NCBI GenBank assembly: GCA_905612295.1
Contig: CAJQRN010000007.1
Span: 1-64,000 of the forward strand
Reading direction: 5' to 3'
Source of the DNA: an uncultured Candidatus Nitrosopumilus sp.
GTDB lineage: Archaea > Thermoproteota > Nitrososphaeria > Nitrososphaerales > Nitrosopumilaceae
DNA: 64,000 bases
Below, piece by piece: positions 1 to 64,000 of the stretch; within the stretch, counting starts at the first letter, position 1; each line of letters begins with the position of its first letter. The position numbers and the translations under genes are program-made. Under the pieces are notes generated by a model that worked only from the letters and a program-made list of their open reading frames with translations, ran no database searches and had not been told where the DNA came from.

Positions 1-55
1 ATTCGGCAATCTTGGTTTCAAGATCCTGTTTTGTTTGCTTTTTAGCAGTTGCCAT
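1..55 (-). CDS. 5' end of a truncated minus-strand CDS (MATAKKQTKQDLETKIAE...), product unknown
   Basis: Reverse complement from ATG at 55..53 stays open to the window edge. Confidence 0.45.
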   Translation of the reverse strand, partial: MATAKKQTKQDLETKIAE

Positions 56-139
56 TAATTTTCATGCCTAGTTCGGGGTTTATGAACATTTGGTTTGAAT
101 TAGGTATGCAAACATGATTAATTTTATATGTTAAATTAA

Positions 140-526
140 ATGATCAATATTATGGATGATTTTGAAAAAGAGTATCCGGATTTTGACTGGAAAAATACAC
201 CAGCATACAAACATCCAGGAGGAAGAAATTGTCCATGTCCAAAACATGAATACATTAGAGAACAAATTAATTTCACAAAACAAGTAAACGAAAAAGGAAA
301 AGAACCATCCAAAGTCACACTAAAGTTTTGTCCAGATCACTATCAAGTATACTTGAATGAAGTTATTCCAGCAATGCCATTAAAGTATAGAATTTTAACA
401 AAAATTGCACTAAAATTGGGTGCAATCAAAATTGAACAACTAAAGTACATGGAATCAGAATTATGTTTTTACTGTAAATTTGGTTCTGGCGGTCACGATA
501 GAAAAACAGAATTACCACCAATGTAA
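140..526 (+). CDS. conserved hypothetical protein with Cys/His residues
   Basis: 128 aa ORF; CPCPKHEY and CFYCKFGSGGH suggest metal binding. Confidence 0.7.
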   Translation: MINIMDDFEKEYPDFDWKNTPAYKHPGGRNCPCPKHEYIREQINFTKQVNEKGKEPSKVTLKFCPDHYQVYLNEVIPAMPLKYRILTKIALKLGAIKIEQLKYMESELCFYCKFGSGGHDRKTELPPM

Positions 527-586
527 ATATCAAAAAAGTTAAAAAAACTGAGTTAAGCTTATACCTGATTTAAGAAAAGTTTCAGT

Positions 587-2029
587 GTGGTAATACAAGA
601 TACACAAGAATTTATCATTGAGCTTGAAAAGCAAGGGGAATTAAAAAGAGTAAAAACACAAGTTGATGCAGATTTAGAAATTGCAGAAATTTTAAGAAGA
701 GAGATGTATTCTAACGGTTCTGCAATTCTGTTTGAAAATGTAAAAGGTCACAGTATGCCAGTTTTAGGAAATGCATTTGGTTCAATGAAAAGATTAGAGA
801 TAGGACTTGAAATGACTGATTTTACAGAAATTGGTCAACGCATTGTAGATATGACAAAAATGGATATGCCATCAGGATTATTAAATAAAATTAAAAAACT
901 TCCAGAATTTTCAAAAATGGCAGCATCATTTCCAAAATCACAGTCAAACGGATTAGTTACAGAGGTAACATCAACAGATGCATCTTTTGATGATTTACCA
1001 ATCATAAAGTCATGGCCAAATGATGCAGGACGTTTCATAACGCTAGGATTGATTGCTACAAAGCATCCAGAAACAGGAGTTAGAAATCTGGGAGTTTACA
1101 GAATGCAAATTATTGATAAAACACATGCATCAATGCATTGGCAAAAACACAAGAGAGGTGCAAATCATGGAGATATTGCAAAAGATAGAGGTGAAAAAAT
1201 CCCAGCAGCTATAATTATCGGTGGAGAACCTGCAACAGTTTTTTCATCCATAGCACCAGTTCCAGAAGGATTAGACAAATATCTATTTGCAGGAATTACA
1301 AGAAAAGAAGGAATTAAGACAGTAAAATGTAAAACAATTGATTTAGACGTTCCAGCAAATGCAGAAATTGTTTTAGAAGGGTATGTTGACCCTGCAGATA
1401 TTAGAGATGAAGGACCGTTTGGAGATCATACAGGATACTATACTCCTGTTGAACCATATCCAACATTCACATTAACAGGAATAATGAGAAGAAAAAATCC
1501 AGTTTATGTTACAACAGTTGTAGGTAAACCAATTCTTGAGGATGCATACATTGGTAAAGTTATTGAACGTTCATTTTTACCACTTGTCCAAATGTTTCAT
1601 CCAGAAGTGATAGATTTCAGCATGCCAGCTGCAGGATGGTTTCAAGGATATGCAGTAGTTTCAATCAAAAAAAGATATCCAGGTCAAGCAAAAAAAGTCA
1701 TGATGGGTTTATGGGGAATGGGACAACTTTCACTTACAAAGATGTTTGTGGTTGTGGATGAAGATATCAATGTGCACGACATGAATGATGTCATATGGGC
1801 AATTACTACAAGATCTGATGCTGCAAGAGATACAATAATTATCAACAACACACCTACCGATACTTTAGATCCTGCATCCCCACTAGTTAATTTAGGATCT
1901 AAAATGGGAATAGATGCAACGCAAAAAACAAGAGAAGAAGGATACATGAGAGAAATTCAACAGCAAGTAAAAGTGGATGAGGAAACAAAGAATTTAGTAG
2001 ATTCTAAATGGTTAGATTACGGACTATAG
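587..2029 (+). CDS. UbiD family decarboxylase
   Basis: 480 aa with UbiD-like motifs (EGPFGDHTGYYTPVEPYP, WAITTRSDAARD). Confidence 0.9.
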   Translation: MVIQDTQEFIIELEKQGELKRVKTQVDADLEIAEILRREMYSNGSAILFENVKGHSMPVLGNAFGSMKRLEIGLEMTDFTEIGQRIVDMTKMDMPSGLLNKIKKLPEFSKMAASFPKSQSNGLVTEVTSTDASFDDLPIIKSWPNDAGRFITLGLIATKHPETGVRNLGVYRMQIIDKTHASMHWQKHKRGANHGDIAKDRGEKIPAAIIIGGEPATVFSSIAPVPEGLDKYLFAGITRKEGIKTVKCKTIDLDVPANAEIVLEGYVDPADIRDEGPFGDHTGYYTPVEPYPTFTLTGIMRRKNPVYVTTVVGKPILEDAYIGKVIERSFLPLVQMFHPEVIDFSMPAAGWFQGYAVVSIKKRYPGQAKKVMMGLWGMGQLSLTKMFVVVDEDINVHDMNDVIWAITTRSDAARDTIIINNTPTDTLDPASPLVNLGSKMGIDATQKTREEGYMREIQQQVKVDEETKNLVDSKWLDYGL

Positions 2030-3142
2030 AACACGAATAGGATTATAGAAGTTATCTCTTTCTTCAACTTTATATCCAATTTGATGAATAGCATCAATGA
2101 TAATTTTATCAGTTAATTCAGTTGAACGTGCACCAGTACAGGAAACCACTTCTTCACCAATCAAAGTTCCACCAAAATCATCAGCACCATATTGCAAGGC
2201 AAGTTGTGCCATACCCACACCATTAGTTAGCCATGATGATTGAATGTGAGGAATTAATCCATTTAGAACAAGTCTAGATATTGCAATCATTTTCAAAAGC
2301 TGAATTCCACCGGTTCCATATTCAACAATACCTTCTTCTTGCATCAAAGTATTATTTGGTTCAAAGTTCCATGGAATAAAAGCCATAAAGCCATTAGTCT
2401 TTTCTTGTAATTTTACAATTTTAGAAAAGTGTTCAACAATATCGTTATTATTTTCAACACTGCCATACATCATTGTTGCAGATCCAGGAATTCCCAAAGA
2501 ATGTGCCTCATCCATAATCCTAATCCAATCAGAACTAGAAATTTTCTTGGGGCTAATAATTTCTTTAACAGAATCAGTTAAAATTTCAGCACCTGCACCA
2601 GGGATAGATTGTAAACCAGCATCTTTTAATCTAGATAAAACCTCTTTGGTAGATGATTTTTCAACTCTTGCAATCATATCAATCTCAGATGTAGATAATC
2701 CATGTACACCAATAGTTGGAAATTTTTTGCGCATCATTTTGAATGCATCCTCATAATATTCAATTTTTAAATTTGGATTATGTCCACCTTGAATCAAAAC
2801 TTGGCTAATCTTAAACATGTCATATGATGTTTTAATACGCGTTTCAATTTCATCAAGAGATAAAGTGTAAGAGTCTTCAGCTCCAGGGGATCTATAAAAT
2901 GCACAAAATTTGCAATCAGTGATACAGACATTAGTATAATTCAAAATTATATTATTTACAAAAGATGCTTTATTACCAAATTGTTTTTTTGTTAAATAAC
3001 CAGATACTAATCCCATTAAATGAACATCATTAGATTCTAAAAGTCTCAAAATATCTTCAGATCCAGGCCTGTTACCCTTAAGAGAATTTTCTAAAATATC
3101 TTTAATATCACTTTTTTGTATCTGTTCAGTAGTTTGACTCAA
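2024..3142 (-). CDS. mqnC: radical SAM protein, MqnC-like (cyclic dehypoxanthinyl futalosine synthase / CofH superfamily)
   Basis: NYTNVCITDCKFCAFYRSPG CxxxCxxC motif and QGGHNP; 372 aa. Confidence 0.75.
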   Translation of the reverse strand: MSQTTEQIQKSDIKDILENSLKGNRPGSEDILRLLESNDVHLMGLVSGYLTKKQFGNKASFVNNIILNYTNVCITDCKFCAFYRSPGAEDSYTLSLDEIETRIKTSYDMFKISQVLIQGGHNPNLKIEYYEDAFKMMRKKFPTIGVHGLSTSEIDMIARVEKSSTKEVLSRLKDAGLQSIPGAGAEILTDSVKEIISPKKISSSDWIRIMDEAHSLGIPGSATMMYGSVENNNDIVEHFSKIVKLQEKTNGFMAFIPWNFEPNNTLMQEEGIVEYGTGGIQLLKMIAISRLVLNGLIPHIQSSWLTNGVGMAQLALQYGADDFGGTLIGEEVVSCTGARSTELTDKIIIDAIHQIGYKVEERDNFYNPIRVL

Positions 3143-3288
3143 TTAGTATTAATCCCATAAAATTTCTATTTAATTCTTGATAGAAAGTGTAGATTTAAAA
3201 TAAATGATGAATTTATGCTTAATTTTAAATAATTCTAAGTGCACAGATACACGTTATTTTTAAGTAGGGCTCAGAATAAAAACAAAAC

Positions 3289-4071
3289 ATGGTATCAGCA
3301 AATGAAATTAGATTAAATCGAATTATGAGGAAAGGAAAAATGTTATGCATTCCAATGGATCATGGAATTTCAGAAGGGCCAATGGAGGGTATTGAAGATC
3401 CAGCTTCTACAATTTACAAATGTGAAGGGCATGGACTTACAAGTGTAATTATTAACAAAGGAATTCTTAAAGCATTACCAAAGCCACCAAAAATAGGAGT
3501 TTTAGTTCATTTTTCAAGTAGTACATCATTATCATTATCACCTAATCGTAAAATGTTAACAGGTACAGTCAAAGAAGCACTTGCATTAGGAGCTGACGGA
3601 GTTTCACTTCACATCAATATTGGAGGTAAAGAAGAACCAGAAATGTTAGAACAGCTTGGAATGACAGCAGATCAATGTCACAGATGGGGAATGCCACTTT
3701 TAGCAATGATGTATCCAAGAGGAGAAAATATCCCAAATCCACATGATCCAGAAATTGTAGGACATGTTGCAAGAATTGGTGCAGAATGTGGTGCAGATAT
3801 TGTTAAGACATTATACACAGGAGATATTGATTCATTTGCAAAAATTGTAAAAAGTACACCAGTACCAATTGTAATTGCAGGAGGTCCAAAAGCAAAAACA
3901 GATTTAGATATTCTTCAAATGACTGAAGACGCCATAACAGCAGGAGCAAAAGGAGTAACATATGGTAGAAACATATTTGCACATAAAGCACCTGAAAAAA
4001 TGGTTGAGGCATTAGCTGAGATAATTTTCAAAAAAGGAACCGCAAAGGAAGCGATGAAAAGAATTGAATAA
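3289..4071 (+). CDS. 2-amino-3,7-dideoxy-D-threo-hept-6-ulosonate synthase (class I aldolase fold)
   Basis: [12 protein letters not shown]..., [11 protein letters not shown]; first gene of the aro cluster. Confidence 0.88.
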
Positions 4072-5125
4072 AACAAGAGAGTTAATAATTTTACCAAAAG
4101 TAAATCAGTCACAATTAGAAAAATTTTTGCCTCAATTAGAACAAGAAGGGATTAAAACAGTATATTTAGATCCAAAAAAAATAGGAAAGAAAAAAACAAA
4201 ATTGCAAACAATTTCAACATCAAATTCTTCAAATTATGTAGTATTAGAAAAAGAAGGAGCAGCCAAACCTAAAGGGAAAAAAGTTGGAATTAAATTTGAA
4301 GTATTATCAAATACAGATATTGAAAATGTTTTATCAGTATCAAAAAAAGGATTAGATTTTGTAATAATAGAAGTAAAAGATTGGAAAATAATCCCACTAG
4401 AAAACATAATTGCTAAACTACATAAAATACACACAAAAATTTTTGCAATTGCAAAGAACACAAAAGAGGTTAGAAAAATGTTTTCGATTTTAGAAGTAGG
4501 AGTAGACGGAGTAATTTTCAGTACATCGTCAATTAATGAAGTAAAAGAAGCAATGGTGTATTTAGGAACAAGGAGTTTTGAGATGAAACAAGCCAAAATT
4601 ATTGAAATTAAAGAAGTTGGAGATGGAGAACGAGTGTGTGTGGATACAGCATCAATATTACAGAAAGGAGAAGGAATGTTAATTGGAAATAGATCAAATT
4701 TCTTATTTCTAGTTCATAATGAATCAGTAGGATCATCATTTACATCACCAAGACCTTTTAGAGTAAATGCAGGTGCAGTTCATTGTTACACACTATCACC
4801 AGACGGTACAACAAACTATCTATCAGAAGTTGAAACAGGATCAGAAGTGTTAATTCTAAATTCCAAAGGAGAGGCAAGAAGAGCAACAGTGGGTAGAGCA
4901 AAAATTGAAAGAAGGCCAATGTTGATGATAAAAGCTTCAATAGGAAATGAAATAGGAGGAATTATTGCACAAGATGCAGAGACCATTAGATTTGTCAAAC
5001 CAAACGGGCAACTTGTATCAGTAACACATCTAAAAAAAGGAGATGTAGTGATGGCACATTCAAAACCTGCAACAGGTAGACATTTTGGAATGGAAGTATC
5101 AGATGAATACATATTAGAAAAATAA
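4064..5125 (+). CDS. 3-dehydroquinate synthase II (archaeal type)
   Basis: Archaeal AroB' family features (RPFRVNAGAVHCYTL, ETGSEVLI); operon position. Confidence 0.88.
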   Translation: MNKTRELIILPKVNQSQLEKFLPQLEQEGIKTVYLDPKKIGKKKTKLQTISTSNSSNYVVLEKEGAAKPKGKKVGIKFEVLSNTDIENVLSVSKKGLDFVIIEVKDWKIIPLENIIAKLHKIHTKIFAIAKNTKEVRKMFSILEVGVDGVIFSTSSINEVKEAMVYLGTRSFEMKQAKIIEIKEVGDGERVCVDTASILQKGEGMLIGNRSNFLFLVHNESVGSSFTSPRPFRVNAGAVHCYTLSPDGTTNYLSEVETGSEVLILNSKGEARRATVGRAKIERRPMLMIKASIGNEIGGIIAQDAETIRFVKPNGQLVSVTHLKKGDVVMAHSKPATGRHFGMEVSDEYILEK

Positions 5126-5126
5126 A

Positions 5127-5801
5127 ATGAAATACAAAACTTGTATATCAATTGGAGAAAATACACCAGAAAAAATAAGATCTAAATTAAAAGTTGCACT
5201 AAAAAAATCCGATTATGTTGAAATTAGATTAGATTTTTTAAAAAGTGAACAAGTTCCAAAAACATTAGAAATAATAAAAAAAGATCTAAACAAAGTTGTG
5301 TGTACACTAAGACCAAAAACAGAAGGAGGTAAATTTGCAGGAAACGAAAAAGAGAGAATTTCAATAATAAAATTGATTGCAGAATATAATCCATTTTTAC
5401 TGGACATAGAATTCAACACATTGAATAAAAATAAAGAGTTGTTCAAATACCTAAAATCAACAAAAACTAAATTATTAGTTTCTTGGCATGATTTTAAAAA
5501 AACACCAAAAAATTCAGAATTAAAAAATAAAATTAAACAAATGAGTAAATTTTCAACTAATGTAAAAATTGTAAGTACTGCAAAATCAACAGATGATTCA
5601 ACTAGAATGCTAGAACTGTACAACAATAAAGGAAAAAATAATTTGATTTCATTTGCTATGGGAGATTTTGGAAGAATTTCCAGAATTTTATGCCTATATC
5701 TTGGAAGTCCATACACCTACGTATCACTGGGGAAAGCAATAGCTCCAGGACAATTTAGTGTAGATGAAGTTAAAAAAATAATCAATTTAAAAAAGAAGTA
5801 A
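5127..5801 (+). CDS. aroD: 3-dehydroquinate dehydratase, type I
   Basis: YVEIRLDFL, LVSWHDFKKTP, GSPYTYVSLGKAIAPGQFS. Confidence 0.9.
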   Translation: MKYKTCISIGENTPEKIRSKLKVALKKSDYVEIRLDFLKSEQVPKTLEIIKKDLNKVVCTLRPKTEGGKFAGNEKERISIIKLIAEYNPFLLDIEFNTLNKNKELFKYLKSTKTKLLVSWHDFKKTPKNSELKNKIKQMSKFSTNVKIVSTAKSTDDSTRMLELYNNKGKNNLISFAMGDFGRISRILCLYLGSPYTYVSLGKAIAPGQFSVDEVKKIINLKKK

Positions 5802-5846
5802 CAGAAAATTGAGAGTTTAAATCAATCATATTACTCACAAAATAAA

Positions 5847-6668
5847 ATGGCAAAAAGTTTTGCAGTAATTGGAGATCCCATTGATCATTCCTTATCTCCA
5901 AACATTCACAGTGCAGCATTTAGAGAATTAAATTTAGACTCATCATACATAGGATATAGAATTCCAAAAGGAGAATTAGAAGGAGGTGTTGAGGGACTTA
6001 AAAAAATAAAAATAAATGGATTCAATGTAACCATTCCACATAAAATTGAAATGATGAAATATTTAGATAAAATGGATGAGTCATGCAGTATAATCGGTGC
6101 AGTTAACACAGTTGTAAATAATGAAGGCGTGTTGAAAGGTTACAATACAGACATGGATGGGTTTTTGGAACCGCTTAAAAAAAGAAACATCGCAATTCAA
6201 AATAGTAAAGTCTTGTTAATTGGAGCAGGAGGAGCTGCAAGAGCAATTGTTGCAGGAATTGCAAAAGAGAAAGCTGGAAGCATAGACATTGTAAATAGAA
6301 CAATAGAAAAAGCAAATAATTTATCAGAATTTTCTACAAAACTAGGATTAAGTGCAAGTGTTAAAAAAATAGAATCAATAGATACAGCCACAGAAAATTA
6401 TGACATAATCATCAATGCGACATCCATCGGCTTAAAAGATGAACCAAGTCCAATATCGTTTGAAGGAATAAATGAAAAAACAATTGTTTATGACATTGTA
6501 TACGCACCAATGAATACAGATTTTATTAAAAAAGCAAAAGCAAAAAATGCAATCATAATTTACGGATATGAAATGCTTCTGGGACAGGCAATTAGAGCAT
6601 TTGAGATTTGGCACGAAATGAAAGCGCCATATAATGCCATGAAAAAATCATTGTTAGGGGGATTCTGA
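5847..6668 (+). CDS. aroE: shikimate dehydrogenase
   Basis: VIGDPIDHSLSPNIHSAAF, NVTIPHK, GAGGAARAI. Confidence 0.95.
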   Translation: MAKSFAVIGDPIDHSLSPNIHSAAFRELNLDSSYIGYRIPKGELEGGVEGLKKIKINGFNVTIPHKIEMMKYLDKMDESCSIIGAVNTVVNNEGVLKGYNTDMDGFLEPLKKRNIAIQNSKVLLIGAGGAARAIVAGIAKEKAGSIDIVNRTIEKANNLSEFSTKLGLSASVKKIESIDTATENYDIIINATSIGLKDEPSPISFEGINEKTIVYDIVYAPMNTDFIKKAKAKNAIIIYGYEMLLGQAIRAFEIWHEMKAPYNAMKKSLLGGF

Positions 6669-7522
6669 TGGTAAAAGTAAAAGCTACAGTTCATGGAGCA
6701 GTATCCATAGTTAGTGCAATTGCAAATAAAAAAGGAGCAACTCTAGGAATTGAATTAAAAGTTGAAGCCACAATAGAAACATCAGAAGGTAAAGGAATAG
6801 TGATTCAATCAGAAAATAGAAGTCTTAGTTCACGACTAATTAACAAAACAATTGAAAAAATTGTATCAAAAAAGTATCTAGAAAAAAATAAAATGTTAAT
6901 CACAATAAATTCAGAAATTCCAACAGGGTATGGATTAAAAAGTTCTAGTGCAATATCATCAGCAATTGCATTAGCATGTGCAAAAATATTCAAACCGAAA
7001 TTAACAGATAAGCAGATTTTAGTGGCAGGTGTAGATGCATCAATTGAATCCAAAGTAAGCATCACAGGTGCATATGATGACGCATGTTCATGTTACTATG
7101 GGGGATTCAATGTGACAGATAATGGGAAAAGAAAAAGAATACATTTTGAAAGAATACCATCAAATTTAATTGTAGTTATTTTTATTCCAAAAAATAGAAA
7201 AAGAGGAAATTTAAAAAAATTGAAAATATTGTCATCTATTTTTAATAATGCATGGGAATTAGCAAAAGAAAAAAAGTATTGGGAATCTATGACAATCAAT
7301 GGATTAGCAACATCAGCCATTTTAAATTCAGATCCTAAAATAATTGTAGATTTAATTGAAAAGGGTGCATTAGCAGCATCAGTTTCAGGTAACGGTCCAT
7401 CAATAGCTGCAATAGTTAAAAAGGATAATTTATCGAATGTCAAAAAAGTATTTGAAGCATTAGAAGGAAACATAATTGTTTCAAAAGTAAATAACAAAAA
7501 GGCAGAAGTAAATGAACTGTAA
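6668..7522 (+). CDS. shikimate kinase, archaeal GHMP type
   Basis: PTGYGLKSSSAISSAIALA GHMP motif; operon position. Confidence 0.9.
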   Translation: MVKVKATVHGAVSIVSAIANKKGATLGIELKVEATIETSEGKGIVIQSENRSLSSRLINKTIEKIVSKKYLEKNKMLITINSEIPTGYGLKSSSAISSAIALACAKIFKPKLTDKQILVAGVDASIESKVSITGAYDDACSCYYGGFNVTDNGKRKRIHFERIPSNLIVVIFIPKNRKRGNLKKLKILSSIFNNAWELAKEKKYWESMTINGLATSAILNSDPKIIVDLIEKGALAASVSGNGPSIAAIVKKDNLSNVKKVFEALEGNIIVSKVNNKKAEVNEL

Positions 7523-8780
7523 AGTTGAGAAATCAAAAATCAAAGGAGAGATTGTCTGTCCTTCAAATAAAAGCTATACACATAGAGGAATTTTTTTAGC
7601 ATCACTTGCAGGTAATAATAGTAGAATAGAGAACATCTTACTATCAGCAGATACAAAAGCAACAATTGAAGCATGTAAAAAATTCGGAGCAATCATAGAG
7701 GTAGAGAATTCAACAATTATTGTAAAAGAATCAATAAAAATAGGCATAAATGTACCTGAAATCGATACGGGAAATTCAGGAACAACAATTAGAATTGCAA
7801 TAGGGATTGCCAGTTTATTTTCAGAAGAAATTATTCTAACAGGAGATGAGAGTATTCAGAAAAGACCAATGCAGCCACTGTTAGATGCATTATCAAGTAT
7901 AGGTGCAAAATGTATTTCAATAGATGGAAAACCGCCAATTAAAATTAAGGGCAAGATTACAGGAGGAGACATAACAATTCCAGGAAATCTATCTAGTCAG
8001 TTTATTTCATCATTATTAATTACTGCACCTCTAACAAAAAAAGGAATTAATTTAAACATAGAAGGGGATTTAGTTTCAAAACCATATCTAGATGCAACAG
8101 TTGCAACAATGAGAAAGTTTGGAGTTTCAGTTCAAACATTAATTCCATATAAAAAATATAATGTGTTACCACAAATTTATAAAAATAGTACATTTACAGT
8201 TCCAATTGATTTTTCAAGTTTAGCATTAATTCTTTCATTTGCAGTACTTAATGGAGAAAATATAACAGTCAAAGGAAGTATGGGAAATTTACCACAAGGT
8301 GATGAAGCATTCATAGATTTTCTAGAGCAACTAGGTGTGTCAGTTATGATTGATGATGATGAAATTAAAATTAAATCCCCTGAAAAATTAAAAGGCGGTG
8401 TATTTGATTTAAGAAATTCTCCAGATCTATTACCACCACTTGCAATATTATCACTAATTTCATCAAACCCAATAGAAATTGTAAATGTAAAACATGCAAG
8501 ATTAAAAGAAACAGATAGAATTGCCATTCTTGCAAGAGAATTGCCAAAAATAGGAATCAATGTAGAAGAAAAGGAGGACGGTTTAATTTTAGAATCATCA
8601 AATAAACTGATAGGTGCAAATCTAGATTCGGAAAATGATCATAGATTATTCATGGCATTTTGTATTGCTGGAACGTATATTGGAAATTGCACGGTAACAG
8701 ATGCAGAATCAGTAGAAGTATCATATCCAAATTTTATAGAAGAGATGAACAGATTAGGCGCAAAAATTCAAAGATTATAA
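7512..8780 (+). CDS. aroA: 3-phosphoshikimate 1-carboxyvinyltransferase (EPSP synthase)
   Basis: CPSNKSYTHRGIFLASL, DTGNSGTTIRI, RLKETDRI. Confidence 0.95.
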   Translation: MNCKVEKSKIKGEIVCPSNKSYTHRGIFLASLAGNNSRIENILLSADTKATIEACKKFGAIIEVENSTIIVKESIKIGINVPEIDTGNSGTTIRIAIGIASLFSEEIILTGDESIQKRPMQPLLDALSSIGAKCISIDGKPPIKIKGKITGGDITIPGNLSSQFISSLLITAPLTKKGINLNIEGDLVSKPYLDATVATMRKFGVSVQTLIPYKKYNVLPQIYKNSTFTVPIDFSSLALILSFAVLNGENITVKGSMGNLPQGDEAFIDFLEQLGVSVMIDDDEIKIKSPEKLKGGVFDLRNSPDLLPPLAILSLISSNPIEIVNVKHARLKETDRIAILARELPKIGINVEEKEDGLILESSNKLIGANLDSENDHRLFMAFCIAGTYIGNCTVTDAESVEVSYPNFIEEMNRLGAKIQRL

Positions 8781-8929
8781 AAAATTTTAGAAAAACTAGA
8801 CAATAACATTAAAAATAAAATTTCAAATCAATGAAAAATCACCACATTCATTCACAGCAGAATAGGTCAACAAAGGGTAATTTTTTCCAAAACCACGAGG
8901 AATTATAAACATCAGTTAACATAGATAGA

Positions 8930-10027
8930 GTGTTGCCTGGAAGTTCTATTGGCCAACGTCTTGTCTTAACAAGTTTTGGTGAAAGTCATGGAAGATCAAT
9001 TGGATCAGTATTGGACGGGTGTCCAGCAGGGTTAGAAATAGATGAAAAAGAAATACAGGACATGTTAGACCTAAGAAAGCCGGGTCAAAATATAATTTCA
9101 ACACAAAGAAAAGAAGGCGATATTGTAGAAATAGTATCAGGAGTTTTTAGAGGGTTTACAACAGGAGCACCAATTACAATGCTAATTTGGAATTCAGATC
9201 AAAAATCAAAAGATTATGAAAATTTAAAAACAAAATTAAGACCAGGTCATTCAGATTATACTGCAATGATGAAATATAATCAGTTTAATGATCATCGAGG
9301 AGGGGGAAGGTTTTCAGGAAGACTAACTGCAACACATGTGATGGGAGGTGCGATTGCAAGAAAGTTACTCAAAGTTACATTAGGAATTAAAATAAATTCA
9401 TTTACGTCACAAATTGGAAAAATAAAGATGGAAAAAGAATTCAATGAAAAAATGGCAAAATTAATTTATAAAAATGAAGTAAGATGTCCAGAAGAAAAAA
9501 CAGCTGAAAAAATGAGAGAGTCAATTTTAGATGCAAGAAGAAAAGGAGATTCTCTAGGGGGAATAGTTGAATCAATTACAACAAATGTACCAGTAGGGCT
9601 AGGAGAACCAATTTTTAGTTCATTAGAATCAGATTTGAGTAAAGCAATTTTTTCAATTCCATCAGTAAAAGGAGTCGAGTTTGGTTCAGGGTTTAGAGGT
9701 TCAGAATTATTTGGTTCAGAAAATAATGATTTGTACACAATGAAAAAAGGAAAAATTGTAACAAAGACAAATAACTCAGGAGGGATATTAGGAGGAATTT
9801 CAAATGGAATGCCAATTACAATGAGAGTTGCATTCAAACCCGTATCATCAATCGCTCAAAAACAGAGCACAATAGATATTAAAAATAAAAAAGAGGCAAT
9901 ACTTCAAGTGAAAGGAAGACATGATCCATGTGTAGTGCCAAGAGCCGCACCAGTAGTAGATGCACTAGTGGCTCTAACAATAGCAGATCATGCACTTATC
10001 ACAGGTGCAATTAAACCCAGTTTATAA
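8930..10027 (+). CDS. aroC: chorismate synthase
   Basis: TSFGESHGRSIGSVLDGCPAGL, DHRGGGRFSGRLTA, GRHDPCVVPRA. Confidence 0.97.
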   Translation: MLPGSSIGQRLVLTSFGESHGRSIGSVLDGCPAGLEIDEKEIQDMLDLRKPGQNIISTQRKEGDIVEIVSGVFRGFTTGAPITMLIWNSDQKSKDYENLKTKLRPGHSDYTAMMKYNQFNDHRGGGRFSGRLTATHVMGGAIARKLLKVTLGIKINSFTSQIGKIKMEKEFNEKMAKLIYKNEVRCPEEKTAEKMRESILDARRKGDSLGGIVESITTNVPVGLGEPIFSSLESDLSKAIFSIPSVKGVEFGSGFRGSELFGSENNDLYTMKKGKIVTKTNNSGGILGGISNGMPITMRVAFKPVSSIAQKQSTIDIKNKKEAILQVKGRHDPCVVPRAAPVVDALVALTIADHALITGAIKPSL

Positions 10028-10031
10028 AAAA

Positions 10032-11402
10032 ATGTCAGATATTAACGATCTTAGAAACAAAATGGATGCAGTTACAGTAGAAATGATCAATCTGCTAAAA
10101 ACTAGAACAAATATTGCAAAAGAAATTGGCGAAGTTAAAAAAAATATTGGAAAGAGTATTTCAGATGAAGAACGTGAGGATAATTTACGTGGAAAAATAT
10201 TACAATTATCTAAGGAAATAGGATTAGATGAAACATTAGCAGCAAAGTTTTTAAATTTTTTACTAAACGAGTCAATAAGAGTACAATCAGAAAATAAACA
10301 AACACACCTTTCAATTTTCTTAAAAGCAAAATCACTTGAACAAAAGGGAGAAAAAATAATACACATGGAAGTAGGGGAACCAGATTTTTCACCACCAGAA
10401 ATTGTTAAAAAATCACTATCAGAAGTTTTTGATAAAGGATTTATGAAATATGGGCAAGCAAAAGGAATGCCGATATTTAGAGAAGCACTTGCAAAATATG
10501 TTTCAAAAAAATTTAACGTAGATGTTACACATGAAAATATCATAGTAAGTCCAGGTGCAAGATTTTCAATTTTTTCAGCAATCAGTACATTACTAAATCC
10601 AGGGGATGAAATGATAGTAATTGAACCAGCATGGCCAGCATACAAAGATTGTGCATTGAATGCAGGAATCAAAGTAAGAACGATAAGCACAACATTAGAA
10701 GAGAAATGGGAGCCATCAATTGAACAAATTAAAAAAATAATTAATTCAAATACAAAAATGATTGTTTTGAATTATCCAAATAATCCAACAGGTAAAATTT
10801 TACCAGAAAAATTACAAGATAGTATTATGGAATTAGCAAAAGAAAATAATTTGTACGTGCTAAGTGATGAAATTTATTCACAGTATGCAAAAATAAATTG
10901 GAAAAGTATTCTAAGTTACAATTATGAAAAAAGTATTGTTACACAATCATTTTCAAAATCACATGCCATGACAGGGTTTAGAGTAGGGTATGGAATATCA
11001 TCTAAACATATCATAGAAAAAATGGCTAAATTGGAAGCACTATGTTTAACGAATGTTTCAGAACCAATCCAGTATGTTGCAATGAAAGCATTAGATGCAG
11101 ATACATCAAATAATTCTAAAATAATTCAAAAAAGACTAGATATGTTATCAATTAAAGCAAAAGAAATTGGACTAGAATTCATAATTCCAGATGGAGCAAT
11201 GTACATTTTTGCAAAAATTAATCAAGAAGGCTTTGACGGGGTAAAATTTGCCAATAATTCACTAGAAAAAGGAATTGCAGTAGCACCAGGGGAAGGATTT
11301 GGGAATTATAAGGGTTTTATCAGAATATCTGCATGTCAAGATGAAAAAACACTAATGGAAGGAATGCATATACTAGGCAACATCATGAGTGAAAAACAGT
11401 GA
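10032..11402 (+). CDS. fusion protein: N-terminal chorismate mutase (AroQ-like) + C-terminal class I aminotransferase
   Basis: N-term SDINDLRNKMDAVTVEMINLLKTRTNIAKEIGEVKK is AroQ-like; C-term NYPNNPTGK and SFSKSHAMTGFRVGY PLP motif; ATG at 10032 preferred over 9990, which lies inside aroC. Confidence 0.88.
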   Translation: MSDINDLRNKMDAVTVEMINLLKTRTNIAKEIGEVKKNIGKSISDEEREDNLRGKILQLSKEIGLDETLAAKFLNFLLNESIRVQSENKQTHLSIFLKAKSLEQKGEKIIHMEVGEPDFSPPEIVKKSLSEVFDKGFMKYGQAKGMPIFREALAKYVSKKFNVDVTHENIIVSPGARFSIFSAISTLLNPGDEMIVIEPAWPAYKDCALNAGIKVRTISTTLEEKWEPSIEQIKKIINSNTKMIVLNYPNNPTGKILPEKLQDSIMELAKENNLYVLSDEIYSQYAKINWKSILSYNYEKSIVTQSFSKSHAMTGFRVGYGISSKHIIEKMAKLEALCLTNVSEPIQYVAMKALDADTSNNSKIIQKRLDMLSIKAKEIGLEFIIPDGAMYIFAKINQEGFDGVKFANNSLEKGIAVAPGEGFGNYKGFIRISACQDEKTLMEGMHILGNIMSEKQ

Positions 11403-12250
11403 AACAATTAACAGTTATCGGCGCAGGAGGTCAAATGGGACAATGGTTTACAAATTATTTTTCAGGTTCAGAGTATGAGGTAACAGGATATGATTCAGAA
11501 AATAATGATTTTGGAAAAAATGTAAAAGTAGCAGAGTCACTAGTAGGTGCAATTTTAAAAGCAGATTACGTTATTTTATGCACACCAACAAGAAGAACTC
11601 CAGAAATAATTAGATTGATTGCAAAAGAAATGAAAAGAGGAACATATCTAATTGAAATTTCATCAGAAAAATCTAAAGTTGTATCATCATTATCAAAAAT
11701 GCCAGATAAAATTAATCCAATTTGTATTCATCCAATGTTTGGTCCAGGAATAAAAACAGTCAAAAACCAAAATATAATCTCAGTTCCAATTAAAGATGCT
11801 AAAAAAGAATTAACAGTAGCAAAAGAATTATTCGAGGGAGCAAATTTTGTTACAATTGATGCAATCGAACATGATAAAAAAATTGCAATAATTTTAGGAT
11901 TGACACATTTAATGAATTTAGTTTTTGCAAACATAATATCAAAAGATGAAAAATCATTACTAACAGAAAAAATGTCAGGTACAACATTCAGAGTACAAAA
12001 GGTATTAGCAGAAAGTATAATGACAGAAACTCCAGAATTAATTGAAACAATAATTGCAAATCCAGAAATTAGAAGGGTTGCAGAAGAGCTCTGGAAAGAT
12101 GTAGGCAGATTACTAACATCAGTTCAAGAATCAAAAACAGAGGAAGTGATTGAATATATTAAAAATTGTCAAGAGAGACTTTCTAAACATTCAGATCTTA
12201 ATGAGTCATATAAAAAACTCACAAAGATGGCAAAAACTTTGGATAAATAG
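11399..12250 (+). CDS. tyrA: prephenate dehydrogenase
   Basis: TVIGAGGQMGQWFTNYF, HPMFGPG; follows the chorismate mutase fusion. Confidence 0.88.
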   Translation: MKQLTVIGAGGQMGQWFTNYFSGSEYEVTGYDSENNDFGKNVKVAESLVGAILKADYVILCTPTRRTPEIIRLIAKEMKRGTYLIEISSEKSKVVSSLSKMPDKINPICIHPMFGPGIKTVKNQNIISVPIKDAKKELTVAKELFEGANFVTIDAIEHDKKIAIILGLTHLMNLVFANIISKDEKSLLTEKMSGTTFRVQKVLAESIMTETPELIETIIANPEIRRVAEELWKDVGRLLTSVQESKTEEVIEYIKNCQERLSKHSDLNESYKKLTKMAKTLDK

Positions 12251-12326
12251 ATAATCTGTATTCAATAAAATTATATCTTTTGTTAAAAATAATAATAAAT
12301 TATTAATTCTAAAAATAAGTGATAAA

Positions 12327-12587
12327 ATGAGATCAATCAAGAGTTTTTGGTCAAGGGTTAGCGGTATTACTAGAAAAAAAGAAAATCCAATAAGTAGAGC
12401 AAAAATTGAAATTTTTGAGAAAGTAGGAATAGTAGAAGATAAAATTACACCCCTTAAATCTACAGAGAAAATAAAAATTTCTTCAGCCAGCATGAAAATC
12501 ATGAGTGGGAAATATTTTCATTTTTATTTGAAACGAAACAAAGAGAGGTTAAACGGAATTAGAAAAATTTCAAGTTTAATGTATTAA
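12327..12587 (+). CDS. hypothetical protein, basic
   Basis: 86 aa ORF, convergent with thiC. Confidence 0.5.
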   Translation: MRSIKSFWSRVSGITRKKENPISRAKIEIFEKVGIVEDKITPLKSTEKIKISSASMKIMSGKYFHFYLKRNKERLNGIRKISSLMY

Positions 12588-12636
12588 TGTAAATGAATTA
12601 AAAAATTATGAAACAGTTCCTGAACGAGATAAAATA

Positions 12637-13965
12637 TTATTCAGTTTGTTGTAAATTTTCATTTTCTTTACGATATACTTTTTGTTGAGGCAACATAGTG
12701 TAAACACATGCACCTCCACACATAGTACAAGGGACATTATTTCCAAGATGCTGTCCAGTTCTATTGTGAATTTTTGCAGCTGCTTCAGGATCAATAGATA
12801 AAGCAAGTTGTTTTTCCCAATCCAATGTGCGTCTAGCTTCAGTCATCGCCATATCCCATTTAATGGCTTTATCACGCATTTTTACAAGATCACCAGCATG
12901 AGCTGCAATTCTATAAGCAATCAATCCAGCTTTAACTTCTTCAGCATTAGGTAACGCTAAATGTTCAGATGGAGTCAGGTAACACAAAAGGTCTACACCT
13001 TCACTTGCTGAAACTGCAGCACCAATAGCACTTGCAATATGATCATGTCCAGAAGCAACATCAGTAACTAAAGGACCAAGAACATAGTAAGGGACATCAC
13101 CGATAAGAGATTTAGCTAACCGAACATTTGCAGCCACTTCATTTAATGGAACATGGCCAGGACCTTCAACCATAACTTGAATATCTTGTTCATGTGCCCT
13201 TTTCGTTAATCTAGAAATATTGATCATTTCCTGTACCTGTAACTCATCATGTGAATCTAAAATTGAGCCAGGTCTTAATGCATCTCCAAGACTAAATGTG
13301 ACATCATATTTTTTGGCAATTTCCATCATGTAATCATAATGAGTAATGTATGGATTTTCTTTGTCATGTTTTAACATCCAAGCAGCAGTGATTGTACCAC
13401 CTTTACTCACAACACCACCATATCGTTGAACTTTAAGAATTCTTTTTGCAATATCTTTAGTAATTCCACAATGAATAGTAGTATAATCAACACCATCTTT
13501 TGCATTATTTTCAAATGCTTTGATATAATCATCTTCAGTTAAATTCAAAGGATTTTTGTGAACTTCAACACCATAGTTGTAAGCTTCGTAAATTGGAACA
13601 GTTCCAAATGTAATCGGTGCAGCACCCATTAGTGTTTGGCGTATTTTTTTAACATCACCACCATCACTAAGATCCATTATAGTGTCTGCATGGTATTTTA
13701 TTGCAACTTTAGCTTTTTCCACTTCTTCATCAATGTTAACATTTAATGTAGAAGTTCCAATGTTTACATTAACTTTAGTTTTTAGACCTTTACCAATTCC
13801 AACATTGTGAATTTTTTGTGGTCGTACATTGTTGCTAGGAATAATTATTGAGCCCTTTGCAATTTTTGGAATCAACCAATCAAGTGAAACATCCTCATCT
13901 TTAGCAACTCGTTTCATTTCATCAGTTGCTACTCCTCGTCTAGCAGAAGTCATTTGAGTGGCCAT
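12637..13965 (-). CDS. thiC: phosphomethylpyrimidine synthase ThiC
   Basis: 442 aa; EGPGHVPLN, YVLGPLVTDVASGHDHI, C-terminal CTMCGGACVY. Confidence 0.95.
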   Translation of the reverse strand: MATQMTSARRGVATDEMKRVAKDEDVSLDWLIPKIAKGSIIIPSNNVRPQKIHNVGIGKGLKTKVNVNIGTSTLNVNIDEEVEKAKVAIKYHADTIMDLSDGGDVKKIRQTLMGAAPITFGTVPIYEAYNYGVEVHKNPLNLTEDDYIKAFENNAKDGVDYTTIHCGITKDIAKRILKVQRYGGVVSKGGTITAAWMLKHDKENPYITHYDYMMEIAKKYDVTFSLGDALRPGSILDSHDELQVQEMINISRLTKRAHEQDIQVMVEGPGHVPLNEVAANVRLAKSLIGDVPYYVLGPLVTDVASGHDHIASAIGAAVSASEGVDLLCYLTPSEHLALPNAEEVKAGLIAYRIAAHAGDLVKMRDKAIKWDMAMTEARRTLDWEKQLALSIDPEAAAKIHNRTGQHLGNNVPCTMCGGACVYTMLPQQKVYRKENENLQQTE

Positions 13966-14194
13966 GTACCATCTACCCCTTTACCTGATTTAAACAATCG
14001 TGAAATTAATTTAAAAATTGGATCGTATGGTAATTAGCACTATATTAATAAAATAAAAAAATACAATATTTTTAAAAAATAAGATTATTTATAAAAACAA
14101 TCAGAGAATGCATTCAGTGTAGAAGGGAATTTGATACCATGAAAAATGAATTTTACTCCAATGATCGTATTACACAAAACTCAACTTAAAATTA

Positions 14195-14419
14195 TTAAAT
14201 TAAATTAAATTTTTTTTCTAAAATTAATTTTTCAGACCGTATATTAGAAATTCTTTGTAAAATAGGCTCAACAATGCATTCAGAATCAGGAGAATTTGAA
14301 AAATTTTGTCTAATCTCAAAAACACGTTGAATTAATTCAATTTCTGCAGAAACTAAAGATTTGTAATTATTAAATTCAAAGTTTTCAGATTGAGAAGAAT
14401 TATCTTCAGAAGAGGACAT
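14195..14419 (-). CDS. hypothetical protein
   Basis: 74 aa ORF adjoining 14419..14631. Confidence 0.5.
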   Translation of the reverse strand: MSSSEDNSSQSENFEFNNYKSLVSAEIELIQRVFEIRQNFSNSPDSECIVEPILQRISNIRSEKLILEKKFNLI

Positions 14420-14631
14420 TATCTAGGAGGGCTCCAACTTTCTTCCATGTTATCACCAATATTTTCAGAAATAAAATATTTTTTTCCACATTTAAAACAT
14501 TGCCAAAGAAATTTACCATCTTTTTTTTCTTGGTATTGCATAGGAAGTAAACAATTAGTACATTGTATTTGATCAGGAATAGAATCATCAACCATGGGAA
14601 TTTTACTCACATAACAAAAAAAGTTATTCAA
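14419..14631 (-). CDS. small zinc-ribbon-like protein
   Basis: IQCTNCLLPM...WQCFKCGKKYF paired CxxC motifs; 70 aa. Confidence 0.6.
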   Translation of the reverse strand: MNNFFCYVSKIPMVDDSIPDQIQCTNCLLPMQYQEKKDGKFLWQCFKCGKKYFISENIGDNMEESWSPPR

Positions 14632-14709
14632 GTATAAAATAGATAGTATGATTTTTAAAAATTCAAAGATAAAGGAAAAATAGATTAGTGTTAGAAATTA
14701 GTAAATGAT

Positions 14710-16008
14710 GTGAATTTATTATCAATAGGAGGTTCAGATCCATCATCAGGTGCTGGAATTCAAAGTGACATCAAGACATTTTCAACATTTGATGTTCACA
14801 CATTAACAATAATTACAGCAATAACAGGACAAAACACCTCAAATTTTGGCATGGTAGAACCAGTATCAAAAAAAATATTAGAAAATCAATTTGAATCAAT
14901 AATTTCAGATTTTAAAATTGAGGGGGTAAAAATTGGAATGTTATACAATTCAGAAATTATTAAAACAGTGTATCAATATTTAAAAAAATTAAAAATACCA
15001 ATTGTAGTAGATCCAGTAATCAAGTCAACTACAGGAGGGATGCTCATAAAAAAATCAGCCATAGATGACTTTAAAAAATTCATAATACCACTTGCAACAA
15101 TTATCACTCCAAACAAATTTGAGGCAGAAATTTTAGCAAAAACTAAAATTAATGCAAAAAATACGCCTGAAAAAATTGCCAAAATAATACAAACAATGGG
15201 AGCAAAAAATGTGGTCATTACAGGTATAGAAACTAAAAATGACAAAGTAGTAGATTTTGTGTTAGAGAAAAATAAAAAATATTACATTTCCGATAAAAAA
15301 ATTTTAAAAATAAATCGTGGAAGTGGATGTATTCATTCAGCAGCAGTATTGTATTCAATTATAAAAAATAAAAATATCAAAGAATCATTAAAATTTGCTA
15401 AAAAAATTACACTGAATTCAATTAAAAATTCTAAAAAAGCAGGTAAAGGAATTGTAATTACAAATGTAGGCATGTACGATGAAACAAAAGTAAAATTATC
15501 AAATGCAATAAATGAATTTACTAAAATAAAAAATATTTATAAAAATATTCCAGAATGTCAAACAAATTTTGTTTATTCAAAAGAAAAACCAAAATCAATT
15601 AAAGAAATACTGGGAATTTCTGGAAGAATAGTCAAAGCAGGAAAAGATATCATCGTTGCAGGAGATTTATCATACGGGGGTTCAAAACATGTTGCAACTG
15701 CATTATTAACAGTGAGTAAAAAATATCCAAAAATTCATTCTGCAATAAATTTAAAATATAAAAAAGAAACTATATCTAAAATTAAAAAATCTAAATTAGT
15801 GACATATGAATATGATAGAAGTAATGAACCACAAAATGTAAAAATTAGAGGTTCAACCGTAGCGTGGGGGATTAAAACATCAATTAAAAATTCAAAAAAA
15901 TCACCAGATTTTATTTATCATAAAGGAGATTTTGGAAAAGAGCCAATGATCATAGTGTTTGGTGAAACACCAGACATGATTATAAAAAAAATTATAAAAA
16001 TCATTTAG
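14710..16008 (+). CDS. bifunctional ThiD (HMP-P kinase) - ThiN (thiamine-phosphate synthase) fusion
   Basis: N-term IGGSDPSSGAGIQSDIKTF (ThiD); C-term PEFIYHKGDFGKEPMIIVFGETP-like ThiN region; GTG start. Confidence 0.85.
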   Translation: MNLLSIGGSDPSSGAGIQSDIKTFSTFDVHTLTIITAITGQNTSNFGMVEPVSKKILENQFESIISDFKIEGVKIGMLYNSEIIKTVYQYLKKLKIPIVVDPVIKSTTGGMLIKKSAIDDFKKFIIPLATIITPNKFEAEILAKTKINAKNTPEKIAKIIQTMGAKNVVITGIETKNDKVVDFVLEKNKKYYISDKKILKINRGSGCIHSAAVLYSIIKNKNIKESLKFAKKITLNSIKNSKKAGKGIVITNVGMYDETKVKLSNAINEFTKIKNIYKNIPECQTNFVYSKEKPKSIKEILGISGRIVKAGKDIIVAGDLSYGGSKHVATALLTVSKKYPKIHSAINLKYKKETISKIKKSKLVTYEYDRSNEPQNVKIRGSTVAWGIKTSIKNSKKSPDFIYHKGDFGKEPMIIVFGETPDMIIKKIIKII

Positions 16009-16063
16009 AATAAAAAGACAAATCCATCCTTGAACATAAATACTCAAATTTGAAATAAAGTTT

Positions 16064-16765
16064 GTGAAAGCGGTAATTCTTGCTGGAGGATTAGGAACAA
16101 GACTAAGACCATTAACCAACAATAAACCTAAACCGATGTTACCAGTAGGGGAAAAGCCAATTTTAGAGCACCTTGTAAATTGGGCAAAAAATAACGGAAT
16201 TAAATCAATAGTTCTGTGTGTAAGTTATCTTAGAAAATCAATTGAAGATTATTTTCAAGATGGAAAGAAATTTGGAATTAAAATAGAATACGCAGTATCA
16301 AGTAATCAATTAGCTACAGCAGGGCAGCTTAAAACTGCAGAAGAATTTATCGATGATGATTTTGTTTGTTTGTATGGTGATTCAATTTTTAATTTTAGTC
16401 TAAGGAACATGATTAAGCAACATTCATCTAAAAAAGCATTCATCACAATGAGTCTAAATGAATATAAAACAAATTTACAATACGGAGTAATTGAAACTTC
16501 TAAAAATGGAAGAGTGTTAAGCTGGAATGAAAAACCAGAAATTAAAGCAAATATAAACATGGGATGCTACATTATGAATCCAAAAGTTTTCAGTTTAATT
16601 CCAAAAAACAAATCATACGGAATGGACGATGTAATTAAAAAAGCAATGAAAAGAAAAGAAAAAGTAAACAGTTTCGTTACAAAAAAAGGATTTATGGATA
16701 TTGGTAATAAAGAGTCATACAAACAAGCATGTGAAGAATACAATAAAAAAATAGGTAAAATTTAG
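16064..16765 (+). CDS. sugar-phosphate nucleotidyltransferase (NTP_transferase)
   Basis: VILAGGLGTRLRPLTNNKPKPMLPVGEKPILEHL; GTG start. Confidence 0.92.
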   Translation: MKAVILAGGLGTRLRPLTNNKPKPMLPVGEKPILEHLVNWAKNNGIKSIVLCVSYLRKSIEDYFQDGKKFGIKIEYAVSSNQLATAGQLKTAEEFIDDDFVCLYGDSIFNFSLRNMIKQHSSKKAFITMSLNEYKTNLQYGVIETSKNGRVLSWNEKPEIKANINMGCYIMNPKVFSLIPKNKSYGMDDVIKKAMKRKEKVNSFVTKKGFMDIGNKESYKQACEEYNKKIGKI

Positions 16766-16767
16766 AA

Positions 16768-17205
16768 ATGGCTGATCTAATTATAAGAGAATTAGAAGAA
16801 AAGGATTTTAAAAATGGGTTTCTTACCACATTGGATGTTTTACGAGAAACTAGTAGTATGAGTGAAGGTAAAGCAATAGAAATTTTTAAGAAAATAAAAT
16901 CAAATCCAGAACACATCATAATTGTTGCAGAGATTGAAGGTAGGGTAATTGGATCCACAACGCTTCTAATTGAGCCTAAATTTATTCATCAAGGAGGAGT
17001 TGTAGGACACATAGAAGATGTTGTTGTAGACAAAAAATTCCAAGGGAAAAAAATTGGTGAAAAAATCATAACCCATGTATTAGAAATTGCAAAAAATCAC
17101 GGATGCTATAAGACAATTTTAGATTGTTCAGATAGCGTTAAACCATTTTATGAAAAATTAGGATTCAAGCATAATTCAAATGAATTAAGATTTGATCACG
17201 TCTAG
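16768..17205 (+). CDS. GNAT acetyltransferase resembling eukaryotic glucosamine-6-phosphate N-acetyltransferase (GNA1)
   Basis: STTLLIEPKFIHQGGVVGHIEDVVVDKKFQGKKIGEKII resembles remembered GNA1 motifs; HGCYKTILDCSDSVKPFYEKLGF. Confidence 0.75.
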   Translation: MADLIIRELEEKDFKNGFLTTLDVLRETSSMSEGKAIEIFKKIKSNPEHIIIVAEIEGRVIGSTTLLIEPKFIHQGGVVGHIEDVVVDKKFQGKKIGEKIITHVLEIAKNHGCYKTILDCSDSVKPFYEKLGFKHNSNELRFDHV

Positions 17206-17642
17206 AAAAATCGTTTCTTTGGTATTTTTTTTCTTTTTAGAATCAAAGATGAACCAACAGCCATTACAGGTGCAGATAATGCCATAAATAATAATGGAAC
17301 AAATACTACTGCATCAGTAACATAAACTTCAGGAAAAGAATCAATCATAGAATATGCAATAAGGTTACCTGCTAGTAAAATTATTCCTCCAACAATAATT
17401 AAAGTTCCAATTTGTTTTGATCCATAATTTCTAGACATGATAAAAGCAACTGCAGCTAAAATTCCAGCAGGAGCCGCACCAATTGAGACAAATTGAATTA
17501 ATTTGGGATCAGGTTGAAAACCTTGTGCAACTACAGAATCTAAAGGAACAGTCATCATAAAATAATAAACAGAAATCATCTCACCGGCAAACATTGCAAA
17601 AAGACCAACACTAGTAACTGCAAGCCACTTGTCAATTGCCAT
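17202..17642 (-). CDS. hypothetical integral membrane protein, about 4 TM segments
   Basis: Hydrophobic stretches over 146 aa. Confidence 0.65.
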   Translation of the reverse strand: MAIDKWLAVTSVGLFAMFAGEMISVYYFMMTVPLDSVVAQGFQPDPKLIQFVSIGAAPAGILAAVAFIMSRNYGSKQIGTLIIVGGIILLAGNLIAYSMIDSFPEVYVTDAVVFVPLLFMALSAPVMAVGSSLILKRKKIPKKRFF

Positions 17643-17684
17643 GTTATGAACTAGTTATAGTTGATAAATAAACCATTCAGAAAA

Positions 17685-18701
17685 TCAAATAATGCCAACA
17701 AGATTAGCTAATTCTTTTCTGCATGCAGCTCCAAGTTTTTCAGCAGCATCCTCAGGAGATACATCATTTAAGAAAACACCATATCCACGTTCTAATCCAG
17801 ACCAAGGTTTGGTAATTGGATAAATTTCAATATGCCAGTGAATTTGTCGAGTGTTTTTCTTTTCAGGTGAAAGATGAAAAGCAAAATTATAAGCAACTCC
17901 TTTGACAGTATTAGACAATCCACCCAAAGTTGCTCGTAAAATTAGAGCCAAGTCATTAATTTCTTTTTGACTAATTTTTGAAAAACTAGTGCTGTGTTTT
18001 TTTGGAGCAATCCAAAATTCATAAGGATATGACGGAGCCCAAGGAGAAAAAGCAATGAAACCATCAGTCTGAAGAATTTGTCTAGGTCCACTAAGTTCTT
18101 CATTTATAGTCTGACACATATGGCAAACTCCTTTTTCATTCAAAATTTTATGAGTAGCCTCGGCCTCAGATTCTATAACAGGAGGAATAGTTGAAAAAGT
18201 TAGGATATTCAAATGAGGGTGTGGATTAATATTTCCAGCCAATTCACCGCTATCACCATAAATTGAAACATATGTTACACTTTTTTGAGTATAAAGCCAC
18301 CTCAATCTATCTTGAACAACAACTAAGACATTTGACCATTGTTCTGGAAGAATTGTTGCAAATGTATCCTTAGGATTGGGGGATGCAACAATTACGTAGT
18401 GATATCCATATGCCGGTTCACTGTAAAACGGTTTATCGCTGTAAGAATTTTCAGTTTCAATTGAAACAATAGGATTTTTACTTTCAAAAACACGAATAGA
18501 CCAATCTTTAACATAATCATCTTCATTATCTTGAAGACGTTGTAAGACACCATCTTTTTCAACAAGAGATAAAACAGATGGATTTGTCATGGACTCGTTA
18601 CCAGGAGCAAAAGGAGATTTTTTAGGATCAACAACTTTATCAATTTTTTTTGAAACAATCATAAAACGTTCAGAAACATAATCCTTACGCATATCACCCA
18701 T
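17685..18701 (-). CDS. galactose-1-phosphate uridylyltransferase-like (HIT superfamily)
   Basis: NINPHPHLNILTFSTIP, CHMCQTI, QIHWHIEIYP. Confidence 0.82.
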   Translation of the reverse strand: MGDMRKDYVSERFMIVSKKIDKVVDPKKSPFAPGNESMTNPSVLSLVEKDGVLQRLQDNEDDYVKDWSIRVFESKNPIVSIETENSYSDKPFYSEPAYGYHYVIVASPNPKDTFATILPEQWSNVLVVVQDRLRWLYTQKSVTYVSIYGDSGELAGNINPHPHLNILTFSTIPPVIESEAEATHKILNEKGVCHMCQTINEELSGPRQILQTDGFIAFSPWAPSYPYEFWIAPKKHSTSFSKISQKEINDLALILRATLGGLSNTVKGVAYNFAFHLSPEKKNTRQIHWHIEIYPITKPWSGLERGYGVFLNDVSPEDAAEKLGAACRKELANLVGII

Positions 18702-18886
18702 AATGGTAATTCAATGTGATTGTATCTTAAAACGTTTTCTGAAATTAAATCAAAAAAAATAGAAAAATGTAAAAAGATGTATGGTGAAATTTATTTTTAA
18801 AATTAAAATTTGAAAAAAATAAAATGATCGCAAATACATTGTAAGATTTAAAATAGAGATCAAAAATTTACCTAACAGGGTTTTAG

Positions 18887-20173
18887 ATGGATAATTCTAA
18901 AGTACAGATAATTTACGTTCTTTTAGATGGGGTAGGAGATCTTCCACATCCAGATTTAGATGGAAAAACACCATTAGAAGCTGCAAAAACACCCACATTG
19001 GATAAAATTGCAAGTAATGGCGTAATTGGTGAAGTAATTTCAGTAGGAAAAGGAATAGCACCAGAGTCAGACATTGCAGTTTTCAATATGCTAGGTTACA
19101 AATTTGACCATGCAGATTATGCAGGCAGAGGTGTAATAGAAGCAATAGGGGTTGGAATTGATTTTAAAAATGGAGATTTAGCATTAAGAGGTAATTTTTC
19201 AACATTAAATGAAGAAGGAGTAATCACAGATAGAAGGGCAGGCAGGCAGATTGCAAAAGAAGATGCAGATGGAATTGCAAAAGAATTAGAAGAAAAAGTA
19301 AAATTTTCAGATCCAGATGCAAAAATAGTGGTTGCGCCAACAATAGGACACAGAGTAACAATTAGAATTAGAACGTCATCTCAAAAATTATCATCCAGAA
19401 TAACAAATACAGATCCAGCATATAGTAACATTGGAGGAATGGGAGTAGCAAAAGCTGTTGGAGACTTTTCAAAAATTGAAAAATGTGTACCGTTAGACGA
19501 TACAGAAAGTTCTAAATTTACAGCAAAATTAGTAAATGAATTTTCAGAACAAGCAATACAAATTATGAGGGAAAGTGAAATAAATAAAAAACGTAAAGAA
19601 GAAAATAAAAAACAACTTAGTTGTATCTTGCTAAGAGATGCAGGTAACAAATATCCAGATGTACAGATGATTAATGAAAAACATGAAATGCAATTTTCAT
19701 GCATAGTGGATATGCCAGTTGAAGTTGGAATTTCAAAAGTTCTCAAAATGAAAGCATTTGAAGCAGGAGGTTTAACAGATTATGAAGAAAAAGCAAAAGT
19801 TGCAGCAAAGGCAATGGAAACACAAAATGCAATATACGTTCATCTCAAGGGACCAGATGAATTTGGTCATGATGGAGATGCCACAGGTAAAATAAAAAAT
19901 ATAGAAGAAATTGATCAACGGTTTTTTAAAACACTTGTAGAAAATATTGATTCAAGTAAAGTTGCAATAATTATTTCAGCAGATCATTCAACACCATGTA
20001 TCATCAAAGGACACAGCGATGATCCAGTACCACTGGTAGTTTCAGCTGATTTTATTAAAAATGATGGCACGACAAGAATGACTGAAAACCAAGCAAAGAA
20101 AGGTAGTATAGGTTTACTTCAAGGTGCAGAAGTAATTACAAAATCTTTAGAATTAATTAGATCTCAAATATAA
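18887..20173 (+). CDS. apgM: 2,3-bisphosphoglycerate-independent phosphoglycerate mutase, archaeal type
   Basis: YVLLDGVGDLPHPDLDGKTPLEAAKTP, HLKGPDEFGHDGD, ISADHSTPC. Confidence 0.93.
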   Translation: MDNSKVQIIYVLLDGVGDLPHPDLDGKTPLEAAKTPTLDKIASNGVIGEVISVGKGIAPESDIAVFNMLGYKFDHADYAGRGVIEAIGVGIDFKNGDLALRGNFSTLNEEGVITDRRAGRQIAKEDADGIAKELEEKVKFSDPDAKIVVAPTIGHRVTIRIRTSSQKLSSRITNTDPAYSNIGGMGVAKAVGDFSKIEKCVPLDDTESSKFTAKLVNEFSEQAIQIMRESEINKKRKEENKKQLSCILLRDAGNKYPDVQMINEKHEMQFSCIVDMPVEVGISKVLKMKAFEAGGLTDYEEKAKVAAKAMETQNAIYVHLKGPDEFGHDGDATGKIKNIEEIDQRFFKTLVENIDSSKVAIIISADHSTPCIIKGHSDDPVPLVVSADFIKNDGTTRMTENQAKKGSIGLLQGAEVITKSLELIRSQI

Positions 20174-20762
20174 TTAAATCATCTATTTGCTGCATTTCAA
20201 TAGATTTTTTTCTTATTCGTTCTACATCTATTGAATGATACATGGATGGAGATGTACCCAATTTTTCTAAAGCACGAGTTAACATTGCAACACCAATACG
20301 TAATTCATTTTCTTGAGCATGAGCATATGCAACTGCTACAAGAATAATTCCTTGAACTAATTGTTTTTCACGTCCAAAACACTGTTTCCAAACACCTTCA
20401 AATGCTTCATGACATTCCCAAAATCGCTCATGATTAAAATAAAAAATACCATCTTTAATTCCCTGATCTACTTCTATTTTTTCCTCAACTACATGTCGAG
20501 TATTATCTAAATCTCCAATAGGAATCAATTTTTCAACAAGGGAATCTACATTTTTTGTTTCAATTGCAACATCAAATTCAATAAAATTTGTAGCGACTCT
20601 AACAAGTCTGATATGTGCATCCATTCCAGATATCAGATCCCTAGATCTATGAAGTATTTCACGAGAATTTACAGGAATATGATTTTTATTTTTTAAATGT
20701 ATCAAATATCGCTCCATAGGATGTATTGACGGTATTTTCTTAAATTTCTTATGTAAATTCAA
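20157..20762 (-). CDS. DUF309-domain protein
   Basis: YFNHERFWECHEAFEGVWK motif. Confidence 0.75.
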   Translation of the reverse strand: MNLHKKFKKIPSIHPMERYLIHLKNKNHIPVNSREILHRSRDLISGMDAHIRLVRVATNFIEFDVAIETKNVDSLVEKLIPIGDLDNTRHVVEEKIEVDQGIKDGIFYFNHERFWECHEAFEGVWKQCFGREKQLVQGIILVAVAYAHAQENELRIGVAMLTRALEKLGTSPSMYHSIDVERIRKKSIEMQQIDDLIIFEI

Positions 20763-20772
20763 CTAGGTTTAT

Positions 20773-21207
20773 ATGAAATATCCAAAAGATTTTGGATACA
20801 TGTCACTTATTCAAACAGTTTCAGATGTCAATAATGCTTTCTTATCAAGAAGAGAACTAACCTGTGATTTTGCAGGATTAGGAGGTAAACTCAAAACCAT
20901 GGAAGCAGTCGATATGGTCACAAAGGAATTCAAATTAGATGGAAAAGTTGTAATTTCAATGAGACTAAAAACACATGTTGGAATGTCAAAAGTAACAGGT
21001 ACTTTCTATGTTTATGATGATGAAGGATTAGCAAAAAAACACGTTAATCCAACAATTTTTTCAAGATTAGAAAAAACTAAAGCAAAAATAGCTGAGGTAG
21101 AAAAAGCAGCCGCAGAGAAAGCTGCAGCAGAAGCACCAGCAGCAGAAGCACCAGCAGCAGAAGCACCAGCAGCAGAAGCACCAGCAGCAGAGGAGAAAAC
21201 AGAATAA
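20773..21207 (+). CDS. rps24e: 30S ribosomal protein S24e with Ala/Pro/Glu-rich C-terminal repeat tail
   Basis: KTHVGMSKVTGTFYVYDDEGLAKKHVNPTIFSRLEK; next to S27ae. Confidence 0.82.
   Translation: MKYPKDFGYMSLIQTVSDVNNAFLSRRELTCDFAGLGGKLKTMEAVDMVTKEFKLDGKVVISMRLKTHVGMSKVTGTFYVYDDEGLAKKHVNPTIFSRLEKTKAKIAEVEKAAAEKAAAEAPAAEAPAAEAPAAEAPAAEEKTE
21124..21192 (+). repeat. 15-bp tandem repeat GCACCAGCAGCAGAA (about 4.5 units) encoding APAAE
   Basis: Read directly from sequence; stays in frame. Confidence 0.95.
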
Positions 21208-21392
21208 TGCCTGTAGAAAAAAAAGGTAGTAAAGGTTCTAGTCCAAAAGTATACAAATATTTTAAAATTGATGGAGATAAAACAACAAAACTTAAGAAAA
21301 ATTGTTCAAGATGTGGGAAAGGAGTAGCTATGTCAGAACATAAAGATAGAAACACCTGCGGTAAATGTGGGTTAACAGAATTTAAACAATAA
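21207..21392 (+). CDS. rps27ae: 30S ribosomal protein S27ae
   Basis: CSRCGKGVAMSEHKDRNTCGKCGLTEF; 61 aa. Confidence 0.9.
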   Translation: MPVEKKGSKGSSPKVYKYFKIDGDKTTKLKKNCSRCGKGVAMSEHKDRNTCGKCGLTEFKQ

Positions 21393-21418
21393 TAATAAAA
21401 ATTCTAAATAAATAAAAT

Positions 21419-22126
21419 TTAATATAATTTTTTCTTGTTAATTTTTGAGCTCTTTTCTTCTAACTGCTCAATTTTTGAAATAAATTTAGAATCAAGTTTT
21501 ATTTTAGACAAAGATTCAACAGATAATTTTACATTATTAGTATCTAAAGAAATATTGGATTTAGGTAAATCTTTGTCAGCCCAAAATTTTATTGTTTTAT
21601 CTTCAAGTTTATAATCACGAAATCCAGCAGGAAATTTTTTTGTAATATGATCCAATAACACTCTATCTTTAAAAACAGCTTTTGGTTCAAATAATCTTGT
21701 TTCATCACTGTAGACATTTTCAAATAGATTTCCAGAAATTTCATCAGAAATCAATTCCATTTTAGAAATTTTTCTTACTAATTCTAAAAAATGTAAAAAT
21801 TCATGAGCCAAAATAGCATGAATTGTACCCTTTAATCCATAAGCGATTAAAGGCGCAGTAATTTGTATTACAACTTGAAATTTTTCTTCAAACATAACAG
21901 GAATTGTTCTGGCAAATAAGATCCCATATTCATATGAATTTGAATTTGACGAAGAAAGTACAAGCGAAGGTTCAACATAAGCAACAGGGTATTGAATCCC
22001 AGATGCTTTTTCAATTCTATTTATTCCAGCAACAACGATAGGGAAACGCTTGAGGGTTAAATCATAGATATCATCAGGTATTAGACCCTTAGAATGTGCA
22101 TCTCTAAAACGTACTAAAGGATCCAA
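21419..22126 (-). CDS. putative zinc metallopeptidase-like protein
   Basis: ILAHEFLHFLELV contains HExxH. Confidence 0.55.
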   Translation of the reverse strand: MDPLVRFRDAHSKGLIPDDIYDLTLKRFPIVVAGINRIEKASGIQYPVAYVEPSLVLSSSNSNSYEYGILFARTIPVMFEEKFQVVIQITAPLIAYGLKGTIHAILAHEFLHFLELVRKISKMELISDEISGNLFENVYSDETRLFEPKAVFKDRVLLDHITKKFPAGFRDYKLEDKTIKFWADKDLPKSNISLDTNNVKLSVESLSKIKLDSKFISKIEQLEEKSSKINKKKLY

Positions 22127-22163
22127 CGCTAGAACTAGATAATTTTAATGTAAAAATGTTGAT

Positions 22164-22265
22164 TTATGAAGATCTAGGCTTTCCGCGTTTTGCATGTTTA
22201 ACTTTACGTCTATTTTCGCTTTGATCAGCACGTCTTTGATGTTTACCTGTTTTTCTCATTGGCAT
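22164..22265 (-). CDS. very small basic protein (33 aa, MPMRKTGKHQRRADQSENRRKVKHAKRGKPRSS)
   Basis: Manually translated, absent from ORF track; strongly basic. Confidence 0.55.
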   Translation of the reverse strand: MPMRKTGKHQRRADQSENRRKVKHAKRGKPRSS

Positions 22266-22303
22266 GTAAATTTACAAAATTTCGGGGTAGTTAATTGTTA
22301 TGA

Positions 22304-23446
22304 TCAAACCTCAATATCGTGAAAATCAAATTCTTCACACGTACATTTGCAGTTAAGGATATCTGAGATATTAGGAGAAACACCCCCACTCTCAATGAAT
22401 CTCCGTATAGGTAATCCACCTTCAACTTTCATAAATAGAGAAAAAGTACGTGTGGAGTGTTTTTTGTAACTTAGAGAGAAAATCTGCTTTTCAAAACGTT
22501 TTCCAGATTTTTCATAAATCATAACAGGATTATTGCAAATATTTTTTAATGTTTTTAGATATTGTGAATCAATAATACTTTTAGAAGAAATTTTAATCTC
22601 AATAGAAGAACTGAACAGAATAGGTTTTTGAGGAAATTTATCAATAATTTTTAAATTTTTAACTTTAATAGGATCAAGATCAATTGAAGTTAATTTTGAT
22701 GTTCTCTTATTTGGATGGTTGAGTTTAACAAAAAAGGGTCTGCCATTACCTAAAACAAGACTAGATTTATCCTCACCACCAATCCAAGTAAATTTTGTAG
22801 TAGTGCCACCAAATCTTTTAAAAAGATATAGTGAAATTATTCCCTCAATACTAGTAAATTCAGAAATACCGTGAAGTAGGCAAGTTCTACATCCATCACC
22901 ATTACAGTTTATGCAAGACTTTTGTTTTTGAGTAATTCCACGTATGGTCTTTACATATCGTCCAGAAAAAATAATAGGTTTAGAATATAATTGACAAGAT
23001 TCATTTTTAAAATTTATTAAAAAATGGATTTCAGGATCTAAAAAATCTAAAACTTTTTTTGTTTTTTTAGAAAAAGATTTACACAATTCTTTCGCAATAT
23101 CAGTTTTAACACTATCAGTTCCTGCTAGTTTGTATTTGGATCTAATGTAATCATCTCTATCAATAATAGAGGGTTTAACAGTAATTCCAATACCAAATGT
23201 ATGATAAGAATAATCAGACGTATAATCAATCATCATTTTTAAAAAATAATTTAGATTATCAAATAAATTCTTACAAATGAAACATTTTTGAGAAGATTCA
23301 AAATTTTTCTTTAATTTTTGGCCAAGAAGTTTATTTGAAGAAAGATGTAATTGTTTAGAAAATAACCGGCCTAAACAATGACAGCATAATTCATGATTTT
23401 TTAAAATATCATTTACGATAGGAATAATTTTTTGATATTCAGACAT
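22304..23446 (-). CDS. pus10: tRNA pseudouridine synthase Pus10
   Basis: N-term CCHCLGRLF...CFIC; RDDYIRSKYKLAGTDSVKT; C-terminal catalytic-domain pattern. Confidence 0.88.
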   Translation of the reverse strand: MSEYQKIIPIVNDILKNHELCCHCLGRLFSKQLHLSSNKLLGQKLKKNFESSQKCFICKNLFDNLNYFLKMMIDYTSDYSYHTFGIGITVKPSIIDRDDYIRSKYKLAGTDSVKTDIAKELCKSFSKKTKKVLDFLDPEIHFLINFKNESCQLYSKPIIFSGRYVKTIRGITQKQKSCINCNGDGCRTCLLHGISEFTSIEGIISLYLFKRFGGTTTKFTWIGGEDKSSLVLGNGRPFFVKLNHPNKRTSKLTSIDLDPIKVKNLKIIDKFPQKPILFSSSIEIKISSKSIIDSQYLKTLKNICNNPVMIYEKSGKRFEKQIFSLSYKKHSTRTFSLFMKVEGGLPIRRFIESGGVSPNISDILNCKCTCEEFDFHDIEV

Positions 23447-23470
23447 TTTTAAAGATATGATTAAAGAAAA

Positions 23471-24796
23471 TTATCCTAATCCCATTTTTCTAAGAGTACC
23501 TTGCATTTGACGACCTTTTGAGGCCTTCATTAAATTCTTAGAATTTTTATAATTTTTGACTAATTCTTTAACTTCACTCTCAGGCCATCCAGAACCACGT
23601 GCAATTCGTTTAATTCTAGATGAATTAAGTAAATCAGGATCTGCCTTTTCATCTTTATTCATGCTTTGAATTATGTATCTCCATTTTGAAACTCTACCTT
23701 CCATTTGATCGACTTGATCTTCTTTAACCATACCAGACATTCCAGGCATACTATCAAGAAGTCCTTTCAAAGAACCAACTTTGGTAACCTCCTCCAACTG
23801 ATAAAAGAAATCATCCATGTTCATTTTTCCACTTGAAATTCGTTTCATTCTAACATCATCACCTTCATTCTCCAATCTTTTTGCTAAATCCAATACAGCT
23901 TGAATATCGCCCATTCCAAGTAATCTACCAACAAACCTAGTTGGAGAAAATTTTTCTAAATCATCAATTCTTTCACCAGTACCAATGTACATTATTTGTG
24001 CACCAGTTGCAGCAGATGCTGCAAGTGCACCCCCACCCTTTGCAGAACTATCTAGTTTTGAAACTATTATACCGCCAACTGGAATAATTTTATGAAATGC
24101 TTCAGCTTGAGCGAAACATTGTTGTCCAATAGTACCATCAATTACAAGTAAACACAAATCAGGTTCTGCAACTTTGTTTATCCTCCCCATTTCTTCAAGT
24201 AAGTCATGTTCTTCTTTATGACGACCAGCAGTGTCAATTATAATTACATCAAGAGATTGACTTTCAAAATGTTTTAAACCGTTTTTTACAATATTTGGAG
24301 AGTCCTTATTATTTTCTTCACCGTAAACTTCAACACCAGATTTTTCACACATCATTTTTAGTTGGATTAAAGCACCAGGTCTATAAGTGTCAGCACCTAC
24401 AACGCCAACTTTCTGTCCTTGGCCAGTCAAAAATTTAGCAAGTTTTGAGGCCACAGTGGTTTTACCACTTCCTTGAATTCCCAATAAAATTATTTTATTT
24501 TGTTTTCCAGGTATAAAATTAAAATCAGATTCATTACCAAGTAATTTTGAGAGTTCGTCATAGAGAATTTTTACAATGTGATCTTTACGTGATAGGCCAG
24601 GAGGAGGGGTTTCATTTAATGATCGCTCCTCTAATCGTTTTGTAATTTCAAGAACTAATCGTACATTCACATCAGAAGTTAATAGTGCTCTTTGAACATC
24701 TTTACAAAGATCTTTAATTAGTTCTTCATCAATACCAGAAGATTTAAGGATCTTTTTGATTGCATCTCCTAATCCAGTTTTTAATCCATCAAGCAT
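23471..24796 (-). CDS. srp54: signal recognition particle 54 kDa protein
   Basis: GIQGSGKTTVASKLA, VVGADTYRPGA, IIDTAGRHKEE, SKLDSSAKGGGAL. Confidence 0.97.
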   Translation of the reverse strand: MLDGLKTGLGDAIKKILKSSGIDEELIKDLCKDVQRALLTSDVNVRLVLEITKRLEERSLNETPPPGLSRKDHIVKILYDELSKLLGNESDFNFIPGKQNKIILLGIQGSGKTTVASKLAKFLTGQGQKVGVVGADTYRPGALIQLKMMCEKSGVEVYGEENNKDSPNIVKNGLKHFESQSLDVIIIDTAGRHKEEHDLLEEMGRINKVAEPDLCLLVIDGTIGQQCFAQAEAFHKIIPVGGIIVSKLDSSAKGGGALAASAATGAQIMYIGTGERIDDLEKFSPTRFVGRLLGMGDIQAVLDLAKRLENEGDDVRMKRISSGKMNMDDFFYQLEEVTKVGSLKGLLDSMPGMSGMVKEDQVDQMEGRVSKWRYIIQSMNKDEKADPDLLNSSRIKRIARGSGWPESEVKELVKNYKNSKNLMKASKGRQMQGTLRKMGLG

Positions 24797-25478
24797 TGTA
24801 ATTTAATTCCGCATCCACTATTTCAAACCTTCCTCGATATCCATCCCAATTTTTTAGAAATTTATTAATTTTAATTGGATTAGAAAATAGAGGGCAATTA
24901 ATTACAAAAGTTTCAGCTTCACCACCTTCAAAATTTAAATTAAATCCAAATTTTGAAGATAGATTATGTAAAATTTCAATATCAGATTTTAAAATTAATT
25001 TTCCTAGCCATTTTTCATCTAAACCATCAGAAGATACAGTTATCATCATAAAATTAAAACCAGAGTCAAGTAAATCATCCATGTATTTTACAGGTTCAAG
25101 TTCCCATAATGGGGCCACTGGAATTAAATTTAATTTTAAACATAAAGTTTCAAATTGTTCTTTTTGGAATTTACTTTTAATTCCACCATGAAGTAATCCA
25201 TCAATTTGAAATTGGGCTTTTGCCTGTAGGAGTAAATTCTCAATTGTAATTAATTCATCACTAGTGTCATCAGAACTAGAGATAGCAGTTAATTGTGGAA
25301 TATCCATAGATTCAGATTGTAATTTAGTCCATTCTAAATTGGGATGATGTAAAAGATGACTTTCATCGGATTTTGGAAAGATACTCAATAAACATACAAC
25401 GTCATGGCCTTGTTTTTTAGCAACATGAATAGCATATGTGCTATCTTTTCCACCAGAAAAAAGACAAGCTAATTTCAT
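24789..25478 (-). CDS. diphthine--ammonia ligase (Dph6-like)
   Basis: LACLFSGGKDSTYAIHVAKKQGHDV; LHGGIKSKFQKEQFE; FNLNFEGGEAETFV. Confidence 0.85.
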   Translation of the reverse strand: MKLACLFSGGKDSTYAIHVAKKQGHDVVCLLSIFPKSDESHLLHHPNLEWTKLQSESMDIPQLTAISSSDDTSDELITIENLLLQAKAQFQIDGLLHGGIKSKFQKEQFETLCLKLNLIPVAPLWELEPVKYMDDLLDSGFNFMMITVSSDGLDEKWLGKLILKSDIEILHNLSSKFGFNLNFEGGEAETFVINCPLFSNPIKINKFLKNWDGYRGRFEIVDAELNYNA

Positions 25479-25526
25479 AATCTAATAAAAAAACAGCTTA
25501 ATAAAATTCTAAAATGTATTGAAAGA

Positions 25527-25589
25527 GATGCTTCAATACTCATAATCGTCATCACAAATCAGACGGCTTTTCCAACAATCATCAGCATC
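25527..25589 (-). ncRNA. candidate C/D box sRNA; D guide predicted to target C34 of elongator tRNA-Met
   Basis: Minus strand 5'-GATGC TGATGA TTGTTGGAAAAGCCGT CTGA TTT GTGATGA CGATTATGAGTA TTGA A GCATC: C, D', C' and D-like boxes in order, 12-nt C'-D guide, GATGC/GCATC terminal stem. Confidence 0.7.
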
Positions 25590-25692
25590 CACAATATTTG
25601 TAAATATCAGTGATTTTAGTGCTATGATTAAAATAAAAATATAATTATTTTTGTAATTAAATAAATAAAAATATTTTTGTAAAATTATTAGC

Positions 25693-26106
25693 CTAACTAT
25701 TTTTGATAGACATAATTTTGGTATGTTCCATTACAACCCAATAATCAACATTTTGTCCATTTTCTAATTTTCCTTTAACTTCATCATCAATCATGGCAAC
25801 ATCTATGGTTTCAAATGTTTCAGCATCCATAACTTGTACTGTGTCACCGTTAATTGAAATAATTTGTCCAACTTTCTTGTTAATCATTGGAATGTGAATT
25901 TGCATACTCACAGGGCCAACATGTGGTCGATTTTTTCCATCAAAGATACCTTGACCAACTATTCGGGCTTTTGCTGCACCGTGTTTTCCAGGTTTTGATG
26001 TATCGTATTCAATAATTCTACATGCCTCACCGCTAGGTTGATCAGTGTGTGGAAGTAGAATGTATGATCCAATTTTTAATGAACCTAAATCAGAGGGTTT
26101 ACTCAT
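25693..26106 (-). CDS. eif5A: translation initiation factor aIF5A
   Basis: YDTSKPGKHGAAKARIVGQGIFDGKNR carries the hypusination-type GKHG loop. Confidence 0.93.
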   Translation of the reverse strand: MSKPSDLGSLKIGSYILLPHTDQPSGEACRIIEYDTSKPGKHGAAKARIVGQGIFDGKNRPHVGPVSMQIHIPMINKKVGQIISINGDTVQVMDAETFETIDVAMIDDEVKGKLENGQNVDYWVVMEHTKIMSIKNS

Positions 26107-26139
26107 AAAAAATAGTTTTTGCTCGAATATTTAACTATT

Positions 26140-26751
26140 CTACTTTAGATTATCAAGGATCGAAAGGCTCAAAAAACTAGTTAATGTAAACCCTCTTCGA
26201 TTAATATCACGCTGAGTTTGATCACAATATTTTTTTACACTTTGATGACTTTTTTCACTTGCAACTTCAAGTGTCACCATATTTCCAGAATATGGAAATG
26301 TGAATTTTGAAGGAATAGAGCAAGTAGTAGATACATCTCCAAATCCTGCAATTTCAATTTTTTCTTTTTTTAGTAATGAACCAGCAATTTCGCATAAATC
26401 ATCATTATCGTCCGCATATTCAAGATAGTATATAGAAATAAAGTTAGTTTTTTCCTCAACTTCCCTTTCAAAAAGATAATCTCGAATATTAAAAATAAAA
26501 GAAGTTTGTTCTTGAACATGTTTAGATAATTCTTTTTCTACAATTGAATTATTTTTGAATTTGGCTAGGAGGTAATGATTAGCAGAAGTTGAAAAGTAGG
26601 GTTTACTGTCACTTGAAAATGTACCTGTAACAAAATATAATTTTTCAATATTTTTTGAACTAACCCAGGAGTCCTTTAATTCAAGAGAATCTTGATTGTG
26701 TAAATATGGGGCACACGCATAGCCAGAATAAGATAATGTTTCAGTAGACAC
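26140..26751 (-). CDS. hypothetical protein
   Basis: 203 aa ORF, no recognised family. Confidence 0.65.
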   Translation of the reverse strand: MSTETLSYSGYACAPYLHNQDSLELKDSWVSSKNIEKLYFVTGTFSSDSKPYFSTSANHYLLAKFKNNSIVEKELSKHVQEQTSFIFNIRDYLFEREVEEKTNFISIYYLEYADDNDDLCEIAGSLLKKEKIEIAGFGDVSTTCSIPSKFTFPYSGNMVTLEVASEKSHQSVKKYCDQTQRDINRRGFTLTSFLSLSILDNLK

Positions 26752-26849
26752 GATAGCATTTAGAATGTTTAAGGGTATTTAGTAATATATGAAATAGAAA
26801 TTAAAAAAGTGCCATAGTTTTTAAGAGTAGTAATCTTTGTTTTTTTTGT

Positions 26850-26976
26850 CCCGTGGTAGCTCAGCCTGGTAGAGCTCCTGGCTGTAGATGTTGGCTTTAG
26901 ATGGCTAAACGAAACACAGCCCATCAGGCATACAGAAACCGGGTTGTCGGTGGTTCAATTCCGCCCCGCGGGACCA
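26850..26976 (+). tRNA. tRNA-Tyr(GUA) with 50-nt intron (26888..26937) at position 37/38; CCA encoded
   Basis: Acceptor CCCGTGG/CCGCGGG with A73-CCA, D stem GCTC/GAGC, anticodon stem CCTGG/CCGGG, T arm GGTGG-TTCAATT-CCGCC; C1-G72 as in archaeal tRNA-Tyr. Confidence 0.93.
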
Positions 26977-27056
26977 TAGTTTTTTTAAATGATAAATAAA
27001 AAAAATAGACTGCTTAAGAAAACATAGATGAAATCTTAATTTAAAAATTCAAATGT

Positions 27057-27248
27057 CTATTCTACTTTTTTGACTTTTTGTGCGGCTGGTCCTTTTTGAC
27101 CTTCACCAACTTCAAACTCGACTTTATCGCCTTCATTGATGAATCCATCAACGTCAGATTTGTGAACGAACATATCTTCGCCACCTTCTCTTTCAATAAA
27201 ACCAAAGCCTTTAGTTCGGTTGAACCATTTTACTGTACCTTGTTCCAT
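27057..27248 (-). CDS. cold-shock domain protein (CspA family)
   Basis: [33 protein letters not shown]. Confidence 0.96.
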
Positions 27249-27295
27249 ACCTTCAGGAATAAAACATTCACTATATTAACTAAGGTATCCAGAAA

Positions 27296-27607
27296 TTAGA
27301 AATCTTTTGCAATGTGTTCATTATCTTTGAGCCATTGAACTTGAGGTATTGTAAATCTCCAAACAATATCTCCACGTCCGTCCTTATCAAAATCCCACGG
27401 AGCAATAATTACAATGTCATTATCTCGAATCCAAACTCGTCTCTTTAATTTTCCTCTAATTCGTCCTCTTCTAGTTATATTATCATCACATTTTATCATA
27501 ACATTTTCTCCGCCCATCATTTTCAATACCCTACCAAATAATTCACCCTCTTCTGGAAGACGAATTTCTTTTAGAGCACTTTCATTTTTTACTTGACGCT
27601 TACCCAT
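27296..27607 (-). CDS. eif1A: translation initiation factor aIF1A
   Basis: ELFGRVLKMMGGENVMIKCDDNITRRGRIRGKLKRRVWIRDNDIVII. Confidence 0.95.
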   Translation of the reverse strand: MGKRQVKNESALKEIRLPEEGELFGRVLKMMGGENVMIKCDDNITRRGRIRGKLKRRVWIRDNDIVIIAPWDFDKDGRGDIVWRFTIPQVQWLKDNEHIAKDF

Positions 27608-27708
27608 AGTGTTGATGAGTCATGTTACCATATAACTGATGAGGTTTTTAGAACATAGTTTTAAAAAAATACAAAAGAAATTTTATCTATAGTATTCAAA
27701 ATTATCTA

Positions 27709-28275
27709 ATGGAGTTTAGATGTGTTGATGAGTGTTCTCAGTGTTGTGTTGAAAGAGAGTATTATCCAACTAAGCAATTTGGAAAAATTGGAGTATTAAT
27801 TTTACCAGAAGAGAAAGAGAGTATTGAAAAATTAGCAGAAGTAAATAAAATTAAAATTAAAATTTTGCCAAGGATTGGGGTTTCTAAAAATAAAAATCAG
27901 ATGCCCACAAAAATTTTAGCATATCAATTAATGGGAATTGAAGATAACGGTAATACTTGTCCTTTTTTAGATACACATAGTGGTAAAAAATCAACACATG
28001 GTGGATTCCCATGTAAAATTTACAAGAGCAAACCATTAGCATGTAGTGCATATCCATTGATTGAAATAAATCCAATTAGTTTAGATCAAAAATGTAAATT
28101 CTGTAAAGAATGTGGAACTGCAGATAAAAATTTAAATTTTGAAACAGAATCTTTATTAAAAATACAAGAAAGTATGCAAACAAATGCAAGATGTATTTGG
28201 AGATATGCAACAGGGATTGGAGAACAAGAAGATCAAGAAATTATTAAAACAGGTTGGGTTTTAGAAGATTATTAA
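27709..28275 (+). CDS. YkgJ-family cysteine cluster protein
   Basis: CVDECSQCCVE...CPFLD...CKIYKSKPLACSAYPL pattern. Confidence 0.8.
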   Translation: MEFRCVDECSQCCVEREYYPTKQFGKIGVLILPEEKESIEKLAEVNKIKIKILPRIGVSKNKNQMPTKILAYQLMGIEDNGNTCPFLDTHSGKKSTHGGFPCKIYKSKPLACSAYPLIEINPISLDQKCKFCKECGTADKNLNFETESLLKIQESMQTNARCIWRYATGIGEQEDQEIIKTGWVLEDY

Positions 28276-28297
28276 ATAATTTTAAAATTAAATTAGA

Positions 28298-29350
28298 TTA
28301 AGGGTTTATGACAGCTCGTCCAATAATTTTTCTTGCTTTAAGATCCTCTAATGCAGTATTACATTCATCAAGATTATATCTTTTTGAGATAACAGGATTT
28401 AGAGTACCTTTTCGTGCAAGTGCAAGTAACTCAATCATATCATCATAGTTTCCAGTATATGCTCCTTGAATGGTAATAGATTTGAGAGGAATAGTTACTA
28501 AAGATAATTCAATAGAACCACCAAATAATCCCACAAGAACCAAATTCCCTCTTTTTCTCAAAACAGCAAAATCAAGTTTAGCAGTTGGTGGAGCGTTAAC
28601 AAAATCAACAACACTATCAGCACCCTTACCATTACAAATAGACATGATTTTTTCAGATGCATCAGATTCTTTAGAATTAATAACAAAATCAGCACCCATT
28701 TCTTTTGCAGTATTTAATTTTTGATCATCAATATCAACACAAATAATTTTTGCATCCGTAATAGCATTAGCAATTTGAACACCCATCAATCCTAAACCAC
28801 CAGCACCAACAATGACAAGGAATTCAGGAGAATTTTGGTTTGCTTTTTTAATTGCGGTGTATGCAGTTAGTCCAGAACATGCAAGTGAAGTTGCAGCATC
28901 AGGATCAACACCGTCCAATTTTGCTAAATATTTAAAACTTGGAATTAAAGCATAGTCAGAATAACCACCATCTTGAAAAACACCCATAGATTTTGGAGCA
29001 TCGCATAAATTTTCATTACTAACCTTACATGCAGGGCATTCACCACATCCGATCCAAGGAAAAACAAGTACTTGATCACCCTTGGCAATACCTGAAACGT
29101 CATTTCCAATATCTTCAACAGTACCAACAATTTCATGACCAGGAGTTACAGGGTATTTTACACCTCTATCAGTGACTTTCATAAATTTTCCGTCACCAAG
29201 ATCATATCCACCTTCCCACAAATGTAAATCACTATGACATACACCTACAGAATTTACTTTAAGTAAAACTTGATCTCCTTCAGGTTTTGGCGTATTAGAT
29301 TCAGAAATAGCAAGAGGAGCATTAGGAGCAGTGATCCGTGCAGATTTCAT
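28298..29350 (-). CDS. zinc-dependent alcohol dehydrogenase (MDR superfamily)
   Basis: VGVCHSDLHLWEG, TPGHEIVGTVE, GCGECPACKVSNENLC, VGAGGLGLMGVQ. Confidence 0.93.
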   Translation of the reverse strand: MKSARITAPNAPLAISESNTPKPEGDQVLLKVNSVGVCHSDLHLWEGGYDLGDGKFMKVTDRGVKYPVTPGHEIVGTVEDIGNDVSGIAKGDQVLVFPWIGCGECPACKVSNENLCDAPKSMGVFQDGGYSDYALIPSFKYLAKLDGVDPDAATSLACSGLTAYTAIKKANQNSPEFLVIVGAGGLGLMGVQIANAITDAKIICVDIDDQKLNTAKEMGADFVINSKESDASEKIMSICNGKGADSVVDFVNAPPTAKLDFAVLRKRGNLVLVGLFGGSIELSLVTIPLKSITIQGAYTGNYDDMIELLALARKGTLNPVISKRYNLDECNTALEDLKARKIIGRAVINP

Positions 29351-29445
29351 AACAAAAAAAAATCATCTTTACAATATAAGAGTTGACTGGAAGTAAGAAA
29401 AAAGTAGAGTCATTAGATATTATTGAATAAGAGAAGAGTTATGCT

Positions 29446-30126
29446 GTGAGTGAATCTCAAACACCTAACGGTATTTCTCAAGAACCAATTAATGTTTTAT
29501 TTGATACAAAAGCAGTTGTAAAAAAAGACGTATGGGAGATAGATCTAATTCAAATTTTAAATTTATTAACAAAAATTCTGGAAAAAACAGATTCAAAAGA
29601 TCTTAAAGTTGCAGGAATGGCAGCATTGTCATCATCACTAATTTACAGAATGAAAGTTGAAAGTATTTTTGCATTACAAAAAGCAGCCATGGATAAAAAA
29701 CCAAGTTTTCAAAGAACAGATGTGGATATTGAATTAATTGATATCCCATACAGACATGAATCAACATATCCAGTGTCATTAGATGACTTGTTAGGATTAC
29801 TACAGAATCTTATTGGTACAATTGCAAATCCACAATCACGAAGAAATAGAAAATTGGAGATAGAGCCAATCGAGGCACCAGATTTTCAAGAATTTTTTAT
29901 TTCACTAGAAAGTATTATTGGAAAGTATGAAGATTTAATCATGAAAAAAATTGCAAATACAGGGTTTGGATTACTGCAAGACATCATCGCAGAACTTGAT
30001 CAAGTGGATTCAATTAGATGTTTTTTTGCAGCATTATTTTTGGCAAGAGATCAAAAAGTGGATTTAGAACAACAAGAGGACGATATCAAAATTATACTTA
30101 TGAAAGAAGAGACAACAACTGAATAG
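29446..30126 (+). CDS. scpA: segregation and condensation protein ScpA-like
   Basis: ScpA-like N-terminal and C-terminal wHTH pattern; followed by scpB. Confidence 0.75.
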   Translation: MSESQTPNGISQEPINVLFDTKAVVKKDVWEIDLIQILNLLTKILEKTDSKDLKVAGMAALSSSLIYRMKVESIFALQKAAMDKKPSFQRTDVDIELIDIPYRHESTYPVSLDDLLGLLQNLIGTIANPQSRRNRKLEIEPIEAPDFQEFFISLESIIGKYEDLIMKKIANTGFGLLQDIIAELDQVDSIRCFFAALFLARDQKVDLEQQEDDIKIILMKEETTTE

Positions 30127-30175
30127 AGATGGAGAAGAATTTCTTTAACTAAATTTTAAAGGATGATAATAAAAC

Positions 30176-30754
30176 ATGGTCAAAATTGAAAATGCAAAAG
30201 AATCAACAGCGAGAATAGAAGCAGCACTATATTCAGCAGGTAGACCACTCAGAATAGAAGACATCATAAGAGCATCAGGCACAGAATCTAAAATAAAAAC
30301 ATTAGAATTACTTAACGAAATTATCAAAAAAACAAAAAATGCATTCATAGCATTAGAAATAGCAATACTGCCGGATGGATCATATGTAATGCAGTTGAAA
30401 CCAGAATACAGTTCAACTGTTAAAAGATATGCATCAAAACCAGTTTTACCAAATGCGACACTAAAGACATTATCATATATTGCATATGCGCAACCAATTG
30501 CTTCAAAGCAACTTGTTGAAACTAGAGGTTCAGGAGTTTATGCACATCTAAAAGAATTACGGCAACTAGATTACATTACTCACCAAAATGTAGGTAGATT
30601 AAAAATTTATACAACAACTGAAAAATTTCAAAAATATTTTGGAATTCAAGGAGATGTGGAAGATCTAAAATCAAGATTATTTTCTAAAGTAAGAAAAACA
30701 GCAGGAAGAAATGAGATAAAATCCACACCGCAAATAATAACAGAAACAGAATAG
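30176..30754 (+). CDS. scpB: segregation and condensation protein ScpB
   Basis: ARIEAALYSAGRPLRIEDIIRASG; LKTLSYIAYAQPIASKQLVETRGSGVYAHLKEL. Confidence 0.87.
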   Translation: MVKIENAKESTARIEAALYSAGRPLRIEDIIRASGTESKIKTLELLNEIIKKTKNAFIALEIAILPDGSYVMQLKPEYSSTVKRYASKPVLPNATLKTLSYIAYAQPIASKQLVETRGSGVYAHLKELRQLDYITHQNVGRLKIYTTTEKFQKYFGIQGDVEDLKSRLFSKVRKTAGRNEIKSTPQIITETE

Positions 30755-30821
30755 ATAGATTTTTGATTTAAGGCTAATTTTTGGCGTTTTGTATAAATTA
30801 GAGTAATTCAGTAAATTTCTT

Positions 30822-31205
30822 GTGAGAAAATCAGTAGAAAATTTAGCAACCAGTAAGATAACTGGAGGAAGAAGAAAACCACTTAGAATTAGAAGAAAAT
30901 ATGAAACAGATAGATATCCAAATGAGGCAATTAATGGAGCTCAAGTAACAGTAACAAGAAGAGTTAGAGGTAGCAACAACAAAGTTGCTTTAAAAACAAT
31001 TGATTTTGTTAATTTATCAACAGGTAATGCCAAAGTTGTCAAAGCAAAAATTATCAAAGTAATAGATAACACTACAAATAATGATTATAAAAGAAGAGGA
31101 ATTATCAGTAAAGGTGCAATTCTTGAAACGGAAGAAGGTAAGTGTAGAGTTGTATCTAGACCAGGACAATTAGGAATAGTCAACGCAGTTTTGCTAAAAG
31201 AATAA
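30822..31205 (+). CDS. rps8e: 30S ribosomal protein S8e
   Basis: SKITGGRRKPLRIRRKYETDRYPNE; RRGIISKGAILETEEGKCRVVSRPGQLGIVNAVLLKE. Confidence 0.95.
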   Translation: MRKSVENLATSKITGGRRKPLRIRRKYETDRYPNEAINGAQVTVTRRVRGSNNKVALKTIDFVNLSTGNAKVVKAKIIKVIDNTTNNDYKRRGIISKGAILETEEGKCRVVSRPGQLGIVNAVLLKE

Positions 31206-31206
31206 A

Positions 31207-31506
31207 ATGAAAGATTACGAGCACATCGTAATATGGTTGGATTATTTTAATAAAAATTTAAAAAGATCAATGGGAAGAAGATTACCATTAGAAAAGTCTG
31301 TTTATGACCCATCATTAAAAGAATTAATTGATGCAACAACATCAGCAGGATTTGAAATAACAGAATCGGAGGATAAAGTAAGATTTCCAAAAAGACCGTT
31401 TGTTAGGTCAGGGTATATTGTGTTACCAAAAGGATCACATAAGACAATTATTCTTAACAAAATTTCACAAAAACTTACTTCAAAAAGAGTCAAGCAAACA
31501 AAATAA
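31207..31506 (+). CDS. srp19: signal recognition particle 19 kDa protein
   Basis: IWLDYFNKNLKRSMGRRLPLEKSV. Confidence 0.9.
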   Translation: MKDYEHIVIWLDYFNKNLKRSMGRRLPLEKSVYDPSLKELIDATTSAGFEITESEDKVRFPKRPFVRSGYIVLPKGSHKTIILNKISQKLTSKRVKQTK

Positions 31507-31601
31507 AATCGATTCTAGCTCTTAGCTAAAGTAAAGTTGACAGAAGTACATGATAGTGTGATCATTTCTAGTATTATTAATTGCAGGAGGTAGGCGAAAT
31601 A

Positions 31602-31850
31602 ATGCACCTAGCCGGAAGTGGTAGAGTGATAATTCAGCTATCAAAAGAATTAGTTGAAGGACAAATACTCTGCGACGATAAAGGAACTAGAGTTGCAAAA
31701 GTAATGGAACTAATTGGTCCAGTAAAAAGACCGTTTGCGTCAGCGACGTCTTTAACAAATAATATAAATAAATTTGTTGGAAAAAAAGTTTTCATGTTTG
31801 AGCAATCTGCTGCAACTACACCAAAAAGATTTAGGAGAAATAGAAGATGA
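31602..31850 (+). CDS. gar1: H/ACA RNP component Gar1
   Basis: KVMELIGPVKRPFASAT and KKVFMFEQ; ATG at 31602 has AGGAGGT upstream. Confidence 0.85.
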   Translation: MHLAGSGRVIIQLSKELVEGQILCDDKGTRVAKVMELIGPVKRPFASATSLTNNINKFVGKKVFMFEQSAATTPKRFRRNRR

Positions 31851-32806
31851 ACATATTACAAACCCAAAATTGTCCGGAATGCAGATCATCATCGTTAGTT
31901 GATGACATGCAGAATGGCGAACTAATCTGTTCTGGTTGTGGAATAGTTGTCGACGATCAGATTGCAGATTGTGGTCCAGAAACAATAAGTTCGAATCTCG
32001 AAGATAAAATGAAGCTTGCAAGAGCAACAGGACAAACAACCTATTCTCAACATGATTTGGGAATAACAACTGAGATTTCAATTAGTTCAAAAGACTTTAG
32101 TGGTAAAACTATCAACCATGAAGTAAAAAACCAAATGAATCATCTCAGGAAATGGCAACAAAGAGTAAGAGTATCAACACCAAAAGAAAGACGACTTGCA
32201 AATGTTTTAGCAAAAATGGGCGAAACATGTGAATCACTTAATCTTTCAAAAAATGTGTTAGAGACTACTTCAATGATATACAGAAATTTAGACGGACACA
32301 TAGATGTTAAAGGGAAATCAGTAGTTTGTATCACAGCAGCTACAATTTACATGGCATGTAAACAATGTGACGTAGTAAGATCATTAGAAGAAATTTGCCG
32401 AGGAATTGTTCCAGGAAAAGATGTTAAATCAAAAACAAAACTTGCAGCAAGATATTACAGAACCATAGTAATGGAAATGGGCTCATTAAAAGCTCCAGTA
32501 CTAACTATGGACAAATACATCTCAAAGATAGCAAACATGACACATACTGAGGTTAGAGTAGAAAGATTAGCCTTAGAAATTGCTGAAAAAACAAAAGATA
32601 ATAGCATTTCAGATGGAAAATCACCAAATGGGATTGCTGCAGCATATCTGTATGTTTCATCAGTACTACTTGGACAAAATATCCTACAAAGGGACGTTTC
32701 AAGTGTTGCAGGAGTTACAGAAGTTACTATCAGAAATAGATGTAAAGAGATTCTAACAAGTCATAAACTCAAAATTACATTGAGACCATCTCTGGCCAAA
32801 TGTTAA
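31847..32806 (+). CDS. tfb: transcription initiation factor B (TFB)
   Basis: CPECRSSSLVDDMQNGELICSGCGIVV zinc ribbon and cyclin-fold repeats. Confidence 0.96.
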   Translation: MNILQTQNCPECRSSSLVDDMQNGELICSGCGIVVDDQIADCGPETISSNLEDKMKLARATGQTTYSQHDLGITTEISISSKDFSGKTINHEVKNQMNHLRKWQQRVRVSTPKERRLANVLAKMGETCESLNLSKNVLETTSMIYRNLDGHIDVKGKSVVCITAATIYMACKQCDVVRSLEEICRGIVPGKDVKSKTKLAARYYRTIVMEMGSLKAPVLTMDKYISKIANMTHTEVRVERLALEIAEKTKDNSISDGKSPNGIAAAYLYVSSVLLGQNILQRDVSSVAGVTEVTIRNRCKEILTSHKLKITLRPSLAKC

Positions 32807-32905
32807 CACATATCCCCCACCCCTTTTCATTTCATTATTAAAAATACCAATTAGGATTAGCTAAATTTCGTCGGTATTATATAGAGAATCAAAAATATTT
32901 TAGTT

Positions 32906-33676
32906 ATGGTAGTATTAGAAATTAAAGACCTACACGTGTCAATAGGAGATAAAGAGATTCTCAAAGGAGTCAATTTAAAGACAAATCCAGGAGAGGTACA
33001 TGCCATTATGGGACCAAATGGTTCAGGAAAAAGTACACTAGCTTACACACTACTTGCACATCCAAAATATCAAGTCACTAAAGGAGATATTCTATTAGAT
33101 GGTGAAAGTATTTTAGAATTAACAGCAGATCAAAGAGCAAAAAAAGGATTATTTTTAGCATTTCAATATCCAACTGAAGTTTCAGGAGTAGGATTTTCTC
33201 ACTTTCTAAGAACAGCATATAATTCTCTAAGTAAAGCAATGGACGGAGATGATAGAGAAGTGTTCATCACCGTAAGAGAATTTCAAAAATATCTTAAAGA
33301 AAACATAGCTAAAGTTGGATTAAGAGAAGAGTTTCTTTCAAGATACCTAAACGAAGGTTTTTCAGGAGGAGAGAAAAAACGTGCAGAAGTATTACAAATG
33401 GCAGTTTTAAAACCTAAAGTTTCAATTTTAGATGAACCAGATTCAGGATTAGATATTGATGCAGTTCAATCAGTAGCTCAAGCAATCAGTAAAGTCTCAA
33501 CAAAAGATGCAACAGTAATTATAATTACTCACTATGCTAGAATTCTAAATTTCTTAGATAAGTTAGATTATGTACATGTGTTTGCAGAAGGCAAAGTCCT
33601 ACAAACAGGAGATGCATCTCTTGCACAAAAATTAGAAGCTGAAGGTTATGAATGGGCTTTAGAAAAAACAGCATAA
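32906..33676 (+). CDS. sufC: Fe-S cluster assembly ATPase SufC
   Basis: IMGPNGSGKSTLAYTLLAHPKYQVTKGDILLDGE; GFSGGEKKRAEVLQMA. Confidence 0.96.
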   Translation: MVVLEIKDLHVSIGDKEILKGVNLKTNPGEVHAIMGPNGSGKSTLAYTLLAHPKYQVTKGDILLDGESILELTADQRAKKGLFLAFQYPTEVSGVGFSHFLRTAYNSLSKAMDGDDREVFITVREFQKYLKENIAKVGLREEFLSRYLNEGFSGGEKKRAEVLQMAVLKPKVSILDEPDSGLDIDAVQSVAQAISKVSTKDATVIIITHYARILNFLDKLDYVHVFAEGKVLQTGDASLAQKLEAEGYEWALEKTA

Positions 33677-33705
33677 TTAAATTTAAAAACCATTTTAAAA
33701 AAATA

Positions 33706-33918
33706 TTGATTTACAAAGTTCAAGTACAATTTTGTAAAAATTTCTTAAAAATTGAAAAAGATCAAATATCTATCGGAATCAAATCAAACCCAATCAAAGG
33801 AGAAGCAAATAAAGAAATCATTAAAAAAATTGCAAAGTACTTTACAATATCTACAACAGCAATAGAAATCAAATCAGGTCATAAATCTAAAGAAAAAATC
33901 ATAGAAATATCACAGTAA
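33706..33918 (+). CDS. DUF167 (YggU) family protein
   Basis: SIGIKSNPIKGEANKEIIKKIAKYF; TTG start at 33706 avoids overlap with sufC. Confidence 0.78.
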   Translation: MIYKVQVQFCKNFLKIEKDQISIGIKSNPIKGEANKEIIKKIAKYFTISTTAIEIKSGHKSKEKIIEISQ

Positions 33919-33962
33919 ATAAGATATTTTTTATTTAAATAGGGTTTTAGAAATTAAAAATT

Positions 33963-34637
33963 ATGTCAGATAGTAATGAACAGTATTTCTTTAATTTTTC
34001 ATTTTTCAAAGTTGATCCAAAATGGAGATGGATGGCAGATTTGGCAAAAGAAGAATCTGCAAAAGAAGTAGAAAATATTATTAATAATTCAAAAATAATG
34101 TGTAGGACATATTCAAATTTAGGACTAAGAGACGATACAGACTTTTTATTTTGGTTTGCTGCACCTACAGTTGAAGAAATTCAAGCAGTTATTGAAAAAT
34201 TATACAAAACAGTATTTGGAAAATATATCATCCCGTCAAGAACATATTTGTCATGTACAAGACCATCACTATACGTAAAAGACCAAAAAACATTAGGTTT
34301 CATTACAGGTGACAATCCAAAAAAACACGTTATAGTTTATCCATTTACAAAAACTAGAGAATGGTATCTACTACCAAAAGAGAAGCGTCAAGAAATTATG
34401 GATGAGCACATAGGAGTTAGTAAAAAATATCCACAAATAGTACTCAATACGACATATTCATTTGGAATTCATGACGAAGATTTCATGCTAGCATTTGAGG
34501 TAGATGATATCAGAGATTTCCAAAATCTAATAATGGATTTAAGAGAAACTCAAGTTTCAACATATGTAGAAAATGATATTCCAATGATTGTGTGTGTAAA
34601 AAAAGACATAATTCCATTAATTACAAGTTTAGGATAA
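33963..34637 (+). CDS. chlorite dismutase / coproheme decarboxylase (HemQ) family protein
   Basis: HVIVYPFTKTREWYLLPKEKRQEIMDEHIGVSKKYPQIVLNTTYSFGIHDEDFMLAFEVDD. Confidence 0.85.
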   Translation: MSDSNEQYFFNFSFFKVDPKWRWMADLAKEESAKEVENIINNSKIMCRTYSNLGLRDDTDFLFWFAAPTVEEIQAVIEKLYKTVFGKYIIPSRTYLSCTRPSLYVKDQKTLGFITGDNPKKHVIVYPFTKTREWYLLPKEKRQEIMDEHIGVSKKYPQIVLNTTYSFGIHDEDFMLAFEVDDIRDFQNLIMDLRETQVSTYVENDIPMIVCVKKDIIPLITSLG

Positions 34638-34737
34638 AAATCTAAATCAAGATTTACAGATATAAATCTCGGATAAACATAAATGATGAAATTTCGATAA
34701 ATAAAATGTAAATGATGAAATTACAAGGAGATAAAAA

Positions 34738-35736
34738 TTGAATTACAATAAACTAGGAAAAACAGACATCAAAGTATCAGAAGTAGGATTTGGTGCATGG
34801 TCGATTGCATTAGATTGGTGGGGTAAAAAAATTGAAGAAGATGAAGCGAAAAGAATGCTGAAAAAAGCATATGATTTAGGAATTAACTTTTTTGAAACTG
34901 GTGACATGTATGGAAAAGGAAAAAGTGAGAGACTCATCGGTGAAGTTTTCAAAGATATGAGAGATGAAGTTGTACTATCTACAAAATATGGATATGATTT
35001 TTCAGAAGTAGATCAAATAGGACACAAGGAATTACCTCAAAAGTTTGATGAAGATTTTACTCGAAAAGCATTAAGAGAGAGTTTGAAAAGATTACAAACA
35101 GATCATTTAGACATGTATGGATTACATAATCCAAAATTAAATCACATCAGAGATAATTCAATTTTTGACGTACTAGATAGTTTTGTTACAGATAAATCAA
35201 TTAGAACATATCAAGTAGCTTTAGGGCCTGCAATTGGATGGACACAAGAAGGTATGGAAGCAATGGAAAGACCAAATGTAAGTGCAGTTCAAACAGTATA
35301 CAACATTTTAGAACAATCACCAGGCAATGAATTAATGAAAAAAGCTGAAGAAAAAGATGTAGGAATTCTAGTTAGAGTTCCAGAAGCATCAGGAATACTA
35401 ACAGGAAAAGTTAATGCTGAAACAAAAATTGATGAAAAAGATCACAGATCAGTAAGAAAAGGAGAATGGATTAAAGCATCATTAGCAAAGGTAGAAGTGC
35501 TCAAACCAATTGCAGAAAGAACAGGATTAACCATCACAGAATTATCAATGAAATTTATCATGTCAAAGAAAGGGTTTGCATCAGTATTCCCCACAGTAAT
35601 TAGTGAAGAAGAAATTGTGAACTATGTTGAAATGACTAAAGGAGGATATATTTCAGCATCAGATATGAAAGAAATTGAAGAAATTTACAATACATGGCCA
35701 TCTTATGAATTAAAAGCAACACCACAAACAAACTAA
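34738..35736 (+). CDS. aldo/keto reductase
   Basis: VGFGAWSIALDWWGKK; NFFETGDMYGKGKSERLIGE; TTG start. Confidence 0.92.
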   Translation: MNYNKLGKTDIKVSEVGFGAWSIALDWWGKKIEEDEAKRMLKKAYDLGINFFETGDMYGKGKSERLIGEVFKDMRDEVVLSTKYGYDFSEVDQIGHKELPQKFDEDFTRKALRESLKRLQTDHLDMYGLHNPKLNHIRDNSIFDVLDSFVTDKSIRTYQVALGPAIGWTQEGMEAMERPNVSAVQTVYNILEQSPGNELMKKAEEKDVGILVRVPEASGILTGKVNAETKIDEKDHRSVRKGEWIKASLAKVEVLKPIAERTGLTITELSMKFIMSKKGFASVFPTVISEEEIVNYVEMTKGGYISASDMKEIEEIYNTWPSYELKATPQTN

Positions 35737-35743
35737 CTTCTAA

Positions 35744-36082
35744 ATGGATGCTCCAATAAATTCAGAACAAACTATAGAAATCATCGAAAGGATGAAACTT
35801 GCCAAAATTGGCAAATATAAAAAATGGCAATTAATAATTAAAAAAATTAAAAATGATCAAATCTTAAATCCAGAAGAATTAAAATATTATTCAAATTTAA
35901 CTAGAATTTATAAAAATTCAAGCGTCACAACTAGAAGTAAAATTTATCATACAAAATTATCACTAGAGGATGAAAAACCACCATGTAAAGAATGTGGAAA
36001 AGATTCACTGTACTATTGCAACATGAATGATCAGTATTTTTGTAATATTCATGTGGTTGGACACGATAAAAATGAGAATTAA
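35744..36082 (+). CDS. hypothetical protein with C-terminal Cys/His cluster
   Basis: PPCKECGKDSLYYCNMNDQYFCNIHVVGH. Confidence 0.65.
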   Translation: MDAPINSEQTIEIIERMKLAKIGKYKKWQLIIKKIKNDQILNPEELKYYSNLTRIYKNSSVTTRSKIYHTKLSLEDEKPPCKECGKDSLYYCNMNDQYFCNIHVVGHDKNEN

Positions 36083-37122
36083 GCAGTAGTATCTTCTAAA
36101 CTAAATGAATTTTCAACAAAATATTCAACTCGAGTTTTTTTAAATTCACGGGAACTGAAAAGGATTTTGTATTCATCAACGTTAATTTGGTCTTGAATTG
36201 TTTTAGCTACATCATAAGCCTCATCATGTGTTTTACAATGAATCATTGAAAATACATTATATGGCCAATCATCATAAGTAGGACGCTCATAACAATGGCT
36301 AACTTGAGGAAATGATCCTAGCGTTTCACCAACAGAAGTGATCCTATCTTCAGGAACTTTCCAGACAATCATACCATTTGCAGTGAATCCAACTTGTCTA
36401 TGTCTCAAAATAGCTGCAAATCTTCTCATGACACCTACATCCTCATAGTGTTTCATTTTTGTAAATACTTCATCTTCAGTAATACCAAGATTTTTTGCAG
36501 CCTTTACAAATGGTTCATCAATAATTTCCATATCTTTTTGTAATTCACGGATAAAATCTTTATCTTGTTCTGTAGGTTTGAATTCAATATTTTTAATTTC
36601 TTTTTTTTCTTCAGATGGTGCAATGTCATGTTTCTTATCATCTACCAAGTCAAGCTTTACACCTATTTTGAATAATTGTAAAGTTGGAAGCATTCTAACT
36701 TTTTTAATTCCTTTTAGAACATTAAATTTTTCAAGCTCATCATTTAGATCAGCACCAGGAGGTACAGCTAAGGTGAACCAGAGGTTAAACTGATGATCAC
36801 GTTCATAATTATGACTTACTCCAGGATGACGATTAATTTGACTAGCTACATGATCCAATTCATCATGTTCAATTTCCATTGCAACTAATGAACTAGTGTA
36901 ACCAAGTTTTCGAGTATCAAAAATTGCACTCAATTGTCTTAAGACACCAATTTCTTTAAGATTTTTTAACTTTTCTTTAATAATTTCTGGAGTAGTATCA
37001 AATTTTTTTGCAATAGCATCAAAGGGTCTAGTAACTAATGGGAACGTCCATTGAATTTCATTAAGAAGTTCCTTATCAGATTCATCTAAAGAAGACAATA
37101 AGTGAATTAATCGGAGATTCAA
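36079..37122 (-). CDS. siroheme decarboxylase-like protein, AhbA and AhbB type domains in one chain
   Basis: Two Lrp/AsnC-like halves with HPGVSHNYERDHQFNLWFTLAVP and FPQVSHCYERPTYDDWPYNVFSMIH. Confidence 0.85.
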   Translation of the reverse strand: MNLRLIHLLSSLDESDKELLNEIQWTFPLVTRPFDAIAKKFDTTPEIIKEKLKNLKEIGVLRQLSAIFDTRKLGYTSSLVAMEIEHDELDHVASQINRHPGVSHNYERDHQFNLWFTLAVPPGADLNDELEKFNVLKGIKKVRMLPTLQLFKIGVKLDLVDDKKHDIAPSEEKKEIKNIEFKPTEQDKDFIRELQKDMEIIDEPFVKAAKNLGITEDEVFTKMKHYEDVGVMRRFAAILRHRQVGFTANGMIVWKVPEDRITSVGETLGSFPQVSHCYERPTYDDWPYNVFSMIHCKTHDEAYDVAKTIQDQINVDEYKILFSSREFKKTRVEYFVENSFSLEDTTA

Positions 37123-37192
37123 TTAAAAATGTAGCTAGTATTTCACACAGGGATTTTTAATACATAAATAGAAACTGGAGTGTTTTGGATCG

Positions 37193-37846
37193 ATGATAAT
37201 AAATCTAAATCTTGAAGGTAAAAAAATCATTGTTGTAGGGGGAGGAAATGAGGCTGAAAAAAGAATAAAATCAATACTAAATGAAAAATGTGAAATTACA
37301 GTTATTGCCGATGCTGTAAATTCCCAGATTTCAAAATTAGTAAAAACAAAAAAAATTAAATTAAAAAAACAAAAAATTGAAAATATAAAATTTATTTTAG
37401 AATTAAATCCAGATTTAATAATTACAACTACAAATGATAAAAAAATTAATCAAAAAATAATTAACTATGCAAAGAAAAAGAAAATAATAGCATATAGTTC
37501 AGATAATCCTGAAGATAGTGATTTTGCAAATGCAGCTATTATTGATTTTGAAAAAATGATTCAAGTTGCAATTTTTACCGGAGGTAGGAGTCCAATAATG
37601 GCAAAAAAAATTAAATCAAAAGTTGAAATTGCACTAAAAAAAGTTATTTCAAAAGAAGATATTGCTCAAATTAAAATACAAAAAATATCACGAGAATTAT
37701 CTAAAGAAATTATTCCCACTCAATTTGAACGAAAAGAATGTCTACGCAGCATCATGACTGATAATGGTATTGATCAGTTAATAAAAGACGGTCAAATAAA
37801 AAAAGCTGAAAAGCGAGCAATTGAGATATTAAAAAAATGGAAATGA
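37193..37846 (+). CDS. precorrin-2 dehydrogenase / sirohydrochlorin ferrochelatase-like (CysG N-terminal)
   Basis: LNLEGKKIIVVGGGNEAEKRIKSIL; next to hemA. Confidence 0.83.
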   Translation: MIINLNLEGKKIIVVGGGNEAEKRIKSILNEKCEITVIADAVNSQISKLVKTKKIKLKKQKIENIKFILELNPDLIITTTNDKKINQKIINYAKKKKIIAYSSDNPEDSDFANAAIIDFEKMIQVAIFTGGRSPIMAKKIKSKVEIALKKVISKEDIAQIKIQKISRELSKEIIPTQFERKECLRSIMTDNGIDQLIKDGQIKKAEKRAIEILKKWK

Positions 37847-39108
37847 ATCAAAAAATCATAAATGCACGTGTAACTTTTCGTAACTCACCAATCCATATTT
37901 TAGAGAAATTTACTATAAAAGATGTTGAAAATGCATATCAACAATTTAAAAAACATTCAGGATTAGATGAATGTGTAATAATTCAAACTTGTAATAGAAT
38001 TGAATTGTTTGCAAAATCAAAATCGGATAACATAGATAAAATTAAAAAAACATGGGCAAGCATAACAGGACTTGATGAAGAAATATTTAATGAAAATATA
38101 GAATTTGCAGAAAATCAGGAAGCAATGCATCACCTGTTGAAGTTAACGTCAGGCTTAGATTCAATGGTATTAGGTGAAGAACAAATTTTAGGCCAAATAA
38201 AAAATTCCATAACATCAGCTAGAGAAGTAAAAGCATCAGGTCAGCATCTCAATACATTGTTTGATAAAGCAATCAGAATGGGAACTAGGATTAGAAATTC
38301 TAGCGGAATTGGTAAAGGTGGAATATCAGTAGGATCAATGGCAGTAAAACTTGCAGAAGAAAACATTGATGAATTAAAAACAAAGAAAATTCTTTTGATT
38401 GGAACTGGAGAAGTATCAACTCTAGTTGCAAAATCATTACAAAGAAGAGGATATGCATTTAATGTTACGAGTAGGACTATTGGAAGATCAGAAACATTTT
38501 GTGAAACAATGGGAGGAAAGCCAATTAAGTTTGAAGAAGTTCTCTCAGGATTTAACAGATATGATGTAATATTTGTTGCAACAACTGCACCATACTTTCT
38601 TGTAACACAAGAAAGAATTACAGATGCAATGAAAAATAAAAACAATGGAATGATGATACTAGATTTATCAAATCCAAGAACAGTAGATGAAAAAGTAGCA
38701 ACCATTGGAGGAGTTAAACTAATGAATTTAGATCAAATTGCAGAAATGGTCGAAAAAAACATGAATGCTAGATTAAACAAGGTAAAAACAGTTGAAAATA
38801 TAATTAGAGAAGAAGTATCAGTATTAGAAGCCTCAATGAAAAGATTAGATGCAGAACCACTTGTAACGGACGTATTCAAAAGTATAGAGAATCTCAGAGA
38901 AAAAGAATTACAGAAAGCGCTACAAATGTTGGGTGAGAAAGATGAAAGAAAAATCAAAATTATTGAAGAATTAACAAAAGCAGTGGTAGAGAGCATTGTA
39001 TCAACCCCAATGAATAATATCAGAAAAGCATCAGAACAAGGTCAACCAGGTGTGATAGAATTAGCCAGTAAGTTATTTGACTATAAAAAACAAAATCAGG
39101 TAGACTAG
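37837..39108 (+). CDS. hemA: glutamyl-tRNA reductase
   Basis: CVIIQTCNRIELFA; SGLDSMVLGEEQILGQIK; LLIGTGEVSTLVAKSL. Confidence 0.96.
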   Translation: MEMNQKIINARVTFRNSPIHILEKFTIKDVENAYQQFKKHSGLDECVIIQTCNRIELFAKSKSDNIDKIKKTWASITGLDEEIFNENIEFAENQEAMHHLLKLTSGLDSMVLGEEQILGQIKNSITSAREVKASGQHLNTLFDKAIRMGTRIRNSSGIGKGGISVGSMAVKLAEENIDELKTKKILLIGTGEVSTLVAKSLQRRGYAFNVTSRTIGRSETFCETMGGKPIKFEEVLSGFNRYDVIFVATTAPYFLVTQERITDAMKNKNNGMMILDLSNPRTVDEKVATIGGVKLMNLDQIAEMVEKNMNARLNKVKTVENIIREEVSVLEASMKRLDAEPLVTDVFKSIENLREKELQKALQMLGEKDERKIKIIEELTKAVVESIVSTPMNNIRKASEQGQPGVIELASKLFDYKKQNQVD

Positions 39109-39139
39109 GATTATATTTTAGCCAGAATTAATTTTAAAC

Positions 39140-40120
39140 ATGTCATTTCCCACTAAACGTCTTAGAAGATTACGAATCTCAGAGAAAATGAGAGAATTAG
39201 TTCAAGAAACCACATTAACACCCAAAGACTTCATTTGTCCAGTATTTGTTCAAGAGGATCTTAAAACAAGAATCAAAGTTGAATCAATGTCAGAAATTGA
39301 AAGATTGCCATTGGAAGAGGTAAATGATGAAGTCAAAACAATCATAGATTTGGGAATTCCCGCAATTATGTTGTTTGGAATTCCAACACAAAAAGATGAA
39401 GTAGGAAGTTCAGCTTTTGATGATAATGGCATTGTTCAAAAAGCAATTAGTCAAATTAGAAAAGAGTTTGGTGATAAAATAGTAATTATGGCAGATGTTT
39501 GTTTATGTCAATTTACATCTACAGGTCATTGCGGAATTATTCAAGGTGATAAAATTGATAACGATACAAGTTTAGAAATACTTGCAAAAATTGCTATTAG
39601 TCAAGCTAAAGCAGGAGTAGATACAGTGTCACCATCTGCGATGATGGACGGTCAGGTTACTGCAATAAGAAAAGCTCTAGATGATAAAGGATTTACAGAT
39701 GTTTCTATAATGTCACATTCAGCAAAACATCGTTCAAATTTTTATGCACCGTTTAGAGATGCTGCAGAATGTGCACCAAAGTTTGGAGATAGAAAAACAT
39801 ACCAAGTTCCATTTACAAATGCAAGAGAGGCAATGATGGAAGTAGAAACGGACATCAATGAAGGAGTAGACATTGTAATGATTAAACCAGCATTAGCATA
39901 TCTAGATTTAATTGCAGAGACTAGAAGAAAATACAATGTTCCAGTAGCAGCTTATAGTGTTTCTGGAGAGTATGCACTGGTAAAAGCTGCATCCCAATTA
40001 GGATATGTAAATGAAAAAGACATCACGTTAGAGATTCTTCATTCAATTAAAAGGGCAGGTGCAGATATGATAGTTACCTATTTTGCAAAATCAGCATCAA
40101 GATTTCTTCAAGAGTCATGA
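39140..40120 (+). CDS. hemB: delta-aminolevulinic acid dehydratase
   Basis: DVCLCQFTSTGHCGI; VSPSAMMDGQV; MIKPALAYLD. Confidence 0.97.
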   Translation: MSFPTKRLRRLRISEKMRELVQETTLTPKDFICPVFVQEDLKTRIKVESMSEIERLPLEEVNDEVKTIIDLGIPAIMLFGIPTQKDEVGSSAFDDNGIVQKAISQIRKEFGDKIVIMADVCLCQFTSTGHCGIIQGDKIDNDTSLEILAKIAISQAKAGVDTVSPSAMMDGQVTAIRKALDDKGFTDVSIMSHSAKHRSNFYAPFRDAAECAPKFGDRKTYQVPFTNAREAMMEVETDINEGVDIVMIKPALAYLDLIAETRRKYNVPVAAYSVSGEYALVKAASQLGYVNEKDITLEILHSIKRAGADMIVTYFAKSASRFLQES

Positions 40121-40428
40121 GAAACGACGAACGATTTGAAATACAAAGGGCATTTGACTTATTGCCACATGTTGTAGGAGCAAGTTGGACAGTAGTATGG
40201 TTCAGAATGCAAGGGATTAGAAAACCACTAAGAGAAGAATTCAGAGAGAAAACATTAGAATATCTAAAAATGATTGAACCAGTTTTTGACGCGTATCCAA
40301 AAAATGAAGATTTTGAAGAAATTTGTAAATACATAGAATCTAGAAAAAAACTAGAATATGAAAAGATAATTTCAGGTGAAAATAATGAAATAGAAACTAG
40401 ATACGACAGATATGTAGATTATGGTTAA
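40117..40428 (+). CDS. hypothetical protein
   Basis: 103 aa ORF overlapping hemB by 4 nt. Confidence 0.7.
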   Translation: MRNDERFEIQRAFDLLPHVVGASWTVVWFRMQGIRKPLREEFREKTLEYLKMIEPVFDAYPKNEDFEEICKYIESRKKLEYEKIISGENNEIETRYDRYVDYG

Positions 40429-41045
40429 ACTTCATTTTTTAATTGTTTTAAAAATTCCTTGAGCACTTTAGTTCTTTTTTTAGCTTCAAACTTACCAGAT
40501 TTTGTATTCATCATAAATTCTAGTTTGAGTAATTTATTAAAAAAATGATCAACAGCCCAAAGATTATCATCAGGGTTTCTTTTAACACAAAAAGGATCAT
40601 CTATGTTGTAAAAAGGTCGATTAAGAGAACCACTAGTAGCAAAAACTCTTGCAATCCCTATAGCTCCCAAAGCATCCAACCTATCAGCATCTTGTAATAT
40701 TTTTCCTTCGAGAGTTTGAGGAATTTTATTTTGAGAAAAACTATGATCAGCAATAGCATTAGAAACAATAATAATTTCTTCATCAATGAATTCATATTTT
40801 TTTAAAATTAATTTTGATTTTTTTGCACTATCTATAGAAGAAAATTTAGAACGTTTACTAGATTTTGGGTATGAAACAATATCATGTAGTAATGCAGCAC
40901 TAAGAACTAATTTTTGATTTGCTTTTTCTTTTTTACTTATTTTTTGAGCATTGTTGTAAACTCTCATAACATGTTCAAAATCATGAGCAGGATCATTATC
41001 CATTATTTTAATTACTTCATTTTTTATAGAATCAATGACTTTCAT
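40425..41045 (-). CDS. HD-domain phosphohydrolase
   Basis: HDFEHVMRVYNNA, SAALLHDIVSYP, LQDADRLDALGAIGIAR. Confidence 0.88.
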   Translation of the reverse strand: MKVIDSIKNEVIKIMDNDPAHDFEHVMRVYNNAQKISKKEKANQKLVLSAALLHDIVSYPKSSKRSKFSSIDSAKKSKLILKKYEFIDEEIIIVSNAIADHSFSQNKIPQTLEGKILQDADRLDALGAIGIARVFATSGSLNRPFYNIDDPFCVKRNPDDNLWAVDHFFNKLLKLEFMMNTKSGKFEAKKRTKVLKEFLKQLKNEV

Positions 41046-41684
41046 TTAGAATCTCCATATTTTGGGTTTAACAAATTTAATTTTTCTTTGAGTAAGTAAT
41101 ACTGTCCAATTAACACATGCAAATAAAATAATCAATATAATTCCAACACCATCAATTAATAGAATTCCAGTAAGACGATCCTCAAACATTTCTAAAAATG
41201 GAGTTAAAACAGTATTCCCAAAATATATCATTATAATATAAGAAATACTTCTACCAATCCAAAATCCAACATAGATACCGACACTTTTTGCACGCATCAG
41301 ACCATATGTGATAAATAAAATATTACTTGGAAGAGGTGTTGCCCCAAACAAAAAAGATGCAATTAGATAGCCATGTTTTTTCTTATTCAAATAAGATCCA
41401 ATCATATCAAGATTAGATTTCTGTTCTTCTCCAACAAATTTTCTAAATAGTCCACTAATTTTTTTTAGAAAAAATCTACCAATAGTGGCACCAGTGGCAC
41501 CAACTACAGCAAGAAGTATGATATTCAAAGTAGGGTCAAGAAGGTAAAAAGATGTTAAAACAATCCAACTAGGAGGCATTAAGATCGGTGATGCATTTAC
41601 ACCAATCAATATAAGAAAAATTCCAAAATAGGAAAATTCGCCAAAAAGCTCAAAAATATCCAATACCATTGAAAAATTATACAA
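41046..41684 (-). CDS. DedA/VTT-type membrane protein
   Basis: Multi-TM; ATGATIGRFFLKKISG, FLFGATPLPSNILFITYGLM. Confidence 0.7.
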   Translation of the reverse strand: MYNFSMVLDIFELFGEFSYFGIFLILIGVNASPILMPPSWIVLTSFYLLDPTLNIILLAVVGATGATIGRFFLKKISGLFRKFVGEEQKSNLDMIGSYLNKKKHGYLIASFLFGATPLPSNILFITYGLMRAKSVGIYVGFWIGRSISYIIMIYFGNTVLTPFLEMFEDRLTGILLIDGVGIILIILFACVNWTVLLTQRKIKFVKPKIWRF

Positions 41685-41849
41685 CTATTTTGTTTCTAAA
41701 CCCTTTGATTCATGTTTAGTCGGTAAATAATATGATAATGATCTAAAAAAACCAAAAAATTACATGTTTCTAAAAAGAATGATCATCTTTTGTAAGAAAT
41801 CGGATCAATCATGCAATATCTTTATAAGTAAATTATGCATAATTAACGT

Positions 41850-41972
41850 GTGACAGAACTAATTTGGAAGTGTTTTAGATGCAATTTATCATTTAAAAAT
41901 GATAATTTAGCAGAAATACACAAAAAAATTTCAAATCACTCAGTAACAAAAGTAAAAACAATAGTTGTATAA
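41850..41972 (+). CDS. C2H2 zinc-finger microprotein (40 aa)
   Basis: Manual translation from GTG: MTELIWKCFRCNLSFKNDNLAEIHKKISNHSVTKVKTIVV; C-x2-C-x12-H-x5-H-like; TATA-like TTTATAAG about 26 nt upstream. Confidence 0.65.
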   Translation: MTELIWKCFRCNLSFKNDNLAEIHKKISNHSVTKVKTIVV

Positions 41973-42020
41973 TTTTTAGAACTAATTTTTTGAATGAATC
42001 ATTAAGAAATAAGATAATAG

Positions 42021-42121
42021 TGCAGAGGGTGGGATTCGAACCCACGAACTCCTAAGAGAAGGGATTTCCTATATTAGAGATCTTGAGTCCCTCTCGGTTG
42101 ACCAGGCTTCGATACCTCTGC
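42021..42121 (-). tRNA. tRNA-Leu(CAA) with short (16-nt) intron at 37/38; no encoded CCA
   Basis: GCAGAGG/CCTCTGC acceptor, T arm GTGGG-TTCGAAT-CCCAC, anticodon stem AGGGA/TCCCT bracketing CTCAAG-[ATCTCTAATATAGGAA]-A, variable arm TCTCTTAGGAGTTC. Confidence 0.9.
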
Positions 42122-42230
42122 AACAGTACTAGATTATTCCGATATTTTTTAATTACTATTGTAATGTCTGAATCATTTTTTTAGAAATTTTTTAACAAAG
42201 CTTATAATCGAAAGGATTATTGACAAACAC

Positions 42231-42545
42231 ATGTCAGAATCAATACCAATTTCAGAAGCAAAGAAAACCAAAAGTAATGTCAATGTTGAAGCTGAAGTTA
42301 TTTCTAAAGGAGAACCAAGAACGGTAAATCTCAAAACTGGCGGAACAGTAGATGTTTGTGATGCAGTAATATCTAATGCTGATGGAACTGAAGAAAACCA
42401 AATGAAACTCACATTGTGGGGTGACGATATCAAAGCAGTTAATGTTGGAGATAAAGTCCAAATAGAAAATGGTTACACAAATGAGTTTAAAGGTGAAGTA
42501 TCTCTAACCAAAGGAAAATTTGGTAAGATGAATATCAATCCTTAA
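42231..42545 (+). CDS. OB-fold single-stranded nucleic acid binding protein (RPA/SSB-like)
   Basis: VNVEAEVISKGEPRTVNLKTGGTVDVCDAVISNADG...LTLWGDDIKAVNVGDKVQI. Confidence 0.85.
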   Translation: MSESIPISEAKKTKSNVNVEAEVISKGEPRTVNLKTGGTVDVCDAVISNADGTEENQMKLTLWGDDIKAVNVGDKVQIENGYTNEFKGEVSLTKGKFGKMNINP

Positions 42546-43147
42546 TAATTTCGCTTATTATCTAATTTATTTTTTAAATCTAATATCGTTACGATTATGC
42601 CAATTAATACAATTATAATTCCAAGGATAATTAAAAATCCTGAAATTATTAGAGGTAAAAGCATATCCATCATAGGAGAATTAGGATTTGAAAATGCATC
42701 AGAATTTTTAGGGTCTTCAGAAAACATAACCACAGTATCAATTATTCTAGTACCAGTATTTTCAATTTGAAAATTTAGTGTGTCAGATTGATCAATTATA
42801 GTTGTTGTAAATAAAACAGAATCATTTTGAATGAATTCGCCATAGGAATCTCCAAAAATATTTGAAATTTGTATGTATAACATATCACCATATTGGTAAT
42901 CAATTATTTGAATTCCCCACAATAGAGGAACATCAGATAGAGAGGTAGTGTAAGAAGTATAAATTACATCCCCAGGCATAATTTGAAAAGTTTCAGAAAC
43001 ATCATCAAACATTCCTTCAAAAAGAGAAGATACCAAAAAAGTTTCATCTTCTGAAATATTAGAAGGTACACTAGAGATTGCAATTAAAAGTGAAATCAAA
43101 ATTAAACTAAAACCAACAAGTGCAATAATAGGCCCATATTTTTTCAT
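42542..43147 (-). CDS. hypothetical membrane protein with N- and C-terminal TM helices
   Basis: Two terminal hydrophobic helices around an extracellular-type domain. Confidence 0.7.
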   Translation of the reverse strand: MKKYGPIIALVGFSLILISLLIAISSVPSNISEDETFLVSSLFEGMFDDVSETFQIMPGDVIYTSYTTSLSDVPLLWGIQIIDYQYGDMLYIQISNIFGDSYGEFIQNDSVLFTTTIIDQSDTLNFQIENTGTRIIDTVVMFSEDPKNSDAFSNPNSPMMDMLLPLIISGFLIILGIIIVLIGIIVTILDLKNKLDNKRNY

Positions 43148-43205
43148 GTTAAAAATTAATGATGGTGTTGATTATTAGAAAATACATTAGAAAATACTAA
43201 AAAAT

Positions 43206-43976
43206 TTAACGTCTAGTTTTCTTTGCTGGTTTTCTTTTAGCTGCAGTCTTCTTTGCTGGTTTTCTTTTAGCTGCAGTCTTCTTTGCTGGTTTTCTTTTAG
43301 CAATAGTTTTCTTTGCTGGTTTTCTTTTAGCAATAGTTTTCTTTGCAAGATATTCTTTTAATTTTGAGGTTGCTCTATCCAGAGTCTTTGTAATATTTTC
43401 TTCAGATTTGGTTATTTTCTCAATTTCTTGTATAACCTTTACAGCAGTCTTATGGCTGGTAGTTAGCTTAGTACGTAGAGATGGTTTTGATTGAGTTTGT
43501 TTTTTAATTTGTGTTGTAATTTTGGATTTAAGTTCATCAAATGTAGAAACTTCACCAGTTATTTTTTTTAATGTTTTTTGTCTATTTTTAATTTCAGAGA
43601 TTAATTCCTGGAGATGGCCATTTAATGATCTTAATCTATCCTCAGCACTCTGTTTTTCTTCAGGAGTTTCAGCAAATTCAATTTGTTGTTCAGTTTGATC
43701 AATGAGTTCTTTTTCACTAGTAACACGTTCTTCAGCAACAGATACTAATCTTTCAATACTTTCAACTTGAGCAGTTTTTCTAGTAAGATTGTCTGAAACA
43801 TCTGAAACATCCTCTTTCTCAGATTCAATTTTTTTATCAACATTATGTAATCCAGTGGAAGAACGTTTTTCAATAGATTGAAGTTGACGAAGTTCGTTCT
43901 CAGCATTTTGTTTTGATTGTATTGCTGCTTTCTTTTTTTGACGTAATTGAATTACTGTTTGTTCTAATGATTCCAA
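43206..43976 (-). CDS. coiled-coil protein with histone H1-like Lys/Ala/Pro repeat tail
   Basis: Heptad-like N-terminal region; C-term (KRKPAKKTxA) repeats. Confidence 0.8.
   Translation of the reverse strand: MESLEQTVIQLRQKKKAAIQSKQNAENELRQLQSIEKRSSTGLHNVDKKIESEKEDVSDVSDNLTRKTAQVESIERLVSVAEERVTSEKELIDQTEQQIEFAETPEEKQSAEDRLRSLNGHLQELISEIKNRQKTLKKITGEVSTFDELKSKITTQIKKQTQSKPSLRTKLTTSHKTAVKVIQEIEKITKSEENITKTLDRATSKLKEYLAKKTIAKRKPAKKTIAKRKPAKKTAAKRKPAKKTAAKRKPAKKTRR
43216..43348 (-). repeat. about 4 tandem copies of a 30-bp unit encoding AKRKPAKKTA
   Basis: TTCTTTGCTGGTTTTCTTTTAG recurs at 30-bp spacing (about 43219, 43249, 43279, 43309). Confidence 0.93.
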
Positions 43977-44112
43977 TATCTACATCAAATAAAAGAGGAG
44001 ATTAAGTTGTTAACATGATCAGGATTTGACTTTTCGGTTAAGAAAATTAACTAACATTAATGGAAAAAAAGGATTTTTGAAAAAATATTAGTGACAATAG
44101 TTTAGTAAAACC

Positions 44113-44424
44113 ATGGATTTCCATCCAAAAGATCTGCCAATATCAAAAATATATGATGTAAAAAATGAAAATGAGGCAGTGCAAGCAGTAGAAGATATGG
44201 TAAATTTAGGATTTAAAGATAAAAAAGCAGGTTACAAAGTTTTAATGCCAAAAGAAACTAAAATTGCAAAAAGAATAGGATATACAGTTACCACGGGTGT
44301 AACAAAAGGACTTCGACAAAAAAATGAAACCAGAGATGTCAAGTATTGGACGTATCATCATAACGAAGATCATTTTGCAATTGTTTTAATTGATAATTCA
44401 ACTCTAACAGAACTAGGTTTTTGA
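44113..44424 (+). CDS. hypothetical protein
   Basis: 103 aa ORF. Confidence 0.65.
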   Translation: MDFHPKDLPISKIYDVKNENEAVQAVEDMVNLGFKDKKAGYKVLMPKETKIAKRIGYTVTTGVTKGLRQKNETRDVKYWTYHHNEDHFAIVLIDNSTLTELGF

Positions 44425-45081
44425 TTTATCAAAAATTTGATATAATTTTGTTCGATTTGCCATAACACCAGCAAGCATCACACCAATTATAGTTCCGCCA
44501 ATTACATCCATTGGAAAATGTTGTAAAACATACAATCTGCTAAAAGAGATCATTACAGGGTAAATGAATATCAAATATGCGCCACGAGGGAATCTCTCAG
44601 ACAGAGCATATCCCAAGATAATTGCAAATATCATAGAGTTAGCTGCATGTCCAGAGGGGTATGAAGCATCAAATCCACCTTCACAAAATAATGAAAATGT
44701 ATCACGGCTAATTTGTACGGGGAATTCAACTCCAAGATATTCAAAATCAGGCCGATCTCTATCTACACCGCATTTGATGTATCCTGTAAGTAGAGTAGAG
44801 ATTACAATCAAAATTAAAAGAGTAATTCCAATTCTACGAGTTTTTGGAATTACTAATAATATAATTGCAAACACCATCATGTTAAAAACATCTCCAGTCT
44901 CAGTAAGATATTGCATAAACAAGTCAAGAGTGGAATTTCCGACATTCTCTGAAAAGAATAGAATAACATTTTGATCAAAATCATCAGTTAATTCAAAAAA
45001 TACAAGAGATGTCAAAAAAAGGAAAAGTACAGTCAATAAGACAAAAGAACGCGACCGAATATCAAAAAGCCAATTTTTCAA
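44413..45081 (-). CDS. PAP2-family membrane phosphatase
   Basis: KCGVDRDRP, SYPSGHAANSMIFA, SRLYVLQHFPMDVIGG. Confidence 0.92.
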   Translation of the reverse strand: MKNWLFDIRSRSFVLLTVLFLFLTSLVFFELTDDFDQNVILFFSENVGNSTLDLFMQYLTETGDVFNMMVFAIILLVIPKTRRIGITLLILIVISTLLTGYIKCGVDRDRPDFEYLGVEFPVQISRDTFSLFCEGGFDASYPSGHAANSMIFAIILGYALSERFPRGAYLIFIYPVMISFSRLYVLQHFPMDVIGGTIIGVMLAGVMANRTKLYQIFDKSKT

Positions 45082-45221
45082 TTAATTAAACCTCAACAAC
45101 ATGCATTTTAATTTACATTAATAGATAACTTTTAAAAAATAACCTACACAATACAAACAAAATTTATTAAAATAATCATGATCGGCTCAAAGATTTTAAC
45201 CAAGGATATACTAGAAAAATT

Positions 45222-46430
45222 GTGAAAATACTCACATTAGATGACTTTGATCTAAAGGGGAAAACAGTTTTTGTTAGAATGGATATGAATTGTCCCATAG
45301 ATCCAGAAACTAATGAAATTTTAGGTACAAAAAGAATTGAAGAGGCAATTGAAACTCTAGAATCATTAAAAGAATCCAAAGTAGTAATAGCATCCCATCA
45401 AGGAAGAGTAGGAAATAACGAGTATACAGGGATGAATAAGCATGCAGAAGTCCTTGAAAAATTAATGAATAGAAAAATAAAATATGTTGAGGACACTATC
45501 GGAGAAGCTGCACAAAATGCAATTAAAAATTTAGAAAATGGGGAAATATTACTTTTAGATAACTTAAGATTATGTGCTGAAGAGAATTATGAATTTACAC
45601 CAGAAAATGCTGCAAAAACAATAATGGTATCAAGATTATCAAAATTATTTGATCTTTGTGTATTGGATTCGTTTCCAAGTGCACATAGGTCACATCCATC
45701 AATTGTAGGATTTGCACAAGTACTACCAGCATGTGCAGGACGAATTGTTGAAAGAGAAGTAAGAAATTTAGACACCATAATGACAGTTGCAAAAGCACCG
45801 CACGTAATTATTCTAGGAGGATCCAAAGTGCCAGACAGATTAGAGGCAATAAAATTACTAATTCAAAATGGAAGAGCAGACCATGTTTTACTTACAGGAT
45901 TAATTGCAAATGTATTCATGCGTGCTCAAGCCAGAATTAAATCACCTTTAGGAATAAAAAGAGAAGAGGAAATTGTTGCAAAAGCACATTCATTGATAGG
46001 GGAGTATCCAGATGTATTTGCAACTCCTGTAGACGTTGCAATTGATAAAGATGGTCAAAGAGTTGAAATGGATGTTAGAGAGATAGAGAAAGAAGATAAA
46101 ATTTTTGACTTAGGTCCTAAAACAATTGAATATTATTCAAAATTAATTTCAGGTGCTGGAACTGTATTCATTAGTGGACCTGCAGGGTTTTTTGAAAAAG
46201 AGAATTTCAAATATGGTACAACACAAATGCTTACTGCAGTGGCAAATTCAATGGCAACAACAATTGTCAGTGGCGGACATTTAACAACAGCATTAAAGCA
46301 ACAAGGGTTAGCAGATAAAATCAATCACATTAGTACTGCAGGTGGGGCATTAGTGCTATATCTAACGGGAGAAAAACTTTCAATGATGAAAGCATTAGAA
46401 GATGCTGCAGAAAAATTCAGATCTAAATAG
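45222..46430 (+). CDS. pgk: phosphoglycerate kinase
   Basis: FVRMDMNCPID, SHQGR, LDSFPSAHRSHPSIVG, STAGGALVLYLTGEKL. Confidence 0.96.
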   Translation: MKILTLDDFDLKGKTVFVRMDMNCPIDPETNEILGTKRIEEAIETLESLKESKVVIASHQGRVGNNEYTGMNKHAEVLEKLMNRKIKYVEDTIGEAAQNAIKNLENGEILLLDNLRLCAEENYEFTPENAAKTIMVSRLSKLFDLCVLDSFPSAHRSHPSIVGFAQVLPACAGRIVEREVRNLDTIMTVAKAPHVIILGGSKVPDRLEAIKLLIQNGRADHVLLTGLIANVFMRAQARIKSPLGIKREEEIVAKAHSLIGEYPDVFATPVDVAIDKDGQRVEMDVREIEKEDKIFDLGPKTIEYYSKLISGAGTVFISGPAGFFEKENFKYGTTQMLTAVANSMATTIVSGGHLTTALKQQGLADKINHISTAGGALVLYLTGEKLSMMKALEDAAEKFRSK

Positions 46431-46770
46431 AAGATTTACAGGAAGGGTTAGGACAAGTTCTGTCTTCAGCAGTTCCAAGATAGATATCATTACTACAAGA
46501 ATTACAATGAAGTTTTTCAACAGTATCAAATAATTTTAGAAAAATAGTAGTCAAATTCTGAGCTATATTTCGTGTAAGACCAGAGTCACAAAGATCATTG
46601 AATAAAGATTCAGTGTCATCAATTATCCAAGAAGAGTCAATGTCACCATTGGATTTGAGAATTTCAAAAATTTGATCATTGGTAAATTTTGTATCAGTGT
46701 CATTAAATTTTTCAAAAATAATTTTTCTTATTTGTAACGGAATTGGAATTAAAGGCGTAAAATCACTCAT
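46423..46770 (-). CDS. hypothetical protein with C-terminal zinc ribbon
   Basis: LHCNSCSNDIYLGTAEDRTCPNPSCKSSI. Confidence 0.65.
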   Translation of the reverse strand: MSDFTPLIPIPLQIRKIIFEKFNDTDTKFTNDQIFEILKSNGDIDSSWIIDDTESLFNDLCDSGLTRNIAQNLTTIFLKLFDTVEKLHCNSCSNDIYLGTAEDRTCPNPSCKSSI

Positions 46771-46771
46771 A

Positions 46772-47212
46772 CTAATACAGATTCTCGGCCTCTGTTTTTA
46801 GCGTATCTGCACCTTTTTCATCATCCAGATTAGAACCAAGATAGGTATACAGTGCAGATTTGAGCACCTTAAGAGAAAGTAATGCGCATTTAATTCTAAC
46901 AGCCTGTAAGTGGTCTAATCCTAATTCACCTAGCACATCATGTTTTTCAATTTTTCTTACATCATCAAGAGATTTTCCTTTAGTAATATCAGTGAGAACA
47001 GAAGTACAAGCCATACAAATTGCACAGCCTTTTCCATGAAATTTAATATCAGTGACTTTGTCATCATCAATTTTCATATCAATATCAATACTATCACCAC
47101 ATAGAGGGTTGGAATCATGAAATGTTACATCATGATTTTCAATTTCTCCATAGTTGAGAGGATTTCTTGAATAATCAACAATCATTTCATGGTAGATATC
47201 AGTGCCGCTCAT
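46772..47212 (-). CDS. sufU: SufU/IscU-like Fe-S scaffold protein
   Basis: HDSNPLCGDSIDIDMKID; FHGKGCAICMACTSVLTD; directly follows sufS. Confidence 0.92.
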   Translation of the reverse strand: MSGTDIYHEMIVDYSRNPLNYGEIENHDVTFHDSNPLCGDSIDIDMKIDDDKVTDIKFHGKGCAICMACTSVLTDITKGKSLDDVRKIEKHDVLGELGLDHLQAVRIKCALLSLKVLKSALYTYLGSNLDDEKGADTLKTEAENLY

Positions 47213-48453
47213 AATTTAAACACCTTAGCAACTATATTTAATGAATTGATTAGAGCATCAACATCAGCCTTTGTATTATAAATATAGAAACTAGCTCTAG
47301 AAGTTGCAGCAACGTTTAGTCTCTCCATCAATACTTGAGCACAGTGATGACCTGAACGAAGTGCAATGCCTTCCCCATCAATTATTTGAGCAACATCATG
47401 TGGATGTACATCTGCAAAATTAAAGGATATGACACCACCACGTTTTGTAATATCTTTAGTACCATAGATTTGAAGTCCAGGAATTTTTGAAAATTCATCT
47501 ATAGCATATTTAGTTAATTCAATTTCATGTTGTCTTACATTATCCATTCCAATTTTTGTAAGATAGTCAATTGCAGCTCCAAATCCTATAACATCTGCAA
47601 TACTTGGAGTTCCTGCTTCAAATTTGTAAGGTAAATCATTCCAAGTAGTTTCATACTTGTGAACTTCTCTAATCATATCACCACCACCATGAAATGGATT
47701 CATTGTTTGTAATACAGATTTTCTAACCCATAAAACACCAATTCCAGTAGGAGCCAACATTTTGTGTCCAGAGAATGCAAAGAAATCACAACCCAAAGTA
47801 TCAAGATCAACTTTCATGTGAGGTACGGCTTGTGCACCATCAATCAAAGTAGGAACACCTGCAGCCTTACATTTTGCAATAATTTTTTCAGCATCAGTAA
47901 TAGTTCCAAGAACATTAGACATCAAACTAAAAGTTACAAGTTTTACCTTACCAGTTGCAAGATATTTATCAAGATCATCTAAATTTAATTGTCCATCATC
48001 ATTCATTCCAATATATTCTAATTTTGCACGTTTTTCTTGAGTGAGTAATTGCCATGGAACAATATTACTATGATGTTCATATTCGGTGGTGACAATAATA
48101 TCACCTTCATTGATATGAGATCTCCCCCATGCATATGCAACTAAATTAATTGCTTCAGTAGTTCCTCTAACAAAAATAAGTTCTTGGCGATTTTTAATAT
48201 TAACAAATTTTGCAATTTTATCTCTAGCTGATTCATAAGCTTCAGTAGATTCTTCAGCAAGAGCATATACTGCACGATGAATATTTGCATTATGATTTCT
48301 ATAATAATCAGTAATTGCATCAATTACTTGATTAGGTTTTTGAGTTGTAGATGCATTATCTAAATAAACAAGACGTTTGTTATCCCTAACAGTTCTTTTT
48401 AAAATTGGAAAGTCATTTCTAAGATTTTCAAAAGAGTCTTCAGTACTTTGCAA
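47209..48453 (-). CDS. sufS: cysteine desulfurase SufS
   Basis: YLDNASTTQKP, FSGHKMLAPTGIGVLW, ALRSGHHCAQVLM. Confidence 0.96.
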   Translation of the reverse strand: MQSTEDSFENLRNDFPILKRTVRDNKRLVYLDNASTTQKPNQVIDAITDYYRNHNANIHRAVYALAEESTEAYESARDKIAKFVNIKNRQELIFVRGTTEAINLVAYAWGRSHINEGDIIVTTEYEHHSNIVPWQLLTQEKRAKLEYIGMNDDGQLNLDDLDKYLATGKVKLVTFSLMSNVLGTITDAEKIIAKCKAAGVPTLIDGAQAVPHMKVDLDTLGCDFFAFSGHKMLAPTGIGVLWVRKSVLQTMNPFHGGGDMIREVHKYETTWNDLPYKFEAGTPSIADVIGFGAAIDYLTKIGMDNVRQHEIELTKYAIDEFSKIPGLQIYGTKDITKRGGVISFNFADVHPHDVAQIIDGEGIALRSGHHCAQVLMERLNVAATSRASFYIYNTKADVDALINSLNIVAKVFKL

Positions 48454-48456
48454 TTT

Positions 48457-48774
48457 TTAAACCTCCACAAATATTTCGTTGTTATCAATTTTAACTGGAT
48501 ATACTTTGAGAGCAGTTTCAGCTGGAAGATTATTTGGTTTACCATTAACTAAATTAAAAACAGAAAGATGCAATGGACATCTAACACCTTCTTCACTAAA
48601 GAATCCAGTAGAAAGATCGGCATCAGCATGAGTACAAATTAAATCAGTAGCATGAATTTTTCCATCAAGATTTGCTATCAATAATTTCATTCCATCCTTT
48701 ACAAAGCCAAAAAGTTCACCTTTTTTTACTTGTTCTAAATTGCATGTTTTAATCCATTCAGACAAAAAAATCAC
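48457..48774 (-). CDS. Rieske-type ferredoxin
   Basis: CTHADADLSTG...VRCPLHLSVFNLVNGKP. Confidence 0.85.
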   Translation of the reverse strand: MIFLSEWIKTCNLEQVKKGELFGFVKDGMKLLIANLDGKIHATDLICTHADADLSTGFFSEEGVRCPLHLSVFNLVNGKPNNLPAETALKVYPVKIDNNEIFVEV

Positions 48775-50171
48775 CTATACTTGTAGTGTTGTTCAACTTC
48801 GGAATTTTCATCATAACGGGTTTCTTCGATTTCAACAAACTTTGCTAGCTCTTCATCTGTATTTATACTCAATTCACGATTATCCCATTTTGATTCAATA
48901 AGATATGCAATCCATGCTCTAACTTGAAAAGACATTTTTCTTGAAAGGGGTTCTAAGAAACCCTCAACAATAGTTCTTTCAGCTTCCTCATGAGTTAGAC
49001 ATCTAGTTTTTAGATAGAAAATTTGTTCTTCGTCAATTTGTGCAACAGATGCAGAGTGTGTTGCCTTAACATCATTAGTAAATATCTCTAATCCAGGAAT
49101 TGAATCAGATTTTGCATCTTTATCTAAAAGAATTGAACGTCCAGATAAGAAAGAATTTGATTTAGTTGCATTTTCCTTAATTCTAATCATTCCTTTGAAA
49201 AGAGATTTAGATTTATTTCGAAGAATAGATTTTTCAACTACACGTCCTTCAGTAGATGGGCTTTCATGGTTCACATTAGTTTGAATATCAAAAGATTGTT
49301 CATTGTTTCCAAAAATAACTTCAGAGTCATTTGAGGATGCACCAGTACCATTAAGAAAATATTCAATTTTATATCTAGATAACATTGAACCAAATAATCC
49401 AGAGTACCAGTTTACTTTAGCATCTTGTCCTAAGTCAGTACGTTTTGTTGAAAAAGTTACAGCCTGTTGATCCATCATTTGTAAAGTAGTAACATCCAAT
49501 TGAGCATTTGCAGCAACATTTGTGTTCATTAATTCAAGATATGCTTGCTGTGTTTGAATATTTGCAGAATACAATTCTTGAACAAGCGTAGATTTACTAC
49601 TCTCATCTGCAAAAATAATATTTCTAGAAATAGTTGAATGTCCATCTTCAGATAAACATGTCAAAAAGTAAATGGGTTTATCTAAAATAAAATTACGTGG
49701 TATGTGGATAAATATTCCAGAATTAAAAGCAGCATTATTCAAAGCCGTAAATTTATCATCTCCAGAATCGGATGCCTCTAATGCCTTTTTTACTAATTCA
49801 AAATTATTTTGAATGGCATCAGAGATTGAAGAAATCACAAGACCTTTTGATTTTAATTCATCAGGTAGATTAATTCTATGAATGTTAGTTCCAATTTGAA
49901 TAATACAAATTTCATTTTCTAACTCACCTAATCTTTTCTTAAGAAAAGCAGGTACTGTTTCAGTAGTAGTGTTTGAAAGAGATACTTTTTCAGGATCCAT
50001 TTTTTTTGCATCAGTATACTTATTGTATAACGGAGATGTCTCAAGTGGAAGACTATCATAAATGGATAAAGAATTTTTTCTATAATTTTTTAACCACTCA
50101 GGCTCATTCATAGATGAAGAAATTTCTTCAATATGAGAAGTGTTTAGTTTTGAAAGTAATTCTTGAGACAT
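48771..50171 (-). CDS. sufD: Fe-S cluster assembly protein SufD
   Basis: SufB/D-family C-terminal region (SFLSGRSILLDKDAKSDSIPGLEIFTNDVKATHSASV). Confidence 0.92.
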   Translation of the reverse strand: MSQELLSKLNTSHIEEISSSMNEPEWLKNYRKNSLSIYDSLPLETSPLYNKYTDAKKMDPEKVSLSNTTTETVPAFLKKRLGELENEICIIQIGTNIHRINLPDELKSKGLVISSISDAIQNNFELVKKALEASDSGDDKFTALNNAAFNSGIFIHIPRNFILDKPIYFLTCLSEDGHSTISRNIIFADESSKSTLVQELYSANIQTQQAYLELMNTNVAANAQLDVTTLQMMDQQAVTFSTKRTDLGQDAKVNWYSGLFGSMLSRYKIEYFLNGTGASSNDSEVIFGNNEQSFDIQTNVNHESPSTEGRVVEKSILRNKSKSLFKGMIRIKENATKSNSFLSGRSILLDKDAKSDSIPGLEIFTNDVKATHSASVAQIDEEQIFYLKTRCLTHEEAERTIVEGFLEPLSRKMSFQVRAWIAYLIESKWDNRELSINTDEELAKFVEIEETRYDENSEVEQHYKYR

Positions 50172-50196
50172 GATTAATCAGATAAAAATTGGGAGT

Positions 50197-51597
50197 TTAT
50201 CCCACAGAGTCATCCATTTCTAATTTAATGAGTCTGTTTAATTCAACTGCATATTCCATTGGTAGTTCTTTTGTAAATGGCTCCATAAATCCATTAACAA
50301 TTAATGATAATGCATCCTCCTCACTAAATCCTCTAGACATAAGATAGAAAATTTGTTCGTCGCCAATTTTTCCTACAGTAGCTTCGTGAGTGATTGTTGC
50401 ATCCTCTTGATCAATTACCATATACGGATAAGTATCAGTTTTAGAGGTATCATCCATTAGCAATGCATCACATCTAACAGTGGATTTTACACCAGTAGCG
50501 CCCTTTGCAACATTCAACATTCCTCTATAAGTTGAACGTCCATCTAATCGGCTTACAGATTTAGATGTAACTTTAGAAGTTGTGTTTGGTGCAAGATGTA
50601 CCATTTTAGCGCCAGTATCTTGATGTTGACCTTTACCTGCAAATGCAATAGATAATGTTTCACCATATGCTCTTTCACCCATGAGATACACACCAGGATA
50701 TTTCATAGTTAATTTGCTTCCAATGTTTCCATCAATCCATTCAACAGTTGCACCTTCGTATGCATAAGCACGTTTTGTTACAAGATTATAAACATCAGAA
50801 CTCCAGTTTTGAATAGTAGTATATCTTAATTTTGCATCCTTGTGTGCAACAAGTTCAACAACAGCAGAGTGAAGTGATTCAGAAGAATATACAGGAGCAG
50901 TACAACCTTCGATGTAATGTACTTCTGCACCTTCATCAACAATGATTAATGTTCTTTCAAATTGACCAATGTTTTCGGCATTAATTCTAAAGTATGCTTG
51001 TAAAGGCATGTCGATATGAACACCTTTTGGAACATAGATAAATGAGCCACCACTCCATACAGCACTGTTTAGTGCTGCAAATTTGTTATCCTCTGGAGGG
51101 ATAATTTTACCAAAGTATTTTTTGAATAATTCAGGATGATCAATTAAAGCTTGATCAGTATCTAAAAACAAAACACCTTGTTTTGCTAAATCTTCTCTTA
51201 AACTGTGATAAACAACTTCAGATTCGTATTGTGCACCAACACCTGCTAAAAATTTCTTTTCAGCTTCTGGAATTCCAAGTTTATCAAAAGTTTTTTTAAC
51301 ATTATCTGGAACATCATCCCAATCTTTTGCTACACCTTCAGATGCTTTAGCATAATAGTAGATATTTTGGAAATCAATTTGACTAAGATCACCACCCCAA
51401 GTTGGCATTGGTTTTTGCATAAAAATTTCATAAGAACGTAATCTAAAATCCAGCATCCACTGTGGCTCGTTTTTCATTTTACTAATTTCAATTACAGTAT
51501 TTTTAGAGAGTCCTTTCTTACTAAGGTGGACATACATTTCGGTAGAATCTTTAAAATCATATTTTGTATAATCAATGTCAAGGTTTTCTGTTGTCAT
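50197..51597 (-). CDS. sufB: Fe-S cluster assembly protein SufB
   Basis: [68 protein letters not shown]. Confidence 0.96.
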
Positions 51598-51678
51598 GTC
51601 AATGATAACTCCGTTATATTATAAATACATGAGGAAAAATAGGGACAGCTAAATAGCTTGAGCTAAATAAGACTTGGA

Positions 51679-52485
51679 TCACACATTCAAAGTAGTTTTC
51701 ATAGCATCAAATGCACCTGCAACAGTATGAACTTCTGAAACAGTATTTTTGACTTTGAATTTTTTTAATTCATCTGAAGTAAATGGTCCAATTGCAACTA
51801 CAGAAGATTTTGTAAGATTATCAAGCAATAGATCCATAGCATAGTCTTTAGACATTATTTCAAAAAATCCCCTAACAGAGGATGCACTGGTAAATAAAAT
51901 ACCATCGACTTTATTTTGAGAAAATAATTCTCTAAATCCATTCCATTGAGTAGTATCTCTAAAAGCACAAACATCATACAGATGAATTTCCAATACATCA
52001 ATTCCAATTTTAGAAAGTAATTCTTTTAGAAAAGGGGTTGATGCACCACTACGTGGAACAATAACCTTTTTTCCAACAGCATTAAGTTTTGTAAATTCTT
52101 CACCTACACCGACTGATGAAAAAATTGTAGGTTGATGATTTACTTTAATTCCCTCTGCCTCAAGTGTAAGAGATGTTTTAGGTCCAACAGACATTACAAT
52201 AGTATTAGCAACTGCCAATTGTAGTTTTTCAAGTTTTCCTAATTGTTTGGCAGTGTTAAATAATAATTTCACAGCTTTTGAACTCATAAAAACAGAATAG
52301 TCAGGATTGTATTTAGAAATAGATTCTAAAAACTCATCAACTATTTTTTCACCTTTACTTACTAATTCTATTGTAGGCAACGGAACAGCAGTAGCATTAT
52401 TATTTTTTGCAAGTGAAATAAATTCTGAAGCATCGTCTTCTGAACGGGTTATGGCAATAGTTTTTCCACTAAGCATTATTTCCAC
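51679..52485 (-). CDS. hemD: uroporphyrinogen-III synthase
   Basis: IAITRSEDDASEFISL, VDGILFTSASSVRGFFEI; in hem cluster. Confidence 0.9.
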   Translation of the reverse strand: MEIMLSGKTIAITRSEDDASEFISLAKNNNATAVPLPTIELVSKGEKIVDEFLESISKYNPDYSVFMSSKAVKLLFNTAKQLGKLEKLQLAVANTIVMSVGPKTSLTLEAEGIKVNHQPTIFSSVGVGEEFTKLNAVGKKVIVPRSGASTPFLKELLSKIGIDVLEIHLYDVCAFRDTTQWNGFRELFSQNKVDGILFTSASSVRGFFEIMSKDYAMDLLLDNLTKSSVVAIGPFTSDELKKFKVKNTVSEVHTVAGAFDAMKTTLNV

Positions 52486-53216
52486 CCAATAACATCAGAT
52501 AGATCAACCACCCTACCAATAATTATATTTGTAGGAGGAGTCATTTTATTTTCTTTAATTTTTTTTGCAATATTTGTAACATTTCCTTTTATCATTTTTT
52601 GTTGTGGAGTTGTTCCATTTTGAATTACAGCTACTGGCATTTTTTTATCCATGCCTCCCAAAATTAGTTGTTTACAAATAATATCAATTCTAGACAAACC
52701 CATCATTATAACAATAGTATCTACGGATTTTGCAAGATTTTTCCATTTAACAATTTCTTCTTTCTTTTCAGGATCTTCATGACCTGTAACAAAAACAACT
52801 GATGATGCATATTTTCTATGAGTTAAAGGAATTCCAGCATATGTTGCAGATCCAATTCCAGAAGTAATCCCAGGAACAATTTCATATTTTATTTTATGAT
52901 CTTTGAGAAATTCAGCTTCTTCACCACCACGTCCAAAAATAATCGGATCTCCACCTTTTAGTCTAACAACATGTTTGTTAGATTTTGCATATTCAACCAT
53001 TAAATCATTAGTACCTTTTTGATGAGTGGTGTCATCACCTACTGCACGCCCAACATAGACTTTTTTTGCAGTTTTAGGAATCATAGAAATAATTTTTTTA
53101 CTAACTAGTCTATCGTACAAAACAACATCAGCTTTTTCAATTAATTCAACAGCTCTTAGAGTAACTAATTTACTATCTCCAGGCCCCGCTCCAACAAGAT
53201 ATACTTTACCAGTCAT
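52476..53216 (-). CDS. cobA: uroporphyrinogen-III C-methyltransferase (SUMT)
   Basis: VYLVGAGPGDSKLVTLRAVELIEKADVVLYDRLVS; GGDPIIFGRGGEEAEFL. Confidence 0.95.
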   Translation of the reverse strand: MTGKVYLVGAGPGDSKLVTLRAVELIEKADVVLYDRLVSKKIISMIPKTAKKVYVGRAVGDDTTHQKGTNDLMVEYAKSNKHVVRLKGGDPIIFGRGGEEAEFLKDHKIKYEIVPGITSGIGSATYAGIPLTHRKYASSVVFVTGHEDPEKKEEIVKWKNLAKSVDTIVIMMGLSRIDIICKQLILGGMDKKMPVAVIQNGTTPQQKMIKGNVTNIAKKIKENKMTPPTNIIIGRVVDLSDVIGWK

Positions 53217-54148
53217 GTCGTATTCCATTCATCTACTTTCTCCCTCCAATTTAATGCAAGATCATTAATTCCCTTACTACGCAATTCCTCACCAACTAAT
53301 TTACCCAATAATTTTGGGTTATCCTTATCACCAGAGTGGGTTACCTGTAGAGATTGTTCACCATCAACAGAAAATGCATATACAGTTAATGTCATTTTAG
53401 AGCCGTCTGATGTTGCATATGCACCCAAAGGAAATCTACAACCAGAATCAATAAAATCAGATAAAGCACGTTCAGCCTCAATTTCCAATCGAGTATCAGG
53501 GTCTTCAATTTTTTTTAGCATTTCAATTGTTTGAGAATCATCAATCCGTGCAACGATTGCAATAGCACCTTGACCAGGTGAAGGAGAGAAATCTTCAGTA
53601 GATAAAGAAGTAAATTTTACATCAACTCCCAATCTAGAAATTCCTGCATGTGCAAGAACTATAGCATCATAATTATCTCCAGATATTTTTTTAATTCTAG
53701 TTTCAATATTGCCTCGAATAGATTTTACAGTAACATCAGATCTTTTTCGTCTAATCTGAACAGCACGTCTTAAAGAACTAGTTCCAATTACAGAGTTAGG
53801 TTTAATGTTATCTAAGGATGAACCATCAGATGAAATAAACACATCATTTACTATTTCACGTTTTGGAACTGATGCAATTATAAGATTATCATCTAATTGA
53901 GAAGGAACATCTTTTAGACTATGTACTGCAAAATCAATTTCTTTTTCTGCAACGGCTTTATCAATTTCTTTTTCAAAAATTCCTTTTTGATCAATAGTGA
54001 ATAAAGGTCTTGTATCAGTGTCACCCTTAGTAGTAATTGGTTTAATTTCATATTCACAATCAGGATTAACTTTTTTTAATTCTGAAATAACCCAATTAGT
54101 TTGAGCCATAGATAATTTACTACCCCTTGCACCAACTACATACTTCAA
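53213..54148 (-). CDS. hemC: hydroxymethylbilane synthase
   Basis: GARGSKLSMAQTNWVI, DFAVHSLKDVPS, GTSSLRRAVQ, GCRFPLGAYA. Confidence 0.97.
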   Translation of the reverse strand: MKYVVGARGSKLSMAQTNWVISELKKVNPDCEYEIKPITTKGDTDTRPLFTIDQKGIFEKEIDKAVAEKEIDFAVHSLKDVPSQLDDNLIIASVPKREIVNDVFISSDGSSLDNIKPNSVIGTSSLRRAVQIRRKRSDVTVKSIRGNIETRIKKISGDNYDAIVLAHAGISRLGVDVKFTSLSTEDFSPSPGQGAIAIVARIDDSQTIEMLKKIEDPDTRLEIEAERALSDFIDSGCRFPLGAYATSDGSKMTLTVYAFSVDGEQSLQVTHSGDKDNPKLLGKLVGEELRSKGINDLALNWREKVDEWNTT

Positions 54149-55422
54149 TTTTTCACCGACTTTAATGCAGTATGATATGCATCTAATGTTTTGTTTAAAT
54201 CATTTTCAGAATGAGCATCAGATAAAAAAACGACTTCAAATTGAGAAGGAGGAATAAAAATACCCTCTTTAAGTAAAGTTTTAAATAATTTTTGAAATTT
54301 TTCACCATTTGCCTTTTTTGATGTTTTGTAGTCAGTTACAGGCGTATTTGTAAAGAAAATCTGAAACATTGAAGCTGTAAAATTAATTTGGTGAGGGATT
54401 TTCATATCAGTTGCCATATCATCCAACGCTGTAGAAAATAGTAAATTGAATCTCTCAAGTTTTGAATAAAGTTTGTTTTTTATTTTATTTATTGTCTTAA
54501 TAGAACTAATTGCAGCACTAACAGATATAGGATTTCCAGCAAAAGTACTTGCCTGGTAAACTTTTCCGGCTGGAGAAAGTAAATCCATAATTTCTTTTTT
54601 ACCACCAACAGCAGATATTACAAATCCATTACTCAAAGATTTGGCCAAAGTTGTAATATCAGGTTTAATACCAAAATGTTCTTGTGCGCCACCTGGAGAT
54701 ACTCTAAAGCCAGTAACAACCTCATCAAAAATTAACGGAATATTATTTTCTTTAGTAATTTTTCTTAAATCAGAAAGGAAATTTTTTTCAGGTAAAATTA
54801 ATCCCATGTTAGCTAAAATTGGTTCAACAATAACACCAGCAATATCTTTATTTTTTGAAATTGTTTTTTGTAAATCTTCAATATTGTTATACTCAACAAC
54901 TAATGTATTCTTGGAGACTTCATCTAATCCACCATCAGATACAGAAATGCCATTATGAGCTGAACCAGAACCTGCTTTAACTAAAACAGAATCATGTGCA
55001 CCATGGTAGCATCCTTCAAATTTAATAATTTTTTTCTTTTTTGTAAAACCACGTGCTAATCTAATAGCAGTCATCGTTGCTTCACCGCCAGTATTCATTA
55101 AACGTACTTTATCCATAGAAGGAAAATTCCCAATAATTAATTTGGATAATTCAATTTCAGATGCAGATGGAGTACAATACAAAGTTCCTTTTGAAAGTTG
55201 TTTAGTTACAGAACTAATGATTTCTTTTCGTCTATGGCCTAAAAGCAACGCACCATATGCATTACAAAAATCAATGTAACGCTTGTTATCTTCATCCCAA
55301 ATATATGCACCATTTGCTTTTTTTGTAAAAAATGGATAAGGATCAAAATAACGGACAGGGCTATTGACACCTGAAGGAATCACTTTTTTTGAATCATTGA
55401 ATAGTTTTCGTGACACAGACAT
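54145..55422 (-). CDS. hemL: glutamate-1-semialdehyde 2,1-aminomutase
   Basis: IPSGVNSPVRYF, MNTGGEATMTAIRLARGFT, GCYHGAHD, TTLAKSLSNGFVISAVGG. Confidence 0.96.
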   Translation of the reverse strand: MSVSRKLFNDSKKVIPSGVNSPVRYFDPYPFFTKKANGAYIWDEDNKRYIDFCNAYGALLLGHRRKEIISSVTKQLSKGTLYCTPSASEIELSKLIIGNFPSMDKVRLMNTGGEATMTAIRLARGFTKKKKIIKFEGCYHGAHDSVLVKAGSGSAHNGISVSDGGLDEVSKNTLVVEYNNIEDLQKTISKNKDIAGVIVEPILANMGLILPEKNFLSDLRKITKENNIPLIFDEVVTGFRVSPGGAQEHFGIKPDITTLAKSLSNGFVISAVGGKKEIMDLLSPAGKVYQASTFAGNPISVSAAISSIKTINKIKNKLYSKLERFNLLFSTALDDMATDMKIPHQINFTASMFQIFFTNTPVTDYKTSKKANGEKFQKLFKTLLKEGIFIPPSQFEVVFLSDAHSENDLNKTLDAYHTALKSVKN

Positions 55423-55538
55423 ACTCAGTCTACAATATGCTCATTATTATTCCTAATTTGACCTCTTTGGGCTTGAAATTTACCCCAAAATGGAAATACT
55501 ACAATCAGAGGTTCAACAAAGGATGTACTCCAATATAG

Positions 55539-55850
55539 ATACAAATTATCAAAAGTTTAGGCGATAATACGAAAGTAAGGGCTCTAGTAGGATTCACAGA
55601 TGCATCAGAAATAAAAGCCAAAAATAAAATATTTAATTTCATAATTCAGTTAATTTTAACTCCACTAAATCATCGTAAGCCCTTTGCGTATACAGCATAA
55701 AAAATAACATCCACCAACATTACACAAGCTAAAATATCTACTGAAAATATTAAGAAGATTGAAAAAAAAGCATTGTATGTGATTTCAAGTAATCAATTAT
55801 TAGAATTAATAACAAAGATTACAAAAATATTAAAAGAAATTTCAAATTAA
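55539..55850 (+). pseudogene. possible decayed ORF with one in-frame TAA (55698-55700) and no obvious start
   Basis: Single frame reads IQIIKSLGDNTKVRALVGFTDASEIKAKNKIFNFIIQLILTPLNHRKPFAYTA*KITSTNITQAKISTENIKKIEKKALYVISSNQLLELITKITKILKEISN*. Confidence 0.35.
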
Positions 55851-55870
55851 AGTTTAGATAAAAATAGTTG

Positions 55871-56173
55871 TTAAAATTTTTCAGTACGTAATACGCCAAT
55901 ATCACTAACATAAAGTACAATAGCAAAATTTGCAAATAAGGTTCTAGAAACTTCCTCAACAATGTCCTGTAACTTTTCTTCACGTAAAATTATTTCAATT
56001 TTAACATTTTTTTCATTTGTCAAACCCTGACTACGTAGTCCACGTGCACCGTTGCCATTTACTTCATAAGTTGTATAACCAGTAATTTCATGCTTAGTTA
56101 GAATTTCTATAATATTTTTTTGTGCTAGAATTTCACAAGTAATTGTAAGTAACTTTACAGGATAAAGTTTCAT
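55871..56173 (-). CDS. SbtB-like PII-family signalling protein
   Basis: EITGYTTYEVNGNGARGLRSQGLTNEKNVKIEIIL; overlaps the SbtA-like gene by 4 nt. Confidence 0.78.
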   Translation of the reverse strand: MKLYPVKLLTITCEILAQKNIIEILTKHEITGYTTYEVNGNGARGLRSQGLTNEKNVKIEIILREEKLQDIVEEVSRTLFANFAIVLYVSDIGVLRTEKF

Positions 56174-57255
56174 ATTAGATCCTTCAATGAATAATGGAAT
56201 AAGTCTATCGATCCTTCAGGATCATGTAGTAATGAAGATACTGCAAACATGATTGGTAGTAATACAATGATATTGTAAGGGAAAGTAATTCCCAATGCAG
56301 ATGTAATGTAAAGACTAGGATTAGCTTGTGGAATTGCATTACGTAAAACAGCTGGAGCTGCAATAAAGGAAGCACTGGCTAAAAGAAGTCCAAACATAAC
56401 GGATCCCCCCATACTAAGACCTATCAAAGTAGCCACAACAACTCCAATAATTCCATTAAAAGTAGGCATGATTATAGAAAATGAAATAAGAAAAATGCCA
56501 ACTTTTTTGAGATCATCCAATCTCTGACCCGCAATAATTCCCATTTCAATCATAAAAATTACAATTGCTCCTGTAAACAAATCATCAAAAACAATTTTGA
56601 TAGGACCAAATCCTTCTTTACCAATAATATATCCAATCACGATACTACCAAGTAAAATAACTATAGCTTTACCAGTAACGGATTCACGCAGTATTTTAGA
56701 AAGTTTTATTTTTGTTTCGTTTAATCCGACATCGATATCAGATTTAGAATCATTAGTGAAAGATTGTTTTTTAGCATTAATCTGTTTAGATACGGCCATA
56801 TTTGTCAAAAAGATTGCCAAGATAAATGCAACAGGTTCTAAAACTGCCAAAACAGCTGCAAGGTAACCTTCAGATGTCACTCCCTGATTTTTAAGAAAAG
56901 ATAATCCAACTGAAAAAGTTACAGCACCAACTGCACCATAAGTAGATGCTAATGCATAAGAGTCAAAAATATTGAATTTTCCTAATTTACGTAAAATTTG
57001 ATAATGGTTTAATGTAAACAATAATGAAAGTCCAATTGCAACCAACATAGGAACAAGCATATTTTCAAATCCAGTAGTTCTCATTTGGATTCCACCATGA
57101 AGTCCAATTGCTGCAAGAAGATAGATTGGTAAAAATTCAGATATTGCCTGTGGAATTTTTAAATCAGATTTTATTCTTGCTGCAATTATTCCAAATAGAA
57201 AAAATAGAACTATCGGCGTAAGAAGATTCGATTGGATTAATTGTAAAATATCCAT
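56170..57255 (-). CDS. SbtA-like sodium-dependent bicarbonate permease
   Basis: SEFLPIYLLAAIGLHGG, ASTYGAVGAVTFSVGLSFL, IFMIEMGIIAGQRL, ASASFIAAPAVLRNAIPQANPSLYITSALGITFPYNI. Confidence 0.85.
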   Translation of the reverse strand: MDILQLIQSNLLTPIVLFFLFGIIAARIKSDLKIPQAISEFLPIYLLAAIGLHGGIQMRTTGFENMLVPMLVAIGLSLLFTLNHYQILRKLGKFNIFDSYALASTYGAVGAVTFSVGLSFLKNQGVTSEGYLAAVLAVLEPVAFILAIFLTNMAVSKQINAKKQSFTNDSKSDIDVGLNETKIKLSKILRESVTGKAIVILLGSIVIGYIIGKEGFGPIKIVFDDLFTGAIVIFMIEMGIIAGQRLDDLKKVGIFLISFSIIMPTFNGIIGVVVATLIGLSMGGSVMFGLLLASASFIAAPAVLRNAIPQANPSLYITSALGITFPYNIIVLLPIMFAVSSLLHDPEGSIDLFHYSLKDLI

Positions 57256-57301
57256 TAGTAATATCTGAGAAAAAAATTCCTGAAATAAAAATCAATGTAA
57301 G

Positions 57302-58288
57302 TTAGACAAAAAGATGAATTAGATAAGTAAATCCAATTCCCATCCCAGCTGCACCAGGGATCGTGATTATCCATGAGAAAACAATTTGTCTGCTAACCCT
57401 CCATCTTACAGCTAGTTTTCTCCTAGCAGCGCCTGCACCCATAATTGTACCTGTGATAGCATGAGTGGTACTTGCAGGTATTCCAAATATTGCAAAAGCT
57501 GCAAGCATTAAACCCCCACCGGTTTCTGCTGCAAATCCCTGATATGGTCGAAGTCGGGTGATTTTGACTCCCAATGTTTTGATTACTTTGTATCCGCCAA
57601 AGAAAGTACCCAATCCCATTGCACTTGCTGCAGCAAAAATTACCCAAAGAGGTATTTCAAATTCGGGTATCAATCCAGCTGAAAATAAAATTAAAGCAAT
57701 AATACCCATAGTTTTTTGGCCGTCATTTGCACCATGAGTCAGAGCAAACCATGCGGATGAAACAATTTGTAATTTACCAAATATTTTATTTACAGGTGCA
57801 GGTTTGCGTTTTGCAAATATGGTAATTATTAAGCCAGTTAACAAAAGACCAACAACCATTCCACCAATTGGAGCAATTACAATTCCTGCAAAAACTTTAG
57901 TTAATCCACCATAAACTAATTTTTCAAATCCTAATCCTGCAATTCCCGCACCCATTATTCCACCCACTAAAGAATGGCTGTTAGAAATTGGTAATCCAAA
58001 ATAAGTACAAAGTGTACTCCATCCAATGGCACCTGCCAATCCACCTACAATTATGTATACTGTAATGTCATCTGGACTTACAATTCCTTTTGCAATGGTT
58101 GTTGCAACTGCAACTCCAAAAACAAATGGACCGATGAAATTCATTGCAGCGGATAAACCTACGGCATGAATTGGTTTTAAAACACGAGTTCCAATTACAG
58201 TGGCAACAGAATTTGCAGAATCATTAAATCCATTTACAAAATCAAAGATTAATGCTACAATAATTGCACCTATTGCTATCTCTAACAT
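57302..58288 (-). CDS. inorganic phosphate transporter (Pit family)
   Basis: DFVNGFNDSANSVATVIGTRVL; ALTHGANDGQKTMGIIAL. Confidence 0.95.
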   Translation of the reverse strand: MLEIAIGAIIVALIFDFVNGFNDSANSVATVIGTRVLKPIHAVGLSAAMNFIGPFVFGVAVATTIAKGIVSPDDITVYIIVGGLAGAIGWSTLCTYFGLPISNSHSLVGGIMGAGIAGLGFEKLVYGGLTKVFAGIVIAPIGGMVVGLLLTGLIITIFAKRKPAPVNKIFGKLQIVSSAWFALTHGANDGQKTMGIIALILFSAGLIPEFEIPLWVIFAAASAMGLGTFFGGYKVIKTLGVKITRLRPYQGFAAETGGGLMLAAFAIFGIPASTTHAITGTIMGAGAARRKLAVRWRVSRQIVFSWIITIPGAAGMGIGFTYLIHLFV

Positions 58289-58297
58289 TCAATCATC

Positions 58298-58927
58298 TCA
58301 AGTATATTTCAAAACAATATCTTCAATAACATCAGATACATCTACACATCTGTCAGATGCAGTTTCCATTGTCTCATAGATATCTTTTAGTTTGATGATT
58401 TTAATTGCATCATCACTTTCAAATAATTCTCTAATTGCTTCTCTATACAAATCATCTACAGCGTGTTCTATATCACTAGTATTTCGACAATGCTGAATCA
58501 TATCTTTAGGATCCTTAATTCGTTGTAATTTTGAAATCATGTATTCAACTTCTTTGGTGGCCTTGACTAACTCAATTGCCATTTCTTTGCAATATGGAGG
58601 AGGAGAAGTAATTTTGTAACTATACACTCTAGCAGCAATACCATCCATGAAATCAATTACATCATCTACTTTTGATGCAATTCTTTGCATATCTTCACGA
58701 TCTAGAGGCGTAATGAACGTTTTATTTAATTCTGAAAATATATCTCTCGTTAAAACATCTGCTTCTGTTTCTAATTGATGAATTTTTGCTGCTTGTTCAG
58801 CATTTGTAAGATCGTCAAATAAAACCACTACAGCTTCAGAAGTTTCAACTGCTTTTTTTGCTAAATTGTCTAAAATTGTTAAAAGTTCTTTTTCATTGGA
58901 TTTAAGCCACGATAGCCATTGTACCAT
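58298..58927 (-). CDS. DUF47/PhoU-like Pit accessory protein
   Basis: TPLDREDMQRIASKVDDVIDFMDG; adjacent to Pit. Confidence 0.92.
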   Translation of the reverse strand: MVQWLSWLKSNEKELLTILDNLAKKAVETSEAVVVLFDDLTNAEQAAKIHQLETEADVLTRDIFSELNKTFITPLDREDMQRIASKVDDVIDFMDGIAARVYSYKITSPPPYCKEMAIELVKATKEVEYMISKLQRIKDPKDMIQHCRNTSDIEHAVDDLYREAIRELFESDDAIKIIKLKDIYETMETASDRCVDVSDVIEDIVLKYT

Positions 58928-59038
58928 AATAACATCAAGGACATTTTGAAATTAAGGTTCATCCTCATAAAGTATATTGTTCTATATAGAGACAGTTGAT
59001 CGCAAATATTTTTGTTTGAGAGTATTTTGGAAAAAAAA

Positions 59039-59824
59039 TTAAAATGGTTTGTTTACTTCTCGAGTAAACACGTAACTTGTAATGGCCACCATTGTAATTA
59101 CAAATGCAAATAGCACAACAATACTGATCCATATAGGAACACCACCTTCAGAAACACCAGTCATTAATTCTCTAACCAGTAAAACAGTATAGGTAACAGG
59201 ATTTAATTTTGCAATTACTGCAAGCCAGTTTGGCAATAATTCTAATGGGAATAATGCAGGGCTTAACATGAATAATGGCATACCAAGTAAATTTATCATA
59301 CCCCAAAAAGTTTCTTGAGACTTTGCAGTTGCTGCAAGACTGACAGATATTCCAGAAAAACCCAGTGAGAATAAAATGACAATCCCCATTATTGGAATAA
59401 TCATTAATGGGTTTGGGAATGTAACACCAATTGCTAAAGCAATTCCAATAATCAAACTTGCTTGTAATGCAGCAATTAAAGAAATAGAAGCCATTTTTCC
59501 CAAAGCAATTGCAGAACGTGAAATTGGAGAAGTCAATGCCTTATTCATAAAACCGTATCTTCTATCCCAAAGTGTGTTAACTCCACCAAAAATACTTGTA
59601 AAAATTGCAGTCAAGATGATAACACCAGGAGCCATAAATTCAATATATTCACCTTCAAATCCTACAGATTGAATTAATGGTTGAGTTTCTGAAAAAATAT
59701 TTCCAACTACAATGATCCAAATAGCAGGTTGAATTAATCTAATTAAAACACCACTTCTAGACTTTTTGTATCTCTTTAACTCACGCCAAAAAATCGTATA
59801 TGTGTCATACATGATACTATTCAT
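59039..59824 (-). CDS. ABC-2 type transporter permease
   Basis: FWRELKRYKKSRSGVLIRLIQPAIWIIVVG; multi-TM; coupled to ATPase gene. Confidence 0.92.
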   Translation of the reverse strand: MNSIMYDTYTIFWRELKRYKKSRSGVLIRLIQPAIWIIVVGNIFSETQPLIQSVGFEGEYIEFMAPGVIILTAIFTSIFGGVNTLWDRRYGFMNKALTSPISRSAIALGKMASISLIAALQASLIIGIALAIGVTFPNPLMIIPIMGIVILFSLGFSGISVSLAATAKSQETFWGMINLLGMPLFMLSPALFPLELLPNWLAVIAKLNPVTYTVLLVRELMTGVSEGGVPIWISIVVLFAFVITMVAITSYVFTREVNKPF

Positions 59825-60840
59825 GCCCTCAACCTCTTCATTTTTGCATGTTCAATTTTTCGATTAAACTTTGACTTGTCATCTCTAATTTCATGTCCAG
59901 TGTAAGAAATGAAAACATCATCTAGTGTAGGTTGTGTTAGAGATAAGGTAACAATTTTAATTCCAAGATCAGATGAAATTTGAAAAATTTTTGGAATAAC
60001 TTCTGTTCCATTTGAGGTGAAAAGAATTAATTTTAAATTCTCCTCATTAATTTTTTTGATAAATTCAATCTTTTTTAATTCTGCTAAAAATAAATCATGG
60101 TTACTATTATTTTCTACAACTAGTGAAATAATTTCATTACCCAAAGCATTTTTCATATTTTCAGGAGAATCAATAACTTGAATCTTGCCACCATCTATAA
60201 TTCCAATTCGGTCACATAGGTTATCTGCCTCTTCCATATAGTGAGTAGTAAGAAAAATAGTCATGTCAAATTCAGTGTGAATTTTTTTAATATATTGCCA
60301 AATTTTTCTTCTAGTTTGAATATCTAATCCAACAGTAGGTTCATCAAGGAACAAGACTTTGGGGTGATGCAAAAGCCCTCCAGCAATATCTAATCTTTTT
60401 CTCATACCGCCAGAATATGTAACGACAGCTTGATGTTGTTTATCTGAAAGTTCAATTAAATCTAAAACTTCATCAATTCTTTTGTTAATTTCATTTTTTG
60501 GAATATGATTTAATTTTGATTGTAGTAATAGATTTTCACGGCCAGTTAGATATTCATCAACTGTGGTTTCTTGTTGAACAAATCCAATATTCTCCCTAAC
60601 ATGTTTGGCATCTTTCATCACATCAAAACCTGCAATCAAAGCTTTTCCAGATGTGGGTTTTAGTAAAGTAGTAAAGATCATCATTGTCGTACTTTTTCCA
60701 GCACCATTAGGTCCCAAAAATCCAAAAATTTCCCCTTTTTTTACTGAAAAAGAAACATCATTTACTGCAACTAGATCTCCAAAGGATTTGGTGAGAGATT
60801 TTGTTTCAATAGAATACAATAATTCGATTCCCTCTGGCAA
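59821..60840 (-). CDS. ABC transporter ATP-binding protein (DrrA/CcmA type)
   Basis: GFLGPNGAGKSTTMMIFTTLLKPTSG; TYSGGMRKRLDIAGGLLHHPKVLFLDEPTVGLD. Confidence 0.95.
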   Translation of the reverse strand: MPEGIELLYSIETKSLTKSFGDLVAVNDVSFSVKKGEIFGFLGPNGAGKSTTMMIFTTLLKPTSGKALIAGFDVMKDAKHVRENIGFVQQETTVDEYLTGRENLLLQSKLNHIPKNEINKRIDEVLDLIELSDKQHQAVVTYSGGMRKRLDIAGGLLHHPKVLFLDEPTVGLDIQTRRKIWQYIKKIHTEFDMTIFLTTHYMEEADNLCDRIGIIDGGKIQVIDSPENMKNALGNEIISLVVENNSNHDLFLAELKKIEFIKKINEENLKLILFTSNGTEVIPKIFQISSDLGIKIVTLSLTQPTLDDVFISYTGHEIRDDKSKFNRKIEHAKMKRLRA

Positions 60841-60913
60841 TTATAAATTGCTAAGTATTAGATCAGAAACTAATCATAAAAAATTTAAAAAGAGTATTTT
60901 GGGAACAAAATAC

Positions 60914-61006
60914 ATGAAAGGGTTATGTCAAAAATGTCACTCATCAAATGTAGAGATAACACTTGAGGATGGAAGTCCTGTTTGTGTAAAGTGTGCAAAA
61001 AAGTAG
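60914..61006 (+). CDS. zinc-ribbon microprotein (30 aa)
   Basis: MKGLCQKCHSSNVEITLEDGSPVCVKCAKK; two CxxC; inner ATG of the longer track ORF, which otherwise runs antisense to the ABC gene. Confidence 0.65.
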   Translation: MKGLCQKCHSSNVEITLEDGSPVCVKCAKK

Positions 61007-61155
61007 AATATACTGAAAAAGATCTTAGAGAATCATCAAATATTTTTAAATTTTTTTGTAGTTATCCCTACAATAATTTTTTAGATATACACATCGTTTC
61101 AAATATCAGAAATTTCTATCAATGAGGTTAAATTACTTAACAGAGTATTAGAGAC

Positions 61156-61485
61156 ATGGAAATAGAAGAAGAGCGATTCAGACCAATTTTAGTTACAAAA
61201 GGAAGAAAAACAGGAAAGGCACATTCAGTATGGTTAAGAGCAGTAAAATATAATGAAAAAATTTATTTTTCAAGGCATCGTCCAGATGGAGATTGGTTTC
61301 AAAATGCAATGGCAAATTCAGAGGTAAAAATTCAATACAACAACATAGAATTCATAGGAAAGGCATCACTAGTTACAGATGAAAAACTAAATCAAAAAAT
61401 TTCTCAGTTAAAGTATCCAGGAGAAAAACGAGCTGACGAAAAAAGAGTCTCCATAGAAGTTACATTAGATTCAATTAATGAATAA
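61156..61485 (+). CDS. DUF385/deazaflavin-dependent nitroreductase-like protein
   Basis: LVTKGRKTGKAHSVWLRAVKYNEKIYFSRHRPDGDWFQNAMANSEVKIQ. Confidence 0.6.
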   Translation: MEIEEERFRPILVTKGRKTGKAHSVWLRAVKYNEKIYFSRHRPDGDWFQNAMANSEVKIQYNNIEFIGKASLVTDEKLNQKISQLKYPGEKRADEKRVSIEVTLDSINE

Positions 61486-61520
61486 AAAATTACAGTGTAT
61501 TAATTATAAAATAATTTTAA

Positions 61521-62093
61521 TTAGAAAATATCTTCATAAACCATTGTCTGGTTCTTTAATTGTTTATCAAGAGTTGGTAAATATTTCATTATGCAGTAAT
61601 TAGCAAAATCACTAAATGAGCGAATTCGGTAATCTGATGCTAAAACTTCATGATGCTTATCATAATATTGTTCTAAATTATACAATGTTCTTTTTTGTAG
61701 TGGGATCAGTCTATTACGTTTAGTAATAAATTTTGGAATTACAGGAATTTGTTCCTCAGATTCTACTTCAGATTCTCCTTTTAGAGTATTAAGATCAATT
61801 GTTTCTTGCATTTCAAAGACAAAAATTTTACTTTTGATGGATTTTGGAAGTCCTGAATTTTCAGAAATTATATCGACAACTTCTCGTGCAACTTTATCAG
61901 ACATTGCCAATTCAATTTTTGCAAGCATGGTAGATCGAACTACAGAACCACCAACTCTAGATCCTTTTGATTGACTTGTAAATCGACTATCTTCTAAATT
62001 TCGTTTATCAATAATATCAATACCCAAAGCATCTAATTTTTCACGAATTGCGGGATAATTTTTTCGATTAATTATGGCTTCAATCTTTTTCAA
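61521..62093 (-). CDS. PII-like protein with about 80-aa C-terminal extension
   Basis: MKKIEAIINRKNYPAIREKLDALGIDIIDKRNLE...STMLAKIELAMSDKVAREVVDIISENSGLPKSIKSKIFVFEMQETIDLNT. Confidence 0.72.
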   Translation of the reverse strand: MKKIEAIINRKNYPAIREKLDALGIDIIDKRNLEDSRFTSQSKGSRVGGSVVRSTMLAKIELAMSDKVAREVVDIISENSGLPKSIKSKIFVFEMQETIDLNTLKGESEVESEEQIPVIPKFITKRNRLIPLQKRTLYNLEQYYDKHHEVLASDYRIRSFSDFANYCIMKYLPTLDKQLKNQTMVYEDIF

Positions 62094-62163
62094 TTATTTT
62101 GAGCATAACTATTATCTTTTTAAAGTTAATGATAATTTCATAATGATATAATTTGTAATCAAA

Positions 62164-62185
62164 TGCATATCATTTGCATATCATT
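62164..62185 (-). promoter_or_regulatory. 11-bp perfect tandem repeat TGCATATCATT x2 between the FNR-like and PII-like genes
   Basis: Read directly; minus strand AATGATATGCA x2, about 70-90 bp upstream of the PII-like start. Confidence 0.45.
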
Positions 62186-62221
62186 TTTACATTAAATTAA
62201 ATAAAATTATTTTATTTGTGA

Positions 62222-63043
62222 CTAGCCATAAGATTCGAATTTGACCTCATAACTTCCATCCTCACGTTTATTTTTTTCAGTTACAAAATTTTTTGCTTTC
62301 AAATAATCCATAACACCATCAATAGTTCCTTGCCATCCACAAACATAGAACATTGTATTATCCGCAGTAATTTTCTCACCAACTAAGTCCTCAAGCGGAG
62401 ATTTACCATTATCACTAGTTCTCAAAAATTGTTCAATTCGCCCCTTATAGCCATGCCATGCACGATTAGTCCATTCTTGCGGTCTACTAATTGCTGCACG
62501 ATATTTAAAATTCCATTTATCAGCACCTTTGGCAATACTTTCATTTTCTAAATCAGTCAAGAGTTGCTTGTAACTTAATTCATCAACATAACTTGCACCG
62601 TGTAAAATAACAATTTCTCTTTTATCATGGGTATCGTGAAGATGCTGTGCAAAACTGATAAACGGTGCCAATCCCGTTCCACCACCAATACATACAATTC
62701 TTCTTGTATCTTTTTCACCGTTTGGTAGTGTGTCATTAATTGTAAGAGTACCTGCAGGTTTTGTCCAACTAATTTTGTCACCTTCTTTTGCATTAAACAA
62801 TAAACTAGTCAATCTTCCTGGAAGTGGTTTTCTAACCCATCTAATTACAAATTCAAAATAATCTCTATTTTCTGGAGACGATGCAATAGAATATGCACGA
62901 TTAACAATTTTACTTTCAAGAGGCAATCCAAGATTCAAAAATTGACCGGCCTTAAAGTCAGGAACACCATCATCAGGAGTAACACGAAAAATTCCTAAAT
63001 CCTCTCTCAATAATTGAGTATAGGTAATTGTACCATTTTCCAT
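62222..63043 (-). CDS. ferredoxin--NADP+ reductase-like flavoprotein
   Basis: RAYSIASSPENRDYFEFVIRWV; GGGTGLAPFISFAQHL; FYVCGWQGTIDGVMDYL. Confidence 0.92.
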   Translation of the reverse strand: MENGTITYTQLLREDLGIFRVTPDDGVPDFKAGQFLNLGLPLESKIVNRAYSIASSPENRDYFEFVIRWVRKPLPGRLTSLLFNAKEGDKISWTKPAGTLTINDTLPNGEKDTRRIVCIGGGTGLAPFISFAQHLHDTHDKREIVILHGASYVDELSYKQLLTDLENESIAKGADKWNFKYRAAISRPQEWTNRAWHGYKGRIEQFLRTSDNGKSPLEDLVGEKITADNTMFYVCGWQGTIDGVMDYLKAKNFVTEKNKREDGSYEVKFESYG

Positions 63044-63047
63044 TTTA

Positions 63048-63437
63048 TTATTTTGTCCAATCAGCTATGATAGAATTAACTTTTTCTATAATCGGATCAT
63101 ATTCTATTCGGGGTTCAGTGCTTACGAGTAATAATTTTCCTTTGAATGGAATTGTAAATAATGTTACATTATCATATTCAGTAAGGGTTAATCTTTCCTT
63201 ACCTAATCGAAATGTAAAATTTTGTGCCTTTCTCCACCTATCCAAGGTATATTGAATAGACATTCCAATTTCACTTTCATTTAATAGAGAATCAAGATTA
63301 TCTTTTTGTGCACTGAATAAAATTTGTGATTTATCATTTACAAATCCTGCAAAACGAACATGTTCATTACAATTTAAAATGTTAGAACAAAGTTTTTCGT
63401 AATTAGGTTCTGCTACTATTTCTTCAGCCATTCCCAC
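63048..63437 (-). CDS. hypothetical protein
   Basis: 129 aa ORF, MVLGRNA-free soluble; between Amt and FNR. Confidence 0.65.
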   Translation of the reverse strand: MGMAEEIVAEPNYEKLCSNILNCNEHVRFAGFVNDKSQILFSAQKDNLDSLLNESEIGMSIQYTLDRWRKAQNFTFRLGKERLTLTEYDNVTLFTIPFKGKLLLVSTEPRIEYDPIIEKVNSIIADWTK

Positions 63438-63490
63438 TCAGGTCTCTCTTCATTATCTTGGTCATTAGTCATAAAGCATCAAGAATTAAT

Positions 63491-64000
63491 TTATTTGTCC
63501 TCGCTAGACGATTGCATGTAGTCATTTGGAGTAAACTTGAACTCCTCCTCATCAGAGTAAGCCTGCTCAGCATGCTCACTAATATCCAAACCAATATCTT
63601 CCTCTTCAGGAGTGACACGAATTCCAATAAGATGTTTAATTAATTGTAATAGAATCCAAGTTCCACCAAAGCCCATTACAGCGGCTACAGCAATACCAAC
63701 TCCTTGAATCCAAATTTGATCATAATTACCATATAGCAATCCATCAACGCCGGCAGGATTAATCAAAGTACTTGCAAAGATACCAATTCCAAGTGCACCA
63801 ACAATTCCAGCAATACCGTGTACAGAACTTACATCAAGTGCGTCATCAATTTTTAATTTATCTCTAATGAGTACAACTCCACCATAAGATAGTATACCGA
63901 TTGCAATTGCAAGAACAAATGCGTGTTCAACACTAACGTATCCAGATGCAGGAGTAATTCCGGCAAGTCCGGCAATTGCACCATTAATTGTTGCAACAAT
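63491..64000 (-). CDS. amt: ammonium transporter (Amt), C-terminal part, runs off window
   Basis: Minus frame continues to window edge: IVATINGAIAGLAGITPASGYVSVEHAFVLAIAIGILSYGGVVLIRDKLKIDDALDVSSVHGIAGIVGALGIGIFAS..., typical Amt core. Confidence 0.93.
   Translation of the reverse strand: MVATINGAIAGLAGITPASGYVSVEHAFVLAIAIGILSYGGVVLIRDKLKIDDALDVSSVHGIAGIVGALGIGIFASTLINPAGVDGLLYGNYDQIWIQGVGIAVAAVMGFGGTWILLQLIKHLIGIRVTPEEEDIGLDISEHAEQAYSDEEEFKFTPNDYMQSSSEDK

Follow-up and report, generated by a model that had tools for sequence, protein, structure and literature searches.

In the stretch of 64,000 nucleotides from an uncultured Candidatus Nitrosopumilus sp. analysed here (the window), an unannotated box C/D sRNA was found on the minus strand at 25526-25590. 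It is very probably a double-guide archaeal sRNA whose guides would direct 2′-O-methylation of C34 in elongator tRNA-Met and of the equivalent of E. coli C2510 in 23S rRNA. The original prediction, made from the letters of the window, had proposed a C/D guide for tRNA-Met C34; it is supported and was right in substance, in both its complementarity to the tRNA and its conservation. The predicted 23S rRNA target is new; that of the second guide had been left unexamined. Contig C7, which carries the window, comes from a 73% complete assembly of about 0.9 Mb.

Architecture of the sRNA locus

Read along the minus strand from 25590 to 25526, the sequence is GGATGC-TGATGA-TTGTTGGAAAAGCCGT-CTGA-TTT-GTGATGA-CGATTATGAGTA-TTGA-A-GCATCT, which is a textbook archaeal C/D box layout (Table 1). 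The spacer between boxes C and D′ is 16 nt and that between boxes C′ and D is exactly 12 nt; the order of the boxes, the enclosing stem and the 12-nt spacing are all present as first described. The mismatch that had been feared in the stem is not there. The five base pairs of GATGC/GCATC are perfect on the minus strand, a sixth G-U pair between 25590 and 25526 is optional, and there is only an unpaired A at 25532.

A scan for the four boxes together with a stem of at least 5 bp gave one match in the 64-kb window, and the same scan gave none in 60 Markov-resampled windows (mean 0.0, maximum 0). In an Rfam comparison, no family scored above its gathering threshold for the sRNA.

Table 1. Features of the sRNA locus and its surroundings, in the order of the minus strand
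Feature	Position in the window	Strand	Basis
aIF5A (translation factor), upstream neighbour	25693..26106	-	Pfam PF21485 and PF01287; synteny
TATA-like element ACTAAAAT (CTAAAAT)	25613..25620	-	Starts 30 nt before the stem; putative promoter
Box C/D sRNA gene, stem to stem	25526..25590	-	Architecture and conservation
Terminal stem, 5′ side, GGATGC	25585..25590	-	Pairs with 25526-25531; covariation in relatives
Box C, TGATGA	25579..25584	-	TGATGA in 120/146 relatives
Segment TTGTTGGAAAAGCCGT between box C and box D′	25578-25563	-	Read from the sequence
D′ guide GGAAAAGCCGU	25563..25573	-	Pairing of bases 2-11, counted from box D′, with helix 90 of 23S rRNA
Box D′, CTGA	25559..25562	-	Read from the sequence; relatives
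Box C′, GTGATGA	25549..25555	-	TTT separates box D′ from box C′
D guide CGATTATGAGTA / CGAUUAUGAGUA	25537..25548	-	Pairing of bases 2-11, counted from box D, with positions 31-40 of elongator tRNA-Met
Box D, TTGA	25533..25536	-	TTGA or ATGA in 122/146 relatives
Terminal stem, 3′ side, GCATCT	25526..25531	-	Sequence and covariation in relatives
Dph6-like diphthamide synthase, downstream neighbour	24789..25478	-	Pfam PF01902; synteny

Distribution and covariation

Within the genus, a DNA search found the locus in 20 of 24 other genomes, and it gave weak hits in three further families; a near-identical copy occurs in a Nitrosopumilus sp. record (L128). A pattern made from the D′ guide and the boxes matched 167 of 401 genomes of the class. 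Since this pattern fixes the D′ guide, box D′ and box C′, the independent evidence from its matches is limited to the stem, box C, box D, the D guide and the genomic context. Named records with a match include Nitrosopumilus, Nitrosarchaeum, Nitrosotenuis, Nitrosopelagicus, Cenarchaeum, Nitrosocaldus and Nitrososphaeraceae, as well as one Bathyarchaeota and one Njordarchaeota. Other genomes of the class, most members of family f8 among them, gave no match to the pattern. Eight pattern loci, every one from a bacterial record, had no other part of the architecture and were discarded as chance hits.

Boxes, guide and stem are kept in the relatives, and the stem covaries. Its cells are paired in 95% of cases compared with 78% after shuffling, with 31 double-change cells compared with 8. 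All five pairs show changes on both sides among the relatives, none of the slid controls came near the observed covariation, and 39 distinct hand-cut stems agree with it. Box D of the sRNA is UUGA and not CUGA, which had been named as a weak point. Among 146 relatives, box D is TTGA in 66, ATGA in 56 and CTGA in 17; thus, the odd box D of the window is a habit of the family.

The D guide and elongator tRNA-Met

The gene for elongator tRNA-Met contains an intron and lies on a separate contig from the sRNA (G000:C42:34521-34635). The D guide pairs with ACUCAUAAUC, that is, with tRNA-Met positions 31-40, over 10 of 10 exon bases, and C34 stands at N+5, in agreement with the proposed target nucleotide. 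The full 12-nt target of the original prediction did not hold, as the twelfth pair is absent. The tRNA gene has UACUCAUAAUCU, so that guide positions 1-11 can pair with the unspliced precursor, in which the last U of the intron gives the eleventh pair, and positions 2-11 with the mature tRNA; position 12 is mismatched. In a genome search, the 12-nt complement UACUCAUAAUCG was found solely opposite the guide itself. Elongator tRNA-Met is the only 10/10 match among the tRNAs of the same genome that were examined. Ile-GAU and Lys-CUU reach 9 pairs with a mismatch within the anticodon, and a second CAU tRNA, which I take to be tRNA-Ile2 from its acceptor sequence, reaches 8.

The intron of tRNA-Met is read as lying between positions 30 and 31. 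This reading comes from a bulge-helix-bulge motif (GAG-TGCC-AG/T ... GGCA-AT/A-CTC, with slashes at the exon-intron borders as read) and from the exon ends, which stay constant in distant relatives as the intron varies. The motif is absent from the minimum-energy structure of the pre-tRNA-Met. Given an intron at 30/31, the mature anticodon arm is CCAGA-CUCAUAA-UCUGG and the D-guide duplex would need no intron sequence. The core of the D guide, GATTATGAGT, is conserved across 133 loci and guide positions 1 and 12 are variable, which is the pattern predicted by exon-only pairing. The optional extra pair with the last intron base is seen in the genus itself. Before splicing, guide pairing would have to compete with the bulge-helix-bulge element, since C32-C34 would be part of it in the precursor as read.

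In one locus (L110, Marine Group I strain D17), the D guide is two bases shorter, AGATTGAGAG compared with the usual AGATTATGAGAG. The deletion would break the anticodon pairing, and it looks like either decay of this copy or a mistake in the sequencing.

Two intron-containing tRNA genes, Tyr-GUA at 26850-26973 (plus strand) and Leu-CAA at 42021-42121 (minus strand), lie in the window itself; they were found by Rfam and missed by an intron-free ARAGORN search. A contig of another archaeal bin has about 17 tRNA genes in close succession, and several of them encode their CCA ends (G039:C266:5000-8600, L298). This contig looks bacterial or phage-derived and misbinned.

The D′ guide and 23S rRNA

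The D′ guide GGAAAAGCCGU, next to CUGA, forms 10 Watson-Crick pairs with 23S rRNA at UCGGCUUUUCC (L087:5277), the strand of helix 90 directly after the peptidyl transferase loop. As an exact 11-mer, the target occurs nowhere in the genome except in the sRNA itself; the 10-mer in 23S rRNA emerged once the first base was allowed to be unpaired. The chance that a random 10-mer has a perfect rRNA match is about 0.004 per guide. The base at N+5 is presumably the equivalent of E. coli C2510, by the numbering that the conserved GAUGUC motif gives.

The guide and the rRNA agree across the families. In family f1, the D′ guide has GGAAAAG and the 23S rRNA has CGGCUUUUCC; in other families, these are GGAAGAG and CGGCUCUUCC. 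Counted over the 86 genomes in which both guide and rRNA were listed, the variable guide base agrees with the rRNA in all 86 (76 A/U and 10 G/C). On a tree, guide and rRNA probably changed together once, at the root of f1, so that the agreement would count as one compensatory event, not 86. Many relatives have an A at position 2 of the D′ guide (GCCAT), by which one pair is lost and nine pairs, covering N+5, remain. Across the families, the D′ guide is conserved as well as the D guide, and it is retained where the D guide changes.

Helices 90-93 of 23S rRNA are a hotspot of archaeal C/D methylation (PMC4644070), and C2510 is not named in the text of that paper. A review states that in sRNAs for tRNA methylation the second guide has no target (PMC7994747). 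The present sRNA, with a tRNA guide and a predicted rRNA guide together, would be an exception to this statement.

A below-threshold match was seen between window positions 25529-25591 and the Rfam family RF01604, plasmodium_snoR28 (21.9 bits, threshold 63). It has nearly the same D′ guide, GGAAGUGCCGUC-CGA, and it may possibly share the helix 90 target in 23S/28S rRNA.

Possible exchange of the second guide

In families f2, f4, f10, f12 and f16, the D′ guide is kept and the D guide is different; several of these exchanged loci adjoin aIF5A or Dph6. A tentative reading, which I regard as possible and rather doubtful, is that one old locus, often beside aIF5A, has kept its guide for the peptidyl transferase centre unchanged, with a second guide exchanged between lineages. 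The second guide would aim at tRNA-Met C34 in Nitrosopumilaceae-type genomes, as well as in family f22 (L218) and a Bathyarchaeota record (L118); in the sister families it would have other targets, perhaps tRNA wobble bases. By eye, the D guides of L053, L054 and L109 appear to aim at C34 of Leu-CAA, Gln-CUG and Ser-CGA.

Comparison of the exchanged D guides of f12, f16 and f4 with the tRNAs of genomes G035, G039, G027 and G228 gave no good match, in tRNA sets in which intron-bearing genes are under-detected. The tRNA-Ser(CGA) of G027, read by hand, matches over only 6 bases. The guides of f2, f3, f12 and f16 had no clear match in the 23S fragments or in the rRNA operon of the window's genome. 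The pattern CTCWRRWTC for tRNA anticodon arms was dropped as too unspecific. If the exchange is true, it would mean modular retargeting of a single RNA that couples the maturation of the ribosome and of decoding tRNAs.

Gene neighbourhood and putative promoter

The sRNA locus lies between the aIF5A gene and the Dph6-like gene; the genes for SRP54 and Pus10 come after the latter, and the whole series is on the minus strand. The order aIF5A-sRNA-Dph6 in one orientation recurs in 104 of 163 loci, and most of the others keep either aIF5A or Dph6. In many relatives, the stem begins a few bases past the stop codon of aIF5A. Upstream of aIF5A, at 26140-26751 (minus strand), there is an ORF of 203 amino acids without a Pfam match.

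Of 105 distinct upstream regions, 83 have the TATA-like element ACTAAAAT, with at most one mismatch, starting precisely 30 nt ahead of the stem; 18 further matches lie no more than 3 nt away from this position. Beside aIF5A, it lies within the last codons of the gene (K-T-K-I-M). In the 47 upstream regions without a recognised aIF5A tail, it is still present and the surrounding sequence is variable. The tRNA genes of the same genome have similar AT-rich elements near -30. I infer that ACTAAAAT would be the TATA box of the sRNA, nested in or inherited from the aIF5A gene.

The segment at 25591-25620 of the window (minus strand) resembles a decayed duplicate of the 3′ end of aIF5A in which mainly ACTAAAAT survives. 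The same fossil tail was seen in other genomes without an adjacent aIF5A.

Alternative explanations and proposed function

Does the second guide have a target at all? An sRNA in which the D guide alone acts, and in which D′ pairs with 23S rRNA by coincidence or as a non-methylating chaperone contact, would suit the review statement on targetless second guides (PMC7994747), and the A in GCCAT does break one pair in many relatives. However, these relatives retain nine pairs over N+5, the D′ guide shows no less conservation than the D guide and stays when the latter changes, and its variable base agrees with the rRNA in all 86 genomes compared. A single active guide is thus unlikely. Far less probable is a kink-turn element in the 3′ region of aIF5A or the 5′ region of Dph6 that regulates the mRNAs through L7Ae and is no guide RNA. 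The conserved position between two translation genes, directly past the aIF5A stop codon in many relatives, would be expected of it, but the guide regions are as strongly conserved as the boxes and fit two RNAs, and loci without a recognised upstream aIF5A tail retain both the RNA and the -30 element. Even the AT-rich intergenic DNA of the window leaves next to no room for a chance assembly of box-like words. The thermodynamic fold of the lone strand is no better than that of shuffled sequences (z -0.71, uninformative), which would fit chance, but the architecture is absent from the 60 controls and is conserved in 167 of 401 genomes with stem covariation; chance is already refuted by these controls, the conservation and the covariation.

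The preferred reading, a double-guide sRNA, predicts expression, assembly and methylation as follows. The sRNA would be transcribed from its own TATA-like promoter and/or within the aIF5A transcript. The terminal stem with the C/D and C′/D′ boxes would form kink-turn-like elements, and the RNA would bind L7Ae, Nop5 and fibrillarin and direct 2′-O-methylation at two places. On the anticodon arm of elongator tRNA-Met, the D guide would put the wobble base C34 at +5; on helix 90 of 23S rRNA, in the peptidyl transferase centre, the D′ guide would put the C2510 equivalent at +5. Cm34 would keep tRNA-Met on AUG and off AUA. The genes for Nop5 and fibrillarin are present and overlap (L217:1378-2778 and 2528-3439, contig C42), and the pair lies about 9 kb from the gene of the target tRNA-Met.

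With this locus, the ammonia-oxidising archaea and their relatives gain a defined C/D sRNA of very wide distribution; literature searches on this lineage found no C/D sRNA paper. It also provides a testable case in which one RNA would link the catalytic centre of the ribosome with the wobble base of the tRNA that reads AUG and not AUA.

Comparison with known guide RNAs

Guiding of C34 of elongator tRNA-Met is already known from Pyrococcus sR49 and Haloferax sR-tMet. In a passage of PMC4033218 that cites Joardar et al. (2011), sR-tMet of Haloferax volcanii is given as a trans-acting C/D sRNA for Cm34 of elongator tRNA-Met, and the present sRNA would be like it in both respects. Guides of the haloarchaeal type are described as pairing partially with the intron, with methylation before splicing (PMC2584109). 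Compared by description, the present sRNA differs from them: with the intron read at 30/31, its conserved core pairs exclusively with exon bases. Intron pairing as described for those guides is no part of the conserved duplex here, and it may be peculiar to the published examples, not something that every Cm34 guide needs.

Pyrococcus sR49 is a predicted Cm34 guide for tRNA-Met (PMC2584109). Likened by description, it and the present sRNA share the target nucleotide and are non-intronic C/D sRNAs. I know of no D′ guide common to the two. Another Pyrococcus sRNA, sR41 (Rfam RF01126), has weak local similarity (18.5 bits, gathering score 54), and the present sRNA is not a member of that family. 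The consensus D guide of sR41 ends in CCCUAUGAG, which is read as the same kind of C34 guide; its D′ guide differs, and sR41 has been related to 23S G1950 instead (PMC2584109). The archaeal double-guide rRNA sRNAs (PMC4644070, PMC7994747) resemble the present one in having two guides that follow the N+5 rule. They pair with two rRNA sites, whereas the present sRNA pairs with one rRNA site and one tRNA site. What is distinctive here is the predicted union of a Cm34 guide and a peptidyl transferase centre guide in one RNA, the putative exon-only pairing, and the location of the locus beside aIF5A.
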